Positions 1 through 64,000 of a stretch of DNA of 64,000 bases are shown here, one piece after another. The notes under the pieces were generated by a model. The model was not told the DNA's origin and made no database searches. It saw only the letters and a list, made by a program, of their open reading frames with translations. The stretch is from Planotetraspora silvatica (GTDB lineage Bacteria > Actinomycetota > Actinomycetes > Streptosporangiales > Streptosporangiaceae): positions 124,001-188,000 of the forward strand of contig NZ_BOOQ01000024.1 in NCBI RefSeq assembly GCF_016863315.1, read 5' to 3'. Both the position numbers and the translations under genes were made by a program. Every line of letters starts with the position of its first letter. The stretch's first letter is position 1.

Positions 1-574
1 AGACGAACCGCCGCTGCCGGTCGAGGGCCTCTTGCAGGGCCGACGTGGTGTGCTTGAGCCGTTCGTTGAGATCCTGGAGTTCCCGGGCGCGAGCGTAGAC
101 GTCGGCACTCGTCGCCTCCAGTTCCGCCCTCGTCCCCGCGACACCGTGTTCGCCGGACCGTCCTAGCTGTGCAAGGAAGTCGGTGACCTCCTCGGTACGG
201 TGAATGAGCAGTTCCACTTCACCTTCAGGACTCAGGACGGGCGTGTTGATCATGTTCCAGTACCGCTCCTCGAACACCCCCGGTCTGTCGCTCGCCTCGA
301 TGTCGTAGCGCTTCAGCGCCATGGTGTCCCGCTCTCCGGTGGCCAGCACCCGTTCCAGCGAAGCACGCAGACACTCCGGCCCCTGGGCGTCGGGATCGTG
401 GGGATCGCCGGGGAAGACGGCGAAGAAGTGCCGGCCGAGTAGGTCCGCCCGGCTCCGCCCGGTCACCTTCAGATAGGAGTCAGTGGCCGCCACGATGACG
501 AAGTCCGGCGTCATAACCAGCAATGGGGCCACGAGGACCTTGAACACGGCCCCGAAGTCGACCACCGGGTTCAT
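1..574 (-). CDS. PAS-domain sensor histidine kinase, truncated by window edge
   Basis: Only the N-terminal 191 residues are present; the gene runs off the left edge. Residues about 10-130 form a PAS domain, with TPDF and the segment WNMINTPVLSPEGEVELL. A helical linker follows, ending in DRQRRFV, the residues that normally precede the ADASHELRTP phosphoacceptor box, so the cut falls just before the H-box. The PAS domain and linker closely resemble the complete kinase at 6147-7316, so the two are paralogues. No membrane segment is visible, suggesting a cytoplasmic sensor. ATG at 574 has AAGGTGAGG eight bases upstream; GTG at 577 is an alternative. The kinase function of the missing part is inferred from the paralogue. 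Confidence 0.75.
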   Translation of the reverse strand, partial: MNPVVDFGAVFKVLVAPLLVMTPDFVIVAATDSYLKVTGRSRADLLGRHFFAVFPGDPHDPDAQGPECLRASLERVLATGERDTMALKRYDIEASDRPGVFEERYWNMINTPVLSPEGEVELLIHRTEEVTDFLAQLGRSGEHGVAGTRAELEATSADVYARARELQDLNERLKHTTSALQEALDRQRRFV

Positions 575-689
575 CACCCGGGCCTCACCTTGATGCCCGT
601 CGGCGGCCCGGCTGCCCGCGGGGCGGGAGCGTCCCCGGACGGACGGCCGGCCCTGGTCATCAAGGAGTCGATCTATGTCCACTTCGCCA

Positions 690-706
690 CCATATGCCGC
701 ATATGG
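690..706. promoter_or_regulatory. Palindromic operator candidate
   Basis: Perfect inverted repeat CCATATG-CCG-CATATGG in an AT-rich patch between the PAS kinase start and the end of the MFS gene. It contains the half-sites ATATGC/GCATAT that also form the palindrome in front of the MarR gene (2064-2082), there with a 7-base spacer. It may therefore be a second site for that MarR protein, or the operator of the leftward kinase gene. Confidence 0.4.
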
Positions 707-774
707 CGGGTTTTGATAGCTCTAGACTGGAACCTTTAAGAAAAGCACCTCTTTCGCCTATGTAGCCCTCGGCG

Positions 775-1995
775 TCATGTTCGCGAGGTCCCCGCCGGTT
801 GAGTACGGAGGACCCCTGTGGCGTCGCCGGCGTCCGTGTGATCGCCGGCAACCGGAGGCCGCTCGAGCAGGGCGGACAGGACGGCCAGAACGAGGGCGGA
901 TGCGGCGAGGACGGCACCCACCCAGTTGGGGGCGGTGTATCCCAGGCCTGCCGCGATGACGAGGCCGCCGAGCCAGGCCGACAGGGCGTTGCCGAGGTTG
1001 AAGGCGCCGATGTTGACCGCGGAGGCCAGGGTGGGGGCGCCTTGCGCGTGGTCCAGGACCCGCTTCTGCAGCGGGGGGACGGTCGCGAAGCCGAGGCCGC
1101 CGATCAGCGCGATGGTCACCGCCGATGCGATCTTGTCGTGCGCCGTCAGCGTGAACAGGGCCAGCACCACGGCGAGGCCGCCCAGTGAGACGTACAGCAT
1201 CGGCATCAGGGCGCGGTCGGCGAACCTGCCGCCGATGAGGTTGCCGGCGACCATGCCGAGTCCGAACAGGACCAGCAGCCAGGTGACGGAGCCGTCGGCG
1301 AAGCCGGCGACGTGCGTCATCATCGGCGCGATGTAGGTGACGGCCGCGAACACTCCGCCGAAGCCGAGCACCGTCATCGCCATGGCCAGCAGCACCTGCA
1401 CGTTGCGGAACGCGGACAGTTCCCGGCGCAGGCGCACGCCCTCGGGTCCGGGCATCTCGGGGACGAGCCTGGCGACACCGAGGAGGCCGGCGACGCCCAG
1501 TGCGGCGACGATGGCGAAGGTGACGCGCCAACTGGCGGACTGGCCGATCAGCGTGCCGAGCGGTACGCCGACCACGTTCGCCACGGTCAGTCCCGTGAAC
1601 ATCATGGAGATCGCTCGGGCCTTCTTGCCGGGGGCGACGAGAGTCGCCGCGACGACGGAGCCGATGCCGAAGAACGCACCGTGCGCCAGTGAGGCGACCA
1701 CGCGGCCGGCCAGCATCATCCCGAAGGTGGGGGAGGCGGCTGAGAGCAGGTTGCCCGCGATGAACAAGCCCATCAGCAGCATCAGCATCCGTTTGCGGGG
1801 CACCTTGGTCCCCAGCACGGTCATCACCGGGGCGCCGACCACCACACCGAGGGCATATCCGGTCACCAGCAGGCCCGCGGTGGGAATCGAGACGCCGAAG
1901 TCGCCGGCGACCTCCGGAAGGACCCCCATGATCACGAATTCTGTGGTTCCGATCCCGAAGGCTCCGATCGCGAGAGCCAGAAGCGCGAGCGGCAC
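775..1995 (-). CDS. MFS drug efflux transporter (DHA1, AraJ/Cmx-like)
   Basis: Predicted 12-helix major facilitator of 406 residues that would export small drug-like compounds by proton antiport. The first helix carries the family signature AFGIGTTEFVIMG; the loop between helices 2 and 3 has GTKVPRKRMLM. GTG at 1995 is chosen because GGGAGGTGGAG lies just upstream and the protein then begins PLALLALAIGAFG as in relatives; an ATG at 2022 would place the ribosome site inside the gene. It is divergent from the MarR gene at 2137, the usual arrangement for a repressor and its pump. The substrate is not predictable. Confidence 0.88.
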   Translation of the reverse strand: MPLALLALAIGAFGIGTTEFVIMGVLPEVAGDFGVSIPTAGLLVTGYALGVVVGAPVMTVLGTKVPRKRMLMLLMGLFIAGNLLSAASPTFGMMLAGRVVASLAHGAFFGIGSVVAATLVAPGKKARAISMMFTGLTVANVVGVPLGTLIGQSASWRVTFAIVAALGVAGLLGVARLVPEMPGPEGVRLRRELSAFRNVQVLLAMAMTVLGFGGVFAAVTYIAPMMTHVAGFADGSVTWLLVLFGLGMVAGNLIGGRFADRALMPMLYVSLGGLAVVLALFTLTAHDKIASAVTIALIGGLGFATVPPLQKRVLDHAQGAPTLASAVNIGAFNLGNALSAWLGGLVIAAGLGYTAPNWVGAVLAASALVLAVLSALLERPPVAGDHTDAGDATGVLRTQPAGTSRT

Positions 1996-2063
1996 GAGGT
2001 CTCCACCTCCCAGTGTTTGCATAAGCCATTAGAGCGCGCCAACAATAATTGCAGACGCGCACT

Positions 2064-2082
2064 ATATGCAAGCGCGGCATAT
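2064..2082. promoter_or_regulatory. MarR operator candidate in MFS/MarR intergenic region
   Basis: Inverted repeat ATATGC-N7-GCATAT in the 141-base space between the divergent MFS and MarR genes, in an AT-rich stretch that should also hold both promoters. Size and position fit a MarR dimer site controlling both genes. A related palindrome with the same half-sites lies at 690-706. Confidence 0.5.
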
Positions 2083-2136
2083 TGCATGAGTGGCCTATCC
2101 TGGGAACCGGCGCTCCGGCAGGGAGGAAGAGACGTC

Positions 2137-2595
2137 ATGACAGCCACAGATCCCGTGCTCACCGCACTCGCACAGGGCTGGTACGCGCTCTCCTCGCTCT
2201 ACGGGAGGATCGAGACTCACATCGAGCGCGCTCTGCAGGCCAGGCACGGCTTGAGTGTGCGGGAGTACTCGCTGCTGAACACCCTCAGCCGGCAGCACGA
2301 CGGAGAGGGCGGCCACCTGCAGATGAAACAGGTCGCCGACGCCGTGGTGCTGAGCCAGAGCGCCACCACTCGCCTGGTCACCCGGCTTGAGGACCGAGGC
2401 CTGCTGTCCCGCTACCTCTGCCCGACCGACCGTCGAGGCATCTACACCAATGTCAGCGAAGCGGGTTTCCGGCTCCTCGCCGAGGCGCGGCCGACCCATG
2501 ACGCCGCGCTGCGCGAGGCGCTCGACGAAGCGGCGAAGAACCCTGAACTCGCGCCACTCGTCGAAGCGGTGGAATCTCTGCACGTGCCCGCATGA
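2137..2595 (+). CDS. MarR-family transcriptional regulator
   Basis: 152 residues, the normal MarR length. The winged helix-turn-helix is visible in the middle (YSLLNTLSRQ, then MKQVADAVVLSQSATTRLVTRLEDRGLL), followed by the wing residues PTDRRGIYTNVSEAG. ATG at 2137 has GGAGGAAGAG five bases upstream; the reading frame opens earlier but that part has no ribosome site. It is divergent from the MFS pump, so it probably represses the pump and itself through the palindrome at 2064-2082 and is released by a small ligand, as is common in the family. Confidence 0.88.
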   Translation: MTATDPVLTALAQGWYALSSLYGRIETHIERALQARHGLSVREYSLLNTLSRQHDGEGGHLQMKQVADAVVLSQSATTRLVTRLEDRGLLSRYLCPTDRRGIYTNVSEAGFRLLAEARPTHDAALREALDEAAKNPELAPLVEAVESLHVPA

Positions 2596-2650
2596 TCACC
2601 TGGCCCAGGTAGGGGGCGCCGGAGCGGCCGGAGGCGGCCCGCGGCCTCAA

Positions 2651-4090
2651 TCACTCACCGGGCCGATCCTCGAGGACTGTCCGGAGCAGGTCCAGGGCCT
2701 CGTCGATGGCGGACAGCGGGATGGCTCCGTAGCCGAAGACGAGGCCGTCTGGAAGCCCCTGGTCCATCTGGAAACGCGAGAGGGGGTAGAGGCCGACGCC
2801 ACGGGATCGAGCACGCCGGGTGATCGCCCGCGCGTCGAGGCCGGGAGCCGTCCAGGCCGCCAGATGAAGACCGGCCGCCGAAGGCACCAAGGTAAGCGTG
2901 TCGCCGAAGTCCTGGGCCAGCCTCGTCGCGATGCGCTCGTGCCGGGCCTGGTATTCGCGGCGCATCCTGCGGACGTGGCGGGCCAGCAGCGCCTCGTCGA
3001 TGAAGCCCGCGAGCGCGGCCTGGGTCGGCTGCGGGGAGTGCCAGTCGGTCACGAACTTGGCGGTCCGCAGCGCATGCCGGAGCGAAGCCGGCGCGACCAT
3101 GAAGCCGAGCCGCAGCACGGGGAGCATGACCTTGGAGAAGGTGCCGACATAGACGACCCGGCCCGAGGCGTCGAGGCTCTGCAGCGGCTCGATGGGGCGG
3201 CCGCCGTAACGGAACTCGGTGTCGTAGTCGTCCTCGATCACGACTGCGTCGCGGCTCGCGGCCCAGTCGAGCAGGGCCAACCGGCGTTCCAGGGACATCG
3301 GCATCCCGAGCGGGAACTGGTGCGAAGGCGTGACGTAGACGATGCGCGCGCGGGAAGGAAGCGCGTCCACGAGCAGGCCCTCGGCGTCGACCCGGACCCC
3401 GACGACCTCGGCTCCCAGCGCGCGGAACAGCTCGCGAGGCGCCGGATAGCCGGGGTCCTCCACGGCCACGCAGTCGCCCGGACGCAGTAGCACCCGGCCG
3501 ACGAGATCCAGCGCCTGCTGGATGCCCTGGGTCACGATGAGGTCCTCGGGGGTCGCGCGTACCCCGCGGGAGACACCGACATGACGGGCGATCGAGGCGC
3601 GCAGACGGGGTAGGCCTGCCGGATCGCTGTGCATCCCGGTCCCCATCGCCGAGGCGCGCAGTTCCCGCGTGATCAGCCGCCGCCACGCCTCATAAGGGAA
3701 CAGCCGTACATCTGGAATCCCGGTGCGGAGGTCGTACTCAGGGTCGTCCGAAAGAAAATCCGGCCGGGGCGCCTGGATCCGCGACCACATCGGCACCGGC
3801 CGTACGCCCACAGTTCCGGCGAAAGGAGTGCCGGGCCGTCGCGGCACGGAGACTCCGGCCCGGACAAAGGTTCCCGCGCCCACCCGGCTCTCCGCGAACC
3901 CCTCCGCGACCAGCCGGTCGTAGACGCCGGTCACCGTGTTGCGGGAGACCGCCAGCCGCTGCGCCAGTTCCCGCGAGGGGGACAGCGGTTCGCCCGGCCG
4001 CAGCCGTCCGTCCAGGACCGCCGCCCTGATCTGCCGGTAGATCTGGCCGCCCAGATCCCCGCCGCGGTTCAGGGTCACGTGAAAGTCCAC
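2651..4090 (-). CDS. MocR/PdxR-type GntR regulator with aminotransferase domain
   Basis: 479 residues. Residues 10-75 are a GntR winged helix (QIYRQIRAAVLDGRLRPGEPLSPSRELA, SRNTVTGVYDRL). Residues 110-470 are a fold-type I aminotransferase domain with EDPGYP (211-216), TPSHQFPLG (254-262), the Asp in EDDYD and the PLP lysine K320 in GTFSK. MocR proteins bind PLP and often an amine and control a divergent gene; here that gene is the TIGR03086 protein at 4173, 82 bases away. PdxR-type control of PLP synthesis is possible but no pdx gene is in the window. Confidence 0.88.
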   Translation of the reverse strand: MDFHVTLNRGGDLGGQIYRQIRAAVLDGRLRPGEPLSPSRELAQRLAVSRNTVTGVYDRLVAEGFAESRVGAGTFVRAGVSVPRRPGTPFAGTVGVRPVPMWSRIQAPRPDFLSDDPEYDLRTGIPDVRLFPYEAWRRLITRELRASAMGTGMHSDPAGLPRLRASIARHVGVSRGVRATPEDLIVTQGIQQALDLVGRVLLRPGDCVAVEDPGYPAPRELFRALGAEVVGVRVDAEGLLVDALPSRARIVYVTPSHQFPLGMPMSLERRLALLDWAASRDAVVIEDDYDTEFRYGGRPIEPLQSLDASGRVVYVGTFSKVMLPVLRLGFMVAPASLRHALRTAKFVTDWHSPQPTQAALAGFIDEALLARHVRRMRREYQARHERIATRLAQDFGDTLTLVPSAAGLHLAAWTAPGLDARAITRRARSRGVGLYPLSRFQMDQGLPDGLVFGYGAIPLSAIDEALDLLRTVLEDRPGE

Positions 4091-4159
4091 CCCCCGACCC
4101 TAAATCGGCCCAGTGTGATTCGCCGATTTCGGCTCTTCTCCAGAGCCGCTGCCCCCTTC

Positions 4160-4165
4160 TAGCGT
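4160..4165 (+). promoter_or_regulatory. -10 element, probable leaderless start
   Basis: TAGCGT fits the actinobacterial TANNNT -10 consensus and ends seven bases before the GTG at 4173, so transcription should begin at or within a base of the start codon. No ribosome-binding site is present, which supports a leaderless mRNA. Confidence 0.4.
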
Positions 4166-4172
4166 CGAGGGC

Positions 4173-4745
4173 GTGGACATCAGAGAACTCGACCTCCGGG
4201 CCAGTGCCACCCTCGGCGATGTCATCGCGAAGGTGCGGCTTGACCAGCTCCGACTGCCGACGCCGTGCGACGACTGGACCCTGCACGGCCTGATCCGTCA
4301 CCAGGTGAGCGACAACCTCGGGTTCGTCGCCGCCGCGAACGGTGTGACCGATGACATCCTCGCCTGGGACGCGGGCCGCCTGGGCGACGATCCACTCGCC
4401 GCCTACAACGAGGCCGCCGACGCGATGGCCAAGGCCTTCGCCGACGACGTCGTACTCGACCGCAGTCTGCAGATCAGGGAGTTCGGCTTCTTCCCCGGAA
4501 GCATGGCGCTCAGCATGCACGTGACCGACTGCGTGGTCCACGGATGGGACGTGGCCCAGTCGATCGGCGTCCCCTATTCTCCCGATCTCGACCTGGTGGA
4601 ACACGCCCTGGGCGTTGCCGCCTTCATCCCGACCGGCGCGGACCCGAACGAGCGGCCGCGCTCCGCCTTCGCCCCGATCATCAAGATCGCCGACGACGCG
4701 GCGCCGCTCGATCGCCTGCTCGGCCTCGTCGGCCGCCGCCCGTAG
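4173..4745 (+). CDS. TIGR03086-family metal-binding protein (DinB/MDMPI-like)
   Basis: 190 residues related to the N-terminal four-helix domain of mycothiol-dependent maleylpyruvate isomerase and DinB-type proteins. Diagnostic segments are RLPTPCDDWTLHGLIRHQ near residue 28 and MHVTDCVVHGWDVAQSIG near residue 113; the histidines in these would bind a divalent metal. Many actinobacterial members are thought to be thiol-S-transferases or have no known reaction. It is divergent from the MocR regulator, its likely controller. GTG at 4173 is accepted because of the leaderless promoter at 4160. Confidence 0.8.
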   Translation: MDIRELDLRASATLGDVIAKVRLDQLRLPTPCDDWTLHGLIRHQVSDNLGFVAAANGVTDDILAWDAGRLGDDPLAAYNEAADAMAKAFADDVVLDRSLQIREFGFFPGSMALSMHVTDCVVHGWDVAQSIGVPYSPDLDLVEHALGVAAFIPTGADPNERPRSAFAPIIKIADDAAPLDRLLGLVGRRP

Positions 4746-4869
4746 CCGCCTCGGCCAAGATCATGGCACCCGAGGAGCCCGGGGTCCGTCGCCGGCCTGG
4801 TGGCATCGCGCGACGACGCTGGAGTCGTTCTGGAGCAAGGGGGGGGCCGCCAAGTAGCTCACCCGCGGC

Positions 4870-5475
4870 TCAGGAGAACAGCCTGAGCACCTGCTCGGAC
4901 GTCAGGCAACCGGCCGTCGCCAGATCCAGGTTGGCCAGCGACATGTGGTGAGCCTCGTCGGTCGCGGCGGTGACGCAGTCGCTGACCGTGTGGACGGTCA
5001 GGCCGAGGTCGGTTCCCTGCCTGGCTGTCTGCTCGACGGTGAGATTGGTGGCCACTCCGGTCACCAACAGCGTGTCGATCCCGTGCTCGGCCAGCCACTG
5101 GGGGAGGTCGTTCCCGGCGAGGCCGGACAGCTTCTGGTTGTCGACGACCTGGTCGGCCGCGGCCAGGGTCCGCATTTCCGGGATCAACTGCGCCCCGGGA
5201 GCGTCCGGGCGGAAGGACTCCTGCGCGTCGCCGACCGCGTTCATGAAGCCCGTGTTGCGGACCAGGCCGCCCTCTCCCTCGGGCACGGTGAACCGGGTGA
5301 AGACCACCGGCACTCCTGCGGTGCGCATGGATTGATGGAACCGCACGGCGCGCTCCACGACGCCACTGCGCGCGACAGGCTCGCCGAGCATCGCGCCGAA
5401 GAACCCCTCGGGCTTGATGACGTTCACCTGCCAGTGCAGAGCGAGAACGGCGGTGGTCCGCGGATCGAAGGCCAT
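4870..5475 (-). CDS. Isochorismatase-fold protein lacking the catalytic Asp and Cys
   Basis: 201 residues with the fold of cysteine hydrolases such as nicotinamidase and isochorismatase. The family triad is Asp in the first strand (usually VIDMQ), Lys after a central strand, and Cys in GVATN-x-C-V. Here the first strand reads LALHWQ, with His14 at the Asp position; Lys115 in VDNQK is kept; the nucleophile position in GVATNLTVEQTAR is Thr146. Two of three catalytic residues are therefore absent and hydrolase activity is unlikely. It may be a binding protein or a pseudoenzyme. ATG at 5475 matches the family N-terminus; an in-frame GTG at 5514 is possible. It is convergent with the TIGR03086 gene. 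Confidence 0.8.
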   Translation of the reverse strand: MAFDPRTTAVLALHWQVNVIKPEGFFGAMLGEPVARSGVVERAVRFHQSMRTAGVPVVFTRFTVPEGEGGLVRNTGFMNAVGDAQESFRPDAPGAQLIPEMRTLAAADQVVDNQKLSGLAGNDLPQWLAEHGIDTLLVTGVATNLTVEQTARQGTDLGLTVHTVSDCVTAATDEAHHMSLANLDLATAGCLTSEQVLRLFS

Positions 5476-5720
5476 GGTCACGATCCTGCCGTACTTTCTC
5501 CCCGAAACCTCCACCTTTGGGAGAAACGCACCCTGCCAGGCGGGTACGGCTCACGCCGAGGGGAAGCCGAGATCGAGGGCGGCGGTCGTCATACAAAGAG
5601 CCGGCAACGTTCTGCACCGAGCATCGCTCGGAGGAGGACCCCGCTCAGGGTCGCGGGGTATGGAAAGCCATATCCGATCGATCCGAAGTGCCCAGCACTT
5701 AGCCTGAAGGTGCGCCACTA

Positions 5721-6104
5721 ATGAGTCGTCATCGTACGGTGAACACGCTTGTCAGGACGGCGCCGACCCTGCGCCGACTGTCGCTGCTGCCGGCCGTCAT
5801 CACGATAGGGACCGTTGTCATGGCGTCGCCTGCGATCGCGGTGCCGGCAGGATCGGGCTACGGGAGCGGAAACGGCTCGCAGCGCGACAAGAACACGCAA
5901 GGCGCGCAGGGCAACGAGAGTCAGAACAAGACTCACCACACCAAGAGGAACATCGCGCACGTGCGGTCGAATCACAGCCCCATCAGGCTGAGTGGAGTAC
6001 AGCAACTGAACAGCAACAGCGGCGTCACCGCTCTTCAGGCCGCGTTCTGCAAGAAGAGGCGCGATTGCAGGATTACGCAGAACTACTGGGTGGGCCACAT
6101 GTAA
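5721..6104 (+). CDS. Small secreted protein, GVQQ-N-S family, copy 1
   Basis: 127 residues. A signal peptide spans about residues 1-40 (basic MSRHR start, hydrophobic core, ASPAIA cleavage site), followed by a Ser/Gly/Asn/Gln-rich segment. The C-terminal part has GVQQLNSNSG followed by two cysteines in CKKRRDCRITQN. The gene at 32133-32513 has the same first 15 bases (ATGAGTCGTCATCGT), almost the same length and the same C-terminal pattern, so the two form a paralogous pair. The cysteines probably form a disulfide outside the cell. AAGGTG lies eight bases upstream of the ATG. I do not recognise a characterised family. Confidence 0.7.
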   Translation: MSRHRTVNTLVRTAPTLRRLSLLPAVITIGTVVMASPAIAVPAGSGYGSGNGSQRDKNTQGAQGNESQNKTHHTKRNIAHVRSNHSPIRLSGVQQLNSNSGVTALQAAFCKKRRDCRITQNYWVGHM

Positions 6105-6119
6105 GCGGGGTCGCCCGCT
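6104..6119. terminator. Short hairpin between convergent genes
   Basis: AGCGGG-GTCG-CCCGCT, a 6-bp stem with a 4-base loop starting at the last base of the upstream stop codon. It could end transcription of the secreted-protein gene. There is no long T-run. Confidence 0.4.
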
Positions 6120-6146
6120 AGGAATCTACAATGTAAAGGCGGCGGA

Positions 6147-7316
6147 TCAGGAGACGAGCGGTATGCGGAGGACGAAGCACGCGCCACCATCGACGGATTC
6201 TTCGACGTGCAGAGTGCCGTAGTGGGCGGAGGCGATGTCACGGGCGATGGCCAGGCCCAGACCGGCGCCTCCGCGGTCGCGGCCGCGGGCCGTGTCCAGA
6301 CGGACGAAGCGCTGGAAGATGCGGTCGCGGTCGTCCGGGCGGACACCTTGCCCGTCGTCGGCCACGGCCAGCTCCGCGTGGTCACCGGTGCGGCGCAGGT
6401 CCACCCTCAGTCTGCGCGAGGCGTGACGTCGGGCGTTGTCCAGCAGGTTGGCGAGCAGCCGGGTGATCTGCCACGAGTCCGCCCCCACCGTCACCGCGCG
6501 CTCGAGATCGAGCCGCACGTCACAGCTCCCGGTCCACCGAGCCGCCACTGCCTCGACCAGACTCGTCAAATTCACCTCCTCCAGTCTTGCGTCGAGGTCG
6601 ACCTCGAGCGTGGCCAGCAGGAGCAGGTCGTCGATGATGTTCTCCAGCCGGTCGAGGTCGGCGGTCAAATGGTCGAGCAGATCGGGCATGTCGATGTCGT
6701 CCGGGTGCAGTTGCGCCTCCTCCACCTGCAGCCGTAGCGCGGTGAGCGGCGTACGCAGCTCATGTGAGGCGTCCGCGGTGAATTGGCGTTGGCGGCGCAG
6801 CAACTGCTCCGCATACGTAGTCGCCTTCCTCACCTGCTCGTTCAGCTCTTGCATCTCCCTGGCGTGCGCGCTCGTCCGGCTCACGCCGGATCGAGTCCTT
6901 CTCCGCTGTTGAAGGAACGCGGACATGTCCTCCGTACGGTGGACGAACAGCACCACTGCTCCGTCCGAGCCGAGCACAGGCGAATTGATCATGCTCCAAC
7001 AGTGGGCCTCGGACCGGTGTGCGCCGCGGGAGATGGGCATGGCGCACTTGTGCGGCGCCATCACGTCGGGTTTGCCCGTGGCTTCGGCCCGGCGCAGAGA
7101 CGCCTCGAGGTTCCGCAGCGCGCGCTGCTTGACCGGATCGGCGTGGTCGAGGGCGCAGGAGTCGAGCACGTGCCGGCCCAGCAACTCCTCTCGCCGACGT
7201 CCGTGGGCGTCGAGATATGCCTGGTTGACGGCCACGATGGTCATGTCCGGCGTCATGGCCAGACAAGGGCTCGGAACGGCCGCGAACAGGGCGGCGTAGT
7301 CGAGGTTCTGCCTCAT
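6147..7316 (-). CDS. Soluble PAS-domain sensor histidine kinase
   Basis: 389 residues. A PAS domain spans about 10-135 (MTPDMTIVAVNQAYLDAHG, WSMINSPVLGSDGAVV), then a helical linker, the HisKA box FTADASHELRTPLTALR with phosphoacceptor His175, and a HATPase_c domain with LANLLDNARRHA (N box), ADDGQGV and GGAGLGLAIA. There is no transmembrane segment, so the signal is probably cytoplasmic, such as redox or a ligand. No response regulator is adjacent. ATG at 7316 has GGAAGGAA upstream; the frame stays open further but without a better start. An ECF41-type promoter at 7518-7544 points toward it with a leader of about 195 bases. It is a paralogue of the truncated kinase at 1-574. Confidence 0.85.
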   Translation of the reverse strand: MRQNLDYAALFAAVPSPCLAMTPDMTIVAVNQAYLDAHGRRREELLGRHVLDSCALDHADPVKQRALRNLEASLRRAEATGKPDVMAPHKCAMPISRGAHRSEAHCWSMINSPVLGSDGAVVLFVHRTEDMSAFLQQRRRTRSGVSRTSAHAREMQELNEQVRKATTYAEQLLRRQRQFTADASHELRTPLTALRLQVEEAQLHPDDIDMPDLLDHLTADLDRLENIIDDLLLLATLEVDLDARLEEVNLTSLVEAVAARWTGSCDVRLDLERAVTVGADSWQITRLLANLLDNARRHASRRLRVDLRRTGDHAELAVADDGQGVRPDDRDRIFQRFVRLDTARGRDRGGAGLGLAIARDIASAHYGTLHVEESVDGGACFVLRIPLVS

Positions 7317-7517
7317 CGGTTCCTTCCAAGCGCGCTCAGCAGGGCTCGGGAATCCATCACCCTGTGCAGGTGTCGCTCCGAACCTCAGGCGTCCGGAGCG
7401 GCCGGACCTGCGAGAGGAAGTCGCAGGACGAAACGTGGATTGGCGGCGTACCCCCGGCCCGCCACGATCTTCGGGCTTGTCGGGGGGCCATCCGCTGTCA
7501 TATGGATACGCAGCTAT

Positions 7518-7544
7518 GACAAGACAGCCCTGCGGCCTGTGACA
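7518..7544 (-). promoter_or_regulatory. ECF41-type promoter facing the PAS kinase
   Basis: On the minus strand the sequence reads TGTCACA, 16 bases, TGTC. The published ECF41 consensus is TGTCACA-N16-CGTC. The last seven spacer bases are GCTGTCT, matching the two other copies in this island. The predicted transcription start is near 7511. Confidence 0.6.
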
Positions 7545-7699
7545 GCTTTGACAAAGCGCCATTGATCCGGCTCCCGGTTCGGCGTTGTCACTGATCGGAA
7601 TGCCGCCCGTCTCCCGCGGCACTCACGCCGCGCGTTCCGTGGGCGGGAGCCGCCCGTCCGCGACGCGGCGGCAAGGACTGAAAGAGGTTCGCCGACAGC

Positions 7700-7726
7700 T
7701 GTCACAAGCACGGAGGCTGTCCTGTC
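7700..7726 (+). promoter_or_regulatory. ECF41-type promoter facing the cupin
   Basis: TGTCACA, 16 bases ending in GCTGTCC, then TGTC. It lies about 85 bases before the cupin start codon and overlaps the GACAGCTGTC palindrome, which could let a second regulator block it. Confidence 0.6.
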
Positions 7727-7810
7727 TTTCCTGGCGAACCGGTCGGCAACGGGGGAGTGGCGCGCCCTCGCCCGGGTTTCATCGCCACCAGTTCACGAAA
7801 GGTAGGTCCC

Positions 7811-8248
7811 ATGTCCGATATCGACCCGGCATCCACCGGGCCCAAGCCGAGATCAGTCGCCTGGCAGACCGCGGTCACCGTGCTGCAGGAGGCCGAACCG
7901 CCGTTCATCCCGCAGGGAGCGCACGCGATGACCTTGGTCGTCGCGTACCCGCCCGGCGACCCGGGCACGCCGCCGCACCGGCACTCGGGGCCGGCGTTCG
8001 GCTACGTGCTGGAAGGGGAGATGCTGTTCGAGTTGGAGGGCGAGCCGGAGCGGGTCGTCCGCGCCGGTGAGGTGTTCTGGGAGCCGGGTGGCGACGTCAT
8101 CCACTATCAGGACGGCAACAACCGCGACGACATGCCGCTCCGCTTCACCGTCACGATGCTGTGCGAACCAGGCCAGCCGATGCTCACCCTGGTGGGCGAC
8201 CAGGAGCTCGCCCAGCGCAAGGACCGTCGCGCTCCTCGCCCGTCCTGA
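7811..8248 (+). CDS. Cupin-domain protein
   Basis: 145 residues forming one small beta-barrel cupin. Motif 1 is PPHRHSGPAFGYVLEGEMLFEL and motif 2 is AGEVFWEPGGDVIHYQDG; the histidines and glutamate of motif 1 with the final His are the usual metal ligands. The family covers dioxygenases, isomerases and sensors, so the reaction is not predictable. ATG at 7811 has GAAAGGTAGG upstream. It follows an ECF41-type promoter and precedes the iron-sulfur fusion protein, so an oxidative or metal-stress role is plausible. Confidence 0.85.
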   Translation: MSDIDPASTGPKPRSVAWQTAVTVLQEAEPPFIPQGAHAMTLVVAYPPGDPGTPPHRHSGPAFGYVLEGEMLFELEGEPERVVRAGEVFWEPGGDVIHYQDGNNRDDMPLRFTVTMLCEPGQPMLTLVGDQELAQRKDRRAPRPS

Positions 8249-8423
8249 GCGCGGATGGACGTGTCGCAGCATGGTGACGCAGCCGCCCGGCCTGTTGCGG
8301 ATCCATCACGGCCAGACGATCACCGTTCGTGAGAAGCCTGAGCACCCGCCCGGGGTCCGTCAGGCACCCGTTGAATCCGCCCCTCCAGACAGCCGAGGCA
8401 AGACACCGGAGTCAAGACACCAC

Positions 8424-10184
8424 ATGAAACAGCAGCAAGGATCGGCCGTTCCGGGTTCGTCGGTGCGGATCGACACGCTCGACGGCCTTCGTGAGCATCT
8501 GCAGTGGGCGATCGAGTTGGAACATGCGACGTTGCCGCCTTACTTATGTGCGTTGTATTCGCTGGACCCGGAGCGGAATCCGGAAGCCGTGGATGTGGTG
8601 GGCGGCGTCTTCGTCGAGGAGATGTTGCATCTGACGTTGGCGGCGAACCTGTTGAACGCCGTCGGGGGCCGCCCGCGGCTGGACATGCCGGGGATGTTGC
8701 CGTCGCATCCGCGGCGGCTGCCGCATGGCGATCGGTCTTTGGAGTTGTCGCTGCTTCCCTTCGGCGGGGAAGCGCTTGAGATGTTCTTGCGGATCGAGCG
8801 GCCGGCGCCGCCTGGTGCTGCGGCGGAGGGCGAGGACTACGAGACGATCGGGCAGTTCTACGACGCGATCGAACAGGGATTACGCCATCTGTGCGACCGG
8901 CTCGGGGAGCGGGAGGTCTTCAGCGGTGATCCGGTTCGCCAGGTGGACGCCGGTCACTTCCGGCACACCGCGGGGCGGTTGATCGCGGTCACGGATCTGG
9001 CGTCGGCGCTGGCGGCGTTGGAGGAGATCGTCGAGCAGGGCGAGGGTACGGCCCGCGGTGAGGTGTGGGACGGCGACCGGGACGTCTGCCATCCTGATCG
9101 GGATGAGGTGGGGCACTTCTACCGGTTCCAGGAGCTCAAGGTGGGCCGGCGGTACCGGCGTGGGGACACGCCTCAGTCCGGCCCCACCGGCGAGGCGATC
9201 TGCGTGGATCTCGACGGTATCCGTCCGATGAGACGCAACCCGAGGCTGGCCGATCATGCCGTGGGCAGTGCGATCCGTACGGCTCAGGAAGAGTTCAACC
9301 ACACTTACTGCGCCATCCTTCACCTGCTGGAACAGGCGTTCAACGGCAGCCCGAAGCTGCTCGCCGTCGCCACCGGCACCATGTTCGCGCTCAAGGCCCA
9401 AGCCCAGGCCCTGATGCGGATGCCCGATGAAGGAGGCGCGACGGCCGGCCCCACCTTCGAATACGTCGCCCCCGACCTGCGCCGGTGGAGTGTCGGAGAC
9501 TCACAGCGGATCGTCGTCCTCCGCGACGGCCCTTACATCGTCTACGGCGGTGTGCCGCTCCGGCGCAAAACCAAGATCGTCTCTACGGAGAACAACGCGC
9601 TGACCTGGAAAACCGGCCGGCCTCTGAAAACCGAGGACACCTACGCGCTGTGCCGCTGCGGCCACTCGGGCTCCAAACCGTTCTGCGACGGGACCCATGC
9701 GGTGATCGGGTTCGACGGCACGGAGACCGCGGGGGTGCGACCGTACAAGGAACTCCAGCACGTCCACGACGGGGTGGGGATCTCGGCTCAGCGGGTGGGG
9801 GAGTTGTGCATCCATGCCGCCTTCTGCATCGGACGCACCAGGCCGATCGCCGAGATGCTCGCCGACACCGGCGACAGCGACGTGCGGTCCGACGTCATGG
9901 GTCGCATCGATCACTGCCCCTCCGGCTCTTACAGCTATGCCCTCCAGCGGGGCGGCGACGTGCTCGAGCCCGATCTTCCCGAGGCCGTCTCGATCCTGGA
10001 GGAAGAGGACGGGCTGGCCAGCGCGCTGTGGGTCACCGGCGGAGTGCCGGTCCTGCGGGCGGACGGCCAGGCACTGGAGACCCGCAACAGGATGACCCTG
10101 TGCCGTTGTGGCCATTCGGGCAACAAACCGCTGTGCGACGGAACCCACCGAGAGATCGACTTCCGCGAGGAGACACCGGGCTGA
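8424..10184 (+). CDS. Ferritin-like (VioB/RebD-type) domain fused to two CDGSH iron-sulfur domains
   Basis: 586 residues. Residues about 10-350 are a ferritin-like domain of the iminophenyl-pyruvate dimer synthase type, with E/H pairs such as AIELEHATLPPYLC, EEMLHLTLAANLL and EEFNHTYCAIL. Residues 410-425 (CRCGHSGSKPFCDGTH) and 560-575 (CRCGHSGNKPLCDGTH) are two full CDGSH [2Fe-2S] sites. Between them, GELCIHAAFC and HCPSGSYSYAL resemble the divergent mono-cluster ferredoxin domain often joined to CDGSH. The likely role is redox or iron handling; no violacein-type partners are present. Codons 41 and 153 are TTA and early third positions are less GC-rich than in neighbours, hinting at bldA control or transfer. 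The ribosome site is weak (GGAG 14 bases upstream). Confidence 0.85.
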   Translation: MKQQQGSAVPGSSVRIDTLDGLREHLQWAIELEHATLPPYLCALYSLDPERNPEAVDVVGGVFVEEMLHLTLAANLLNAVGGRPRLDMPGMLPSHPRRLPHGDRSLELSLLPFGGEALEMFLRIERPAPPGAAAEGEDYETIGQFYDAIEQGLRHLCDRLGEREVFSGDPVRQVDAGHFRHTAGRLIAVTDLASALAALEEIVEQGEGTARGEVWDGDRDVCHPDRDEVGHFYRFQELKVGRRYRRGDTPQSGPTGEAICVDLDGIRPMRRNPRLADHAVGSAIRTAQEEFNHTYCAILHLLEQAFNGSPKLLAVATGTMFALKAQAQALMRMPDEGGATAGPTFEYVAPDLRRWSVGDSQRIVVLRDGPYIVYGGVPLRRKTKIVSTENNALTWKTGRPLKTEDTYALCRCGHSGSKPFCDGTHAVIGFDGTETAGVRPYKELQHVHDGVGISAQRVGELCIHAAFCIGRTRPIAEMLADTGDSDVRSDVMGRIDHCPSGSYSYALQRGGDVLEPDLPEAVSILEEEDGLASALWVTGGVPVLRADGQALETRNRMTLCRCGHSGNKPLCDGTHREIDFREETPG

Positions 10185-10190
10185 CGGCGG

Positions 10191-10217
10191 TGTCACACCA
10201 GGACGTGCTGTCCCGTC
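10191..10217 (+). promoter_or_regulatory. ECF41-type promoter of the sigma-like gene
   Basis: TGTCACA, 16 bases ending in GCTGTCC, then CGTC: an exact match to the published ECF41 promoter consensus. The predicted start near 10224 gives a 29-base leader containing AGAGG before GTG 10253. The flanks also pair (GGTGTCAC with GTGACACC, 10189-10232), so a hairpin is possible in read-through RNA. Confidence 0.7.
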
Positions 10218-10252
10218 TTAGCTGGTGACACCAAGACGACAGAGGACCTCGT

Positions 10253-11092
10253 GTGGACGATCTCGTCAGCCGGCGCTCGCGCCGGCCGATCAACGGCCTG
10301 GGAACGGGAAGGGCCTGTCTGCTTCCACCGGCACCCTCCTGGCCGCACGGCCGGCGAGGGCGGCAGGACATGACCGAGGCGGGCGCCAGGTCGCTGGCGG
10401 AGATGCTCGACGAACGCCGGCACCTGCTCGAGATCGCTCTGTGGATGTTCGGTTCGGCCGCCACGGCCGACCTGATCGTCCAAGAGACCTATCGCCGCTG
10501 GTACGCCCTCAACGATGAGGAGCGTGCCGGCATCGCGGTGCCGCGAGCCTGGCTGACACGGGTCGCCGGAGGCATCTGCCTGGAATCGCTCGCCACGCCC
10601 GCCGCCTTCCGGCCCCCCAGTGCCGCACCGAGGTCGGACTCGGCCTCGGCACCTGTCGCCGACGGCCCGGTTCTTCGCGGCGGCGCGGCACGGCACGTCT
10701 CAGGTCGGCCCACGTTCCGGAAGGCGATGCTCGACAGGCATGATCGTGTCGCGCGCCGGTTCGCGGCGGCGTGCGGCACCGGAGACGTGGCGGCGCTGAA
10801 GGCGGTCCTGGCCGCCGAGGCGCTGGTCGTGAGTGACGGCGGCGGCAAGCTGCGCACTTCAGTGCGTCCGACCTACGGCGCGGACGCCGTCGCCCGGTTC
10901 ATCGCGGCTTTGCTGGCCGGTCCGCCCGACATCCTGGTGACCATCGAGTCCGTCAACGGCCGTACTGGTCTGGCGCTGAGGAGGGCGGGCCGCGCTGTGG
11001 CAGTGGTCAGCGTGAGCGTCGCCGGGGACGAGGTCACCGCTGTGTGGATCGTGCTGAACCCCGACAAGTTGCATCGCTGGCATCGCCCATGA
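10253..11092 (+). CDS. ECF41-like sigma protein lacking region 4
   Basis: 279 residues. An N-terminal region 2-like stretch (RHLLEIALWMFGSAATADLIVQETYRRW) and an ECF41-type SnoaL C-terminus are present; the latter keeps SDGGGK near residue 200 and NPDKL near the end. Between them, where complete ECF41 proteins such as 52966-53886 carry the region 4 helix-turn-helix and the WLPEP linker motif, there is only a Pro/Ser/Ala-rich stretch of about 45 residues. Without region 4 it should not recognise a -35 element alone; it could be an anti-activator, a ligand sensor or a decaying gene. GTG 10253 fits the promoter and AGAGG site; ATG 10370 is an alternative. Confidence 0.7.
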   Translation: MDDLVSRRSRRPINGLGTGRACLLPPAPSWPHGRRGRQDMTEAGARSLAEMLDERRHLLEIALWMFGSAATADLIVQETYRRWYALNDEERAGIAVPRAWLTRVAGGICLESLATPAAFRPPSAAPRSDSASAPVADGPVLRGGAARHVSGRPTFRKAMLDRHDRVARRFAAACGTGDVAALKAVLAAEALVVSDGGGKLRTSVRPTYGADAVARFIAALLAGPPDILVTIESVNGRTGLALRRAGRAVAVVSVSVAGDEVTAVWIVLNPDKLHRWHRP

Positions 11093-11147
11093 CGCACCCG
11101 CCCGGACCACGGTCTCCTCGTCCCTTCGGCAGGGAAGGGGCCAACCG

Positions 11148-11630
11148 GTGAACGACTCGATGCTCTCTCCGGATCATGACGACGGCGGCACCGCGTTCAA
11201 CCCGATCTACATCGGTCACGTCGCCGTCAGCGGCGGCAGCTCCGCCCACGGTCGGGCCACCGGCAAGGCCCGCTCCGCCGACGGCGCCCTCGACGTGGAA
11301 CTGCGGATGCCCAGGGAACTGGGCGGCGACACCATCGGCCCGAACCCCGAGCAGCTCTTCGCCGCCGGATACGCCGCGTGCTTCCACGGCGTCCTCAGCC
11401 TGGTGGCCCGGCAGCATCTCCTCGACCCCGGCTCCATCGTCGTGGAGGCGACCGTCGCCCTCGGCCGTGACCCCGACGACGCTGGTTACCAGTTGCGAGC
11501 CGACCTCGTCGTGATCTGGCCTGGAGTCGAGCGGGAGTCGGCCACCCCGCTGCTCGCGCAGGCGAGCGCGCTGTGCCCCTACGCGAAGATGACCCGCCAG
11601 GGCATCCCCGCCACGATCAGCCTCGCCTGA
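11148..11630 (+). CDS. ohr: Organic hydroperoxide resistance protein (Ohr/OsmC family)
   Basis: 160 residues. Ohr proteins reduce organic hydroperoxides using two cysteines; both are present, Cys78 in GYAACFHG and Cys143 in ALCPYAKM. The N-terminal signature GKARSADGALDVELRMP and GPNPEQLFAAGYA is typical of Ohr rather than OsmC. GTG 11148 has AAGGGG upstream. It follows the sigma-like gene by 55 bases and probably belongs to the same stress island. The 3' end overlaps the convergent epimerase gene by 14 bases. Confidence 0.9.
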   Translation: MNDSMLSPDHDDGGTAFNPIYIGHVAVSGGSSAHGRATGKARSADGALDVELRMPRELGGDTIGPNPEQLFAAGYAACFHGVLSLVARQHLLDPGSIVVEATVALGRDPDDAGYQLRADLVVIWPGVERESATPLLAQASALCPYAKMTRQGIPATISLA

Positions 11631-12633
11631 AGAGCGCGCTGACCGGCCGGACGCCCAGTCCGGGCGCGCGGCGCGGACGCTGGCGGCCGCGGCTCCAGAC
11701 CGGCCCGTGCCAGGGGTCTGCCGCCAGCAGGAGGTTGCCGTCGAGGTCGGCGTCGTCGGCCAGGGCGGTGAGATGCGCGGCGGCGGCGATGCCGAGACCC
11801 GATTCCAGGTTGCAGCCGATCATCACGCGTAACCCGAGCTCCCTGGCCCGGCGGATCATCGCCAGCGCCGGATGGAGCCCGCCGCATTTGCCGAGCTTGA
11901 TGTTCACGCCGTCGCCGCGCTCGGCGGCGGCTTCCAGATCCTCCACGCCCCTGCACTCCTCGTCGAGGACTATCGGCAGGTCGTAGCGCGCGTGGACGGC
12001 GGGGGCCTCCGGATCGCCTGGTGCGAGCGGCTGTTCGACTTGCCGGACGCCGCACCGGCGCAGCACGGGCAGCATCTCGACGGCCTCGGCCGCGTCCCAG
12101 GCCCCGTTGACGTCGACGGTGATCACGTTGGGGACGGCCGCCCGGACCGCCGCGACCCGGTCGGCGTCCAGCCCGTCCCGGCCGCCCAGCTTGAGCTTCA
12201 CTGTGGCGGACGCGGGCAGCCGCCGCGCGCGGGCCGCCATCGCGGCCGGGGTGCCCAGCGTCACGGTACGCATCGTGCTGAGCCGTCCGCGCCGCAGCCC
12301 GAGCAGCCGATAGACGGGCCGGCCCACGCGTTTGCCGAGCAGGTCGTGGAAGGCGGCGTCCACGCCCAGGCGGGCGGCCGGCGTGATCCCGTCCATCCGG
12401 GCGTGCAGGGAGGCCAGGTCCCGTCCCAGCGGCCCGCCTTCCGCCACGGCCCGCAGCCCGTCACGGACGCCGTCGACGTTTTCTCCCAGGTATGCCGCGG
12501 GCCGGGCCTCGCCGTACCCGTGGAGGCCGTCCTCGCTGACACGGACGAACACGGTCGTGACCTCCTCGACGCTCGCCCGGGAGATGACGAACGGCTCGGC
12601 CAGCCGCAGCCGGTGAACGGTCCACGACAGCAC
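11617..12633 (-). CDS. Dipeptide epimerase, enolase superfamily
   Basis: 338 residues. The enolase-superfamily barrel carries the KxK pair in TVKLKLGG, metal ligands Asp in TVDVNGAW, Glu in QVEQPL and Asp in VLDEEC, and the second general base Lys in NIKLGKCGG, the set seen in L-Ala-D/L-Glu epimerases. These act on murein tripeptide breakdown products. GTG 12633 has GAGGAA upstream. It is divergent from the GNAT gene and convergent, with overlap, to ohr. Substrate is inferred; other dipeptides such as L-Phe- or Lys-containing ones are possible. Confidence 0.85.
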   Translation of the reverse strand: MLSWTVHRLRLAEPFVISRASVEEVTTVFVRVSEDGLHGYGEARPAAYLGENVDGVRDGLRAVAEGGPLGRDLASLHARMDGITPAARLGVDAAFHDLLGKRVGRPVYRLLGLRRGRLSTMRTVTLGTPAAMAARARRLPASATVKLKLGGRDGLDADRVAAVRAAVPNVITVDVNGAWDAAEAVEMLPVLRRCGVRQVEQPLAPGDPEAPAVHARYDLPIVLDEECRGVEDLEAAAERGDGVNIKLGKCGGLHPALAMIRRARELGLRVMIGCNLESGLGIAAAAHLTALADDADLDGNLLLAADPWHGPVWSRGRQRPRRAPGLGVRPVSALFRRG

Positions 12634-12706
12634 GGCGGTTCCTCGCGATCGTGATTGGATGTCTCGAAACAAGCCTCGTACCTCGAACGCCCTGGAGCAT
12701 GGTGTC

Positions 12707-13537
12707 ATGCCGGACACTGCCGTTCGCCCAGCCATAGATGCCGATTTTTCCGGAATCGCGCAGCTCTATTCTCAGGTGGGATTCCGGGCCGGCCTGGTGG
12801 ACGATGTCCGGTTCGTCCGTGACGTTCTTGGCGGCAGGGTGTTCGTGGCCGAGCGTGGCGGCGAGGTGGTCGGCGCCTCCGCCGGGCTCCTGTTCGGCCG
12901 GAGCGGCTGGCTCGGCGGGATCGCGGTCTCGCCGTCCGCCCAGCGCCAGGGGTTGGGCGGCGCGCTCACCGCCGAGACCATGGAGTGGCTGTCCGCCTCC
13001 GGGGCCGGGACCCAGTTGCTGCACGCCACGGCCGTCGGCCTGCCCCTCTACGCGCGCCTCGGATTCGTGACCGAGGTCGCCTGCGTCCAGTACCACTCGC
13101 CGGATCCGCTCCCGCCCGCCACGCCGTACGGCGTCCGCGACGGCCGGATGTCCGACCTGCCCGCGGTGCTCCGACTGGACCGCGAGGCGACCGGCGAGGA
13201 CCGGTCGGCTCTGCTGACTCGCTGGTGGCCCTCCGACGCCCTGGTCTGCCTCGAAGGTGGCGAGATCACCGGCTTCCGTCTCGCGGCAAGCGGCAACCAC
13301 ACCGCCGGGGCCGTCATCGGCAGCACCCCGCAGTCCGGCCGAGCCCTCCTGCAAAGCGTGTACGGCGACATCGCCAAGGGCGGGGTCGCGATCCCCGTGT
13401 CCAACGGCGACGCGGCGGCCACCCTGGCCGCGGCCGGTCTCAGGGAATCGGTGACGACGACCCGGATGTACTACGGAGAGCGTCCGATGTGGCGGCCCAC
13501 CTGGCTCTACGGCCTGTTCAACCTGTTCTGGGGATGA
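12707..13537 (+). CDS. GNAT N-acetyltransferase with two GNAT-like halves
   Basis: 276 residues. The first half is a clear GNAT domain with the acetyl-CoA motif SAQRQGLGGALTAETMEWL and the following PLYARLGFV. The second half (from GVRDGRMSDLP) looks like a second, degenerate GNAT fold. The acceptor is unknown; primary amines on small molecules or peptides are typical. ATG 12707 has GGAG nine bases upstream; ATG 12659 lacks a ribosome site. Its 3' end overlaps the convergent C39-like peptidase gene by 31 bases. Confidence 0.82.
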   Translation: MPDTAVRPAIDADFSGIAQLYSQVGFRAGLVDDVRFVRDVLGGRVFVAERGGEVVGASAGLLFGRSGWLGGIAVSPSAQRQGLGGALTAETMEWLSASGAGTQLLHATAVGLPLYARLGFVTEVACVQYHSPDPLPPATPYGVRDGRMSDLPAVLRLDREATGEDRSALLTRWWPSDALVCLEGGEITGFRLAASGNHTAGAVIGSTPQSGRALLQSVYGDIAKGGVAIPVSNGDAAATLAAAGLRESVTTTRMYYGERPMWRPTWLYGLFNLFWG

Positions 13538-14124
13538 TCCCTGGGCACGGTGATGATCCCGGTGCCCTTCCAGTTGGCCAGGAACATCTCCACCGAGACC
13601 TCCATTCGCTCGCCGTCCCGCTCGGCCGGGTCGTGGTACCGAAGCCCTCCCTCGGCGTTCCCGATCAGCACGATCTGGTGCCCCGACCCGCGATGGTCGC
13701 CGAAGGGCCGGTAGACCGACGTGATCACCGGGACGCCCTGGGCGAGCAGTCCGGTCACTGTGGCGAGCCCCTCCGCGAGCATCTGGTCGCGAACCCATTC
13801 GAGTTCCTCGGCGGTGTCGGCGCCGGGCTGCCGCCCGGCCAGGTAGGCCTTCTCATGGCCGTCGAGAAGCCGCCAGTTGCGGCGGCACGCCATGAGCCCG
13901 TGGTCCTGCAGGACGGCGACCAGTCCGGTGTGCAGCCAATGGCGATTCTCGTCCCAGGCCCCCGCTGCCAGCGCGCGGTCGAGGACCTGGGCCAGCGTGA
14001 CCCGTGCGCCCCAGAATTCGAGCACCATCGTCAGGCAGGCGATCGCGCAGCATTTCGGCGCCCATGATCTCGTGCCGGGCTCGTCCTGCAAGCCCCATTG
14101 GGTGAAAAAAGGAACTCGCAGCAA
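13507..14124 (-). CDS. C39-like (papain-fold) cysteine peptidase
   Basis: About 205 residues. The papain-like catalytic set is visible: Cys in APKCCAIACLTMVLEFWG near residue 25, His in GSGHQIVLIGN and Asp in YHDPAERDG. C39-like proteins cleave peptides, often glycine-rich leaders or murein-type peptides; no transporter domain is attached here. There is no signal peptide, so it is probably cytoplasmic. The start is uncertain: TTG 14124 with GGA six bases upstream keeps an AT-rich promoter space before the divergent PgeF gene, whereas GTG 14238 would overlap that gene by 28 bases. Confidence 0.72.
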   Translation of the reverse strand: MLRVPFFTQWGLQDEPGTRSWAPKCCAIACLTMVLEFWGARVTLAQVLDRALAAGAWDENRHWLHTGLVAVLQDHGLMACRRNWRLLDGHEKAYLAGRQPGADTAEELEWVRDQMLAEGLATVTGLLAQGVPVITSVYRPFGDHRGSGHQIVLIGNAEGGLRYHDPAERDGERMEVSVEMFLANWKGTGIITVPRDHPQNRLNRP

Positions 14125-14210
14125 TTTTCGTCCGTCGCAATCCGGAAATAGTCGGCTATTACCAATTTGCGCTGCTTTCGCGGTCTGAATATTAGTATTG
14201 CAAGGTGCCG

Positions 14211-14927
14211 ATGACCACTCTGCTTTCCCACGGTCCACCGGCCCCCGCGATCACCGCCGGGTTCTCGACGCGGCCCGACGGCAATGTCAGCCTCGCCCTC
14301 GGGGACGACCCGGCCGCGGTCCACCGGACGCGGGCCGCGATCCTCGACGCGGCCGGACTCGGCGGCCTGCCCGTGGCGACCGTACGGCAGGTCCACGGTG
14401 CGCGCTGTGTGACCGTCGACCCCTTCTACCTGGAGCGGGAGCCGTACCAGGCGGACGGGATGGTCACGGCGTCCCCCCGGATCGTGCTCATGATCGGCGT
14501 CGCCGACTGCGTTCCCATCGTGCTGGCCGACCCGTTCGCCGGATGCGTGGGCGTGCTGCACGCGGGCTGGCGCGGCCTGCACGCCGGGATCGTCGAGGCC
14601 GGAATCAACGCGCTTGTCGCCTTGGGCGGCGATCCGGGCAGGATCCACGCCTGGCTGGGCCCCTCCATCTGCCCCGATTGCTACCCCGTGGGGCAGCACA
14701 CCAGGGCCCAGGTGACGCGACGATATCCGCAGGGAGCGGCCGTGACCCCGGCAGGCGAGGGCTCCCTCGACCTGATCGCGGCGTCGGTCGAGGCTCTGCG
14801 TAACGCCGGAGTAGATAAGCGCGACATCGTGGGGGAGTGCACCCTGGAGAACCCGGCCCGATGGTTCTCCAGGCGGCGTGACGGCCGGTCGGGCGTCCAG
14901 GCCGCGCTGGTGGCGATCTCCCGCTGA
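14211..14927 (+). CDS. pgeF: PgeF/YfiH laccase-domain protein
   Basis: 238 residues. The family metal site is complete: His in QVHGARC, Cys in VADCVPIVLAD and His in LHAGWRGLHAGI. Members were called polyphenol oxidases; the E. coli protein edits murein precursors by removing wrongly incorporated L-Ser, and others cleave purine nucleosides. In actinomycetes a copy normally sits in the division cluster near ftsZ, whereas this one sits beside a dipeptide epimerase and a C39-like peptidase, so a specialised peptide role is possible. ATG 14211 has AAGG five bases upstream; GTG 14205 is an alternative. Confidence 0.85.
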   Translation: MTTLLSHGPPAPAITAGFSTRPDGNVSLALGDDPAAVHRTRAAILDAAGLGGLPVATVRQVHGARCVTVDPFYLEREPYQADGMVTASPRIVLMIGVADCVPIVLADPFAGCVGVLHAGWRGLHAGIVEAGINALVALGGDPGRIHAWLGPSICPDCYPVGQHTRAQVTRRYPQGAAVTPAGEGSLDLIAASVEALRNAGVDKRDIVGECTLENPARWFSRRRDGRSGVQAALVAISR

Positions 14928-14954
14928 ACGCAGGACTCTCCGAGGAGCGTCTCC

Positions 14955-17165
14955 ATGTACCGTGTGGCGCTGGTGCAGAACCAGTCCGAGATGGCGCACT
15001 ACGGCTACGCCGACGCCCGGCAGATGGTCGGCGACCGCGGCTACCGTGTCGAGCTCTACACCGGCGACAACATCTCCACGTTGTCCCGCCGCATGCGGGA
15101 CGACGACCTCGACTGCGTCGCACTGGCCTCGAACGCCCTCAACGACCGTACGATCATGGACGAGCTGTGCACCCCCGAGTGGGCCGCCGAGCTCGGCCGC
15201 TTCCTGGAGCGCGACCGCGGCCTCCTCTCCTTCCACCAGCTGGGGCTCGCCATGCGCAAGGGCCCCACGATGCGGCTGCTCCCCGACCCGCTCGCGGCCA
15301 TCCGCCCGGTCGTACGGCCCGCCACCGAACCCCTCGTCGCCGGGGATCCTCGTTTGCCTCGCGACGCCCCTCACGTGGCGCTCCTCTACCCCAACCCGGT
15401 CGACGCCGAGCTGGTCGCCGAGCGATGCATGAGCCTGCACAACCCGCGTGGCCTCTACTGGCACTACTGGGACGACGTCGACCTGACCGACTGGGACGTG
15501 CTCCTGTCCGACGCGCTGCCGCAGGCCGGCCCGCGGCCGCTCGTGGTGTCCACCAAGGAGTCGTCGCGCGGCCGGGTGGTCCTGTCGGCCCTTCCCCTCG
15601 ACTGGCAGAAGCAGCACGAGCTCGCCGCGAACCTGTTCATCTACGCCGTGGAGGGGCGGCACAACACGGCGGTGCTGGCCCACCGGTCCCGCGAACCCGT
15701 CGGCTTCTCCTACCTGCTCGCCGGCATGCGCGACCGCCGCCTCGGCTTCCGCGTGTACGACATGGAGGCCGAGCAGGACGCCCTGATCGACCACCTCACC
15801 AACGGCATCCACACCTCCCTGGTGATCGAGCCGGCCGTGGACCACCGCCTTCCCGTGCCGCTCGAACGGGCCGTCGCGAGTTCGGTGGGCGCCGGGGAGC
15901 TGCGCGTCTTCACGTTCGCCGAGCCCAGATACGGTCACTCGATCCGTCCGCTGTCCGTGGTGAGCCCCGAGCTCTCCCCCTTACGGCTGCTGAGGTCCGT
16001 CGAGTTCCAGATCCACGCCGACATGGAGGGCGGGTACGTCGACGACAGCCTGTGGGGCCACGTCGAGACCCTGCAGACGCTGAACGAGCTGCCCGAATGC
16101 ACAGGAGACTTCACCAAGGCGATGGCCGAGTCCTGGGTGATCGTGGCCAACCACGACAGGGCCGGGTCGTACGACGAGGTCTTCGGCGCGAGCGTGGCGC
16201 TGTGGTGGATGCGGGCCCGCTGTCTGGGCCTCGACGACTCGAGAACAGCCGAGACCCAGCGCTGGCTGCGCCGGACGATCCTCGTCTGCCCCGACCGCGA
16301 CCGGGCCATGGCATACGTCACGTTCGCCGGCCTGCGTCCGCTCGAACGCGAGGAGACCGAGGACCTGCGCGGCATCGTGAACCGCCTCAAGATGGGAGAC
16401 GCGGACAAGCCGAGTGAGGCCGACCTGGTCGTCTATCTGCGCGCTGCCGTGCTGGCCGACCTCATGGAGATCGTTCCCCGCATCGTCGACGTGCTGGCCG
16501 ACTGCCAGGACGCCGACAGCCGGTGGGTCGACCCGATCACCACGGCGACGATCGTCAGCGCGCTGCTCGACGTCCATCCCCTGCTGCGCGGCCTGGAGGG
16601 GGCGGGCTCGACGGTGGCGCGGATCGAGGAGGTGTGTCTGCGAGCCGTCGTCTACATCCTCGACGAGCTGGGCCGCGCCTCCGGCCACGCCTACCCGTGG
16701 GGCGGCAAGGCCAGCGTGAGCGTGCGCTGTCTCCAGGCGTGGATCAAGTTCGACAGCCTGGTCGACATCCCGGTCCACACGGTCGTCGACGTCCTGACCG
16801 ACCACCATCGGGAGGGCGGCGCGATGGCCTCCAGCCGTACGGCCCTGGCGGTGCTGGAGCAGATGAAGCAGGAGAACCAGCGCCTGAGGCAGAAGCTGCG
16901 CGTCGCCACGGACGACGCGGTCGCCGCCCGCCGCCTCGGATCCCGCGGGAAGGTCGCGATGCTCGGCACGGCCTTGGCCCTCTACCTCCTCGTGGGCGTC
17001 GGTGGCGGCATGGTCGCCAACGGCGGCTGGTCCGGCCTCGGCCAGGCCCTCGGCACCGGCTTCGGCGAAGCCTGGGGCATCCACCTGTCGGTACTGGGCC
17101 TGGCAGCCGCGCTCCTGGCCGTCCCCTGGCGCCAATGGTTCAGCCGCGACAACTCCCGCCCATGA
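14955..17165 (+). CDS. Unrecognised 736-residue membrane-anchored protein
   Basis: I do not recognise this protein as a whole. Residues 1-240 look like an alpha/beta domain resembling class I amidotransferase-like or ThuA-like folds (MYRVALVQNQ, LLSFHQLGLA) with no Cys at the expected nucleophile turn. Residues about 330-630 are largely helical; DADSRWVDPITTATIVSALL resembles alpha/alpha-toroid repeats. A coiled coil (EQMKQENQRLRQKLR) is followed by two hydrophobic helices at about 668-686 and 709-727, so it should be anchored at the C-terminus with the bulk cytoplasmic. It follows pgeF by 27 bases with GGAG before the ATG, so the two are probably co-transcribed. Codon 343 is TTA. Confidence 0.7.
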   Translation: MYRVALVQNQSEMAHYGYADARQMVGDRGYRVELYTGDNISTLSRRMRDDDLDCVALASNALNDRTIMDELCTPEWAAELGRFLERDRGLLSFHQLGLAMRKGPTMRLLPDPLAAIRPVVRPATEPLVAGDPRLPRDAPHVALLYPNPVDAELVAERCMSLHNPRGLYWHYWDDVDLTDWDVLLSDALPQAGPRPLVVSTKESSRGRVVLSALPLDWQKQHELAANLFIYAVEGRHNTAVLAHRSREPVGFSYLLAGMRDRRLGFRVYDMEAEQDALIDHLTNGIHTSLVIEPAVDHRLPVPLERAVASSVGAGELRVFTFAEPRYGHSIRPLSVVSPELSPLRLLRSVEFQIHADMEGGYVDDSLWGHVETLQTLNELPECTGDFTKAMAESWVIVANHDRAGSYDEVFGASVALWWMRARCLGLDDSRTAETQRWLRRTILVCPDRDRAMAYVTFAGLRPLEREETEDLRGIVNRLKMGDADKPSEADLVVYLRAAVLADLMEIVPRIVDVLADCQDADSRWVDPITTATIVSALLDVHPLLRGLEGAGSTVARIEEVCLRAVVYILDELGRASGHAYPWGGKASVSVRCLQAWIKFDSLVDIPVHTVVDVLTDHHREGGAMASSRTALAVLEQMKQENQRLRQKLRVATDDAVAARRLGSRGKVAMLGTALALYLLVGVGGGMVANGGWSGLGQALGTGFGEAWGIHLSVLGLAAALLAVPWRQWFSRDNSRP

Positions 17166-17262
17166 CGGCAGCGACCGGCGTTGCGCTGTCTGTGCCGAAG
17201 TTCGTCACCGGAGATGCGGGGACTGCTCCCTGGACAGGAAGGCCGGCTGAACGTTCCCATGC

Positions 17263-17862
17263 TTACGGTCGATCGGGTTGATCTTCCCGGGAGGAGCCGT
17301 CGTGCCACCTCCCCAAGCTGTCGATGAGTTGCTCGATGAGCTGGTGGGAGACGGTTCCTGCCTGCATGGCGGTGCGATAGACGATTGGACCGACCAGTAG
17401 TGCCGAGAGGTCGATCGGGTCGGCGGAGATGTCGATCTCTCGGTTCGTGACGGCCAGCGCCAGCGCCACCTCGAGCCTTTCGTTGAGCGCTTCGAGGCAC
17501 TCGTCGCGCTGCGTCGCGATGTAGGGATCCCACAGCGCGCCCTGCATCAGGGTGAGCGTGGCACCGGCGACCTGGGGCGTGGCGAGTTCGTCGGCGAGCT
17601 TGCGAAGCTGAGAATGCAGCCACGGGCGGACCGGCGTCTCCGGCTCGTGGAAGAACGGTATGTCGACACCGGTCATGACGTCGTGAAGCAGTTCCTCGGC
17701 CTGCGGCCAGTGCCGATACACCGTGGCGCGGCCGACGCCGGCCTGCTGGGCGACCCGTTGATGAGTGACCGCGGCGGGCCCCTCGTCGAGCAGCAACGAG
17801 CGGGCGGCGACCAGGATCGCGGCTCGGCTACGCGTGGCACGGGGATCGGTCGAGTTGCTCAC
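17263..17862 (-). CDS. TetR-family repressor
   Basis: 199 residues. The N-terminal helix-turn-helix (RAAILVAARSLLLDEGPAAVTHQRVAQQAGVGRATVYRHW) is typical of TetR; the remainder is a helical ligand domain. GTG 17862 is chosen because TAGAAT at 17868-17873 puts the transcription start at the start codon (leaderless). The divergent gene is an NmrA-like oxidoreductase, and two related operator sequences sit between them, so this protein probably represses both genes. Confidence 0.87.
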   Translation of the reverse strand: MSNSTDPRATRSRAAILVAARSLLLDEGPAAVTHQRVAQQAGVGRATVYRHWPQAEELLHDVMTGVDIPFFHEPETPVRPWLHSQLRKLADELATPQVAGATLTLMQGALWDPYIATQRDECLEALNERLEVALALAVTNREIDISADPIDLSALLVGPIVYRTAMQAGTVSHQLIEQLIDSLGRWHDGSSREDQPDRP

Positions 17863-17867
17863 GCCGC

Positions 17868-17873
17868 ATTCTA
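17868..17873 (-). promoter_or_regulatory. -10 element of the tetR gene
   Basis: On the minus strand TAGAAT, five bases before GTG 17862, is a near-consensus -10. It overlaps the first operator copy, so repressor binding would block it directly. Confidence 0.45.
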
Positions 17874-17939
17874 TGAGACAACTTGACTCAGAGGCGACTT
17901 TACTGCCACCCTCGCCCTGCGAGACAAATTGTCTCATAG
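17871..17939. promoter_or_regulatory. Duplicated, inverted TetR operator
   Basis: CTATGAGACAACTTG at 17871-17885 and its inverted copy CAAATTGTCTCATAG at 17925-17939 differ at one position. The second contains the perfect palindrome GAGACAA-A-TTGTCTC (17921-17935). Each copy lies next to one of the two divergent promoters, so the repressor can close both. Confidence 0.65.
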
Positions 17940-17959
17940 TGCTTGGGTGGAGGATCGTC

Positions 17960-18577
17960 GTGAAAATAGTCGTCTTCGGAGCCACCGGCGGCACCGGGCG
18001 GGAGACCGTCACACTGGGCCTCGCCGCAGGTCATCACGTCACCGCGGTGGTGCGCCGACCGGAGGCCCTGCAGGCCCGGCCCGGTCTGCAGATCGTCGTC
18101 GTGCCGGACCTGGCCAACGCCGAGATGGTCGATGACGTGGTCGGTGGCCGTGATGTGGTGATCAGCGCGCTGGGCACCAACGCCAGGGGACCGGTGAGCG
18201 TCTGCACCGACGGCGTCCGCTCGATCCTCGGCTCGATGACGCGGACCGGGGTGCGGCGACTGATCGTGGTGAGCGCCCACGGTGCCGCCGAGAGCAACGA
18301 CGGTTCCCTCTATGCGCGCAGTTTGTGGGCGATGCTGGGCCACAAGATGCGCGACAAGGACGAGATGGAAGAACTCATCCGAGCCTCCACCGTCGACTGG
18401 ACGATCGTGCGCCCGCCCGCGCTCAGGAACAAGCCGCATACCGGCGTCTACCGCGTGGGCACGGACCTGAAGATCCGGCTCACGTCCGCGATCTCGCGCG
18501 CCGACCTGGCCGATTTCCTGCTGCGCGAGGCCACCACACCTGCCTTCCTCCACCAGGCCCCGCGTATCGCCGCCTGA
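17960..18577 (+). CDS. NAD(P)-binding NmrA-like SDR oxidoreductase
   Basis: 205 residues. An atypical short-chain dehydrogenase with the Rossmann motif GATGGTGRETV at the N-terminus and VVSAHGA and WTIVRPPAL in place of the classical catalytic motif, like NAD(P)H-binding NmrA/QOR2-type proteins. GTG 17960 has GGAGG six bases upstream. It is divergent from the TetR gene and controlled by the duplicated operator. TetR/NmrA pairs often respond to quinones or electrophiles; that role is inferred. Confidence 0.85.
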   Translation: MKIVVFGATGGTGRETVTLGLAAGHHVTAVVRRPEALQARPGLQIVVVPDLANAEMVDDVVGGRDVVISALGTNARGPVSVCTDGVRSILGSMTRTGVRRLIVVSAHGAAESNDGSLYARSLWAMLGHKMRDKDEMEELIRASTVDWTIVRPPALRNKPHTGVYRVGTDLKIRLTSAISRADLADFLLREATTPAFLHQAPRIAA

Positions 18578-18740
18578 CCGCCGTGCCTCCGCGGGCGTCA
18601 TGCCACTCTGGTTCGCCGGGGTTTTCCGACGCGGGGGTCAGCCGGCTACGCGGAGGGCGCGCGGGTCGTGCCCGAGACGTTGTCAGTGCCCGGAACGAGT
18701 GCCGGATTGCTGGGCCCCGACCGGTCGCACTCGACCGTTG

Positions 18741-18773
18741 CCAGGGACTGCCCGGTAGACGGACAGTCCCTGG
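18741..18773. terminator. Strong hairpin downstream of the RTX gene
   Basis: CCAGGGACTG (18741-18750) pairs perfectly with CAGTCCCTGG (18764-18773) around a 13-base loop. It lies 10 bases past the stop of the leftward RTX-repeat gene and also after the rightward oxidoreductase, so it may end both transcripts. Confidence 0.65.
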
Positions 18774-18783
18774 ATCGAAAGCG

Positions 18784-19644
18784 TCAGTTCTGACGGATGG
18801 TGTTCCTGCCGGGCCCGCCGGAGAGCTTGTCCTTGCCGGGTCCGCCGTACAGCTTGTCGTTCCCGCTGTTCCCGTACAGCGTGTCGTTGCCGCTGTTTCC
18901 GTACACGATGTCGTTGCCCTTGCCGCCGTACAGCAGGTCGTTGCCGACCCCGCCGTATATCGCGTCGTTGCCGTCCATGCCGTACAGGATCTGGTTGCCC
19001 TTGGCGCCCCGGATCTTGTCGTTGCCCCTGCCGCCGTCCACGCGGGTGTAGTTGCCGGCGGCGTAGATCGTGTCGTTGCCGTCTCCGGCGAAGACCAACG
19101 AGGCCTCGCCCACCGAGATGGTGTCGTCGCCCGCCTGCCCGAAGACATTGTTGCCGTCGACCCTGCCGGTGTCGGTCAGCTTGTCCTTGCCGGCGCCCAG
19201 GTAGATCACGTTGAAGTAGTAGACCTGACCGGTGGCGTTGTTGAAGGCGACGGTGTCGTTGCCGTCGCCGAGGTCCATCTTCAGAGTGGAGTACGGGTCC
19301 TGGCTGTCCAAGGTGGCCACCTTGCAGGAGACCTTGGTGCGGTCCGCGGTGTCGGGGTAGCCGCAGCCGCTCCCGGCACTGATCGGGACGCTGTCGTCGA
19401 TCACATAGACGATGTTCGTGTAACCGCTGGTGAACGACTCGGTGACGCTCACCTTGTTGGTCTGGGCGGCGGCGGCCTTGTAGAGGAGCACGTTGCCGTT
19501 GTCGCCGACCGCGGCGGTGGCCGGCGCCGACGCGGCGCCTGCCGTGGCGGCCAGGGCGACCGAAGCGGTGAGCCCTGTGCAGAGAGCCAGCGTCAGCGCC
19601 GATGTGGTGCGTAACACCCGGCGGCTGACGAGGGGAGAGCGCAT
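18784..19644 (-). CDS. Secreted RTX-type calcium-binding repeat protein
   Basis: 286 residues. A signal peptide spans residues 1-about 38. The central part is unassigned. From about residue 125, nonapeptide-like repeats of the GGxGNDxhY type recur (GDGNDTV, GAGKDKL, GGKGNDIVYG, GNSGNDTLYG, GGPGKDKLSG), giving a calcium-bound beta-roll. The short C-terminus suggests a secreted or wall-associated protein rather than a toxin, and no type I secretion genes are nearby; actinobacterial members use Sec. ATG 19644 has GGAGGTT upstream. A strong terminator follows. Confidence 0.85.
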   Translation of the reverse strand: MRSPLVSRRVLRTTSALTLALCTGLTASVALAATAGAASAPATAAVGDNGNVLLYKAAAAQTNKVSVTESFTSGYTNIVYVIDDSVPISAGSGCGYPDTADRTKVSCKVATLDSQDPYSTLKMDLGDGNDTVAFNNATGQVYYFNVIYLGAGKDKLTDTGRVDGNNVFGQAGDDTISVGEASLVFAGDGNDTIYAAGNYTRVDGGRGNDKIRGAKGNQILYGMDGNDAIYGGVGNDLLYGGKGNDIVYGNSGNDTLYGNSGNDKLYGGPGKDKLSGGPGRNTIRQN

Positions 19645-19780
19645 TGCGAACCTCCATGAGGCATGAGCGGTACTTCCAATACGTTTGACTCCCGGAACGC
19701 GCAGTTGGTTCTGCCGGGATCGAGGGGTTCTTCGCCGGATACGCGCAGGTCGAGCCGTCGGACGAGCGGAGTGGAGTCCC

Positions 19781-20698
19781 TCATCTTTCAGGGACGAGCA
19801 CGACCTTCCCGGTGACCCGGCGATTGAGCAGGTCGTCCATGGCTTGTCCGGCCTCCGCGAGCGGCCTGGTCCGCGGTGGCATCGGGTCGATCCCCGGCAT
19901 CGAGAACAGCCTCTCCAGCATGGCCCGGTTCTCGGCGGCGTTGCTCATCGACCATGCGCCCCAGTCGACACCGACGACCGCGCGGTTGCGCAGGAGCACC
20001 TGATTGGTGGGCAGCCGGGGGATGTCGCCGGCGGCGAAGCCGATGACCAGGAGCCGCCCGCCTTCACGGAGCGCGCGCAGGGCCTCCTCCGACGAGGTTC
20101 CGCCCACCGGGTCGACGACCACGTCCACACCCCAGCGTCTGGCCGTGTCCTTCAGGCCTTCGTAGCCGATCACCTCGTCCGCTCCCGCCTGTGCGGCGAG
20201 TTCCCGCTTGCCCTCCGTCGATGCGGCCGCCAGCACTTCGGCGCCCAGTGCCTTGGCCACCTGGACGGCGGCCAGGCCCACGCCGCCGCCGGCGCCCAGC
20301 ACCAGCACGCGCTCGCCGCGCCGCAGCCCGGCACGCCGCTCCAGCGCGTACATGGCCGTGCAGTAGCTCTGCGCGAACGCGGCCGCCCGGACCGGGTCGA
20401 GCTTCTCGGGCAGCGGTACGGCCTGCGCCGCGGGCACGAGCACGTGCGTGGCGAAGCCGCCCAGCCCGGTGATCGCCAGCACCCTGGTGCCGTCGGGGAG
20501 CCGCCCCGCCACCTCGAAGCCTGGAGTGAACGGCAGGGGCGGCTTGATCTGGTAGCCGCCGCGTGCCATCAGACCGTCGACGTAGTTGACGCCGGCCGCT
20601 TCGACCTCGACCACCACCTGACCTGGGCCGGGGACCGGATCGGGCAGCTCGACCAGCTCGACCGGCTTGCCGTACTCGGTGCAGACGATGGCCCTCAT
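19781..20698 (-). CDS. NADPH:quinone oxidoreductase (zinc-independent MDR family)
   Basis: 305 residues. A medium-chain reductase with the N-terminal GroES-like domain (GQVVVEVEAAGVNYVDGLMARGGY, TPGFEVAGRL) and the nucleotide-binding motif LGAGGGVGLAAVQVAKALGAEV. Zinc-ligand cysteines are absent, as in quinone oxidoreductases and enoyl-thioester reductases. It would reduce quinones or enones with NADPH in the cytoplasm. The ribosome site before ATG 20698 is weak (GAAGCTGATCTC). Confidence 0.87.
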   Translation of the reverse strand: MRAIVCTEYGKPVELVELPDPVPGPGQVVVEVEAAGVNYVDGLMARGGYQIKPPLPFTPGFEVAGRLPDGTRVLAITGLGGFATHVLVPAAQAVPLPEKLDPVRAAAFAQSYCTAMYALERRAGLRRGERVLVLGAGGGVGLAAVQVAKALGAEVLAAASTEGKRELAAQAGADEVIGYEGLKDTARRWGVDVVVDPVGGTSSEEALRALREGGRLLVIGFAAGDIPRLPTNQVLLRNRAVVGVDWGAWSMSNAAENRAMLERLFSMPGIDPMPPRTRPLAEAGQAMDDLLNRRVTGKVVLVPER

Positions 20699-20945
20699 GA
20701 GATCAGCTTCGTCGACCGAACATCATTCTGGCAAGATGCCGGCTCCTTCTCGTCGTCGCCGCGATGTTCCTCATCGCCACCGTCGCCGACCGCTCCCTGT
20801 CCCGCATCGGTCACGCCGCCGGCGGTGCCGACGGCCGGGCCCCGGGTGGCCTCGATGACCGGAGCGAGAAGGGTGCGCGGCCCGTGCGCCGATAGACGGC
20901 CGTCCCTTCCCGGCTTCTTTCGTCTTCTCACGCGCCGCCGTGCCT

Positions 20946-21899
20946 TCACACCTGTGGGAGGCGGTCGATCGGGAGGCCGAAGGAGCCGAACAGGTCCGCC
21001 CGATGGAAGGCGAGCACCGAGGAGACGCCTGCTTTGGTCAAGGTCAGCACCTGGATCGAGTGCGCGTGGAAGGCGCCGCCGCGACCGCGGATGTACTTCG
21101 CGAACGCCGGTTGCCCGTTCGCGGACGTCTCCACCATGATCCGCTGGGCCTTCCCGGGTGTCATCTTCGCCCTCAGCAGGCGCAGCACGTCGTCGCGACC
21201 GTCGAACCAGGTCGGGATCGGCGGCATCTCCCACCGGGTGTCCTGAGTCAGCAGACCTTCCAGAGCGACCAGGTCCGCCTTTTCGAAGGCCTTGGCGTAC
21301 TGGTCGAGCAGGGCACGACGTCCGGGCTCGTCCGGCTCGCTGAACTGGTCCTCGGCAGGTGCGATCTTGGCCAGCGCGGCACGGGCCCTCTGGAGTGAGC
21401 TGTTGACCGCCGCAGTGGTCGTGTCGAGCAGACCGGCCACCTCGGATGCCTGCCATGCGAGCACATCCCGCAGAATCAGTACGGCGCGTTGCCGCGGCGG
21501 CAGGTGCTGCAGCGCGGCGACCATCGCCAGTCGGAGGCTCTGCCGAGTGCCCACGACCAAAGCCGGGTCCGCGCTCGACATCAGGTCCGGGAACGGCTCC
21601 AGCCAGCTGGCCTCCAGGGCCTGCGCCTCCAGGTCATCCGGGTCGGTGCCGGGAGCGCCCAGAGCCGACGGCACCATCCGGCGACTGCTGTGCTGCAAGG
21701 CGTTCAGACAGACCCGGGTCGCGATTCGGTAGAGCCAGGTCCTGACCGACGAACGCTGCTCGAACTCCGCGAATCCCCGCCACGCCCGCAGGTACGTCTC
21801 CTGCACCGCGTCCTCCGCGTCGTGCAGCGAACCGAACATCCGGTAGCAGTGCGCGACCAGCTCACCCCGGTACTGCGCGAACTCGTCCTCGAGGTTCAA
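20946..21899 (-). CDS. ECF sigma factor with SnoaL-like C-terminal domain (SigX5/ECF56-like)
   Basis: 317 residues. Region 2 (LVAHCYRMFGSLHDAEDAVQETYLRAWRGF) and region 4 (LQHLPPRQRAVLILRDVLAWQASEVAGLLDTTTAAVNSSLQRARAAL) are complete, and the last 120 residues form a SnoaL/NTF2-like domain that regulates activity in such factors. TTG 21899 overlaps the stop codon of the upstream DHA2 pump gene by four bases (TTGA) and has GGAG five bases upstream, so translation is probably coupled to the pump. It may control the pump operon itself. No anti-sigma gene is adjacent, as usual for this group. Confidence 0.87.
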   Translation of the reverse strand: MNLEDEFAQYRGELVAHCYRMFGSLHDAEDAVQETYLRAWRGFAEFEQRSSVRTWLYRIATRVCLNALQHSSRRMVPSALGAPGTDPDDLEAQALEASWLEPFPDLMSSADPALVVGTRQSLRLAMVAALQHLPPRQRAVLILRDVLAWQASEVAGLLDTTTAAVNSSLQRARAALAKIAPAEDQFSEPDEPGRRALLDQYAKAFEKADLVALEGLLTQDTRWEMPPIPTWFDGRDDVLRLLRAKMTPGKAQRIMVETSANGQPAFAKYIRGRGGAFHAHSIQVLTLTKAGVSSVLAFHRADLFGSFGLPIDRLPQV

Positions 21900-23317
21900 C
21901 TCAACTCCTCGACCGGCTCTTGCCGGGCGGCCTGTGCACCCGGACTCGTACGACGCCGCATGGCGATCCCGAGTCCTGCGAGCGCTCCGAGCAACGACAG
22001 TACGCCGCAGACGGCCAGGGCCCGGGTGAACCCGGTGGTGAAGGACTCGTAACCTCCGGCGGCGGCGAACACCGCGCCCAGTACGGCGACTCCGACGACA
22101 CCGCCGAGTTGCCGCATCATGCTGTAGATGCCCGAGGCGATTCCGACGGCTTCGCGGGGCAGCGCTCCGATGGCGGCGCTTTGCGTCGCGGGCATCGCCA
22201 TCGAGACGCCGCAACCGGCCACGATGAGCGGCGGCACCAGTTCGGAGTAGTGGACCGCGCTGCCGCTGATCTGACTGATCCAGAACATGCCGACCGCTTG
22301 ACCGGCCAGCCCGGTCACCACCAGTGGACGTTCACCGATCCGATCCACCAGACGGCCGGCGACGGGCGCCACCAGGAAGAGCGTGGCCGTCCAGGGCAGG
22401 AGTCGCAGCCCGGCCTGCAAGGGACCGGAGCCGAAGGCGACCTGCATGAACTGGGCAAGGAAGAACACGGCACCGTAGAGCGCCGCGGTCAGGAAGAAGC
22501 CGGCCGCGTTGCCGGCCGAGAACGCCCCCGACCGGAAGAACGCCGGCGGCACCATCGGCTGCGGCGCACGCCTCTCCCAGACCAGGAACCCCAGCGACAG
22601 GAGGCCTCCGAGCACGAACGAACCGATCACCTCTGGGCTGCCCCAGCCCGCCGCGGTCCCGCGGACGACGCCCCAGACCAGGCCGAGGACGGCGAGCGTG
22701 ATCAGCGTCGCTCCGCCCGGATCGAGCCCGCGAGTCTCCCCCCTGCTTTCGGGGATCCACCGGCGGACGAGGAGAACCGCCAGGGCGCCGACCGGCACGT
22801 TGATCCAGAAGATCCATTGCCAGGCGAGTCCTTCGGTCACGGCACCGCCGATCATCGGGCCGCCCAGCACCGCCAGACCGGTCAGGCCGCTGAAGACGCC
22901 GATCGCCCAGCCGCGGCGTTCAGGCGGGAAGGCGGCGCCGAGCAGGCTCATCGCCAGCGGCATCACGAACGCCGCGCCGATTCCCTGGACGGTCCGGGCG
23001 GCTATCAGCAACGGCATCGAGGTCGCCAGCGCACAGGCGGCCGATGCGACGGAGAAGAGGGTCAGGCCGGCCGCGAACGTCCGGCGCCGGCCCCACCGGT
23101 CGCCGACCGCCGCCGCGGTCACCAGCAGCATCGCGAAGCTGAGGCTGTAGGCGTTCACCGCCCATTCCAGCTGCTCGATCGAGGCACCGAGATCCTGCCT
23201 GATGGTGGTCAGGGCCGCCGCGACCACCAGGACGTCGAGCGCCACCATCACTGAGCCGATCGAGGTCAGGCCCAGCACCCGGCGTTGCTCGGCGGTCGTC
23301 CGTTCCTTGCTGCTCAC
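21896..23317 (-). CDS. MFS drug:H+ antiporter (DHA2, EmrB/QacA type)
   Basis: 473 residues with about 14 membrane helices. Family motifs are VMVALDVLVVAAALTTIRQDL in helix 1, GDRWGRRRTFAAGLTLF after helix 2 and the helix 5 motif GLTGLAVLGGPMIGG. Such proteins export cationic drugs or metabolites. The second GTG at 23317 has GGAGG at a good six-base distance; GTG 23320 is possible. It overlaps the following sigma-factor gene (TTGA). The divergent gene at 23446 encodes an ABM-like protein, perhaps linked to the exported compound. Confidence 0.87.
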   Translation of the reverse strand: MSSKERTTAEQRRVLGLTSIGSVMVALDVLVVAAALTTIRQDLGASIEQLEWAVNAYSLSFAMLLVTAAAVGDRWGRRRTFAAGLTLFSVASAACALATSMPLLIAARTVQGIGAAFVMPLAMSLLGAAFPPERRGWAIGVFSGLTGLAVLGGPMIGGAVTEGLAWQWIFWINVPVGALAVLLVRRWIPESRGETRGLDPGGATLITLAVLGLVWGVVRGTAAGWGSPEVIGSFVLGGLLSLGFLVWERRAPQPMVPPAFFRSGAFSAGNAAGFFLTAALYGAVFFLAQFMQVAFGSGPLQAGLRLLPWTATLFLVAPVAGRLVDRIGERPLVVTGLAGQAVGMFWISQISGSAVHYSELVPPLIVAGCGVSMAMPATQSAAIGALPREAVGIASGIYSMMRQLGGVVGVAVLGAVFAAAGGYESFTTGFTRALAVCGVLSLLGALAGLGIAMRRRTSPGAQAARQEPVEELS

Positions 23318-23339
23318 CACGGTCCTCCAGAAGTTCGCT

Positions 23340-23356
23340 TGTCACTGGTACTGACA
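23340..23356. promoter_or_regulatory. Inverted repeat between DHA2 pump and ABM-like gene
   Basis: TGTCA-N7-TGACA in the 128-base divergent intergenic region; a possible regulator site. The adjacent genes encode no classical repressor, only the sigma factor. Confidence 0.3.
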
Positions 23357-23445
23357 GCGGCGCAGGGCCGAACTCATCGCGGCGATGAAATCGGGGTGCC
23401 GGCGCGGTCAGAAGAAGTGACAGCCGAAGACAGAGGAGAACCGCG

Positions 23446-23748
23446 ATGACCGCAGCAGTGATCCGCTACCAGACCAAGCCCGAGGCCGCCGACGAGAACC
23501 AGCGCCTGATCGAGAACGTCTTCGCGGAGTTGGCGAGCACGGCGCCGCCTGGCCTGCACTACAGCTCCTTCCGGCTGGCCGACGGCGTCACCTTCGTCCA
23601 TGTGGTCGACGGTGAGGGCCTGCCCGAACTGGCGGCGTTCCAGGAGTTCCAACGCGCCTTCGGTGACCGGCTGGCCGTCGGTCCCACCCGCGACGACGCC
23701 ATCCTGGTCGGCGCGTACTCGGCAGGGGTGGTGCTCGCGAACGGCTAG
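23446..23748 (+). CDS. Small dimeric alpha/beta-barrel (ABM-like) protein
   Basis: 100 residues. The pattern of strand VIRYQTK, helix ENQRLIENVFAEL, strand LHYSSFRLADGVTFVHVV, then helix LAAFQEFQRAFGDR resembles antibiotic biosynthesis monooxygenase-like barrels, which act as cofactor-free oxygenases or as binding proteins. ATG 23446 has AGAGGAGAA upstream. It is divergent from the pump and sigma operon. Confidence 0.7.
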   Translation: MTAAVIRYQTKPEAADENQRLIENVFAELASTAPPGLHYSSFRLADGVTFVHVVDGEGLPELAAFQEFQRAFGDRLAVGPTRDDAILVGAYSAGVVLANG

Positions 23749-23763
23749 CGCGAAGGCCCGGCG

Positions 23764-23797
23764 GCGAGCCGGGCGCCCCACGGGGCGCCCGGCTCGC
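23764..23797. terminator. Perfect 34-base palindrome, bidirectional terminator
   Basis: 16 bases ending at 23779 pair perfectly with 23782-23797 around only two unpaired bases; in RNA a 14-bp GC stem with a 6-base loop is likely. It lies between two convergent genes. Confidence 0.7.
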
Positions 23798-23839
23798 TCA
23801 GCCACCGAAGTGCCATGTGGCGTGGCCGGCCGGGAGAGC

Positions 23840-24418
23840 TCAACGGGACAGTGCGCTGACGCCGGCCTTCAGGAACGCGAACGCGATCTCGAGAGCACGC
23901 TCCTGCTCGAGGTCGTGCCGGCTGCAGTAGACCTCGTACATCACGGCCAGGGTGGCGGCCGCGACGATCCGGGGACCGACGTCCTCGGGGGAGGCGCCGA
24001 CGTCGGCCGCGATGGCGGCGGTTCCCTCCTGGATGGCGTCGGCCAGGTGAGCACGCTGCAGGGCCTGGAGTTCCGGGTTGGCGTCGAACATCCGCCGCTG
24101 CAGATCGTCCAGGTCGCCGCGGGCGGCGGCCTCGGCGCGCAGCCACTCGCCCAGCACGTCCAGAGCGCTCTGTTTCGGAGATCGTCCCTGTAGCGCGTCG
24201 GTGAGCCGTTGCGTGGAGGCGATGAAACGCGAGAAGGCGATGTCGTGCTTGGAACGGAAGTACAACGTCACCGTACGCGGTGCCACATCGGCCTCGGCGG
24301 CGATGTCGGCGATGGTGGTCGCGGCGAAGCCGCGCTCGGCGAACAGGCGGTACGCCGTCCTGGTGATCGCGTCACGGCGGCGGGCCTTGCTGCGCTCGCG
24401 CACTCCTCCGACGGACAT
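23840..24418 (-). CDS. TetR-family repressor of the MMPL transporter
   Basis: 192 residues. HTH: RRDAITRTAYRLFAERGFAATTIADIAAEADVAPRTVTLYF. The C-terminal domain is of the mycobacterial TetR type found beside MMPL genes. ATG 24418 has GGGG upstream; the open frame extends further but covers the divergent promoter. Together with the MMPL gene 94 bases away it forms a classic repressor/transporter pair. A weak inverted repeat (TTAC near 24450, GTAA near 24462) could be the operator. Confidence 0.87.
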   Translation of the reverse strand: MSVGGVRERSKARRRDAITRTAYRLFAERGFAATTIADIAAEADVAPRTVTLYFRSKHDIAFSRFIASTQRLTDALQGRSPKQSALDVLGEWLRAEAAARGDLDDLQRRMFDANPELQALQRAHLADAIQEGTAAIAADVGASPEDVGPRIVAAATLAVMYEVYCSRHDLEQERALEIAFAFLKAGVSALSR

Positions 24419-24512
24419 GCGCCCCACGATACCCCCCGTCACCGTGTATTTACCACGGGATGTAAGTTTGCCGTCGAATGCAATCTTTCTGTGGACGGGA
24501 AGGGGTCGGGCC

Positions 24513-26678
24513 TTGGCCGGACGGCTGTATGGACTGGGGCACTGGGCGGCACGCCGGCGAGGGCGGGTCGTGCTGGCATGGCTTCTGCTGCTCACGGTGG
24601 TGGGGGCACTCGGGGTGACCCTGAGCGGCAAGCTCGCGACGTCGTTCTCGGTGCCTGGAATCGAGTCCCAGAAGGCGCAGGACCTGCTGACGAAGGAATT
24701 CCCCGCTGCCGCAGGCGGCACCGCCCGCGTGGTGTTCGCCGCGCCGGCGGGCAGCACGCTGGACGAGCCGGGCATCGCGAAGGCCTTGACCGCCGGCTTG
24801 GAGAAGGCCCAGGCCGTACCCGGAGTCGAGCGGGTGTCGAACCCGGCGCAGACGCGCACGATCTCCGCCGACAAGCGGATCGGCTACGCCGACGTCGTGT
24901 TCCGTGAAGCTGCGGCGGACGTGCCCGAGTCGGCGAAGGACGAACTGACCGGCGCCATGGAGCCGCTGCGCGCCGCGGGCGCCCAGGTGGATTTCGGCGG
25001 ATCCGTCATGACACCGAAAACCGAGGTGGGCGGGCCGGGTGAGATCGCCGGCGTGGTCGTCGCGTTCGTGGTCCTGGCCGTCGCGCTCGGGTCCCTGGTC
25101 GCGGCGGGGTTGCCGCTGTTGACCGCCCTGGCCGGGGTGGGGGTCGGCGTCTTGGGCGTGCAATTCCTCTCCCGGTTCGTGGAGATGACCAGCACCGCCA
25201 CGATCCTCGCGCTCATGATCGGTCTGGCCGTCGGCATCGACTACGCCCTGTTCGTCATCACCCGCCACCGTGAGCAACTGGCGGAGCCCGGCAGCGACGT
25301 CCATGACTCCATCGCGCGCGCCACCGCCACGGCCGGAAGCGCCGTGGCCTTCGCCGGAATCACCGTCGTGATCGCTCTTTCGGCGTTGGCGTCCACCGGC
25401 ATCCCCTTCCTCGCGATCATGGGATTGGCGGCGGCGGCCACCGTGCTGATCTCCGTCGCCGTAGCGCTCACCCTCCTGCCCGCGCTCCTCGCCTACGCCG
25501 GTGAACGCCTGCGTCCGCGTCCCCGCACGCGTGGCGGGGAGCCGGGTGCCTGGGGCCTCGCATGGGCGCGCGTCGTCACCCGCAGACCCGTTCTCGTCCT
25601 GCTGGTCGGAACCGTGGCGCTACTCGCCGTGGCCGTGCCCGCTCTGAACCTGCGCCTGGGCCTGCCCGGCAACCAGAGCCAGCCGGCCGCGAGCACGCAG
25701 CACCGCAGCTACGACCTGCTCTCCGAGGGGTTCGGCCCCGGCTTCAACGCGGCCTTGTCCGTGGTCGTGGCCGACGTCCCCGCCGACCGCGCCAAGAGCG
25801 TCCTGACGGAGCTGCACACCACCCTCGCCGCCGATGGAGACGTGGCAGCCGTCGCACCTCCCGTCACGAACGGCGACGGTACGGTCGCCGTGATCGGCGT
25901 GGTGCCCAAGACCGGCCCTGACGATCAGGCCACCACCGACCTCGTCCTGCGGCTCAGAGCCGACCACCATGCGGTGACCTCGGCAGGCGGGACCATGTAC
26001 GTCGCCGGCACCACGGCCGCGGCCATCGACCTGGCGGCGAAACTCTCCGGCGCGCTGCCGGTGAACATCGGCATCATCGTCGTCCTGGCGTTGATTCTGC
26101 TCATGTTGGCGTTCCGGTCGGTGCTCGTCCCCGTCAAGGCGGTCCTGGGCTTCCTGCTGTCGATCGCCGCCAGCCTCGGCGCCGTCGTCTGGGTCTTCCA
26201 AGAGGGCCACCTCGGCGGCGTTTTCCAGGTGGCCGCCGCAGCGCCCCTCCTCTGCTTCCTCCCGGTCCTGCTCATCGGTGTCCTGTTCGGACTCGCCATG
26301 GACTACGAGGTGTTCCTCGTCTCCCGGATACGGGAGCACTACGCGCACACCGGCAACGCGCGCGAGGCGATCCACCACGGCCTCGCCCGCAGCGGCCGTG
26401 TCGTCTCCAGCGCAGCGCTGATCATGGCGGCCGTCTTCGGCGGATTCATCTTCAGCGCCGACCCCATCATCAAGTCCATCGGCTTCGCTCTGACCGTCGG
26501 CGTGCTCATCGACGCCTTCGTCGTCCGCTTGACACTCGTGCCGGCGGCCATGGCTCTGCTCGGCGCCCGAGCGTGGCGACTTCCCCGCCTGATCGACCGC
26601 GTCCTGCCCCATGTCGACGTCGAAGGCGGCTCGCACGCCGGAAGCGCCGCCCAGGTGCATGAGCGAGTCTCGGCTTAG
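24513..26678 (+). CDS. MMPL/RND-family membrane transporter
   Basis: 721 residues with about 12 membrane helices in two repeats: an N-terminal helix (RVVLAWLLLLTVVGALG), an extracytoplasmic loop, five helices including IGLAVGIDYALFVITRHREQ, a second loop, then helices including LFGLAMDYEVFLVSRIREHY. The GIDYALF and AMDYEVF motifs carry the proton-relay Asp-Tyr pairs of MMPL transporters, which export lipids or hydrophobic compounds. TTG 24513 has GGAAGGGG upstream; no ATG or GTG in frame fits better. It is divergent from the TetR gene. Confidence 0.88.
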   Translation: MAGRLYGLGHWAARRRGRVVLAWLLLLTVVGALGVTLSGKLATSFSVPGIESQKAQDLLTKEFPAAAGGTARVVFAAPAGSTLDEPGIAKALTAGLEKAQAVPGVERVSNPAQTRTISADKRIGYADVVFREAAADVPESAKDELTGAMEPLRAAGAQVDFGGSVMTPKTEVGGPGEIAGVVVAFVVLAVALGSLVAAGLPLLTALAGVGVGVLGVQFLSRFVEMTSTATILALMIGLAVGIDYALFVITRHREQLAEPGSDVHDSIARATATAGSAVAFAGITVVIALSALASTGIPFLAIMGLAAAATVLISVAVALTLLPALLAYAGERLRPRPRTRGGEPGAWGLAWARVVTRRPVLVLLVGTVALLAVAVPALNLRLGLPGNQSQPAASTQHRSYDLLSEGFGPGFNAALSVVVADVPADRAKSVLTELHTTLAADGDVAAVAPPVTNGDGTVAVIGVVPKTGPDDQATTDLVLRLRADHHAVTSAGGTMYVAGTTAAAIDLAAKLSGALPVNIGIIVVLALILLMLAFRSVLVPVKAVLGFLLSIAASLGAVVWVFQEGHLGGVFQVAAAAPLLCFLPVLLIGVLFGLAMDYEVFLVSRIREHYAHTGNAREAIHHGLARSGRVVSSAALIMAAVFGGFIFSADPIIKSIGFALTVGVLIDAFVVRLTLVPAAMALLGARAWRLPRLIDRVLPHVDVEGGSHAGSAAQVHERVSA

Positions 26679-26688
26679 GTGTCCGGCT

Positions 26689-26732
26689 GCCGCCACCCCT
26701 ACTCGAGCCGATGGGTCAGTGGGGGTGGCGGC
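26689..26732. terminator. Bidirectional terminator hairpin
   Basis: GCCGCCACCCC (26689-26699) pairs perfectly with GGGGTGGCGGC (26722-26732), with a 22-base loop. It fills the space between the convergent MMPL and MFS genes. Confidence 0.6.
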
Positions 26733-26737
26733 CGGTG

Positions 26738-27922
26738 TCAGGCCTGTGCCGGAGAGGTGATGAACATCCGCCGGCCGGCGAGCATCAGCGCCGCGCCCGC
26801 GGTGACTCCGCACGCGCCCATCGCCGCGGCGACGGTCGGCCCGCCGTGGAGCAACAGCGAGCCCCCGGCGGCCGAGCCGCCGGCGATGCCGGCGCCGACC
26901 AGGGTCACCAACCAGGAGAACGCCTCGGTGACGGTTCCCTCGGGGGCGAGGTCGCCCACCATGCCGAAGGAGACGGAGAGCAGCGGTGCGAAGAAGACCC
27001 CGGTGACGACGGCGACCACCGCCATGCCGATCGGTCCGGGCACGAGGGCCACCAGCCAGTAGGAGGCCGCCATGCCGAACGCCAGTAGCGCCGCCTTCCG
27101 CGCGGGTGCGGCCTGCCAGTGGCGCGCGCCGTAGGTCCCGTAGCAGACCGCCCCGACGAGGGCCCCCGTGGCGTTCAGCGCCAGCAGGGTCCCGGCTCCG
27201 CCCGGAATGTGGTGGGAGTCGGCGTAGGCCACGCTGAAGACGTTGAACGACCCCACCGCCAATCCCGCACCGGCCAGGCCGAGGATGAGCAGCAGCAGGG
27301 CGGGGCTGTGCAGAGCACCGAGCCAGTGCGGCGTCCGCACGGCCGGTGCCCATGATCGTGAAGGCTCCGAGGTGCTCATCACGAGGGCGCCCACGAGACC
27401 GAGGATCGCCGACACCCACAGGGCCGCCCGGGGTGACCCCGCCGCCGCGATGCCGGTCACCGCCAGCGGTCCGGCGATGAAGAGCAGTTCCTGGGCGCCG
27501 GCGTCCAGGGAGTAGGCGGATTCCAGTTCGCGGGGCTCCACCAGTCGCGGCCACAGGGCGCGCAGGCACGGCTCGAGGGGAGGGGTGGCGGCTCCGGCGA
27601 TGATCGCGCCGAGGAAGGCGAGTGTGGTGCTGTGCGGTGCCAGCGCCAGCACCGCGTATCCGCCTGTGGCCACGATCGCCGAGGCGGTGAGGACCTTCGG
27701 TTGCCCGAGACGGTCGACGCAGCGTCCCAGGAGCGGCCCCGCGATCGCCTGCGCCACGGCGAAGGTTCCGGTGACCAGGCCCACGGTCGCGTAATCGGCG
27801 CCTACTTGTCGGAGTGTCAGCGCGATGGCCAGCGCGGCCATCGCCGCGGGGAGGCGCCCGATCAGGGAGCCACCCAGGAGACGGCCGACGTAGGGACGGC
27901 GCAGGACGACGGTGTACGGCAT
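26738..27922 (-). CDS. MFS transporter
   Basis: 394 residues with about 12 helices (TLRQVGADYATVGLVTGTFAVAQAIAGPLLGRCVDRLGQPKVL includes the loop 2-3 motif). It resembles actinobacterial sugar- or drug-efflux MFS proteins without a known substrate. ATG 27922 has AAGGATCCCC upstream; the frame opens earlier in Pro-rich sequence that is not coding. The GntR gene lies upstream on the same strand, separated by a tandem repeat, and may control it. Confidence 0.83.
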   Translation of the reverse strand: MPYTVVLRRPYVGRLLGGSLIGRLPAAMAALAIALTLRQVGADYATVGLVTGTFAVAQAIAGPLLGRCVDRLGQPKVLTASAIVATGGYAVLALAPHSTTLAFLGAIIAGAATPPLEPCLRALWPRLVEPRELESAYSLDAGAQELLFIAGPLAVTGIAAAGSPRAALWVSAILGLVGALVMSTSEPSRSWAPAVRTPHWLGALHSPALLLLILGLAGAGLAVGSFNVFSVAYADSHHIPGGAGTLLALNATGALVGAVCYGTYGARHWQAAPARKAALLAFGMAASYWLVALVPGPIGMAVVAVVTGVFFAPLLSVSFGMVGDLAPEGTVTEAFSWLVTLVGAGIAGGSAAGGSLLLHGGPTVAAAMGACGVTAGAALMLAGRRMFITSPAQA

Positions 27923-27976
27923 GGGGATCCTTGCAGCGGGGTGGACGACGGCTGCGGCCCGACGCGCATGCGGGCC

Positions 27977-28062
27977 GTGAGCGGAGGGCGGGGAGGGCGC
28001 CGCTCGTGAGCGGGGAGCGGGAGGGTGCCGCTCGTGAGCGGGGGGCGGGCAGGGTGCCGCTA
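27977..28062. repeat. Three tandem imperfect 28-29-base repeats
   Basis: Copies at 27977-28005, 28006-28033 and 28034-28062 each begin GTGAGCGG and end with GCCGCT plus one base. They fill the space between the GntR stop codon and the MFS start; the last copy runs into the GntR stop codon. They may arise from slippage or form stacked GC hairpins; copy number is likely to vary between strains. Confidence 0.75.
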
Positions 28063-28839
28063 CCCGGTCTGCAGGATGGACAGGTGGCCTGCCCGGCTGA
28101 GGACCAGGTGCTTGGCGAGGTAGCACGGCGCGCCGTTCAGCGCGGCCGTCTGCGTCACGATCAGGACCGGCTCGCTTGTGGAGGTTCCGAGGAGTGCCGC
28201 GCGTGAAGCACCGGGAACGCCCGGCGTGATCCGGACGGCTCCGCGGCCGATCTGGGATCCGTACCTGCTCAGGAGGATCGACAACAGGCTTCCGCCGCCG
28301 GTCGCCCGCATGGCGGCGGCGATGGCGTCGCTGTTCTCGGCGTCGATCGCCCCAGCGGCGGGGAAGTGCTCCTGACTGAGCGCGACCGCCTCGCCGTCGC
28401 GGGACAGGACGGTCTCGAAGAACCAGGTCGCCGCGTTCGCCCGCAGTCCGAGTCCTTCGGTGACGAAGGTGGCGGACAGCTGTTGGAGCGTCACTTCGCT
28501 GCGGTGGAGTGCGACCGGAGACGTCGGCGTTCTCAGCAGCTCCTCGAGCGGCCGGATGCGTTCGAGCCCTCTCGGCGGGAGGGCGTCGGCCACGAAGCGG
28601 CCGACGCCGCGGCGGGAGAAGAGGAAACCATCTTCGTCCAGGAGCATCAGGGCCTCACGCACGACAGTGCGGCTGACCCCCATGAGCTGTCCGAGTTCCG
28701 TCTCCGTCGGGATCATGGACCCGGGCGGCAGCACCCCCGAGCGGATGGCGTCGAGGATGCGGCTGTGGACCCGCGCCCGCAGCGGGACACCGGAGTCTCG
28801 CGGGATCTCCTCGGACAGGAAGGAGAGGCGGTCGACCAC
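28060..28839 (-). CDS. GntR-family regulator with UTRA ligand domain
   Basis: 259 residues. N-terminal winged helix (RARVHSRILDAIRSGVLPPGSMIPTETELGQLMGVSRTVVREALMLL) and a C-terminal UTRA domain (residues about 100-255) that binds small carbohydrate- or amino-acid-like ligands. GTG 28839 has GGAG nine bases upstream. It probably regulates the downstream MFS gene on the same strand. Confidence 0.85.
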   Translation of the reverse strand: MVDRLSFLSEEIPRDSGVPLRARVHSRILDAIRSGVLPPGSMIPTETELGQLMGVSRTVVREALMLLDEDGFLFSRRGVGRFVADALPPRGLERIRPLEELLRTPTSPVALHRSEVTLQQLSATFVTEGLGLRANAATWFFETVLSRDGEAVALSQEHFPAAGAIDAENSDAIAAAMRATGGGSLLSILLSRYGSQIGRGAVRITPGVPGASRAALLGTSTSEPVLIVTQTAALNGAPCYLAKHLVLSRAGHLSILQTG

Positions 28840-28999
28840 GTGGCATCGTCTCCAGGGGTGCGGGCCAGGTTGTTATACAAGCTCATCATACAACCCTGCC
28901 GAATTCTGGAATGTCTGCCTTGCGATGGCGTGCGCGAAACAGTCCGCGGACTGCTGGCCGGTACCCCGATCGTCGACGACGCGACCGTCGCCGTCGGCG

Positions 29000-29551
29000 C
29001 TATCCGGCCCCAGGGCCGATGGGCGGCTCCTCGATCGGGAACAGAATCGGGCTGAGCAGGTATTGCGCACGGTCCGGCGCCGGATGGTTCGCCAGCCGGG
29101 GGGCGATCGCACCGCGCAGTTCGCCGATCATCTCCAGGAGCTCGTCGTGGCTGAGCCAGACCGCATGCTGCCGGTAGCCGACGAGGTCTGTAGCCGGGTC
29201 GACGTGGTCGCGGTCGAGGTAGGCGTTGAACTCGGCCAGTAGGGCGGCCATCGCCGCGGCGAATCCGCGTCGATGATCGTCGAGCGTCAACGTCTTGATC
29301 GTGTCGGCGTCGATCACCGCCCGGTCCTGACGCAGCCGGTATCGGCGCTCCACCGCGCCGCGTACCCGCCGCTCGTCGGCCACCTCCAGGATTCCCCCGG
29401 CGGTGAGCAGGTCGACGTGCCGGTAGACGGTGGCCTTCGACACATCGGGAATCCGAGCGCACAGCTCGGAGGTCGTCAGCATCCGTCCTCCGCGCATCGC
29501 GTGCACGACCCGCAGCCGCACCGGGTGGGCCAGAAGCTCCAAGGTGTCCAT
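29000..29551 (-). CDS. ArsR-like winged-helix regulator
   Basis: 183 residues. The start LELLAHPVRLRVVHAMRGGRMLTTSELCARIPDVSKATVYRHVDLL is an ArsR/HTH_20-type winged helix; the C-terminal helical part is typical of actinobacterial regulators found beside alpha/beta hydrolases. No metal-binding cysteine pair is present. It is divergent from the hydrolase at 29588 with 36 bases between; CACATGTG at 29565-29572 and CTCA-AGTA-TGAG at 29581-29592 are operator candidates. Confidence 0.83.
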   Translation of the reverse strand: MDTLELLAHPVRLRVVHAMRGGRMLTTSELCARIPDVSKATVYRHVDLLTAGGILEVADERRVRGAVERRYRLRQDRAVIDADTIKTLTLDDHRRGFAAAMAALLAEFNAYLDRDHVDPATDLVGYRQHAVWLSHDELLEMIGELRGAIAPRLANHPAPDRAQYLLSPILFPIEEPPIGPGAG

Positions 29552-29587
29552 TCGCCTACGATCTCACATGTGTTACCTTTCTCAAGT

Positions 29588-30925
29588 ATGAGAATGGATG
29601 TGATGGGGATGGCGCCGGGAATCGGACCGGGGGCAACCGGCGTCGGGGTCGCCGAGATGGCGCGCGACGGACGCTTCGCGGAGATCGAGGATCTGTTCGC
29701 GCCGCCACTGCGGGCGGTCGTCACCGCTGAGAGATTGCAGGCCGCCTGGGCGGCCGAGGTGGGAAGGCACGGATCGGTTTCCGCCATAGGGGAGCCGCAG
29801 AGTGAGCCGCGCGAAGCGGGGCTGGTCCGCGTGAGTGTCCCGGTGACCTGCGAACACGGGGGACTCATCATGGTCATGTCGGTCGACCACGCCGGCATGC
29901 TGCACGGTTTGCGTCTTGCGCCTGCGGCCACCACGTCGTGGACACCCCCGCCCTACGCCGTCCCGAAGAGATTCGGCGAGCGTGAGGTCACGATCGGTGC
30001 AGGTCCCCTTGCCGTGTCCGGCACGTTGAGCCTGCCGCGTGGACGCGGTTCGCGACCGGGCATCGTGTTGCTCAGCGGAGGAGGGCCGTTCGACCGCGAC
30101 GCCACCAGCGGGCCCAACAAACCGCTCAAGGATCTGGCGTGGGGGCTGGCCAGTCGCGGTGTGGCGGTGTTGCGGTTCGACAAGGTGACCCACACGCACA
30201 ACAGCCAGGTGACGAACGCGCCCGACTTCACGATGACGGACGAGTACGTGCCACACGCGGTCGCCGCCGTCCGTCTGCTCCAGGACCAGTCGAGTGTGGA
30301 CCCCACGCGGGTCTTCGTCCTCGGCCACAGCATGGGCGGCAAGGTCGCCCCGCGTGTCGCGACAGCCGACGCGTCCGTCGCCGGGTTGGTGATCCTGGCC
30401 GGTGATGCACAGCCGATGCATCAGTCCGCCGTCCGCGTCGCCCACTACCTCGCCTCGCTCGATTCCAGCCTGATCACGGACGCCGACGTCGAGGCGATCA
30501 CACGCCAGGCGGCGATGGTCGACAGCCCCCATCTGTCTTCCGCCACGCCGGCCGCGGAACTGCCGCTCGGCCTGTGGCCGGGCTCCTACTGGCTGGATCT
30601 GCGCGGCTACGACCCGGTCTCGACCGCGGCGGTGCTCGACAAGCCCATGCTCGTCCTCCAGGGAGGCCGCGACTATCAAGTGACCGTTGAGGACGATCTC
30701 TCACGGTGGAGGGCGGGCCTCGCTCATCGGCCGGATGTCACGATCCGCGTCTACGCTGCCGACGACCACCTGTTCTTTTCCGGGACAGGTCCCTCCACGC
30801 CCGCCGAGTACGAACCGGCCCAACACGTCGACCCGGTCGTCATCGCAGACATCGCCGAGTGGCTGACAGCAGGCCAAGGCAAGATCACTCGATTCCTGTC
30901 CAGCCTCAGGCGCCTCAAGAACTGA
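29588..30925 (+). CDS. Alpha/beta hydrolase with N-terminal DUF3887-like domain
   Basis: 445 residues. Residues 20-115 resemble DUF3887 (FAEIEDLFAPPLRAVVTAERLQAAW), an NTF2-like domain often fused to serine hydrolases. Residues 135-430 are an S33-type alpha/beta hydrolase with nucleophile Ser248 in GHSMGG, Asp in GGRDYQV and His in ADDHLFF. It would act as an esterase or peptidase; the substrate is unknown. There is no signal peptide. ATG 29588 lacks a ribosome site and may be leaderless; ATG 29594 is an alternative. It is divergent from the ArsR-like regulator. Confidence 0.83.
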   Translation: MRMDVMGMAPGIGPGATGVGVAEMARDGRFAEIEDLFAPPLRAVVTAERLQAAWAAEVGRHGSVSAIGEPQSEPREAGLVRVSVPVTCEHGGLIMVMSVDHAGMLHGLRLAPAATTSWTPPPYAVPKRFGEREVTIGAGPLAVSGTLSLPRGRGSRPGIVLLSGGGPFDRDATSGPNKPLKDLAWGLASRGVAVLRFDKVTHTHNSQVTNAPDFTMTDEYVPHAVAAVRLLQDQSSVDPTRVFVLGHSMGGKVAPRVATADASVAGLVILAGDAQPMHQSAVRVAHYLASLDSSLITDADVEAITRQAAMVDSPHLSSATPAAELPLGLWPGSYWLDLRGYDPVSTAAVLDKPMLVLQGGRDYQVTVEDDLSRWRAGLAHRPDVTIRVYAADDHLFFSGTGPSTPAEYEPAQHVDPVVIADIAEWLTAGQGKITRFLSSLRRLKN

Positions 30926-30970
30926 CCACGCCCCAGTGGCGGTGCGCGGTCACTGATTCGAGCACGCCGA

Positions 30971-32056
30971 TCAGACGGGCAGGGTCGCGGTCAGCGGCGC
31001 GCCGATCTGGATGTCGAAGTACGCCACGAGATCGTCTTTGCCGACGGATCCCCGACGCGCGTCGATGATCACGATTGTTCCGGCCACGATGCCGGTGAAG
31101 CCGGTGCCGGAGCGGCGGGACTGTTCGATGCGCTCGGTGACCGGGCGGCGAACCGCCTCGGTGAGAAAGGTGAGGCCGTGCGGGAACTCCTCGCTGAGCA
31201 GATGCCGTTGCCGCCCCGACTCGATCAGGCTGCCGATGCCGAACTGGGCCGAGACGATCTGATCACCGCGGAGGGTGACACGGAAATAGCCGTTCGACTG
31301 GGGGCGGTTGCAGTTCTGCTGGGGTGGATAGAAGCAGTCGTAGCCACCGGCCAGAAGATCGTCGACGGCGGAGCTCATCGTGGTCGCGTAGTGCTCAGAG
31401 CCGAACGGCCAGCGCCGCACGGAGGTGTCCCGGGCGGTGACGACCAGTCCGTTGAGCCCGTCGTAGCTGTAGTCCGCGTGCGTGTCCCGCCAGCCCGTCC
31501 GGGGAATCTCGCCGCTCTGCCGCCCCGTCCGGGTCAGGAGATCGCGATCGAAGTCGTCGATCTCCTGCCGGGCGCGATCACCGGCGTCTGGCCAGATCGC
31601 GGTCAACGCCGGTGCCGCGGCTGCGGCGACCTGATTGTCCTGTTGGTTCACCGGCTGCTCGGTGTACGGGAACCACGCCCAGGCGAGCCGGTCGTCGCGG
31701 TCGAGCAGGAACTGCGCCACCTGCGGATGAACCGTGTCCGCCTCGTCGCGGCGACCGATCCGGCACCACAGGGCACGGCTGTCCGCATCGGCTCGAACCT
31801 GCGCGCAGAACCAACCGGCCTCCCTCAACGGCCGAGTGAGGGCCCCGGCCGTACCGTCGGTCGGGGCCGGCACGGCCTGCGAGTCCTCGCCCGACCCGTC
31901 GTGGTCATAGACGCCGGCGGGCGGCAGCGCCGGCGGCTCGGCCGATCGGGTGCAGCCGGTCAGAATGAGCGGGCCGAGAATCATGATCACAATGGCGACG
32001 ATGATCGTGCGGATGGCCGGCCGACGGCGTGTGGTCGTGGGGAACGGACGGGACAC
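30971..32056 (-). CDS. Membrane-anchored lipoprotein, unknown function
   Basis: 361 residues. A basic N-terminus, hydrophobic segment and lipobox LILTGC (Cys at about residue 35) mark a lipoprotein exported by Sec or Tat. The mature part starts with a Pro/Gly/Ser-rich linker, then a mixed globular domain with two cysteine-containing segments (WFCAQVRADADSRALWCRIG and CFYPPQQNC). I do not recognise the domain. GTG 32056 has no strong ribosome site. Confidence 0.7.
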   Translation of the reverse strand: MSRPFPTTTRRRPAIRTIIVAIVIMILGPLILTGCTRSAEPPALPPAGVYDHDGSGEDSQAVPAPTDGTAGALTRPLREAGWFCAQVRADADSRALWCRIGRRDEADTVHPQVAQFLLDRDDRLAWAWFPYTEQPVNQQDNQVAAAAAPALTAIWPDAGDRARQEIDDFDRDLLTRTGRQSGEIPRTGWRDTHADYSYDGLNGLVVTARDTSVRRWPFGSEHYATTMSSAVDDLLAGGYDCFYPPQQNCNRPQSNGYFRVTLRGDQIVSAQFGIGSLIESGRQRHLLSEEFPHGLTFLTEAVRRPVTERIEQSRRSGTGFTGIVAGTIVIIDARRGSVGKDDLVAYFDIQIGAPLTATLPV

Positions 32057-32132
32057 GGGTTCATCGAAGCCGCTGGATCAGTGATTCGGCAACTTCGGCT
32101 ATCAGGCGCAGTGGAGGACCTGCCCGGGCCGG

Positions 32133-32513
32133 TTACCTACGCCCTGCGCGTCCATGCCTGGAGCGCCACCCACCGTGGGAGGACCGGAGCCTCTGGGAGA
32201 TCGTGCAGCGTCGCCCCCTGCACTGACCGTTCTGAGTGATGGTGGTCCCACTGACGCTGTTCACCTGCTGGACGCCCCTGACGGTGTTGGGGCTGTTGAT
32301 GGCCGGTGCGTTCTGGTTGTGCCGCCCGCTGTTGTGGTTCCGGATAGGGCCGGGCTTGTCCGCGAAGCTGGGTGCCGACGCGGCCCGGGCGCTCGCGTTC
32401 GCCTGTGGTGCGGCGACGAATCCGGAAAGTGTGACGGCGGCAGTGGTCAGGGCCAGCAGTCGGACGCCGACGGTCATGCCGGCGAATGAGTTCCCTGCAC
32501 GATGACGACTCAT
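32133..32513 (-). CDS. Small secreted protein, GVQQ-N-S family, copy 2
   Basis: 126 residues. Signal peptide about 1-40 with QANA cleavage site, Asn/His/Ser-rich middle, then GVQQVNSVSG and CRGRRCTISQ. It matches copy 1 (5721-6104) in its first five codons at the DNA level, in the bases before the start (AGGTGC..C, nine bases from ATG), in length and in the order of the C-terminal motif. The start is set at ATG 32513 by this comparison; upstream in-frame ATGs are not supported. The function is unknown; a cell-surface or matrix role is possible. Confidence 0.65.
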   Translation of the reverse strand: MSRHRAGNSFAGMTVGVRLLALTTAAVTLSGFVAAPQANASARAASAPSFADKPGPIRNHNSGRHNQNAPAINSPNTVRGVQQVNSVSGTTITQNGQCRGRRCTISQRLRSSHGGWRSRHGRAGRR

Positions 32514-32715
32514 TTCGTCGTGCACCTGCCTCTCGTCCATCGGCGGTCGATCTCTCCGAACGGACATAAAGGACAAAAGGGGCATAACGTGCATACCCTC
32601 AGGCTGGGTGCCGGCCTCCTGTCTGGCGGTCTACGGCGGAGATGATTGCTCCTTCTTTGTCGTCTGATGTGGGGAGAGATCATCGGGTCGGGCGGAGCTT
32701 CCTCGCGCTGCTGGT

Positions 32716-32721
32716 TAGTGT
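32716..32721 (+). promoter_or_regulatory. -10 element, probable leaderless start of sixA
   Basis: TAGTGT, seven bases before ATG 32729, with no ribosome-binding site in between. Confidence 0.35.
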
Positions 32722-32728
32722 CGATGGC

Positions 32729-33274
32729 ATGACCGCCGATACGCCCAAGTCGCTGGTTCTCGTACGGCATGCCAAGTCTGCTTGGCCTGATGCGCCAGAT
32801 TTGCCCGATCATGAGCGACCGTTGGCCGAGCGGGGGCGGCGGGACGCGCCGCTGGCCGGGCGGTGGCTGCGCGACCACGGTCATGTGCCCGACCGTGTCA
32901 TCTGCTCCACCGCCCGCCGGACCCGTGAGACGTGGGAGTTGGCCTCGGGTCATCTGAACGCCTCGCCGCCCGTCACCTACGACCGGCGGCTGTACGGCGC
33001 GGATCTGCGGCAGTTGCTCGATGTCGTGGCGGAGAGCGGCGGTGACATCGGCACGCTGCTTCTGGTCGGGCACGACCCGGGCCTGTGGGAATTGGCGCTT
33101 CACCTCGCAGGTGATCGCGCCGGGGACGCCCTGGAGCGGGTGCGCGTCAAGTTTCCCACCGGCGCGATCGCGACTCTGGCGATCACATACCCATGGGCCG
33201 AACTCGGCGCGGGTTCGGCGGAGCTGACCGACTTCGTCGTCCCGCCGCGGCATGGTCGCCCGCATCACTACTAA
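32729..33274 (+). CDS. SixA-like phosphohistidine phosphatase
   Basis: 181 residues of the histidine phosphatase superfamily. The catalytic RHA motif is in LVLVRHAKSAWPD, with HERPLAERGRRDA, CSTARRTRETWE and the second catalytic His in LLVGHDPGLWELA. SixA enzymes remove phosphate from phosphohistidine on proteins. ATG 32729 follows a leaderless-type -10. Confidence 0.87.
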   Translation: MTADTPKSLVLVRHAKSAWPDAPDLPDHERPLAERGRRDAPLAGRWLRDHGHVPDRVICSTARRTRETWELASGHLNASPPVTYDRRLYGADLRQLLDVVAESGGDIGTLLLVGHDPGLWELALHLAGDRAGDALERVRVKFPTGAIATLAITYPWAELGAGSAELTDFVVPPRHGRPHHY

Positions 33275-33339
33275 TCCTGGGGTCCGCCGACCCGATCCCC
33301 CCGTCGATGTAGCGCTGTACGGGGAAGCCGCCGCTCTGT

Positions 33340-33352
33340 GTACCACTGGTAC
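33340..33352. promoter_or_regulatory. TetR operator candidate
   Basis: Perfect palindrome GTACCA-C-TGGTAC 42 bases upstream of the TetR start at 33394; its position suits autoregulation of the tetR/thrE operon. Confidence 0.5.
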
Positions 33353-33393
33353 GGTGTGCACATAAAGGGGCAAATGGGACGGTGGCGGGCGGA

Positions 33394-33954
33394 ATGACGG
33401 ATAGACAGGACGCCCGTCTGGCGCTCCTGGACAAAGCGGTGGCATATGTCGACGAGCACGGCCTCAACCGCGTATCGCTGCGAGATCTGGCCCGGGAACT
33501 GGACACCAGCCACCGGATGCTGATCTACCACTTCGGTTCCCGGGACGGACTTCTGTCGGCGGTCCTGCATCGGATCCGCCAGGACCATCAGCGCACCGTG
33601 CCCGCCGACGCGGGGGTGGGCAGGCGTAAGGCCCTGGATCTCCAGTGGCGTGCCTGCACCGCCCCGGAGGCGGAACATCGAGTCCGGGCCTTCTTGTACG
33701 TGCTGGGACAGGCGGCCCAGGAGGCTGAGCCGTACGAGGAGTTTCTGGCGTCGTTGAACCAGTGGATCGGCCCGCTGACCGATCTGGGCGTCGCCGAGGG
33801 GTTGGACGAGGGCACGGCGCGGGGGCAGGCGGAGTTGGTGAACGCGGCCGTGCGCGGCCTGCTGATCAGCCTTGTCGTCACCGGGGACAGGGACGGCGCG
33901 GAGAGCGGATTCGTGGCCCTCCAGCGGCTCTTCGACGAGAGCGTGACCCGATGA
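33394..33954 (+). CDS. TetR-family regulator
   Basis: 186 residues. HTH: LLDKAVAYVDEHGLNRVSLRDLARELDTSHRMLIYHFGSRDGLL, followed by a helical ligand domain. Its last codons overlap the first codon of the ThrE exporter gene (ATGA), so the two are translationally coupled and the regulator probably controls its own operon. ATG 33394 has GGCGGGCGG upstream; GTG 33382 is an alternative. Confidence 0.85.
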   Translation: MTDRQDARLALLDKAVAYVDEHGLNRVSLRDLARELDTSHRMLIYHFGSRDGLLSAVLHRIRQDHQRTVPADAGVGRRKALDLQWRACTAPEAEHRVRAFLYVLGQAAQEAEPYEEFLASLNQWIGPLTDLGVAEGLDEGTARGQAELVNAAVRGLLISLVVTGDRDGAESGFVALQRLFDESVTR

Positions 33955-35318
33955 CCGTCGTCGACGGGCCGAAGGCCTCAGGGCAGGCGGGGGAGCCGTC
34001 CGCGCCCGCGGGCGAGGAGGCCAGCGAGATCATGCTGATCGTCCTGCGCATGGGCGAGTTGCTGCTGAGAAGCGGAGCACCCGCGGCCGACGTGGTGGCC
34101 ACGATGACGGAGGCCGCCGAGTCCCTCGGGCTGCGGAACTGCGCGGCGGACGTCACCTCGGGCTCGATCGTCCTGTCCTACCGAAGCGGGCCGCGGGCGG
34201 TGCCGCTGACCGAGATCAGGGTCGTCCGCGCCGCAGTTCTGGGATACGCGCGCATCGAGGCCCTGCACCGCCTCGCCGAGCAGATCAGAGGCGGGCGGAT
34301 GGACATGCCCACGGCCTCGGCTCGTCTGAGCGAGATCGAGGCCGCGCGGCCGGCTCATCCCGCGTGGCAGGTCACCCTGTCGTGGGCGTGCCTCGGCGGG
34401 TTCTTCACCGTGATGCTGGGTGGCGGGCCGGTGGTGTTCCTGGCCGCCGCCGGCGTGACCGCGTTCATCGACCGCGCCGGTCGCCGGCTGTCGCGCCGTG
34501 GCGTCCCCGCCTTCCACCAGGCGGTACTCGGCGGAGCGGTCGCCACCGCTGTCGCGACCGGGCTCTTCCTCTCCGGCGGGACGACCCAGGCGCCGCTCGT
34601 CGTCGCGGGCGGAATCGCGATGTTGCTGCCCGGGCTGTCGTTCGTCGGTGCGGTGCAGGACGCGATCGCGGGCTATCTGGTCACCGCCGCCGCGCGGGCG
34701 ATGGAGACCGCGGTGGTCGTGGCCGCGATCGTGGCCGGGGTGGGAACGGTCCTGTACGCCGCGGTGCGTTACGGGCTGCGCGTCCCTCAGGTTCAGCCGG
34801 ACGGATTGACGCCGCACGGTTGGGCCGGACTCCCGGTGGAGATTCCGGCCGCGATGATGGTCTGCGTCTGCTTCGCCTTCTGCGTCCAGGCGACGCGTTG
34901 GAACATGCTCACCGCCGGATTGGCGGGGGCGGTGGGCTGGACGGTCTACCTGGTGCTCACCCAGGAGTACAGCCTCCCGTCGGCTCTGGCCACCGCCGTC
35001 GCCGCGGTCGTCGTCGGGCTCGGCGGCCATGCCTTCGCGCGGCGCACCAACGGCACGGCGCTGCTGCACACCGTCGCGGGCATCGTGCCGCTGGCCCCCG
35101 GTTACACCATCTACCGGGGCCTGCTTCAACTCAGCCACGGCCAGGCCGGGCCGGGATTCCTGGCCATCGGGCAGGCCGCCGCCATCGGTCTGGCGATCGG
35201 AGGAGGTCTGACACTCGGCCAGGCGATCCTCAACCGGCCCGCGCGTGCGGTCCCGCAAGCCGAGACGGCGCCCGGCGGTTCGGGACGGCGACGCCTGATC
35301 GGTGGTCGTCGGCGGTGA
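33951..35318 (+). CDS. thrE: Threonine/serine exporter family protein (ThrE)
   Basis: 455 residues. The N-terminal cytoplasmic part and first helices match the ThrE/ComF-like domain (MLIVLRMGELLLRSGAPAADVVATM, SWACLGGFFTVMLGG) and the last five helices the second ThrE domain (AGIVPLAPGYTIYRGLLQLSHG). Corynebacterial ThrE exports threonine and serine by proton motive force. About ten membrane helices. It starts inside the TetR stop codon. The substrate may differ from threonine. Confidence 0.85.
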   Translation: MTVVDGPKASGQAGEPSAPAGEEASEIMLIVLRMGELLLRSGAPAADVVATMTEAAESLGLRNCAADVTSGSIVLSYRSGPRAVPLTEIRVVRAAVLGYARIEALHRLAEQIRGGRMDMPTASARLSEIEAARPAHPAWQVTLSWACLGGFFTVMLGGGPVVFLAAAGVTAFIDRAGRRLSRRGVPAFHQAVLGGAVATAVATGLFLSGGTTQAPLVVAGGIAMLLPGLSFVGAVQDAIAGYLVTAAARAMETAVVVAAIVAGVGTVLYAAVRYGLRVPQVQPDGLTPHGWAGLPVEIPAAMMVCVCFAFCVQATRWNMLTAGLAGAVGWTVYLVLTQEYSLPSALATAVAAVVVGLGGHAFARRTNGTALLHTVAGIVPLAPGYTIYRGLLQLSHGQAGPGFLAIGQAAAIGLAIGGGLTLGQAILNRPARAVPQAETAPGGSGRRRLIGGRRR

Positions 35319-35377
35319 GCCTCGGCCGGCGACCATCCGAGCCGCCCGCACCGGCCGCGACGCCGGCGCATCGTCTG

Positions 35378-36436
35378 TCAGCGCCGCCGGTCGGCCAGGG
35401 ACGACGCGAGCTTCAACCAATTCTCCAGGGTGGTGGCGGCGGCCCCGCTGTCGATGGCGTGGCGCGCTTCGTCCAAGCCGGTCGCGAAGGCCTCATGGAG
35501 ACCTCCGCCGAGGCCGCGGTGGGCGGCGAGGGCTCCGGCCGCGTTGGCGAGGACGGCGTCGCGGGCGGCGCCCGGCTCGCCGGCCAGGACCCGGTGGACG
35601 GCCGAGGCGTTGTAGGCGGCGTCACCGCCGCGGAGTGCCTCCGGTGTGCTGCGCGCGAGCCCGAAGCCGGCGGCGTTCAGCGACTCCCGCCGGACTCCGT
35701 CGCCGTTGGCGATCCAAACGTCGGTGGGTGCGGCGGTGGTGATCTCGTCGAGGCCGTCCTGTCCGCGCACGACCAGGGCACTGGCCCCCCGCTCGGCGAG
35801 GACACTCGCCAGGACCGGGGCGAGGGCCGAGTTGGAGCAGCCGACAAGGGCGGCACGGGGACTGGCGGGGTTGGTCAACGGCGCCAGGTAATTGATGGCG
35901 GTGGGGACGCCGAGCGCCTTGCGCACCGGACCTGCATGACGCAGCCCGTGGTGGAAGCGCGGGGCGAAGGTGAAGCCGATGCCGACCTCACGCAGGCACC
36001 GGGCGATGTCGTCGGGGGTGAGGTCGAGCGAAAGGCCCAGGGCTTCGAGGACGTCGGCGGAGCCGGCCTTGCTGGACACCGACCGGCCGCCGTTCTTGAC
36101 GACCGGTACGCCGGCGGCGGCGACGACGATCGCCGCCATGGTGCTCACGTTCACGGTGTGGGCGCCGTCGCCGCCGGTACCGACGATGTCGACGACGTCC
36201 GCGCCGTCGACCGGGAGGGGGACGACCCGTTCCATGAGGGCGTCGAGCATTCCGCGGAGCTCCGCGGTGCTCTCACCCTTGGCGCGCAGGGCGACCAGGA
36301 ATCCGGCGAGCTGAGCGGGGTCGGCCGCGTCGTCCATGACCCGCCGCATGGCCCATCGGGTGTCGTCCGCGGTGAGGTCCTGCCCGCGCAGGAGCGTCGC
36401 GAGCAGATGCGGCCAGGAGCGGGCGGGCTCAGTCAC
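35378..36436 (-). CDS. trpD: Anthranilate phosphoribosyltransferase (TrpD), variant motif
   Basis: 352 residues, full length. It transfers phosphoribose from PRPP to anthranilate in tryptophan synthesis. PRPP motif GTGGDG is at 86-91 and NVST at 96-99; [14 protein letters not shown] and PRAALVG are also kept. The anthranilate-site motif, normally KHGNR, reads KNGGR (114-118), so the conserved His and Asn are changed. Activity may be kept or shifted. No other trp gene is adjacent. GTG 36436 has AGAGG upstream. Confidence 0.87.
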
Positions 36437-36620
36437 TGAGGTCCTCTCGATACGACTGCGAACTCACCGGCGATGGGTGTCGCCGCTCACCGACGAAATC
36501 TACCGGGAGACCAGGTGGGGGACCGCACGTCATGCACACGGCCGGACGACGCCCACCGGTCCCGCGAGTGCGGTCGCACGGCCGGTGGCCGCAGTGATCT
36601 CCGTGTGGTGGTTCGATCGA

Positions 36621-37331
36621 TCATGCACGCCTGCCCCAGACAGAGCCCATCCGCCTCGCGGCTCTGACCGCGACGACACACGACGCCAGGTAGAGGCCGA
36701 TCGTCAGAGAGAACACCAGGTGCCACAGGACGTCGCCGCCGAGTGTGAACTCCCCGGTGCCGAGCCATCCGAACGCCGCGAAGACGACCTCGAGCACGGT
36801 CAGCACCGCCACCGAGAAGCCCCACGGCATCGCCGGTATGCCGATCAGGAACGCCAGGAAGTTGACGTTCGGTTTCCTGGAGAAGACGGCGGCTACCAGA
36901 ATTGCCGCCGCCACCAGGGCGTACACCTTCGTGAACGGCGTCAGGTCCAGCCACGACACGGCCGATGCCGCGTTCTGGGCCTCCAATTCCAGGAAACGCC
37001 TGCCCGACCCCTGGTAGGCGAAGGTGAGCATGTCGCCGACGACGAGCAATCCGGCGAGCCACACGAGTTGCACCACCAGGAGAACGGCCGACATGACGGT
37101 GGCGAGCGTTCTCTGGCCCGAGGGCATTTCGCGCAGACGCGAACGGGCCTCCTGCGCGGTTCCCGCCAGCCACCGGGCCGCCGACCTGGTCGATTTGATC
37201 GCGCCCAGCCAGGAGACCACGAAGTTGTAGACGAGGAAGACCGTCACCGCCAGGCCGGGGCCGAGCGTCGCCTCGATGGCCCATTTCCAGACGTCGTCGG
37301 GCTGGGGGATGTTCTGCAGGAAATCGTTCAT
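36621..37331 (-). CDS. Multi-pass membrane protein, unknown
   Basis: 236 residues with about six hydrophobic helices (AVTVFLVYNFVVSWL, SAVLLVVQLVWLAGLLVV, VYALVAAAILVAAVF, FLIGIPAMPWGFSVAVLTVLEVVF, HLVFSLTIGLYLASCVVAV). There are no recognisable motifs. ATG 37331 has AGGAAAATCG upstream. It stands alone between trpD and the XRE regulator. Confidence 0.75.
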   Translation of the reverse strand: MNDFLQNIPQPDDVWKWAIEATLGPGLAVTVFLVYNFVVSWLGAIKSTRSAARWLAGTAQEARSRLREMPSGQRTLATVMSAVLLVVQLVWLAGLLVVGDMLTFAYQGSGRRFLELEAQNAASAVSWLDLTPFTKVYALVAAAILVAAVFSRKPNVNFLAFLIGIPAMPWGFSVAVLTVLEVVFAAFGWLGTGEFTLGGDVLWHLVFSLTIGLYLASCVVAVRAARRMGSVWGRRA

Positions 37332-37391
37332 CGATTTTCCTGTCTACGGGGGAGAGGGCGAGGAACACCATAATCACGTGGTCGCCCCGGT

Positions 37392-37418
37392 GCAGATCGA
37401 ATAGACGCAGATCGAATA
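37392..37418. repeat. Two direct 12-base repeats
   Basis: GCAGATCGAATA at 37392-37403 and 37407-37418, 15 bases apart, between the membrane-protein start and the end of the XRE gene. It could be a binding site on one face of the helix upstream of the membrane-protein gene. Confidence 0.45.
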
Positions 37419-37455
37419 ACGGGACGGGACGCCCAACGTCACCGGATTCGGTCGA

Positions 37456-38412
37456 TCACGGCATGGTTCGCGACAGGTTGGCGCCTGTTTTCGACGATGC
37501 CGCGTCGCGGGACGCGGAGGTCGGTTCCTGGGGCGTCGTGGTGGCCCACGGGTGGTCGGCCAGGAGCCGGAGGGCCGCGTCGGACGGTGTGCCGGGGACA
37601 GAGGTGTAGGTCAGGATGCGGTGCCCGGTGTCGTCGGGCAGGTGGAGGACTTCGAACCCCAGCTCGACGTCGCCGACCTCGGGATGGTGGAACCGCTTGA
37701 CCCCGGACAGGCAGTTGTGGACGGGGTGTCCGGCCCACAGGGAGGCGAAATCCTCGCTCTTGAGGGTCAGTTCTCCGACGAGCTCGGCCAGCTCCCGGTC
37801 GTCGCGGTGGCGGCCGGCGATCAGCCGCAGGGAGGCGACGGCGCGGGCGGCCTCTTCGCCCCAGCAGGCGTACAGCTCGCGCGTGTGCGCGTCGAGGAAC
37901 AACATCCGCGTCAGGTTGGGCCGCTCAAGCGGACGGTTCGGGGCGTCGAAGTCGTAGTGCCCGGCCAGCAGCGCGTGTCCGAGACGGTTCCAGGCAAGGA
38001 TCTCGCTGCGGCGGCCCATGACGATCGCGGGCACCTCCGCCATCGCGTTGATCAGACGCACGGTGCCGGCGCGCGCGGCATCCGGCCGGGCGGGGCGGCG
38101 CCGCTTGGTCCTGACCGGCCGTGCCAGGTCATGGAGGTGGGCGCGCTCGTCCTCCTCCAGGTTGAGCGCCCGGGCGATCGCGTCGATGACGGCTTCTGAG
38201 GCGTTGCCGCTCTGTCCCTGCTCCAGACGGGTGTAGTAGGTGGCGCTGACACCGGCGAGCTGGGCCAGTTCCTCCCGGCGCAGCCCCGGCACGCGGCGGG
38301 CGCCGTAGGACTTGATGCCGGCGTCCTCCGGGGTCAGCCGCGCCCGGCGACTGCGGAGGAACTGACCGAGAGCTCCCGCCGCTGACGCATCCGCTCCATT
38401 CATGCCCTCCAT
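37456..38412 (-). CDS. XRE-family regulator with MmyB-like ligand domain
   Basis: 318 residues. The XRE helix-turn-helix spans residues 10-85 (GLRREELAQLAGVSATYYTRLEQGQSGNASEAVIDAIARAL); the rest is the PAS-like MmyB ligand-binding domain (AEVPAIVMGRRSEILAWNRLGHALL, NLTRMLFLD). MmyB-type regulators sense fatty acid-like or antibiotic ligands and often control a divergent oxidoreductase or transporter, here the DHA2 pump at 38565. Start at ATG 38412 or 38403; GGAGGG lies between them. Confidence 0.85.
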   Translation of the reverse strand: MEGMNGADASAAGALGQFLRSRRARLTPEDAGIKSYGARRVPGLRREELAQLAGVSATYYTRLEQGQSGNASEAVIDAIARALNLEEDERAHLHDLARPVRTKRRRPARPDAARAGTVRLINAMAEVPAIVMGRRSEILAWNRLGHALLAGHYDFDAPNRPLERPNLTRMLFLDAHTRELYACWGEEAARAVASLRLIAGRHRDDRELAELVGELTLKSEDFASLWAGHPVHNCLSGVKRFHHPEVGDVELGFEVLHLPDDTGHRILTYTSVPGTPSDAALRLLADHPWATTTPQEPTSASRDAASSKTGANLSRTMP

Positions 38413-38564
38413 TGTGCCTATTCGCCCGCTGCGTGCCTGCCCCTGTCAGTGCTAGGCAGCGCGGTGCTCGATTGAGCCGGGTGTGGTCGCGGATCCCGGC
38501 CTCTTCCAGAGTCTGAGGCGGGACGGCGGGACCGTCCCCACCGCTCTGAAAGGGATCACCTGGT

Positions 38565-40046
38565 ATGACCAGCCTTCATCAGTCATCCGCCGCCGGCGGT
38601 GACATCGCCTCCCGAGGCGGGGTCGGCGACGGCACGTCGCGCAGCCTGCGCATAGGCGGCCGAGAGCGCTTGATCTTGGCCGTGTTGCTGACGGCCGGGT
38701 TCACTCTTGCCGTCGATTTCTCCATCCTCAATGTCGCCCTGCCGACCATCGGCGCCGACGTCGGGTTCTCTCTGAGCGGCCTGCAGTGGATCGCGACCGC
38801 CTTCTCACTGTGCGCCGCGGGCTTCACGCTCTTCTTCGGGCGGATCGCCGATCTGTTCGGCCGGCGTCGCCTGTTTCTGGCGGGCGTCGCCGTACTCGGC
38901 ATCGCCTCTCTCATCGGAGGCCTGGCCGGCACGCCGTGGGTGCTGATCGTCGCCCGGGTGGCGCAGGGGCTGGCGACCGCCGCGGTCACGCCCGCGGCAC
39001 TGTCGCTGCTGACCACCTCCTTCCCCGAGGGCCCGGTGCGGGACAAGGTGCTCGGTCTGAACGGCGCGCTGATGGCGGCGGGGTTCACGACCGGAGCCGT
39101 CCTCGGTGGCGTGCTCACCGATCTGCTGAGCTGGCGATGGGCGTTCTTCATCAACGTCGTCGTCGCCGTCGCCGTTCTGGCACTCGCTCCCGTGGTCCTG
39201 GCCGAGAGCCGGCCGGGAGACCGCCCCAAGGTGGACGTGCCGGGAGCGGTCACCGTGAGCCTGGCGCTGCTGGCGGTGGTGTACGGACTGACCCAGGCCG
39301 GGGAGAGATCCTGGGGGAGCCCGCACGCATACGGCGCGCTCATCGCCGGCGCGGGGTTGCTGGTCGCGTTCTGGGCGATCGAGAAGCGGGTGCCGCAACC
39401 GCTGGTGCCGATGCGGGTGCTGCGCCGGCGGACCGTCGGCTGGGGCAACGTGGCCGGACTGGCGGCCTTCGCGACCGAGACGTCCGTGGTGTTCTTGCTG
39501 ACGCTCTACCTGCAGAAAGTCCTTGGTTACTCCCCTCTGGCCGCGGGTCTGTCCTTCGCGGTGCTGGGTGTGGGCACCGTCGTCGGCGGCATCCTCGGTC
39601 CGAGGGTCATCGGCGCCGTCGGCGGCAAGAACGCCCTCGTGGGGGGCCTCCTCGTCCAAGCGGCCGCGACGATCCCGCTGATCTTCCTGGGCGACCGGCC
39701 CGGGTGGATCGCCGTGCTGCTGGCCGCGACGTTCGCCGGCGGGATCGCCAACCTGGTCGCGATCGTCGGGTTCATGGTCACCGCGACGTCCGGGCTGCCC
39801 GACGACGAGCAGGGCCTGGCCACGGGCCTGGCGACGATGAGCCAGCAGGTGGGCATCACGATGGGCATTCCGATCATGTCCGCCGTCGCCACCGCACGGA
39901 TTCACGCACTCGGCGGCCCGACCGCGCACACCGTTCTGAGCGGGATCAGCACCGCTCTGATCCTGAACACGGCGGTTTGCGTCGTCGCGGCGGTCCTGCT
40001 CGCGGTGTTCTTGCGGCCATCCGGGCGTCTACGGGCGACCGCGTGA
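38565..40046 (+). CDS. MFS drug:H+ antiporter (DHA2)
   Basis: 493 residues, about 14 helices. Motifs: AVDFSILNVALPTIGADVGFS in helix 1, GRIADLFGRRRLFLAG after helix 2 and FTTGAVLGGVLTDLLSWRW around helix 5. An export role for a drug-like compound is likely. ATG 38565 has AAAGGGATC upstream. It is divergent from the XRE/MmyB regulator. Confidence 0.87.
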   Translation: MTSLHQSSAAGGDIASRGGVGDGTSRSLRIGGRERLILAVLLTAGFTLAVDFSILNVALPTIGADVGFSLSGLQWIATAFSLCAAGFTLFFGRIADLFGRRRLFLAGVAVLGIASLIGGLAGTPWVLIVARVAQGLATAAVTPAALSLLTTSFPEGPVRDKVLGLNGALMAAGFTTGAVLGGVLTDLLSWRWAFFINVVVAVAVLALAPVVLAESRPGDRPKVDVPGAVTVSLALLAVVYGLTQAGERSWGSPHAYGALIAGAGLLVAFWAIEKRVPQPLVPMRVLRRRTVGWGNVAGLAAFATETSVVFLLTLYLQKVLGYSPLAAGLSFAVLGVGTVVGGILGPRVIGAVGGKNALVGGLLVQAAATIPLIFLGDRPGWIAVLLAATFAGGIANLVAIVGFMVTATSGLPDDEQGLATGLATMSQQVGITMGIPIMSAVATARIHALGGPTAHTVLSGISTALILNTAVCVVAAVLLAVFLRPSGRLRATA

Positions 40047-40207
40047 GCGCGGTGCCCGTAAAGATCGGAGTGGATGTTCGTCTCGTGCCGGTTCGCGGAC
40101 GTCCGTAGGCAGACGGCCCGGCCTCGTGGAGATCGACCGGTACGGACGGCCCGGCGTCCAAATCCACCTCGACGCGCACCTCGCCCTCGTCCTCGGCCGC
40201 CGCAGGC

Positions 40208-40525
40208 CTACCGGTGAGGTACGTCCGGGGTGGCCCGGGACGGCTCGTGATGCCCTGCCGGCGTGTGCCCGGCGACGTGCGTATTCGTGTTGATCGCCGC
40301 GGCCCGCGTGCTGACGACGAAGCCGGGCTGGAAGTCTGTGGGTTCAGTCTTGGCGGTGGAACATTGGGCGGGGGACGGGGCTCCGTACATCTCTACGTCC
40401 GCCACCGCCGTACCGGTGTCCTGTCCGCACCTCTCCCAGGCGAACACATCGCGCACGAAGATGACCATAACGATGATCCCGACGCTGACGAGCGCCACGA
40501 ACAACATCGTGCTCAACCGTCTCAT
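40208..40525 (-). CDS. Small single-pass membrane protein
   Basis: 105 residues. One N-terminal helix (MLFVALVSVGIIVMVIFV) and a polar His/Thr/Pro-rich tail of about 75 residues with two cysteines, probably outside. ATG 40525 has GGAGGCGGCG upstream, which decides the start. There is no recognised family. Confidence 0.6.
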   Translation of the reverse strand: MRRLSTMLFVALVSVGIIVMVIFVRDVFAWERCGQDTGTAVADVEMYGAPSPAQCSTAKTEPTDFQPGFVVSTRAAAINTNTHVAGHTPAGHHEPSRATPDVPHR

Positions 40526-40775
40526 CGCCGCCTCCAGCCCCTGCTGGATGGACGAAATCGGTACTGGCGAGGATGACCCGAGAGCGGAGGCCATCCGCCG
40601 GTCCTAGTCCACCGAGAAGGGGACCATCACCCACGATACGGCCCCTGCCCGGGCTGGTCACCTGCCCCCTGCTCCCCACCCTGACTCGACTTCGGCCCCC
40701 AGGCCTCCCGCGAGGATCTCGGTGCGATGCGTAAGGGGTGCTGTGCACGCACCGCGGTCAGGGCCGTGAACGTCG

Positions 40776-41216
40776 CTATCCAGCAGGCGAAGGCAGTCGT
40801 ACCAATCCGAAGCCGAGTTGGCTGTAGAGCTCCAGCTGATCCCAGTAATGCTGATGCGTGACGATCTTGTCGTTCTCGACGTGGGCTTCACATGATGCGC
40901 GGAGTCTGATCGGCCGGCCGGTCCCCTCCATCTCGGTCCCGTCATGCAGAAGGAAGGGTCCCGTATGAGTGCCGGTGATCGTCCATTCGGTGACCGCGGG
41001 ATCGTCGCAGTCGACCTCCAGCCAGGGCGTGTAACGCAGGTCGGGGAAGCCCTTGAAGAACCGCTCGAAGCACCACTCGATCTGGTCGTGTCCTTCCGAC
41101 ACGCCCAACGGGGTGACGAGGACCGCGTCCGGGCTGTAACACTCGCGTATTCGGCGCAGGTCATGAGCATTGATCGCGTCGCCCAGTCGGTGTTTGATCT
41201 CCCAAGAAGTAGACAT
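40776..41216 (-). CDS. SnoaL-like / ester cyclase-type protein
   Basis: 146 residues of the NTF2-like fold: MSTSWEIKHRLGDAINAHD, YSPDAVLVTPLGVSEGHDQIEWCFERFFKGFPDL and HQHYWDQLELYSQLG. Related proteins cyclise polyketides or act as small-molecule isomerases; most have no known substrate. ATG 41216 has AAGGAC upstream. The same fold is fused to the sigma factors in this window. Confidence 0.82.
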   Translation of the reverse strand: MSTSWEIKHRLGDAINAHDLRRIRECYSPDAVLVTPLGVSEGHDQIEWCFERFFKGFPDLRYTPWLEVDCDDPAVTEWTITGTHTGPFLLHDGTEMEGTGRPIRLRASCEAHVENDKIVTHQHYWDQLELYSQLGFGLVRLPSPAG

Positions 41217-41436
41217 CGCGAAAGTCCTTCTCGTTGGACCAGGGAAGGCAGGCCCGCCGAGCCGCCGATGTGATCGGATGACACCACTGGGGCGCGTGCA
41301 CGAGCCCGAGTCGGATTGCCCTTCTCTGACGCTGCTCCGCGATGAGTCGGCCGCCGGCGTCACCGGCGTCGTATGCGCGCCACCTGACGAATCCCGGCCG
41401 GTCCACGGCGGCGCCGGCAAGACGAAGAGCACACGC

Positions 41437-41457
41437 CGCCCCCTGCGGCAGGGGGCG
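41437..41457. terminator. Hairpin downstream of the DUF6131 gene
   Basis: CGCCCCCTG-CGG-CAGGGGGCG, a perfect 9-bp stem 16 bases past the stop of the leftward 51-residue gene. Confidence 0.55.
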
Positions 41458-41473
41458 TGAATGCCGGGCCGGG

Positions 41474-41629
41474 TCAGAAGTAGTGCTTGCGTCCGCCGAC
41501 CGGCTTCCCCATGCGGCCCATCAGCATGAGCACCAGCCCGATGACCAGGACGATGATCCCGATGGTCCACAGGATGGAGATGCCGGTCAGGAATCCGATG
41601 ATCAGCAGGATGATCCCGATGACGATCAT
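41474..41629 (-). CDS. 51-residue two-helix membrane protein (DUF6131-like)
   Basis: The start MIVIGIILLIIGFL and end GRMGKPVGGRKHYF match the small actinobacterial DUF6131 family: two short hydrophobic helices joined by a tight turn and a basic tail ending in aromatic residues. The function is unknown. ATG 41629 has GTAGG eight bases upstream, and a terminator follows at 41437-41457. Confidence 0.78.
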   Translation of the reverse strand: MIVIGIILLIIGFLTGISILWTIGIIVLVIGLVLMLMGRMGKPVGGRKHYF

Positions 41630-41955
41630 GATGGCTGCCTACTTTCGAGGGTGGTGAATGTGAGGCATCGGCTTGCGGGTCGCGTCGACGGCGCGGTGAA
41701 CGGTCGACGTTCGAAGGTGTCCCTCAAGGGTCGCCATGTTCGACATCTACCCCTCATGGGGAATGCAGTCCGGTTGTCGGAAACGCATGCCTGAATCTGC
41801 CGAATGATTCCCATCTCTTGAATTCCCCGTGGAGAAGCCGTCGAGCGGCGTGATCTGCATCGGCCACGCCGGCGTCTCCGCCGGGGTCCGACCGTAAGTG
41901 TCACGCCCGCAGGCCCCGGGCGGGGTGCTCGGCGTGGATCAATAGACTCGCCGGT
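41630..41955. other. 326-base divergent intergenic region
   Basis: No gene is seen between the DUF6131 gene and the nitroreductase. The only clear signal is the -10 element at 41943-41948. Confidence 0.5.
41943..41948 (+). promoter_or_regulatory. -10 element, probable leaderless start of the nitroreductase
   Basis: TAGACT, seven bases before ATG 41956, with no ribosome-binding site; transcription should start one base before the start codon. Confidence 0.45.
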
Positions 41956-42594
41956 ATGACATTGCTCGATCTCACCCCGGACCAGTTGCTTTCCACCACG
42001 CGTGCGGTGCGCAAGCGTCTCGACTTCACGCGTCCGGTTCCCGACGATGTGGCGCGTGAGTGTGTGGCGATGGCGTTGCAGGCACCGTCCGGGTCGAACG
42101 TGGTGACGATGCGGTTCGTGGTGGTCCGGGACGAGGAGAAGCGGCGCGCGATCGGTGAGGTGTACCGGCAGGTGTACGCCATGTACAAGGCTTCGCCCGG
42201 TTACGCCGGCAGGCCGACCGGTGACGCCGGGCGTGACCGTGTCCAGAGCCGGGTCGCGAGTTCGGCCGACTATCTGGGCGAGTACATGGGCGAGGCTCCC
42301 GTGCTCGTGATCGGCTGCAACGAGGGCAGGGATCGGGCCTCGGCCCTCGCGGGGATCGGCAACATCCTGCCGGGAATGTGGAGCTTCATGCTGGCGGCCC
42401 GGGCGCGCGGGCTCGGCACCGCCTGGACGTCGATGCACGTGGCCCGCGAGCGGGACGTCGCGGAGATCCTCGGCATCCCGTACGACACCGTCGCGCAGGC
42501 GGTGCTGACGCCGCTCGCGTACACCAAGGGCACCGACTTCCGCCCGGCCGGCCGGCCGGCTCCCGACCAGGTGATCCACTGGGACGCGTGGTGA
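41956..42594 (+). CDS. Nitroreductase-family flavoprotein
   Basis: 212 residues. FMN-binding fold with TTRAVRKRLDFTRPVPDDVARECVAMALQAPSGSN (N-terminal FMN loop) and WSFMLAARARGLGTAWTSMHV. It would reduce nitro or quinone compounds with NAD(P)H as a dimer. It is probably translated from a leaderless mRNA and may be transcribed with the DUF1905 gene 60 bases downstream. Confidence 0.87.
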   Translation: MTLLDLTPDQLLSTTRAVRKRLDFTRPVPDDVARECVAMALQAPSGSNVVTMRFVVVRDEEKRRAIGEVYRQVYAMYKASPGYAGRPTGDAGRDRVQSRVASSADYLGEYMGEAPVLVIGCNEGRDRASALAGIGNILPGMWSFMLAARARGLGTAWTSMHVARERDVAEILGIPYDTVAQAVLTPLAYTKGTDFRPAGRPAPDQVIHWDAW

Positions 42595-42654
42595 ATCCGT
42601 CACGTGGACGCCGTTCACCTGCGCCGGTTAACCTCTACGCCGGGAGGCGACCAG

Positions 42655-42942
42655 ATGCCAGCACAGCCGCAACCGCTCGACCACACCTTCACGGCCCCCA
42701 TCGGAGTCGACGTCAAGGGGGAGATCTGGTCGTGTGTGGCCATGCCCGACTCGGTGGAGTTCTTCGGTACGGGCAGGTCCGTCAAGGTCACCGCGACGAT
42801 CGACGGTGAGCCGATCACTGCGGCCTTCATGCCGACCGGCACCGGCGGTCACATGCTCTCCATCAACGCGGCCCTGCGAAAGCGCCTCGGTAAGGGAATC
42901 GGCGACGAGGTGACCGTCCATATCGAGCGGCGTCTGAGCTGA
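42655..42942 (+). CDS. DUF1905-domain protein
   Basis: 95 residues. Small beta-barrel typical of DUF1905 (GEIWSCVAMPDSVEFFGTGRSVKVTATIDG, MLSINAALRKRLGKGIGDEVTVHIERRL). The function is unknown; members often accompany YdeI/OmpD-associated domains. ATG 42655 has GGGAGG seven bases upstream. Confidence 0.82.
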   Translation: MPAQPQPLDHTFTAPIGVDVKGEIWSCVAMPDSVEFFGTGRSVKVTATIDGEPITAAFMPTGTGGHMLSINAALRKRLGKGIGDEVTVHIERRLS

Positions 42943-43037
42943 GGCCCGCTGCTGATCGGACCGGCCGACGGATTCAGGCGGAGAGCGCTGGGTAGGCCCG
43001 CGGAAAGGGGTATCCAGGGCGAAGGGGTCATAACCGT

Positions 43038-43157
43038 ATGGCACGTGACTTCAAGATCCGTCCTCTTGGCGGGGCGATGGGCTGCCTCACGATGATCGCG
43101 GTGTCGATCCTTCTCTCCGTGCTGCTGACAGTGCTCATCAACGTGTTGCTTCGGTAG
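43038..43157 (+). CDS. 39-residue single-helix membrane protein
   Basis: Starts MARDFKIRPLGGAMGCLTM, followed by one hydrophobic helix ending in INVLLR. ATG 43038 has AAGGGG ten bases upstream. It has the look of the short membrane peptides common in actinomycetes; no family recognised. Confidence 0.55.
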   Translation: MARDFKIRPLGGAMGCLTMIAVSILLSVLLTVLINVLLR

Positions 43158-43217
43158 CGCGTGAGGCGGCGCCTCGTTTCGGCCCGGCCGTCATCGAGCC
43201 GGGGAGAAGGGTTCCGC

Positions 43218-44234
43218 TCAATCAATGCGGATGAGGTCGGCGTAGACGCCCGTCGCGGTCCGCCTCTCCGGAGACGGGCTGTCGTAGACGACGATCAGCC
43301 GTCCGTCGTCCAGTACGGCGAGGCCCTCGGGATGGTCGCATCCACGCCCGAAGGGGAGGTCGGCCACGTGTTCCAGATCCTTGGCGGTGACCACGTCGCG
43401 GACGGAACCGTTCCGCCAGCGCACCACCCGGACCGGGCCGTCGAGATCCATGCTCGGGCCGGTGAGGATCAGCAGGTCGTCGCCGTACGGGCACAGGTCA
43501 CGGATGCCCAGGCCGTCCAGATCCAGAAAATGCGTCCGGTACGGCTCAGCCAGCCGGAGTCTGGACGGGTCGCGCGGATGGGTCACGGGCCGGATCTCCA
43601 GCAGCACCGCCCACCCGCGCAGGACCGGTCCGCGGAGCCCCACGTAGAGCCGGTCGCCGTGCTCGTCTGCGACGGCGGCGATGCCCTCGATGTCGAGGCC
43701 GTTGTCCTTGCCCGGCAGCTTGAGGAACGGAGCCAGGTGGGGATCGTCGGAGAGCATGTCGGCGAGATTGTCGTGGCCGGAGAGGACGGCGGCCCTGCGA
43801 TGGCCGTCCGCGCGCACCGGTTCGCCGCCTTGAAGCGGCAGACGCAGGAGCACGAACCGGTTCTCCTCGCGGATCACCGTGGCCAGCCTCTTGCGGGCCC
43901 TGTCACTGGAGTGGCCCGGTTTGGCCCGCTTGCGCTTGAGGCTGTGCGAGCCGATCGCCCAGAGCCAGCCGTCGGTTCTGGCCAGACCCTCGATGTCGGC
44001 CTCCGCCTCCGGCCCGGCCGGGAGATCCACGAAGTCGGCCAGATTGAAGGTGCGCTGCTCGTCATAGACGCCGTCACGCAACGTCAGCCGCTCGATCGTC
44101 GCCGTCTCGTCGCCCGCGATCCACAGGTGCCGTCCGTCCTGGCGGACCGCCGACAGGTTCTCATGAGTCCTGGCGCTCCGGGCGCCCGTATGGAAGCGGA
44201 GTTCCACGCAATCTTCACGGTGCACCCCTCCCAT
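43218..44234 (-). CDS. DUF3616-domain protein
   Basis: 338 residues. Repeated WxxGDE/GxDIEGLA-type blades (HLWIAGDETATIERL, EADIEGLARTDGWLWAIGSHS, LDIEGIAAVADEHGDRLYVGLRGPVLRG, CDHPEGLAVLDDGRLIVVYD) form a beta-propeller like DUF3616 proteins. There is no signal peptide. The function is unknown. ATG 44234 has GGAGG five bases upstream; later GTG codons are also possible. Confidence 0.78.
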   Translation of the reverse strand: MGGVHREDCVELRFHTGARSARTHENLSAVRQDGRHLWIAGDETATIERLTLRDGVYDEQRTFNLADFVDLPAGPEAEADIEGLARTDGWLWAIGSHSLKRKRAKPGHSSDRARKRLATVIREENRFVLLRLPLQGGEPVRADGHRRAAVLSGHDNLADMLSDDPHLAPFLKLPGKDNGLDIEGIAAVADEHGDRLYVGLRGPVLRGWAVLLEIRPVTHPRDPSRLRLAEPYRTHFLDLDGLGIRDLCPYGDDLLILTGPSMDLDGPVRVVRWRNGSVRDVVTAKDLEHVADLPFGRGCDHPEGLAVLDDGRLIVVYDSPSPERRTATGVYADLIRID

Positions 44235-44331
44235 CATGACCTCCGGCCGCCAGAAGAGAGCGGCCCGTTCGCTACATAAACCGCCGGAGAGGTGCCCGTG
44301 ACGGCATGGCGGCAAGCCGGGGCGGCACGGG

Positions 44332-45279
44332 TCAGGGCAGCCGTGCGCCGGTGAACAACGTGTGGACGGCGGGTTCGAAGAAGACCGCGATGTGAGCGAG
44401 ACCGGTGGTGTCCATGGTCAGCACATGGACGGCGTGCGGCCGGGGAGTGCCATCGTCCTCGTGCAGGTAGGCCATGACCGCCGGCTGTCCGTTCGCCGCC
44501 GTGGGCACCATGGAGAAGCGGCCCGGCTTGCGGAGAACGCGGGTGGCGAAGAATCCCGCGACCGCGCTCCGGCCACGGAACCACTCGACCTGAGGGGGCA
44601 TTTCCAGAGCGATGTCGGCGCGCATGAGCCGTGTCAGGGCGCCGATGTCGGCGCTCTCGAACGCGGCTACATATCGATCGAGCAAGGCACGCCGGCGTGG
44701 TTCCGCAGGTTCGACGACCTTGTCGGCGATGGGCGCGATCTGGGCGATCTGTGCTCGGGCCCGGGGCAGGGCGCTGTTGACCGCGGCGGTCGTGGTGTCC
44801 AAGACCTCCGCGGCTTCGGCCGCGGACAGGGAGAGCACATCGCGAAGGATCAGCACCGCACGCCGGATCGGTGGCAGGTGCTGCAGTGCGGCGATGAAGG
44901 CGAGCCGTACGGACGTTCGCGTGTCGATGACGGCGGCCGGATCGGAGGCGCCTGCCAGCAGGGCGTCCGGAATCGGCTCCAGCCAGCTCGGCTCGCCGGG
45001 CTCGAAACCGTGAGCAGAGGGCATGATCCTGCGCGACCTCTGCTCCAGCGCCGTGAGACAGGCGTTCGTGGCTATCCGGTACAGGTAGGTGCGCACCGAG
45101 GAGCGCCCTTCGAAGGCGTCGAAGGAACGCCAGGCCCGGAGAAACGTCTCCTGCACCAGATCCTCCGCCTCGTGCACCGACCCGAGCATGCGGTAGCAAT
45201 GCACAAGCAACTCGGTGCGGTAGGGATCGGTCAACGCGGCGAACCGGGTCGTATCCGGGCTCATCGTGCCAGTTTGCAT
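44332..45279 (-). CDS. ECF sigma factor with SnoaL-like domain (SigX5/ECF56-like)
   Basis: 315 residues. Complete region 2 (LLVHCYRMLGSVHEAEDLVQETFLRAWRSFDAFEGRSSVRTYLYRIATNACL) and region 4 (LQHLPPIRRAVLILRDVLSLSAAEAAEVLDTTTAAVNSALPRARA), then an NTF2-like regulatory domain. It is a close relative of the factor at 20946-21899. ATG 45279 has AGGAG six bases upstream. It is divergent from an SDR-fold gene, and an inverted-repeat pair lies between them. Confidence 0.87.
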   Translation of the reverse strand: MQTGTMSPDTTRFAALTDPYRTELLVHCYRMLGSVHEAEDLVQETFLRAWRSFDAFEGRSSVRTYLYRIATNACLTALEQRSRRIMPSAHGFEPGEPSWLEPIPDALLAGASDPAAVIDTRTSVRLAFIAALQHLPPIRRAVLILRDVLSLSAAEAAEVLDTTTAAVNSALPRARAQIAQIAPIADKVVEPAEPRRRALLDRYVAAFESADIGALTRLMRADIALEMPPQVEWFRGRSAVAGFFATRVLRKPGRFSMVPTAANGQPAVMAYLHEDDGTPRPHAVHVLTMDTTGLAHIAVFFEPAVHTLFTGARLP

Positions 45280-45305
45280 CATTGTCTCCTCGCGCCTGCG
45301 TACAC

Positions 45306-45378
45306 ATACAGACCGTCGTCCCGCACGGAAATCAGCACCCGGACGATGACGAGTTCTCCGCATCGCGGTGGTCTGTAT
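45306..45378. promoter_or_regulatory. Widely spaced inverted repeat between sigma factor and SDR genes
   Basis: ATACAGACC (45306-45314) and its exact inverse GGTCTGTAT (45370-45378) face each other across 55 bases in the divergent intergenic region. They could be two regulator sites or matching parts of two opposed promoters. Confidence 0.4.
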
Positions 45379-45410
45379 CGGTGTTCGTATCGACGACACA
45401 GGAGCTCAGC

Positions 45411-46202
45411 ATGCGACTGCACGACAAGAACGCGATCATCTACGGGGCGGGCGGGGCGATCGGCGGTGCGGTGGCGCGCGCCTTCGCCCGCGAGGGAGCG
45501 AGGGTCTTCCTCACCGGCCGCGACCTCGGTCCACTCGAGGCCGCGGCCAAGGAGATCTCCGCTGAGGGCGGGTTCGCCGAGGCGGCGCACGTCGATGCGC
45601 TGGACGCCGCGGCGGTGCGCGAACACGCGGACGGCGTGGCACACCGGCACGGCGGCATCGACATCTCCTTCAACGCGATCGGCCTGCCGCAGGCCGGCAT
45701 CCAGGGCACCGCGCTCGCCGACCTGGAGTTGGACCGCTTCCAGGCACCGATTCACGCCTATCTGACGTCCCACTTCCTGACCGCACAGGTGGCGGGGCGG
45801 TACATGACCCGCCAGGGCTCCGGGGTGATCATCACACTCACCGCCGCGCCCAGCCGCGCCGCCGCCCCCTTCGTCGGGGGGATGGCACCCGCCTGGGCCG
45901 GGGTGGAGGCGCTGACCCGCGTCCTCGCGGCCGAACTCGGCCCGCAGGGCGTCCGGGTGGTGTGCCTGCGGCCCGACGGCATCCCCGAGACGGCGACGAT
46001 CGACGTGGTCTACGGACTGCACGCCCAGGCGCTGGGCATCACGCGCGCCGAGTTCACCGATGCCATGCGGGAGCGGACGCTGCTCAAGCGGCTCCCGACA
46101 CTCGCCGATGTCGCCGGAGGAGCGGTCTTCCTCGCCTCCGCCGACGCAGCGGCGATGACGGGCACGGTGGCGAACCTCAGCGGTGGCTCACTGGTGGACT
46201 GA
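45411..46202 (+). CDS. SDR-fold protein lacking the Tyr-Lys catalytic pair
   Basis: 263 residues. The nucleotide-binding motif YGAGGAIGGAVARAF and strand VRVVCLRPDG are those of classical short-chain dehydrogenases. The catalytic YxxxK reads MAPAW (158-162), so Tyr and Lys are Met and Trp. It may bind NAD(P) without SDR chemistry or act by another mechanism. ATG 45411 has AGGAG upstream. It is divergent from the ECF sigma gene; the last 26 bases overlap the convergent histidine kinase gene. Confidence 0.82.
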   Translation: MRLHDKNAIIYGAGGAIGGAVARAFAREGARVFLTGRDLGPLEAAAKEISAEGGFAEAAHVDALDAAAVREHADGVAHRHGGIDISFNAIGLPQAGIQGTALADLELDRFQAPIHAYLTSHFLTAQVAGRYMTRQGSGVIITLTAAPSRAAAPFVGGMAPAWAGVEALTRVLAAELGPQGVRVVCLRPDGIPETATIDVVYGLHAQALGITRAEFTDAMRERTLLKRLPTLADVAGGAVFLASADAAAMTGTVANLSGGSLVD

Positions 46203-47391
46203 CGGGCGTCGCGCTCACCGGGGCGGGCAGGGTGGTGGTTACCGTCAGCCCGCCCTCGGCGTTCGGTGCCGCCGTGACCGTGCCGTCGTGTGCGTCCACG
46301 ATGGACCTGACGATGGCGAGGCCCAGACCGGTCGACCTGGACCCCGCGGCGCGGTCGGACTTCAGCCGCTGGAACGGCTCGAACAGCCGGTCGACCTCTG
46401 CCGGAGGGATGTGGTCGCCGCTGTTGCGTACGCAGATGACGGCCTCCCCGTCGCGGTGAGCGGTGACCACCTCGACCCAACCGCCGGGACGGTTGTGCCG
46501 GATCGCGTTGTGCACCAGGTTGCCCACCAGGCGATCCAGCAGAGCCGGGTCGCCCTTGACCGGGGCGGGGCGCAGGTCGGTGGTGATGGTCAACTCGGCG
46601 CGTTCGGCTTCGCCGTCCGCCTCGTTCAGCGCCCCGGCCACCGCGACCGCCAGGTCGTACGTTTCAGCGGCGATGACGCCGCTGTCGCTGCGGGCCAGGG
46701 CCAGCAGGCCGTCCAGCAGGCGTTCGGCCCGGCCGGTCGCGGTGAGGACGCGGTGTGCCATGGCCTCCCACTGCTCGGGCGCGTTGTGCCGCTTGGCCAG
46801 CTGGACCTCGGCACCGGTACGCACGATCGCCAGCGGGGTGCGCAGTTCGTGCGCGGCGTCGGCGACGAACCTGCGCTGGCTGTTGAAGGAGGCCTCCAGT
46901 CTGGACACCATCTCGTCGAAGGTGTCGGCCAGCTCCTTGAGCTCGTCATGTGGCCCGGTGAGCGCGACACGCTCGTGCAGCCGGTCCTGCGAGATCCGCC
47001 GAGTGGCGGCGGTGAGTGTTCGCAGCGGCCGGAGCATGCGCCCGGCGACGATCCAGGAGACACCGAGCCCCAGCACGGCCGTGACGGCCAGCGCGATCGC
47101 CGAGGTGCCGACGGTGCTCAACAGCGTGTCCCTGCGCAACCGGGCGACCTCGGCCATGTCGCGCTGGTAGGACACGTACCTGTCGTCGGCCATCGCCGCA
47201 TCGAATTCGATCACTTTGTCGTGCCACACCGACATCTCGACCTGGGACGGGGCATTGATGTTGGTATAGAGGCTCTTGTACAAGAGCGCGTAGTTCAGCG
47301 CGAGGAGTGCGGCGCAGGTCGCCACGAGCACGACCGCATACACGAGGGTCAACCGCAGCCGGATCGACGGGTGCTTCCACCGCGGCCTCAT
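46177..47391 (-). CDS. Membrane sensor histidine kinase
   Basis: 404 residues. TM1 at about 11-35, a short extracytoplasmic loop, TM2 at about 94-117, HAMP, HisKA with His181 in FVADAAHELRTPLAIVRTG, and HATPase_c with NLVHNAIRHN and GLGLAIVRSIVDAH. It starts inside the stop codon of the response regulator (ATGA), so the pair is translationally coupled. Facing the lipoprotein/ABC operon across 124 bases, it probably senses an envelope stress or drug and induces that operon. Confidence 0.88.
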   Translation of the reverse strand: MRPRWKHPSIRLRLTLVYAVVLVATCAALLALNYALLYKSLYTNINAPSQVEMSVWHDKVIEFDAAMADDRYVSYQRDMAEVARLRRDTLLSTVGTSAIALAVTAVLGLGVSWIVAGRMLRPLRTLTAATRRISQDRLHERVALTGPHDELKELADTFDEMVSRLEASFNSQRRFVADAAHELRTPLAIVRTGAEVQLAKRHNAPEQWEAMAHRVLTATGRAERLLDGLLALARSDSGVIAAETYDLAVAVAGALNEADGEAERAELTITTDLRPAPVKGDPALLDRLVGNLVHNAIRHNRPGGWVEVVTAHRDGEAVICVRNSGDHIPPAEVDRLFEPFQRLKSDRAAGSRSTGLGLAIVRSIVDAHDGTVTAAPNAEGGLTVTTTLPAPVSATPVSPPVSHR

Positions 47392-48038
47392 AGCCGGTAC
47401 CCCGCGCCGACGACGGTCTCGATCAGCGGCGGGTCGCCCAGCTTGCGGCGCAGCCGGGCCATGGTGACCCGGACGGTGCCGGTGAACGGATCCGCGTGCT
47501 CGTCCCACGCCCGTTCCAGCAGGTCCTCAGCGCTGACGACGGCGCCTTCGGCGCCCATCAGGACCTCCAGCACGGCCAGCTCCTTCGTGGTAAGCGGGAT
47601 GACGCGGCCTCCGCGGGTGACGACGCGCCGAGCGGTGTCGAAGGTCAGGCCGGCCCGCTGGAGCACCCGCGGAGCGTTGTTGGCCCGGCGCGCCAGCGCG
47701 CGGATCCGCAGCACCAACTCGTCGAAGACGAACGGCTTGGGCAGGTAGTCGTCGGCGCCGAGCATCAGACCGGCGACCCGGTCCGCGGCCTCCCCGGCCG
47801 CGGTGAGCATGAGGATCCGGGCGTCGTTGCCGCCCCCGGTCAGTGCGATGCACACCTGGTCGCCGTGGACGAGCGGCAGGTCCCGGTCGAGCACGACCAC
47901 GTCGTACCTGTTCGCGGTGGCCTTGTGCAGGCCGTCGAGGCCGTCGGCCGCGAGGTCGACCGCGATGCCCCGGTCCCGCAGCCCGTCGGCGACCTGTACG
48001 GCCAGCAGCATCTCGTCCTCGATCAGCAGCACTCGCAC
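47388..48038 (-). CDS. OmpR-family response regulator
   Basis: 216 residues. Receiver domain with phospho-acceptor Asp51 in VVVLDRDLPL and the conserved Lys in YLPKPF, then a winged-helix DNA-binding domain (LTTKELAVLEVLMGAEG, VRVTMARLRRKLG, IETVVGAGYRL). GTG 48038 has GGAGG eight bases upstream. Partner of the kinase at 46177; a likely binding site is the direct-repeat array at 48080-48105. Confidence 0.9.
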   Translation of the reverse strand: MRVLLIEDEMLLAVQVADGLRDRGIAVDLAADGLDGLHKATANRYDVVVLDRDLPLVHGDQVCIALTGGGNDARILMLTAAGEAADRVAGLMLGADDYLPKPFVFDELVLRIRALARRANNAPRVLQRAGLTFDTARRVVTRGGRVIPLTTKELAVLEVLMGAEGAVVSAEDLLERAWDEHADPFTGTVRVTMARLRRKLGDPPLIETVVGAGYRL

Positions 48039-48079
48039 ACTGACATCCTCCCTGCTTCAGCAGTTTGGGCAATCGGGGA

Positions 48080-48105
48080 TTACACCGGCGTTACAGGCGC
48101 TGTGA
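48080..48105. promoter_or_regulatory. Direct repeats, response-regulator site candidate
   Basis: TTACA at 48080 and again at 48091 (11-base period), followed by TGTGA at 48101. Tandem half-sites about one helical turn apart are typical for OmpR-family regulators. They lie between the divergent two-component and lipoprotein/ABC operons. Confidence 0.4.
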
Positions 48106-48162
48106 CGGTGCCGTCGCGAGCCGGCTGCTCCACTGGACCCACCGAACCAGAGGAGATCGCTG

Positions 48163-48693
48163 ATGAGAAAGAGATTCCTGGTCGTCTGCCTGCTACCACT
48201 CCTGCTGGTCACGGCGGCCGCCTGTTCGCAATCGGATGACGGCGAGGGCGTGGCCTCGGTGGCCGGCTCCGCCGCACCGAGCGCGACGCCGAGCCTGAGC
48301 GAGCAGGAGCAGGCGATCAGGTACGCGCGGTGCATGCGGGAGCACGGCGTACCGATGCCCGACCCGCAGGTCGTCGACGGCGACGTCCGGATGGGGGGTG
48401 GGTTCGACAAGGAAACGCTGGACCCGGACGTGGGGGCCGCGGCGCAAGAGGCGTGCAAGCAGTACGAGCCTGTCATGCCCGCCGGTCTGGCCGTGGTGAA
48501 GGCGGAGTTGGCCCGCGAGGAGTCGCGGTGCATGCGGGAGCACGGGGTGGAGGGCTTCCCCGACCCTGACGCCGAAGCCCATGTCGACGTCTCCGAGCAG
48601 GTCCGCAGGGATCCGCAGTACGACCAGGCGGAGGCCTTCTGCAGGGAGTACATCCGGTCGTACCGCCCGAGCGCGGAAGCGACGCCGAGGTGA
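48163..48693 (+). CDS. Lipoprotein with duplicated CMREHG motif
   Basis: 176 residues. Signal peptide and lipobox VTAAAC with Cys21. The mature protein carries RYARCMREHGVPMPDP and SRCMREHGVEGFPDP, two copies of one motif, plus a third cysteine near the end. Such lipoproteins commonly precede adaptor/ABC genes in actinobacteria; the role is unknown, perhaps ligand capture. ATG 48163 has AGAGGAG upstream. It is the first gene of a four-gene coupled operon. Confidence 0.8.
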   Translation: MRKRFLVVCLLPLLLVTAAACSQSDDGEGVASVAGSAAPSATPSLSEQEQAIRYARCMREHGVPMPDPQVVDGDVRMGGGFDKETLDPDVGAAAQEACKQYEPVMPAGLAVVKAELAREESRCMREHGVEGFPDPDAEAHVDVSEQVRRDPQYDQAEAFCREYIRSYRPSAEATPR

Positions 48694-49765
48694 CGAGCCG
48701 ATCTGGAGCGCGGCGGCGCGGCCGCGCCGCCGCGGTGGCCGGTACGGTCGTGCTCACGGCGGGGGCGGCGACCGCCGCAGCGGTGGGGTTCGGCGGAGAC
48801 GGCACCGATACGCCGACCATGGCGGACCTGCCGCCGGCCACCGCTCAGGTGACCCGGCAGACGATGCTGGACACCGACGAGGTGCCCGGCGATCTGGGCT
48901 ACGGCGCCACGACAACGCTGGCCGGCCGGATCGCGGGTGTCGTCACCGAGGTGCCGCTGCCCGGTGACGTCATCCGCCGAGGCCGGCCGATCTACCGAGT
49001 GGACGACCGGCCGGTGGTGTTGATGTACGGCGCGGTCGCCGCGTACCGGACACTCGGCCCGGGTGCCGTCGGCACGGACGTACGGCAGCTCGAAGACAAC
49101 CTGAGGGCCCTCGGATACGGCGGGTTCACGGTGGACAAGACGTACACGGCGCTCACCGCGGCCGCGGTGAGGCGCTGGCAGAAGGATCTGGGCCTGCCGC
49201 GGACCGGCCAGGTCGAGCAGGGGCGAGTGCTGTTCGCTCCGAGCACGATCAGGGTCGATGCCGTCACGGCCGGGGTCAACCAGTCCACCGGCGACGGGCA
49301 GGAGGTGTTGCGGTACACCGGGACCGGCCGCCAGGTGACGGCCCGGCTCGCGGTGTCCGGGCAACGGCTGGCCCGTAAGGGGATCAAGGTGCAGGTCCAG
49401 ATGCCCGACGGCAAGAAGGTGACCGGCCATGTGGAACGGGTCTACTCGGTGGTCGAGCAGCCTGCCGACGCGGGCAGCGAGGCGGAGACCTGGATCGAGA
49501 CCGTCGTCTCGCTGAACGACCCCAAGGCTGCCGTGGGGATCGAGGCGGCCGTGGTCACCGTTGTCTTCACTGCGGCCGAGCGCGAAGACGTGCTCGCCGT
49601 GCCAGTCGCGGCGCTGGTGGCTCTGGCCGAGGGCGGCTACGGCGTCGAGGTCGTCGAGGGATCCGCCACGCACTACATCGAGGTGGAGACCGGCCTGTTC
49701 GCGAACGGCCAGGTCGAGATCACCGGCGACGGGCTGAAAGAGGGCATGACCGTGGGAGTGCCGCG

Positions 49766-49769
<4 letters not shown>
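48690..49769 (+). CDS. Periplasmic-type adaptor with peptidoglycan-binding domain
   Basis: 359 residues. An N-terminal membrane anchor ([20 protein letters not shown]), a short biotinyl-lipoyl-like strand ([25 protein letters not shown]), an inserted PG_binding_1 domain ([29 protein letters not shown]) and a beta-barrel tail. It would link the ABC permease to the wall. It overlaps the lipoprotein (GTGA) and ATPase (ATGA) genes by four bases. Confidence 0.85.
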
Positions 49770-50457
<688 letters not shown>

Positions 50458-50458
<1 letters not shown>

Positions 50459-51675
50459 TGACCGCGCCACAAACCCGCGCCCGGCTCACGCCCGCCCGGC
50501 TGGCCCCACGTGACGTGGTCCGGGTCGGCGCGGCCGGGCTGCGCACCCGACCGGCCCGGGCGCTGCTCTCCGCGCTGGGCATCGCGATCGGCATCGCCGC
50601 GATGGTCGCGGTGGTGGGTATCTCGTCCTCCTCCCACGAACAGCTCAACCGTCAGCTCGCCGCGCTCGGCACGAACCTGCTCACCGTCTCGCCCGGACAG
50701 GGCCTCAACGGCCAGGACGCGAAGCTGCCCGCCGAGGCCGAGGCGATGATCGCGCGGATCGGCCCGGTGACCGCAGTCTCGGCGACGGGGACGATCCGCG
50801 ACGCCAGGGTGTACCGCTCCGACAAGATCCCCAAGGTGGAGACCAACGGGCTGACCGTGTCGGCCACCCGTTTGAGCCTGCCGCGGGCCGTCGGCGCGAC
50901 TCTGCGCGGCGGCGTCTGGCTGAACGCCGTCACCGGCCGGTACCCCGCGGCGGTCCTCGGCGCCGACACGGCCGAGCGGCTCGGCATCGGCCGGCCCAGC
51001 CCGCAGACGGAGATCATTGTCGGCGGCGAACGGTTCACCGTGATCGGCGTGCTCAACCCGGTCACGCTCGCGCCCGAGCTCGACACGGCCGTCCTGATCG
51101 GCTGGGAGGTCGCCACCGGCCTGTTCCGCTTCGACGGGCGGGCGACCACCGTCTACACCCGGTCACGTGACAGCCAGGTCGAGGCGGTACACGGCGTCCT
51201 GGCCGCCACCGCCAACCCGCAGACTCCGGGCGACGTCAACGTGTCCCGTCCCTCGGACGCGTTGGCCGCGAGCCGAGCGGCCGACGTCACCCTGAACGGG
51301 TTGCTGCTCGGCCTGGGCGCGGTGGCGCTGCTGGTGGGCGGTGTCGGGGTCGCCAACACCATGGTGATCTCGGTGCTGGAACGCCGAGCCGAGATCGGGC
51401 TCCGCCGTTCGCTCGGCGCCACCCGAGGGCAGATCCGGGTGCAGTTCCTCGCCGAGTCCCTCCTGCTGTCCACGCTCGGAGGCGTCGGCGGGGTCCTGCT
51501 GGGCATCGCCGTCACCACCGGATACGCCGCCTACCAGACCTGGCCGTCCGTCGTGCCGGCATGGGCGACGGCGGGGGCGCTCGCCGCCACTGTGATCATC
51601 GGCGGTGCCGCCGGGCTCTACCCCGCGATCCGCGCGGCCCGGCTGCACCCCACAGAGGCGCTGGCCGCACCATGA
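50458..51675 (+). CDS. ABC transporter permease (MacB/FtsX type)
   Basis: 405 residues. One N-terminal helix (ALLSALGIAIGIAAMVAVVGI), a large extracytoplasmic MacB-type domain and three C-terminal helices (LLLGLGAVALLVGGVGVANTMVIS with the ERRAEIGLRRSLGA loop). It probably exports or extracts peptides or lipids by the MacB mechanotransmission mode together with the adaptor. ATG 50458 overlaps the stop of the ATPase gene. Confidence 0.9.
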
Positions 51676-51766
51676 GACGTGTGACGCACGTCATATCGAT
51701 CCCATGTCACGGAAAGGAGGGCGGCTTCCATCTCGTGGTCGTCAGCACGAAGAGAGAGGCACCACG

Positions 51767-52969
51767 ATGAGCACTCGGCACGAAGCCGGCAGGGCCGCGC
51801 ACCGCGTTCTGGTCCTGGGGGCGGGGTACGCGGGCATGGCCGCGGCGATCCAGCTCGCGGCGCGGGTCAAGCGGCGCGAGGACGTGCGGGTGACCCTGGT
51901 GAACCCGCAGGAGCGGTTCACCGAGCGGCTGCGGCTGCACCTCTCGGCGACCGGGCAGCAGGTCGCCGAGATGGACATCCCGGAGCTGCTGGAAGGCACG
52001 GGTGCGCAGTTCGCCCGTGGCTGGGTGACGGCGGTGGACCCGGACGCGAAGACCGTCCGGATCGACGACGACCGGGTGTTGCACTACGACACGCTGGTGT
52101 ACGGGCTGGGCAGCTTGGCCGACACGGCGGCGGTGCCGGGCGTGGAGGATCACGCCTACAACCTCGACAGCGTCCAGGACGCCGAGGTGCTGGCCGACCG
52201 GTTGGCCCGGCTCGGCCGCGGCACGGTCGTGGTCGGCGGCAGCGGGCTGACCGGCGTCGAGTCGGCCGCGGAGATCGCCGAGCGGCACCCGGAGCTGAAC
52301 GTCGTGCTGCTGGGACGGCGGGAACCCGGTGCGGCCATGACCCCGAAGGCCAAGGCGTACCTGCAGGCCGCGCTCGAACGCCTGAACGTCCACGTGCGCG
52401 GCGGGATCGAGGTGGTGAAGGTGCTGCCCGGCTCGGTCGAGCTGGCGGGCGGGGAGAGCATCGCCGCCGATGTCGTCCTGTGGACGAGCGGCACGCGGGT
52501 GTCGCCGCTGGCGGCCGCCGCGGGTCTGACCGTCGACGAGCGCGGCCGCATCGTCACCGACGCCGCGCTCCGGTCGGTGTCACACCCGGACGTGTACGCC
52601 GTGGGCGACGCGGCCGCGATCCGCCAGGGCTACGGCGTCATGCACGGCACCTGCCAGGGCGGCATGCCGACCGGGGTGCACGCCGCCGTGTCGATCTTCC
52701 GCACGCTGAACGGCAAGCAGCCCAAGCCGTTCCGCTTCGGCTATTACCACACGCCGGTGAGCCTGGGACGGCATGACGCGGTCGTTCAGTTCACCCACCC
52801 CGACGACAGCCCGCGGCGGGTGCATCTGACCGGCCGTATCGCGGCACGGTATAAGGAGACGGTGACCGCCTCCCCCTGGCCGACTTACGGCCGCATGAAG
52901 AAGATGCCGGCCTCGGGCGCGTTCTGGCCCCGCGGCGGCCGCTTCACCCGTATCCGGGGCGTGCGGTGA
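51767..52969 (+). CDS. FAD-dependent NAD(P)H oxidoreductase (NDH-2-like)
   Basis: 400 residues. FAD-binding GAGYAGMAAAIQLA at the N-terminus, NAD-binding GGSGLTGVESAAEIAE near residue 155 and the second FAD motif DVYAVGDAAAI. It resembles type II NADH dehydrogenases and FAD-dependent pyridine reductases without a clear membrane helix. ATG 51767 has AGAGAGG upstream. Its stop overlaps the GTG of the ECF41 sigma gene; ECF41 factors are typically linked to such oxidoreductases. Confidence 0.87.
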   Translation: MSTRHEAGRAAHRVLVLGAGYAGMAAAIQLAARVKRREDVRVTLVNPQERFTERLRLHLSATGQQVAEMDIPELLEGTGAQFARGWVTAVDPDAKTVRIDDDRVLHYDTLVYGLGSLADTAAVPGVEDHAYNLDSVQDAEVLADRLARLGRGTVVVGGSGLTGVESAAEIAERHPELNVVLLGRREPGAAMTPKAKAYLQAALERLNVHVRGGIEVVKVLPGSVELAGGESIAADVVLWTSGTRVSPLAAAAGLTVDERGRIVTDAALRSVSHPDVYAVGDAAAIRQGYGVMHGTCQGGMPTGVHAAVSIFRTLNGKQPKPFRFGYYHTPVSLGRHDAVVQFTHPDDSPRRVHLTGRIAARYKETVTASPWPTYGRMKKMPASGAFWPRGGRFTRIRGVR

Positions 52970-53886
52970 CCCACGTGTCTCCGGACCACGACCAGCAGGT
53001 GTTCAACGAGCATCGCAACCTGCTCTTCTCCGTGGCCTACCGCATCCTCGGCAGCGCGGCCGATGCCGAGGACGCGGTCCAGGACGCCTGGATCAAATGG
53101 TCGGCCGCCGACCGTTCGCAGGTGACCGATCCCAAGGCGTACCTGGCGCGGATCGCGTCGAACCTGGCGCTCGAACGGCTGCGCTCGACCCGGCACCAGC
53201 GCGAGACCTACGTCGGGCCGTGGCTTCCGGAGCCCATTCTCACCAGCGGCGACACCGCCGACGACATCACCGGCGCCGAGTCCGTGTCGATGGCGATGCT
53301 GGTGGTGCTGGAGACCCTGAGCCCGCTCGAGCGCGCGGTGTTCGTGCTGAAGGAGATCTTCGACTTCGGCCATGCCGAGATCGCGGAGGCGGTCGGGCGT
53401 TCCGAGGTCGCGGTGCGCCAGGCCGCGCACCGCGCTCGCGAGCACGTGCGGGCCCGGCGGCCGCGCTTCACCGCGGACCGGTCGCGGCAGCGCGACGTCA
53501 CCAAGCGCTTCCTGGCGGCCGCGACCGGAGGGGACATCAACACCCTCATGGAACTGCTGTCTCCTGATGTCACGCTGTGGACCGACGGCGGCGGCAAGGT
53601 CCGCCAGGCCCTGCGTCCGATCATGGGCGCGCAAATGGTGGCCGCCTGGTTCGCCGCCATCGGCAAGGTCACCTACCAGGGCGTCGAGCCCGCCGACATG
53701 AACGCCGAACTGGTCGAGATCAACGGCGGCCCGGGCATGGTGTTCAGCGGCCCGGGTCGTGTGATCGCCACGGTCACCTTCGACTTCGACGCCGACGGCC
53801 GCATCATCGCCGTCCACAACGTCGCCAACCCCGACAAACTCCAGGCCGTCGCCGGCGGGACCACCCACGACGTCAGCACGCCCTGA
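52966..53886 (+). CDS. sigJ: ECF41-group sigma factor with SnoaL domain (SigJ-like)
   Basis: 306 residues. Region 2 (LLFSVAYRILGSAADAEDAVQDAWIKW), linker with WLPEP, region 4 (LSPLERAVFVLKEIFDFGHAEIAEAVGRSEVAVRQAAHRAREHV) and a SnoaL domain holding WTDGGGK and NPDKL, the ECF41 hallmarks. In this group the C-terminal domain replaces an anti-sigma factor. It is coupled to the flavoprotein gene (GTGA overlap). It is the only complete ECF41 factor here and so the best candidate to read the TGTCACA promoters at 7.5-10.2 kb. Confidence 0.9.
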   Translation: MTHVSPDHDQQVFNEHRNLLFSVAYRILGSAADAEDAVQDAWIKWSAADRSQVTDPKAYLARIASNLALERLRSTRHQRETYVGPWLPEPILTSGDTADDITGAESVSMAMLVVLETLSPLERAVFVLKEIFDFGHAEIAEAVGRSEVAVRQAAHRAREHVRARRPRFTADRSRQRDVTKRFLAAATGGDINTLMELLSPDVTLWTDGGGKVRQALRPIMGAQMVAAWFAAIGKVTYQGVEPADMNAELVEINGGPGMVFSGPGRVIATVTFDFDADGRIIAVHNVANPDKLQAVAGGTTHDVSTP

Positions 53887-53894
53887 GAGTGTCC

Positions 53895-54398
53895 CTACAG
53901 CGTTGGCGCGAAGTGGCTCCCGGCGGCCTCCCCGGACTCGGCCTGCTTCACATCGGACTGCTTCACATCGGCGAGAACGCGGTCGAGAAGCTCGCACAGC
54001 GTCTCGAGCTCGCCGGAATTGAGTCCGGCGAACCACGTGGCGACGGCGGCGTGGTCGCCGACGTTCCGCTCGCGCCAGTACTCCGTGTTGGCGGACGTGG
54101 TCATCAGCCTGCGGCGGCGCCGGTCGGCGGGGTCGGTGGCGATCTGGAGCATGCCCTTGCGCTCCAGGGACGCGACGAGCTGGGCGACGTTCTGGTGCGT
54201 GCTGCCGAGCACGGCCGCCGCCTCCTTCAGTGACGGTTCGCCGAGTGCGTCCACCACGGTCAGCAGCGCGGCCTGCTGGGTGGTGAGCCCGTCCCCGCGC
54301 AGCCGGTCGTCCATGAGATAACGCAGTCGCTGGGCGAGGGCGAGGACCGCTCGGAAGGCGTGCACGTGCGGCTCGGGGGCCTTGTACGGCTCAGACAT
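53895..54398 (-). CDS. MarR-family regulator
   Basis: 167 residues. Winged helix: GLTTQQAALLTVVDALGEPSLKEAAAVLGSTHQNVAQLVASLERKGML, wing DPADRRRRRLM. ATG 54398 is chosen; TTG 54404 lies inside the operator. The palindrome at 54406-54419 lies just upstream and covers the start of the divergent glycosyltransferase gene, so this protein probably represses both. Confidence 0.87.
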   Translation of the reverse strand: MSEPYKAPEPHVHAFRAVLALAQRLRYLMDDRLRGDGLTTQQAALLTVVDALGEPSLKEAAAVLGSTHQNVAQLVASLERKGMLQIATDPADRRRRRLMTTSANTEYWRERNVGDHAAVATWFAGLNSGELETLCELLDRVLADVKQSDVKQAESGEAAGSHFAPTL

Positions 54399-54405
54399 AG
54401 GCAAT

Positions 54406-54419
54406 ATATTACCTAATAT
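54406..54419. promoter_or_regulatory. MarR operator overlapping a start codon
   Basis: Perfect palindrome ATATTA-CC-TAATAT. Its right end is the first two bases of the glycosyltransferase ATG, and its left part overlaps TATATT (54405-54410), a -10 element for a leaderless transcript. Binding would block transcription of both divergent genes. Confidence 0.6.
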
Positions 54420-55536
54420 GATCGCCCTTGTCCCTCATTGCGGATACCTGTCGGAGACCTCGCGGATGCTGGACATCCACCACGCACTGCGCCGCCGCGG
54501 TGCCCAGGTCCGGATCGCCACCCATGGCGGCACGCACGAGAACCAGCTCCGCGTGCCGTACGACGTCATCGAACCGCGCATGGACCACGAACGCTGCGTC
54601 CGATTCGTCCAGAACGGTCTCGGGCTCGGCCCTCCTGACCAGAGCATGTACACCGATGACGAGCTGCGTGAGCACGCGCTGGCGGAAGCCGCGTACTTCC
54701 GGGAGCACGGCGTCACGGTCGCGGTCACCGGGATCGCGCTGAGCACGCTGCTGTCCACACGACTGGCCGGGATCAAGCTGGTGACCGAGCACGCGGGCTC
54801 CTGGGTGCCCCCCGTGCTCGACCCGAGGGTTCTGGAGCTCACCTGGTACTGCGACGGCTTCAACCGTGTGGCCGACGAGCTCGGCGTCCCCCGGATCCCC
54901 AGCCTGCCCGAGCTGTTGTGCGGAGACCTGACCCTGGTGCCCGAGGTGCCGCAGGTGCTCGGCATACCGGCAGACGAGCTGGGGGACGGGTTCCGATACA
55001 CCGGCCCGCTGTTCGCCCACCTCGACCTGCCCGTTCCCGACCGGGTGTCCGCGTTCCTCGACCTGCCCGGTCCGGTCGTCTACGTCGCGCTCACGTCCAC
55101 CTCACCCGACCTGATCAGGCGCATCGTCAGGCAGCTGCACACCCGGGTCCTGGTCGCGGGGACCGTACACGACCTGGCCGACCTGGCCGGAGACGACGTG
55201 CTCGTCGAGGGCGTGCTGCCCAGCCACCTGATCATGCCGAGGGTCGACCTCGCGATCACCACGGGCGGGCAGGGCAGCGTTCAGACCGCGATGGCGTCCG
55301 GGACCCCGCTCCTCGCGGTGCCGCTGCAGCCCGAGCAGCAGCACAACGTCGACCTGCTTCACCGGCTCGGGGCGGCCGAGGCGCTCGATCTCGACCAGGT
55401 CGGCCCGCAGGTCGACGAGATGCTCGGCAGCGGGTCGCATCGCGCGGCCGCGCGACGGATCCAGTCCTGGTATGACGAGGTCGACGGCCCGGATCGGGCC
55501 GCGGAGGCGATCATGGAGTTCGCGGCCGCACGATGA
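54418..55536 (+). CDS. GT1-family (UGT/MGT-like) glycosyltransferase
   Basis: 372 residues. GT-B fold; the N-terminus ALVPHCGYLSETSRMLDIHHALRRRG is the acceptor domain and ITTGGQGSVQTAMASGTPLLAVPLQPEQQHNVDLL near residue 280 is the nucleotide-sugar site with the conserved Gln and Glu-Gln. It may glycosylate macrolides or other small molecules, in line with a MarR-type drug response. It has no ribosome site; ATG 54418 is probably leaderless. Confidence 0.85.
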   Translation: MIALVPHCGYLSETSRMLDIHHALRRRGAQVRIATHGGTHENQLRVPYDVIEPRMDHERCVRFVQNGLGLGPPDQSMYTDDELREHALAEAAYFREHGVTVAVTGIALSTLLSTRLAGIKLVTEHAGSWVPPVLDPRVLELTWYCDGFNRVADELGVPRIPSLPELLCGDLTLVPEVPQVLGIPADELGDGFRYTGPLFAHLDLPVPDRVSAFLDLPGPVVYVALTSTSPDLIRRIVRQLHTRVLVAGTVHDLADLAGDDVLVEGVLPSHLIMPRVDLAITTGGQGSVQTAMASGTPLLAVPLQPEQQHNVDLLHRLGAAEALDLDQVGPQVDEMLGSGSHRAAARRIQSWYDEVDGPDRAAEAIMEFAAAR

Positions 55537-55680
55537 CGGCAGGCAGGGGGCAGGGGATGGCCGGCCGCCCCACGATCGGGAGACGGCGGCGAATTCCGGT
55601 GGCCTGGTCACGAGCGGACGGTTCGTACGTCAACGCCCGGCGGCAGGTTGATCACGAATGCGGAGCGGGGCGAACAACAC

Positions 55681-57141
55681 ATGATCTCGCCTCATCTCTC
55701 TGGCATGAGGAATTCGGCCCTGGCCTGGCTCGGTCACCCCCTGACCGTCATCGCCGTGGTGATCCTGCTGCTCAACGACCACGTTTTCAAGCCGCTGTGG
55801 CCGGGCCCGGTCACGGGCAAGCTCAGCGACCTCACCGGGTTGATCGTCGCCCCGCCCCTGCTCAACCTGTTCATCTGCCGCCCCCGCGTATCCATCCTGC
55901 TCACCGGCGCGGCCTTCACCCTGGTCAAGACCACCGCCGTCGGCGCCGTCCTCGCGTCGGAGGCCTGGACCCTCGCCTGGGGTCCCTCCCGGGTTCTGGC
56001 CGATCCCACCGACCTCATCGCCCTCCCCGCCCTGTACGCCGCCTGGTGGACCTGCAATCGCCCCGGCGCGCGAGCCGTACGGCTGGCACGGGCCGCGGTC
56101 CTGATTCCCGTCACCGTGCTGGCCGTGGCGGCGACCGGCCAGGCGGACATCTTCCGGCCGTACAGCGCCCATGCCGTCGACGTGGTCGACGGCATGATCG
56201 TCGTGTCGATCCGCGGTGGATCGTCGATGGGCCCGCGCGTGACGAGCTTCGCCTCCAGCGACGGCGGGAATTCGTGGTCGAGCTGGGCCGTCCCGGTGCC
56301 GTCCGATCCGAGGGCGTCGGCCTGCGTGCCCGGCCGGCCGGACCGCTGTTACCGGATCGTCCCCACCCGGCTCAAGGTCGAGGAGTCGAGGAATGGCCGG
56401 TGGGCGACGGCGTGGGAGGTGTCTCCCAGTGGACAGGACCGGCTGACGAGAGCTCACGCGACTGAGATCCCCGAGGACACCGAGGCCGTCGCGTCCTTGG
56501 GGATCGCGATCCAGAAGTTCTCCGGCGGATACGTCGTGGTCGTCGCCAACGGCGCGGACGGGATCGCCCTGCGGGACACGTCGGGTGCCTGGCGCCGGCT
56601 GGGCTGGGCGGAGGACGGGTTCGACTACTCGAGCGCGGTGCCGCTGACGGCACCGGGGAGATATGAGGACTCCGTTCCCATGGCGGCGCTGCTGGCAGCC
56701 CTCGCGGCGGGACTGGTGGCACTCGGATGCGATGTGCGAAGGTTCGGCTTCGCCGTGGCCGCGCTGACGCTGTGGGTGGGAGTCTGGTTGTTCTATACGG
56801 GGACGAACACGCCGATCCTGTTCAACCCGTTCGCCGTCCTCCTCGCCGTGGTGCTGGTCCCCGTCGGAGGGGTCTCCATGATGGTGAGCGCCGTGCGGGG
56901 CGGCATACGGATCCGGGCGTGGGCGATCAGCACGGCCACCGCGGCCGTCGCCTACTACGTGGTCATGATGCCCTTCTCCGCGTGGAGCGCCGGGTGGCTG
57001 GGGTACTACTCACTGGCGTCCGGGCTGTCGATCGCCCTGGGGATCGCGGTGGCCTCCGCGGGAGCCCTCGCGGTGATCAAGCTGAACACGCGGCGACCGG
57101 CGCCTCGCTTACAGCCACACGCCGATGACCCGGATCAGTGA
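55681..57141 (+). CDS. Multi-pass membrane protein with BNR-like extracytoplasmic domain
   Basis: 486 residues. N-terminal helices (GHPLTVIAVVILLLNDHVFKPLWPG, then GLIVAPPLLNLFI and further helices), a non-membrane segment at about 150-320 with the sialidase Asp-box-like SSDGGNSWSSW, and about five C-terminal helices. Asp boxes mark beta-propellers. The function is unknown. The start is uncertain: ATG 55681 or TTG 55648. Codon 477 is TTA. Confidence 0.7.
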   Translation: MISPHLSGMRNSALAWLGHPLTVIAVVILLLNDHVFKPLWPGPVTGKLSDLTGLIVAPPLLNLFICRPRVSILLTGAAFTLVKTTAVGAVLASEAWTLAWGPSRVLADPTDLIALPALYAAWWTCNRPGARAVRLARAAVLIPVTVLAVAATGQADIFRPYSAHAVDVVDGMIVVSIRGGSSMGPRVTSFASSDGGNSWSSWAVPVPSDPRASACVPGRPDRCYRIVPTRLKVEESRNGRWATAWEVSPSGQDRLTRAHATEIPEDTEAVASLGIAIQKFSGGYVVVVANGADGIALRDTSGAWRRLGWAEDGFDYSSAVPLTAPGRYEDSVPMAALLAALAAGLVALGCDVRRFGFAVAALTLWVGVWLFYTGTNTPILFNPFAVLLAVVLVPVGGVSMMVSAVRGGIRIRAWAISTATAAVAYYVVMMPFSAWSAGWLGYYSLASGLSIALGIAVASAGALAVIKLNTRRPAPRLQPHADDPDQ

Positions 57142-57159
57142 TCTATTACACGATGTGAT

Positions 57160-57249
57160 GTGAAGTACTACGCTTTGTCGCCCGACCTTCGCGCAGAGAT
57201 AGATCACCTGCTGTCCGAGCTCGAGTCCGTTCGCTGGGAGAACTCATGA
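57160..57249 (+). CDS. Possible 29-residue ORF coupled to the next gene
   Basis: GTG 57160 to TGA 57249 encodes KYYALSPDLRAEIDHLLSE and ten more residues, and its stop overlaps the next start (ATGA). TATTAC at 57144-57149 is a possible -10. There is no ribosome site. It may be a real small protein or a leader for the downstream gene. Confidence 0.35.
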   Translation: MKYYALSPDLRAEIDHLLSELESVRWENS

Positions 57250-58160
57250 CGGTGATGACGGGCCTGCTGGACGCCCTGGTCGACGACGCCGGGCTGTTTC
57301 CTCCGACCTCGCTCGACATGAGATCGGCGGTAGACCGTCATCGCGGTGACCTGGCCGCCGCCGCACCGATGCTGACCCACCGCCTCCTGTGCCCGGCGGC
57401 GCGCATCGGTGAGCTCATCGCGGAACTGTCGGCGGGCGATCGCCTGCGAGTCATCCTGATCGGAGGCGACGACCCGGCGAGGACACAGGACGCCATCGAC
57501 CAGGTCGTGAGCGACGGCCGGCTCACGCTCGCCGCTGTGGAATGGGCCGTGACCCCCCTGGCGCGACACCGACTCGGCGATGGCCCGCCCTCCAAGGAAC
57601 AACCCCGTGAGGGCTCACTCGGCGAGGCGCTCCAGGTCGCCCTCCATGCGCTGGACGCGTCACAGGCGGGTCCTCAGGTGCCGTTGTTCGCCGAGGCGGC
57701 GGACATCTCAGCCGCGCCGGCCATGACCGCGGCGCTGGCCGGACGCCCGGAGGCCGAGCGGCCGGTCGGACTGAAGTTGCGCTGCGGCGGTGTCCGGGCG
57801 GAGTTGTTCCCGGCCCCCGCCGACCTGGCCGCCGCGTTCGTCGTCGCGGCGCGCGCGGGCATCGCGGTGAAGGCGACCGCGGGCCTTCACCACGCGGTCC
57901 GCCATGTCGACCAGGCCACCGGGTTCACCCATTACGGGTTTCTCAATGTGCTGCTCGCCTCGGCGCAGGCTCAGCGAGGTAGGCCGGTGTCCGAAGTCGA
58001 GGCCGTCCTGCGGGATGACGACGCCGAGAGGCTGGCCACGCTGGCCCGGTCCTTCACGACTGAGGAGGTCCGGCTTGTGCGTGCCGGCTTCTTCTCCTAC
58101 GGGTCGTGTGACACCTCCCTCCCGGTGCGAGAGGCGGCAGGACTCGGCCTGTCCGTCTGA
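57246..58160 (+). CDS. Conserved hypothetical protein, possible barrel fold
   Basis: 304 residues. Alternating strands and helices with polar strand ends (RVILIGGDD, VGLKLRCGGVRAELFPAP, GIAVKATAGLHHAVRHVD, THYGFLNVLLASAQA) look like a TIM-type barrel. KLRCGG and KATAGLHH may mark an active or binding site. I do not recognise a characterised family. ATG 57246 has GGGAGAA upstream. It stands apart from the sugar ABC genes. Confidence 0.75.
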   Translation: MTVMTGLLDALVDDAGLFPPTSLDMRSAVDRHRGDLAAAAPMLTHRLLCPAARIGELIAELSAGDRLRVILIGGDDPARTQDAIDQVVSDGRLTLAAVEWAVTPLARHRLGDGPPSKEQPREGSLGEALQVALHALDASQAGPQVPLFAEAADISAAPAMTAALAGRPEAERPVGLKLRCGGVRAELFPAPADLAAAFVVAARAGIAVKATAGLHHAVRHVDQATGFTHYGFLNVLLASAQAQRGRPVSEVEAVLRDDDAERLATLARSFTTEEVRLVRAGFFSYGSCDTSLPVREAAGLGLSV

Positions 58161-58258
58161 GCCCGGCGTGGCGTGACCGAGCTCCCCATCCGGTGCCGGG
58201 AACCGCTCGGCCGCCGACCTCGCCGGTGGCGTCGGCCACCCTTGGCGGTGCCGGGGGC

Positions 58259-59455
58259 TCAACCGGTGCCGGCGACGAGCGGGTCTTCCAGGAGCCGTTC
58301 GAAGGCGAGTTCGGCGGCGCCCATCAGGGGGACGTCGTCGCCGAGCGCCGGGGTGCGCAACCGGATGTGGTCCCGGCAGCCGGGCAGCGCCATGGTGCTC
58401 AGCCGGTTGTGGACCTGGGCGGCGCCGGCGAGGTACAACTCGCGCAGCGTGCCGCCGAACACCACCATGTTCGGATTGAAGATGTTGACCAGGTTGACCA
58501 CGCCGAAACCGAGCCAGTCCGCGACGTGCCGGATGGCGGCCTCGGCCTCCCCGTCGCCGTCCAGCGCCGCGTGCATGACGGCGAGGACGGCGTCGCGACC
58601 GGTGGCACCCGCCCGCCCGGCGCGCTCGAGCAGAGCCTGCTCGCCGATCTCCGTTTCCCAGCAGCCCCGGGAACCGCACCCGCAGGCGCGGCCCTGCGGG
58701 TTGACGACCATGTGGCCGGCCTCCCCGCCGTAGCCGCCGTGCCCGGTCACCCGTCGGCCCCCGGCGATGATGCCACTGCCGACGCCCACGTCGCCGTGGA
58801 GGTAGATGACGTTGTCGTAGCCCGCCGCGGCGCCGCGGGTGTGCTCCACCAGGGCGCCGACATCGGCCGCGTTCGCGACGACGAGGGGGTGGTCGTGGCC
58901 GAGCGCGGAGCCGAGTGCCTCGCCAACTGTTCCGGCCACCCCGCCGACGGGCGAACTGATCCGCACCGCGCCGTCCGCGCCGCGCACCATGCCGGTGACG
59001 GCCACTCCACCGCCGACGCAGCGGGAGTCGGCGGGCGCGGCGCGCTGCATGTCCCGCACGAAGCCGGCCAGCGTGCCGACGGTCTCGAAGATCCGCAGCC
59101 CGGGTGGGCGATCCGCGGCGCGACTGTCCAGGATCTTCCCGCCGAGGCCGACCCGTGCGGCCCGTAGCCGGTCCACCTCGATGCTCATCGCGTACGCGTG
59201 CACGCGGGACGACCGGGGCCGGACGACCAGTGACGGCCGACCGGCACGGCCGGTCTTGCGGGGAATCTCCTCGCTGACCAGATCGGCGGTGGTCAGGTCG
59301 GCGGTGAGGGCGCCGATGGTGCTGCGGTTGAGCCCGAGCCGGTCGGTCAGTTCGGCCCGGGACGTGGCGCCGTGGATGTGCACGTACCGGAGTAGCGCGC
59401 CCAGGTTCCGCCGGCGGACCTCCTCCTGGCTGGGGGCGGCGATCGTCAGCGCCAT
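58259..59455 (-). CDS. ROK-family transcriptional repressor (NagC/XylR type)
   Basis: 398 residues. N-terminal winged helix (RRNLGALLRYVHIHGATSRAELTDRLGLNRSTIGALTADL) and a ROK sugar-kinase-like domain with GGYGGEAGHM and the zinc motif CGCGSRGCWE. It lies directly after the sugar ABC operon on the same strand, separated by a terminator, and probably represses it until a sugar or sugar phosphate binds. Confidence 0.9.
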   Translation of the reverse strand: MALTIAAPSQEEVRRRNLGALLRYVHIHGATSRAELTDRLGLNRSTIGALTADLTTADLVSEEIPRKTGRAGRPSLVVRPRSSRVHAYAMSIEVDRLRAARVGLGGKILDSRAADRPPGLRIFETVGTLAGFVRDMQRAAPADSRCVGGGVAVTGMVRGADGAVRISSPVGGVAGTVGEALGSALGHDHPLVVANAADVGALVEHTRGAAAGYDNVIYLHGDVGVGSGIIAGGRRVTGHGGYGGEAGHMVVNPQGRACGCGSRGCWETEIGEQALLERAGRAGATGRDAVLAVMHAALDGDGEAEAAIRHVADWLGFGVVNLVNIFNPNMVVFGGTLRELYLAGAAQVHNRLSTMALPGCRDHIRLRTPALGDDVPLMGAAELAFERLLEDPLVAGTG

Positions 59456-59550
59456 GCCGCGCCCTCGCCGGTGCTACGTCGCCCTTGATGTGAAATCGCG
59501 GTCACGGGAGAGGTCCCTTTTCCGATCGGGCAACGCCGTTAGACGACAAT

Positions 59551-59577
59551 GTGGGTCCCCGTCGTCCGGGGACCCAC
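59551..59577. terminator. Terminator of the sugar ABC operon
   Basis: GTGGGTCCCC-N7-GGGGACCCAC, a perfect 10-bp stem 27 bases past the stop of the substrate-binding protein gene. Confidence 0.65.
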
Positions 59578-59604
59578 GATTTGCCTGACTTCAGCCGAGC
59601 GCTG

Positions 59605-60717
59605 CTACTTCGTGAGCGGGGCCAGGTTGGGGTCGTTGGCGTACGCCTCGACGACGTTGTCCTTGGTCACGATCATCGGGGGGAGCAGGAACGACGGGAC
59701 GACCTTCACCCCGTTGTTGTACGACTTGGTGTCGTTGACCTCGGGGGTCTTGCCGGCCTGCAGGTCCTTGACCATCTGGATGGTCTGCGCGACCAGGTTG
59801 CGGGTGTCCTTGTTGATCGTGGAGTACTGCTCACCGGCGACGATCGACTTGACCGACTCCACCTCGGAGTCCTGGCCGGTCACGATCGGCAGCGGCTTGC
59901 CCGCACCCTTGACCGACGTGATGATGGCGCGGGCCAGCGTGTCGTTGGGGGAGAGCACGCCGTCCAGGGTCTTGCTGCTGTAGGTGGAGGTCAGCAGCGA
60001 GTCCATCCGCCGCTGGGCGTTCTCGGCCTTCCAGCCGTCGGTGGCGGTCTGCTTGATGTCGGTCTGGCCGGAGCCGACCACCACGTCGCCCGAGTCGATC
60101 TTCGGCTTCAGCACGCTCATCGCGCCGTCGAAGAAGACCGCCGAGTTGTTGTCGTCCGACGATCCGGAGAACAGCTCGATGGTGTACGGGCCCTTCGCCT
60201 TCTTCTTCGCCATGCCGTCGAGCAGGGCCTGGCCCTGGAGCTCGCCGACCTTGAAGTTGTCGTACGCGACGTAGTAGTCGACGCCCTGGGTGTTCTTGAT
60301 GAGACGGTCGTAGGCGATGACCGTCGCGCCGGCCTGCTTGGCGGCCTCGACCTGGGTGCTCAGCTGCGCGGCGTCGGTCGCGCCGATGACGATGACCTTG
60401 GCGCCCTTGGTGGTCATGGCGGAGATCTGCGCCTGCTGGTCGGCGACGGTCGTGGAGGAGCCGGCGTACTGCACGTCGGACTGGAAGCCGGCGTCCTTCA
60501 GGCCGTTGGTGAACAGGTCACCGGCCAGGACCCAGTTCTCCGAGGTCTTCGCCGGCAGGGCGACGCCGATCAGCGAGTTGGCCGGGAAGCCCTTGGCGGC
60601 CTCGGTCGAACCGCTGGTGGCGGTGGCGTCGCCGCCCGTACGCTCGGAGGAGCAGGCGGTGAGCGACAGCAGCGCGATCGCGCCGGCCGCCACGCCCCTG
60701 ACGAGGATATTGCGCAT
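59605..60717 (-). CDS. chvE: Sugar ABC transporter substrate-binding lipoprotein (ChvE-like)
   Basis: 370 residues. Lipobox LSLTAC with Cys near residue 22, then a periplasmic-binding fold of the ribose/galactose class: LIGVALPAKTSENWVLAG, GAKVIVIGATDAAQL, VIAYDRLI and GVLSPNDTLARAI, closest to ChvE-type multiple-sugar binders. Last gene of the ATPase-permease-binding protein operon. ATG 60717 has GAAGGG upstream. Confidence 0.9.
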   Translation of the reverse strand: MRNILVRGVAAGAIALLSLTACSSERTGGDATATSGSTEAAKGFPANSLIGVALPAKTSENWVLAGDLFTNGLKDAGFQSDVQYAGSSTTVADQQAQISAMTTKGAKVIVIGATDAAQLSTQVEAAKQAGATVIAYDRLIKNTQGVDYYVAYDNFKVGELQGQALLDGMAKKKAKGPYTIELFSGSSDDNNSAVFFDGAMSVLKPKIDSGDVVVGSGQTDIKQTATDGWKAENAQRRMDSLLTSTYSSKTLDGVLSPNDTLARAIITSVKGAGKPLPIVTGQDSEVESVKSIVAGEQYSTINKDTRNLVAQTIQMVKDLQAGKTPEVNDTKSYNNGVKVVPSFLLPPMIVTKDNVVEAYANDPNLAPLTK

Positions 60718-60773
60718 TTCAGATGCCCTTCTTCGATGGAGGACGGGGCGGAGGCTCCGTCCGTGAGGAAGAA

Positions 60774-60796
60774 CGGTGGCCGTCAGCCGGCCACCG
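60774..60796. other. Hairpin spanning the permease stop codon
   Basis: CGGTGGCCG-TCAGC-CGGCCACCG, a perfect 9-bp stem whose loop contains part of the permease stop codon (60783-60785). It may protect or attenuate the mRNA upstream of the binding-protein gene, which in such operons is needed in excess. Confidence 0.5.
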
Positions 60797-62081
60797 GACT
60801 CTTGCCGCGTTCCTGGCCCGCTTCGGCGGGAGATTCGGCGCCGGTCGGTGTATCCCGGCGGAATGGGCGCATCAGTGAATCGATGACTGAGAAGCGCCCC
60901 TGCTTCTTGTTGTAGGCGTCGAACGCGACGGCCAGCAGCAGGACCACGCCCTTGATGATCTGTACGCGGTCGGACCCCACGCCCATCAGCTGCAGGCCGT
61001 TGTTGAGCACGGCCATGACGAGGCCGCCGACGATCGACCCGCTGATGGTGCCGAGGCCGCCGGAGACGGCCGCGCCGCCGACGAAGACGGCCGCGATCGC
61101 GTCCAGCTCCCAGCCGATGCCGTCCTGTGGCCCGGAGGCGGCCGAACGGGCGACGAAGATCATGCCGGCCAGAGCCGCCAGGACCGACATGTTCATCATC
61201 ACCAGGAAGTTGACCCGCTTGAGCTTGACGCCGGACAGCTCGGCGGCGCGGGCGTTGCCGCCGACCGCGTAGATGTGCCGGCCGCCCGCCGTGTTGCGGG
61301 TGACGAAACCGTAGATCACGACCAGGACGCCGAGGATGATGCCGGAGATCGGGAAGCTGGTTCCGACCCGTCCACCGGCGAACTGCAGGCTCGCGAACAC
61401 CACGACGACGAGCGGGATCGCGATCCGGATCACCGAGATCCACATGGGGGCGACCTCGGCCTGCATCTCCCGCCGGGTGCGGCGGCCCCGCCACTCCCGG
61501 ACGACGACCGCCACGCAGATCACCAGGCCGAGCAGGAGAGTGAGGTTGTTGTATCCGGTGTTCGGGCCGACCTCCGGCAGGAAGCCGGCGCCGATCGTCC
61601 TGAACCCTTCGGGCACGGGGATGGTGTCGGCGTTGCCGATGTACTGGTTGCCGCCCCGGAACAACAACATGCCGGCCAGGGTGACGATGAACGCCGGCAC
61701 CCCGACGTACGCCACCCAGAAGCCCTGCCAGGCGCCGATGAGGGCGCCGACCACCAGGCCGATCAGGATGGCCACGAACCACGGGACCGAGTATTCCTGC
61801 ATGACCTTCGCGACCACGATGCCGACGAACGCGGCGATCGAGCCGACGGACAGGTCGATGTGCCCGGCGACGATGACCATCAGCATGCCGATGGCCAGGA
61901 TCAGGATGTAGGAGTACTGGCTCACCAGCGAGATGAGGTTGCCGGGGTTCAGCGTCAGACCGTCGGTGAGGATCTGGAACAGCAGGACGATCGCGACCAG
62001 CGTGAAGATCATCCCGAACTGCCGGGCGTTGGAGGTCGTCCCTCCGAACAGGGACTTCTGGAGTTCTTTCACGCGGCTCAT
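60783..62081 (-). CDS. gguB: Sugar ABC transporter permease (GguB/MmsB-like)
   Basis: 432 residues with about ten to twelve helices. The BPD_transp_2 family motif is visible ([42 protein letters not shown]), typical for ribose/xylose/multiple-sugar permeases. Overlaps the ATPase gene by four bases (ATGA). Confidence 0.9.
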
Positions 62082-63625
62082 GCTCGTTGCGCCTTCTTCA
62101 CTGAGGTCATCTGCTTCAACAGGAGTTCGGGGTCGGCGTCCTTGCGGAGGATTTCGCCGGTGATGGTCCCCTCGAACACCGTGTAGATCCGGTCACACAG
62201 GCCGATCAGCTCGGGCAGTTCCGAGGAGATGACGATGACGCCCTTCCCCTGCTCGGCCAGCCGCTGGATGATGCCGTAGATCTCGTACTTGGCGCCCACG
62301 TCGATGCCGCGGGTCGGCTCATCGAGGATCAGCAGGTCGGGGTCGGTGAACATCCACTTGGCCAGCACGACCTTCTGCTGGTTGCCGCCGGAGAGCTTGG
62401 TGACCCCCTCGTCGACGGTGGGGGCCTTGACGCGCAGGCTCTTGCGGTAGTTCTCGGCCTCCTGGTACTCCCGCACCTGGTCGACCACGCCGTGCTTGGA
62501 GATCTTGGACAGCTTGGCCGACACCATCGAGGTCTTGATGTCGTCGAGCAGGTTCAGGCCGATCGCCTTGCGGTCCTCGCTGACGTATGCCAGGCCGTGC
62601 TCGATGGCGTCCGACACGGACTTGAGCACGATCTCCTTGCCGTCCTTGAAGATCTGCCCGGATACGTAGGTGCCGTACGAGCGGCCGAACAGGCTCATCG
62701 CCAGTTCGGTCCGCCCGGCGCCCATCAGGCCGGCGAACCCGACGATCTCGCCGCGGCGCACGGTGAAGCCGGAGTGCTTGGCCACCAGGCGCTCGGCGGA
62801 GATCGGGTGCCGGACCGTCCAGTCGCGTACCTCGAAGAAGACCTCGCCGATGTCCGGGGTGTGGTCCGGGAACCGGCTGTGCAGCTCCCGGCCGACCATG
62901 CCCCGCACGATGCGGTCCTCGTCGACGCCGTCCGCCTTGATGTCGAGGGTCTCGATCGTGCGCCCGTCCCGGAGGATGGTGATGGAGTCGGCGACCTGCG
63001 CGATCTCGTTGAGCTTGTGGGAGATGATGATCGAGGTGATGCCCTGCCGCTTGAAGCCGCGGAGCAGGTCCAGCAGGTGCTGGGAGTCGGCCTCGTTCAG
63101 GGCGGCGGTGGGCTCGTCGAGGATGAGCAGCTTCACGTCCTTGGCGAACGCCTTCGCGATCTCCACGAGCTGCTGCTTGCCCACGCCGATGTCCTTGATC
63201 AGCGTGTCCGGGTCCTCTTCCAGACCGACCTGGGCCATCAGCTCGACGGCCCGGCGGTTGGCGATCTTCCAGTCGATCACACCGCCGCGGCCCGGCTCGT
63301 TGCCGAGGAAGATGTTCTCGGTGATGGACATGCCGGGCACCAGCGCGAGCTCCTGGTGGATGATCACGATGCCGGCGTGCTCGCTGGCCCGGATGTCGGA
63401 GAACCGGCTCTCCGTGCCCTGGTAGAGGATCTCGCCGGAGTAGGTGCCGTACGGGTAGACCCCGCTGAGCACCTTCATCAGGGTGGACTTTCCGGCGCCG
63501 TTCTCCCCGGCGATCGCGTGGATCTCGCCGGCCCGCACCACCAGGTTGACGTCGGACAGCGCCTTGACTCCGGGGAACTCCTTGGTGATCGAACGCATCT
63601 CCAGCAGGACGGGTGCGCCGCTCAT
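62078..63625 (-). CDS. gguA: Sugar ABC transporter ATP-binding protein (GguA/MmsA-like)
   Basis: 515 residues with two ABC domains. First: Walker [10 protein letters not shown], signature [14 protein letters not shown], Walker [14 protein letters not shown]. Second: degenerate Walker [12 protein letters not shown], signature [14 protein letters not shown], Walker [15 protein letters not shown]. This asymmetric pair is normal for the sugar class. ATG 63625 has GAGGTGAG upstream and overlaps the stop of the small upstream ORF. Confidence 0.92.
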
Positions 63626-63753
63626 GACCAGCTCACCTCACTCCGGGCCCGTCCCGGGTACGGCTGCGGGGCGGCGGGGCCGCCGTCCCTGGGCCGCCGG
63701 AGGGATCCGCGCGCGTCCGGCTGCAGGGGGCCGCGCCACGTCTCCAATGACAT
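63622..63753 (-). CDS. Possible 43-residue upstream ORF of the sugar operon
   Basis: ATG 63753 has GGAGG exactly five bases upstream and the frame runs without a stop to TGA overlapping the ATPase ATG (ATGA). It starts [16 protein letters not shown] and is rich in Arg, Pro and Gly. The composition does not suggest a folded protein; a leader peptide coupling translation of the ATPase is possible. It could also be chance. Confidence 0.35.
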
Positions 63754-64000
63754 TGTTGCCTCCGGGGGTCGACATCAGTTCAGACAACTTTGACCGCAGC
63801 CTGAAACATATTTCGAAGACGAGGGGCTCCACAAAGCCCCGATTCGCTCATTTCTCGAACGATTCGCCTGTGCGGGGAGTGATCGGCGTGTGCTGGTGCC
63901 GCAGTCGTGCGCGGTTGCGGGCCGTGGACGACTGTCGACCAGGCCCGGAAGCCTCGTCGTGGGGGGCCGGCGACGATGTCCGCTGGGAACGATCGTGCAG
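63754..64000. other. Upstream region of the sugar operon, to window end
   Basis: No gene is seen in the last 247 bases. The AT-richer stretch 63770-63850 should contain the leftward promoter of the sugar operon and its ROK operator; no clear palindrome was found. Confidence 0.4.

Follow-up and report, generated by a model that had tools for sequence, protein, structure and literature searches.

ECF41 sigma factors form a large ECF group that reportedly lacks an obvious anti-sigma gene and in which the factor's own C-terminal domain exerts control (PMC3426412). Part of this SnoaL extension is needed for activity and the rest restrains the factor, and the extension controls both activity and RNA polymerase binding (PMC3426412). 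The NPDKL motif of ECF41 has been linked to the WLPEP motif of the linker (PMC7730460). Second proteins that act beside a sigma factor have been described for other groups. RsfG is the anti-sigma of the ECF56 factor SigG1 and has no conserved Pfam domain (PMC7730460), PhyR is a sigma-like protein that controls a sigma factor and does not act as one (PMC8103513), and in SigO-RsoA the sigma gene has next to it a gene for a protein with region 2 and no region 4 (PMC8103513).

Here we analyse an ECF41-like protein without region 4, the companion, which is encoded in a 64,000-nucleotide stretch of Planotetraspora silvatica DNA (the window, taken at its full length). A literature search, with many subscription papers outside its reach, found no report of such a protein. 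With ECF41 factors such as SigJ of M. tuberculosis and Ecf41Bli, the companion shares the region 2 fold, a SnoaL domain with DGGGK and NPDKL, an ECF41 promoter and NmrA/epimerase-type neighbours; unlike them, it has neither region 4 nor the WLPEP linker, its region 2 is altered, and it accompanies an intact ECF41 factor, its partner, as a second protein. Because region 4 and WLPEP were looked for and are missing, the companion is not an ECF41 sigma factor in the strict sense; it is an ECF41-derived protein that probably works like a regulator of an ECF41 factor. It resembles RsfG as a co-encoded second protein that would control a SnoaL-bearing ECF factor, and differs from it in being derived from ECF41 itself. 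Like PhyR, it is sigma-like and is proposed to control a sigma factor rather than to act as one, whereas PhyR binds the anti-sigma NepR and carries a receiver domain, which Pfam detects in none of 48 companion members. Like RsoA, it has region 2, lacks region 4 and lies beside a sigma gene in most relatives, but its partner, unlike that in SigO-RsoA, has both regions 2 and 4.

Results

The companion gene occupies positions 10370 to 11092 of the forward strand and encodes 240 residues. An initial annotation had placed its start at GTG 10253; the start has to be moved to ATG 10370, from which the relatives align and upstream of which stops in the relatives close the GTG 10253 frame. The annotation had also read the protein as one that lost region 4 and kept region 2 and a SnoaL domain with DGGGK and NPDKL, and in this the domain and probe searches bear it out. 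Residues 1 to 75 (10370 to 10594, forward strand) form a sigma region 2-like domain that is weak but real, and diverged: it scores 22.0 bits with Pfam Sigma70_r2, slightly below the cut-off of 24. Residues 123 to 240 (10736 to 11089, forward strand) form the SnoaL domain (Pfam SnoaL_2, 31 bits, over the cut-off of 27), with DGGGK at 10835 to 10849 and NPDKL at 11057 to 11071. Pfam finds no region 4 in the protein, and probes from 86 ECF41 proteins detect no remnant of it beyond chance in any frame between 10150 and 11300, although all 86 match the ECF41 gene at 52966, which served as the control. WLPEP is likewise absent from the window companion. In place of this motif and region 4, where some 45 low-complexity residues had been annotated, we find a low-complexity linker of 47 residues (76 to 122; 10595 to 10735, forward strand), the core of which is predicted to be disordered (pLDDT below 50 at residues 84 to 109). 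The AlphaFold2 model as a whole (mean pLDDT 84, pTM 0.75) shows confident region 2 and SnoaL folds, with pLDDT mostly above 90 in region 2. By NCBIfam, both ends of the protein are nearest to SigJ-type factors; the best solved relative by sequence profile is SigJ (5xe7, E 1e-22), Foldseek ranks SigJ and SigG1 at the top for the model, and in VIA-align SigG1 leads, above SnoaL/NTF2 folds.

A search of 343 family genomes at E<=1e-24 recovers companions in 53, a count that includes a few non-orthologous ECF41 matches. Among the same-genus relatives compared (P. mira, P. thailandica, P. phitsanulokensis and P. kaengkrachanensis), orthologues are 82-90% identical in three species and frameshifted in P. 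kaengkrachanensis; identities of 57-75% are seen in Nonomuraea, Streptosporangium, Herbidospora, Actinomadura, Actinoallomurus, Actinopolymorpha, Actinophytocola and one Kribbella. The architecture is thus shared by genera of soil actinobacteria, usually beside an intact ECF41 gene and with a promoter of the same type. A frameshift or sequencing error that masks region 4 was considered and rejected, given the lack of a remnant above chance in any frame and an architecture common to relatives. Relatives with an intact region 4 at this locus, which had been named in advance as speaking against the annotated reading, do not occur; because none has region 4 here and dozens of species share the architecture, a strain-specific deletion is excluded as well.

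In a tree, 48 companions without region 4 and 13 SnoaL-only forms make up one clade (FastTree support 96), which sits next to intact SigJ-like factors and spans Streptosporangiaceae and other actinobacterial families. Sigma70_r2 is detected in 41 of the 48 orthologues at E<=0.1, WLPEP is absent from all 48, and DGGGK and NPDKL are present in most, including the window companion. Region 4 is recognisable in a single member, that of Streptomyces geranii (locus L121), and a remnant is left in one other Streptomyces (L125). These two genes (L121 6001-6837, L125 5169-5939) carry a decaying region 4, and each faces a partner-type ECF41 gene tail to tail; they are plausible intermediates in the loss of region 4. 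A SnoaL-only protein remains in other Kribbella, Catenulispora and Paractinoplanes, and the Kribbella form is the reduced end of the series. In Kribbella loci L143, L145, L148, L151 and L152 (at about 6331-6711) the SnoaL-only gene comes right after an intact ECF41 gene, with a GTG start after GGAGGTGAC, 12 nt past the ECF41 stop.

Ratios of dN/dS are mostly 0.1-0.4 for region 2 (0.11-0.23 within Planotetraspora), 0.2-0.66 for SnoaL and 0.45-1.17 for the linker. The folded parts are thus kept while the replacement of region 4 drifts: judged by these ratios, purifying selection acts on region 2 and SnoaL, and the linker is nearly neutral. Within region 2, the [DE]AED motif is changed to [TA]A[DE], basic residues of region 2.4 average 2.9 in companions versus 5.9, and region 2.2 has a near-invariant VQETYRRW stretch.

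Upstream of the gene lies the ECF41-type promoter, TGTCACA-N16-CGTCTTAGC (10190 to 10222, forward strand), which is conserved before companion genes. It contains a strict TGTCACA-N16-CGTC at 10191 to 10217, a pattern for which chance predicts 0.26 occurrences per window. The published consensus consists of TGTCACA, a spacer of 16 +/- 1 and CGTC (PMC3426412). The footprint TGTCACA-N16-[GCT]GTCTTAGC, found upstream of 24 of 51 companion genes, matches this consensus except at the first base of the -10 element. Because most relatives carry [GT]GTC rather than CGTC, a search with the strict consensus returned few sites, and a matrix built from aligned sites was used in its place. Trained solely on companion-gene sites and scanned over the loci, the matrix gave 75 matches versus 0.0 expected and placed the same promoter about 80 nt upstream of 32 of 33 neighbouring NmrA-like genes, sites that provide an independent check on the matrix. 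In the window, a second promoter of this type precedes a cupin gene (7699 to 7731, forward strand, 25.4 bits) and a third faces a divergent PAS histidine kinase gene (7513 to 7545, reverse strand, 25.2 bits). Elsewhere in the genome, the same promoter type is found at an NmrA gene (contig C50) and at a kinase-ECF41 pair (contig C37), in which a kinase related to that of the window lies directly before the ECF41 factor.

The cupin gene (7811 to 8248, forward strand; Pfam Cupin_2) and the upstream neighbour, a gene for a ferritin-like/CDGSH iron-sulfur protein (8424 to 10184, forward strand; Pfam Ferritin-like and zf-CDGSH), recur near 27 and 23 of 56 companion loci, respectively. The next gene downstream, for an Ohr/OsmC family peroxiredoxin (11148 to 11630, forward strand; NCBIfam TIGR03561, 121 bits), recurs near 23. 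The PAS histidine kinase (6147-7316, reverse strand; Pfam), divergent from the cupin-ferritin genes, may belong to the same circuit as the companion. An NmrA-like gene is near 41 of the 56 loci; the window has none, and contig C50 carries a copy preceded by the promoter. Near this copy lies a second ferritin-like gene (L210 494-1648), which is near-identical to part of the window's and lacks the CDGSH part. The window further encodes an ECF41 factor of canonical type (52966-53886), which has WLPEP, DGGGK and NPDKL and the start of which overlaps the preceding gene's stop by 4 nt; in the tree, it falls on another branch.

Between promoter and companion lies a leader ORF of 40 codons (10251 to 10373, forward strand) with a GTG start and an AGAGGA ribosome site, in a frame that differs from the companion's. 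Its TGA (10371-10373) overlaps the companion ATG as ATGA, and its GTG at 10251 is conserved. Overlap and frame are kept in 17 loci (the window and 16 related ones) with leaders of 20-58 codons, the lengths of which differ by indels in multiples of three. The pattern applies to companions with a promoter of their own; L095 breaks it, and L106 hinges on the start chosen. Synonymous and non-synonymous divergence of the leader codons are equal, which rules out a conserved peptide; with codons free of selection at the protein level, the leader looks like a device that couples the companion start.

In most genera, the companion lies directly downstream, on the same strand, of an intact ECF41 gene with WLPEP. 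The partners form a different ECF41 branch from the companions (FastTree support 100), which rules out that the companion is a tandem duplicate of its neighbour. In the family list of 47 companions, a partner is located upstream of 37 and is within 300 nt in 30 of these cases; an exact 4-nt overlap of the two genes is seen at 13 loci. Conversely, each of the 21 closest partner genes has a companion downstream on the same strand, at 4.5 kb or less. The arrangement differs in Mycolicibacterium, where the companion comes first and overlaps, and in Streptomyces, where the genes are tail to tail, which suggests that the pairing reflects a functional link and not inherited order alone. An adjoining sigma gene, as expected of an anti-sigma gene, is thus found in most relatives and not at the window locus: the window genome and P. 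mira have no partner beside the companion, P. phitsanulokensis retains a partner fragment, and by this comparison of sequences the partner at the window locus is lost. Contig C37 of the window genome carries an intact, unpaired ECF41 factor that, because it belongs to the partner clade, is the likely partner here.

Domain quality in companion and partner is complementary. Measured against the other ECF41 factors of the window genome, the median scores for region 2, region 4 and SnoaL are 118, 88 and 71 in partners, 48, -2 and 103 in companions, and 101, 103 and 103 in the nearest intact ECF41 factors. Regions 2 and 4 are strong in all 27 partners scanned, their DGGGK lacks the lysine, and NPDKL mostly reads NPAKL/I. 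Within the partner clade, paired members have lower SnoaL scores than the five unpaired copies (70 versus 81, p=0.002, a value that overstates independence because the sequences are related). Pairing does not account for all of the SnoaL change, because the DGGGK lysine is also missing in unpaired members such as the C37 factor. When a Kribbella partner and its SnoaL-only companion were modelled as one in-frame chain, the prediction reached a pTM of 0.40 with no confident docking.

Discussion

How might a sigma-like protein without promoter recognition act on transcription? In ECF41 factors, contact of the SnoaL domain with the linker or with SnoaL normally occurs within one chain. The companion keeps NPDKL and DGGGK and has no linker motif of its own, which is explained most simply if its SnoaL domain works on a separate ECF41 factor. 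We consider it reasonably probable that the companion is an ECF41-derived regulator that acts in trans through its SnoaL domain, probably in a negative feedback. We envision that this domain would contact another, intact ECF41 factor at its WLPEP linker or its SnoaL domain; this factor would be the neighbour in most species and the C37 factor in the window genome. Because the companion is under the same ECF41-type promoter as the target genes, feedback would follow, most likely negative, and would make ECF41 activity depend on a signal that the SnoaL domain perceives. Ligand sensing by the companion is plausible. From the sequence data we infer the physical contact itself, the factor that would read the promoter, the sign of the effect, a ligand and a role for region 2. 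The conserved promoter, the pairing with ECF41 and purifying selection speak for the suggestion in the initial annotation that the gene is expressed and encodes a regulator.

Conceivably, the companion might be a SnoaL-fold enzyme or small-molecule binder of a detoxification cluster, co-expressed and non-regulatory, with region 2 as a leftover or a fold-stabilising element. Its SnoaL domain does have the NTF2/ketosteroid isomerase fold, and redox and detoxification genes are its neighbours. We regard this as rather unlikely, however, given that the ECF41-specific DGGGK and NPDKL are retained, that selection acts on region 2, and that the gene is coupled to a sigma factor gene rather than to enzyme genes. 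The initial annotation had raised competition for RNA polymerase as one possibility, besides ligand sensing. In that case, the region 2-like domain would bind core without promoter contact and act as a decoy in competition with the ECF41 factor. That region 2 is the most constrained part within Planotetraspora and that VQETYRRW is so well kept would suit such a role, but SnoaL is always kept while region 2 is lost in Kribbella, Paractinoplanes and others, region 2 has shed the canonical [DE]AED and some basic residues, and conservation of SnoaL would need a separate reason; we thus deem the decoy unlikely and do not favour it. Very unlikely is a functionless paralogue in slow decay: the frameshift in P. 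kaengkrachanensis and partial deletions in Microtetraspora, Acrocarpospora and Spongiactinospora would fit, yet dN/dS is far below 1 in both folded domains for nearly all pairs, promoter and coupling are conserved, and a single clade extends across several families. What these lesions do imply, together with persistence where no partner is adjacent, is that the companion is not essential. A two-subunit sigma factor in the style of SigO-RsoA, for which the companion would give region 2 and the partner region 4, accords with the companion's domain content and is highly improbable, since regions 2 and 4 are both strong in every partner scanned and the companion's region 2.4 has lost basic residues.

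The trans-acting regulator that we prefer might stand for a new class of sigma regulator, a proposal we advance tentatively and at slightly less than even confidence: an ECF41 protein without promoter recognition would supply SnoaL function in trans to an ECF41 factor with a weakened SnoaL domain, so that a one-protein circuit is split over two. A conserved second protein with the same SnoaL domain would naturally separate the sensor from the sigma factor, and both the signal and the contact between SnoaL and linker would become testable as an interaction of two proteins.
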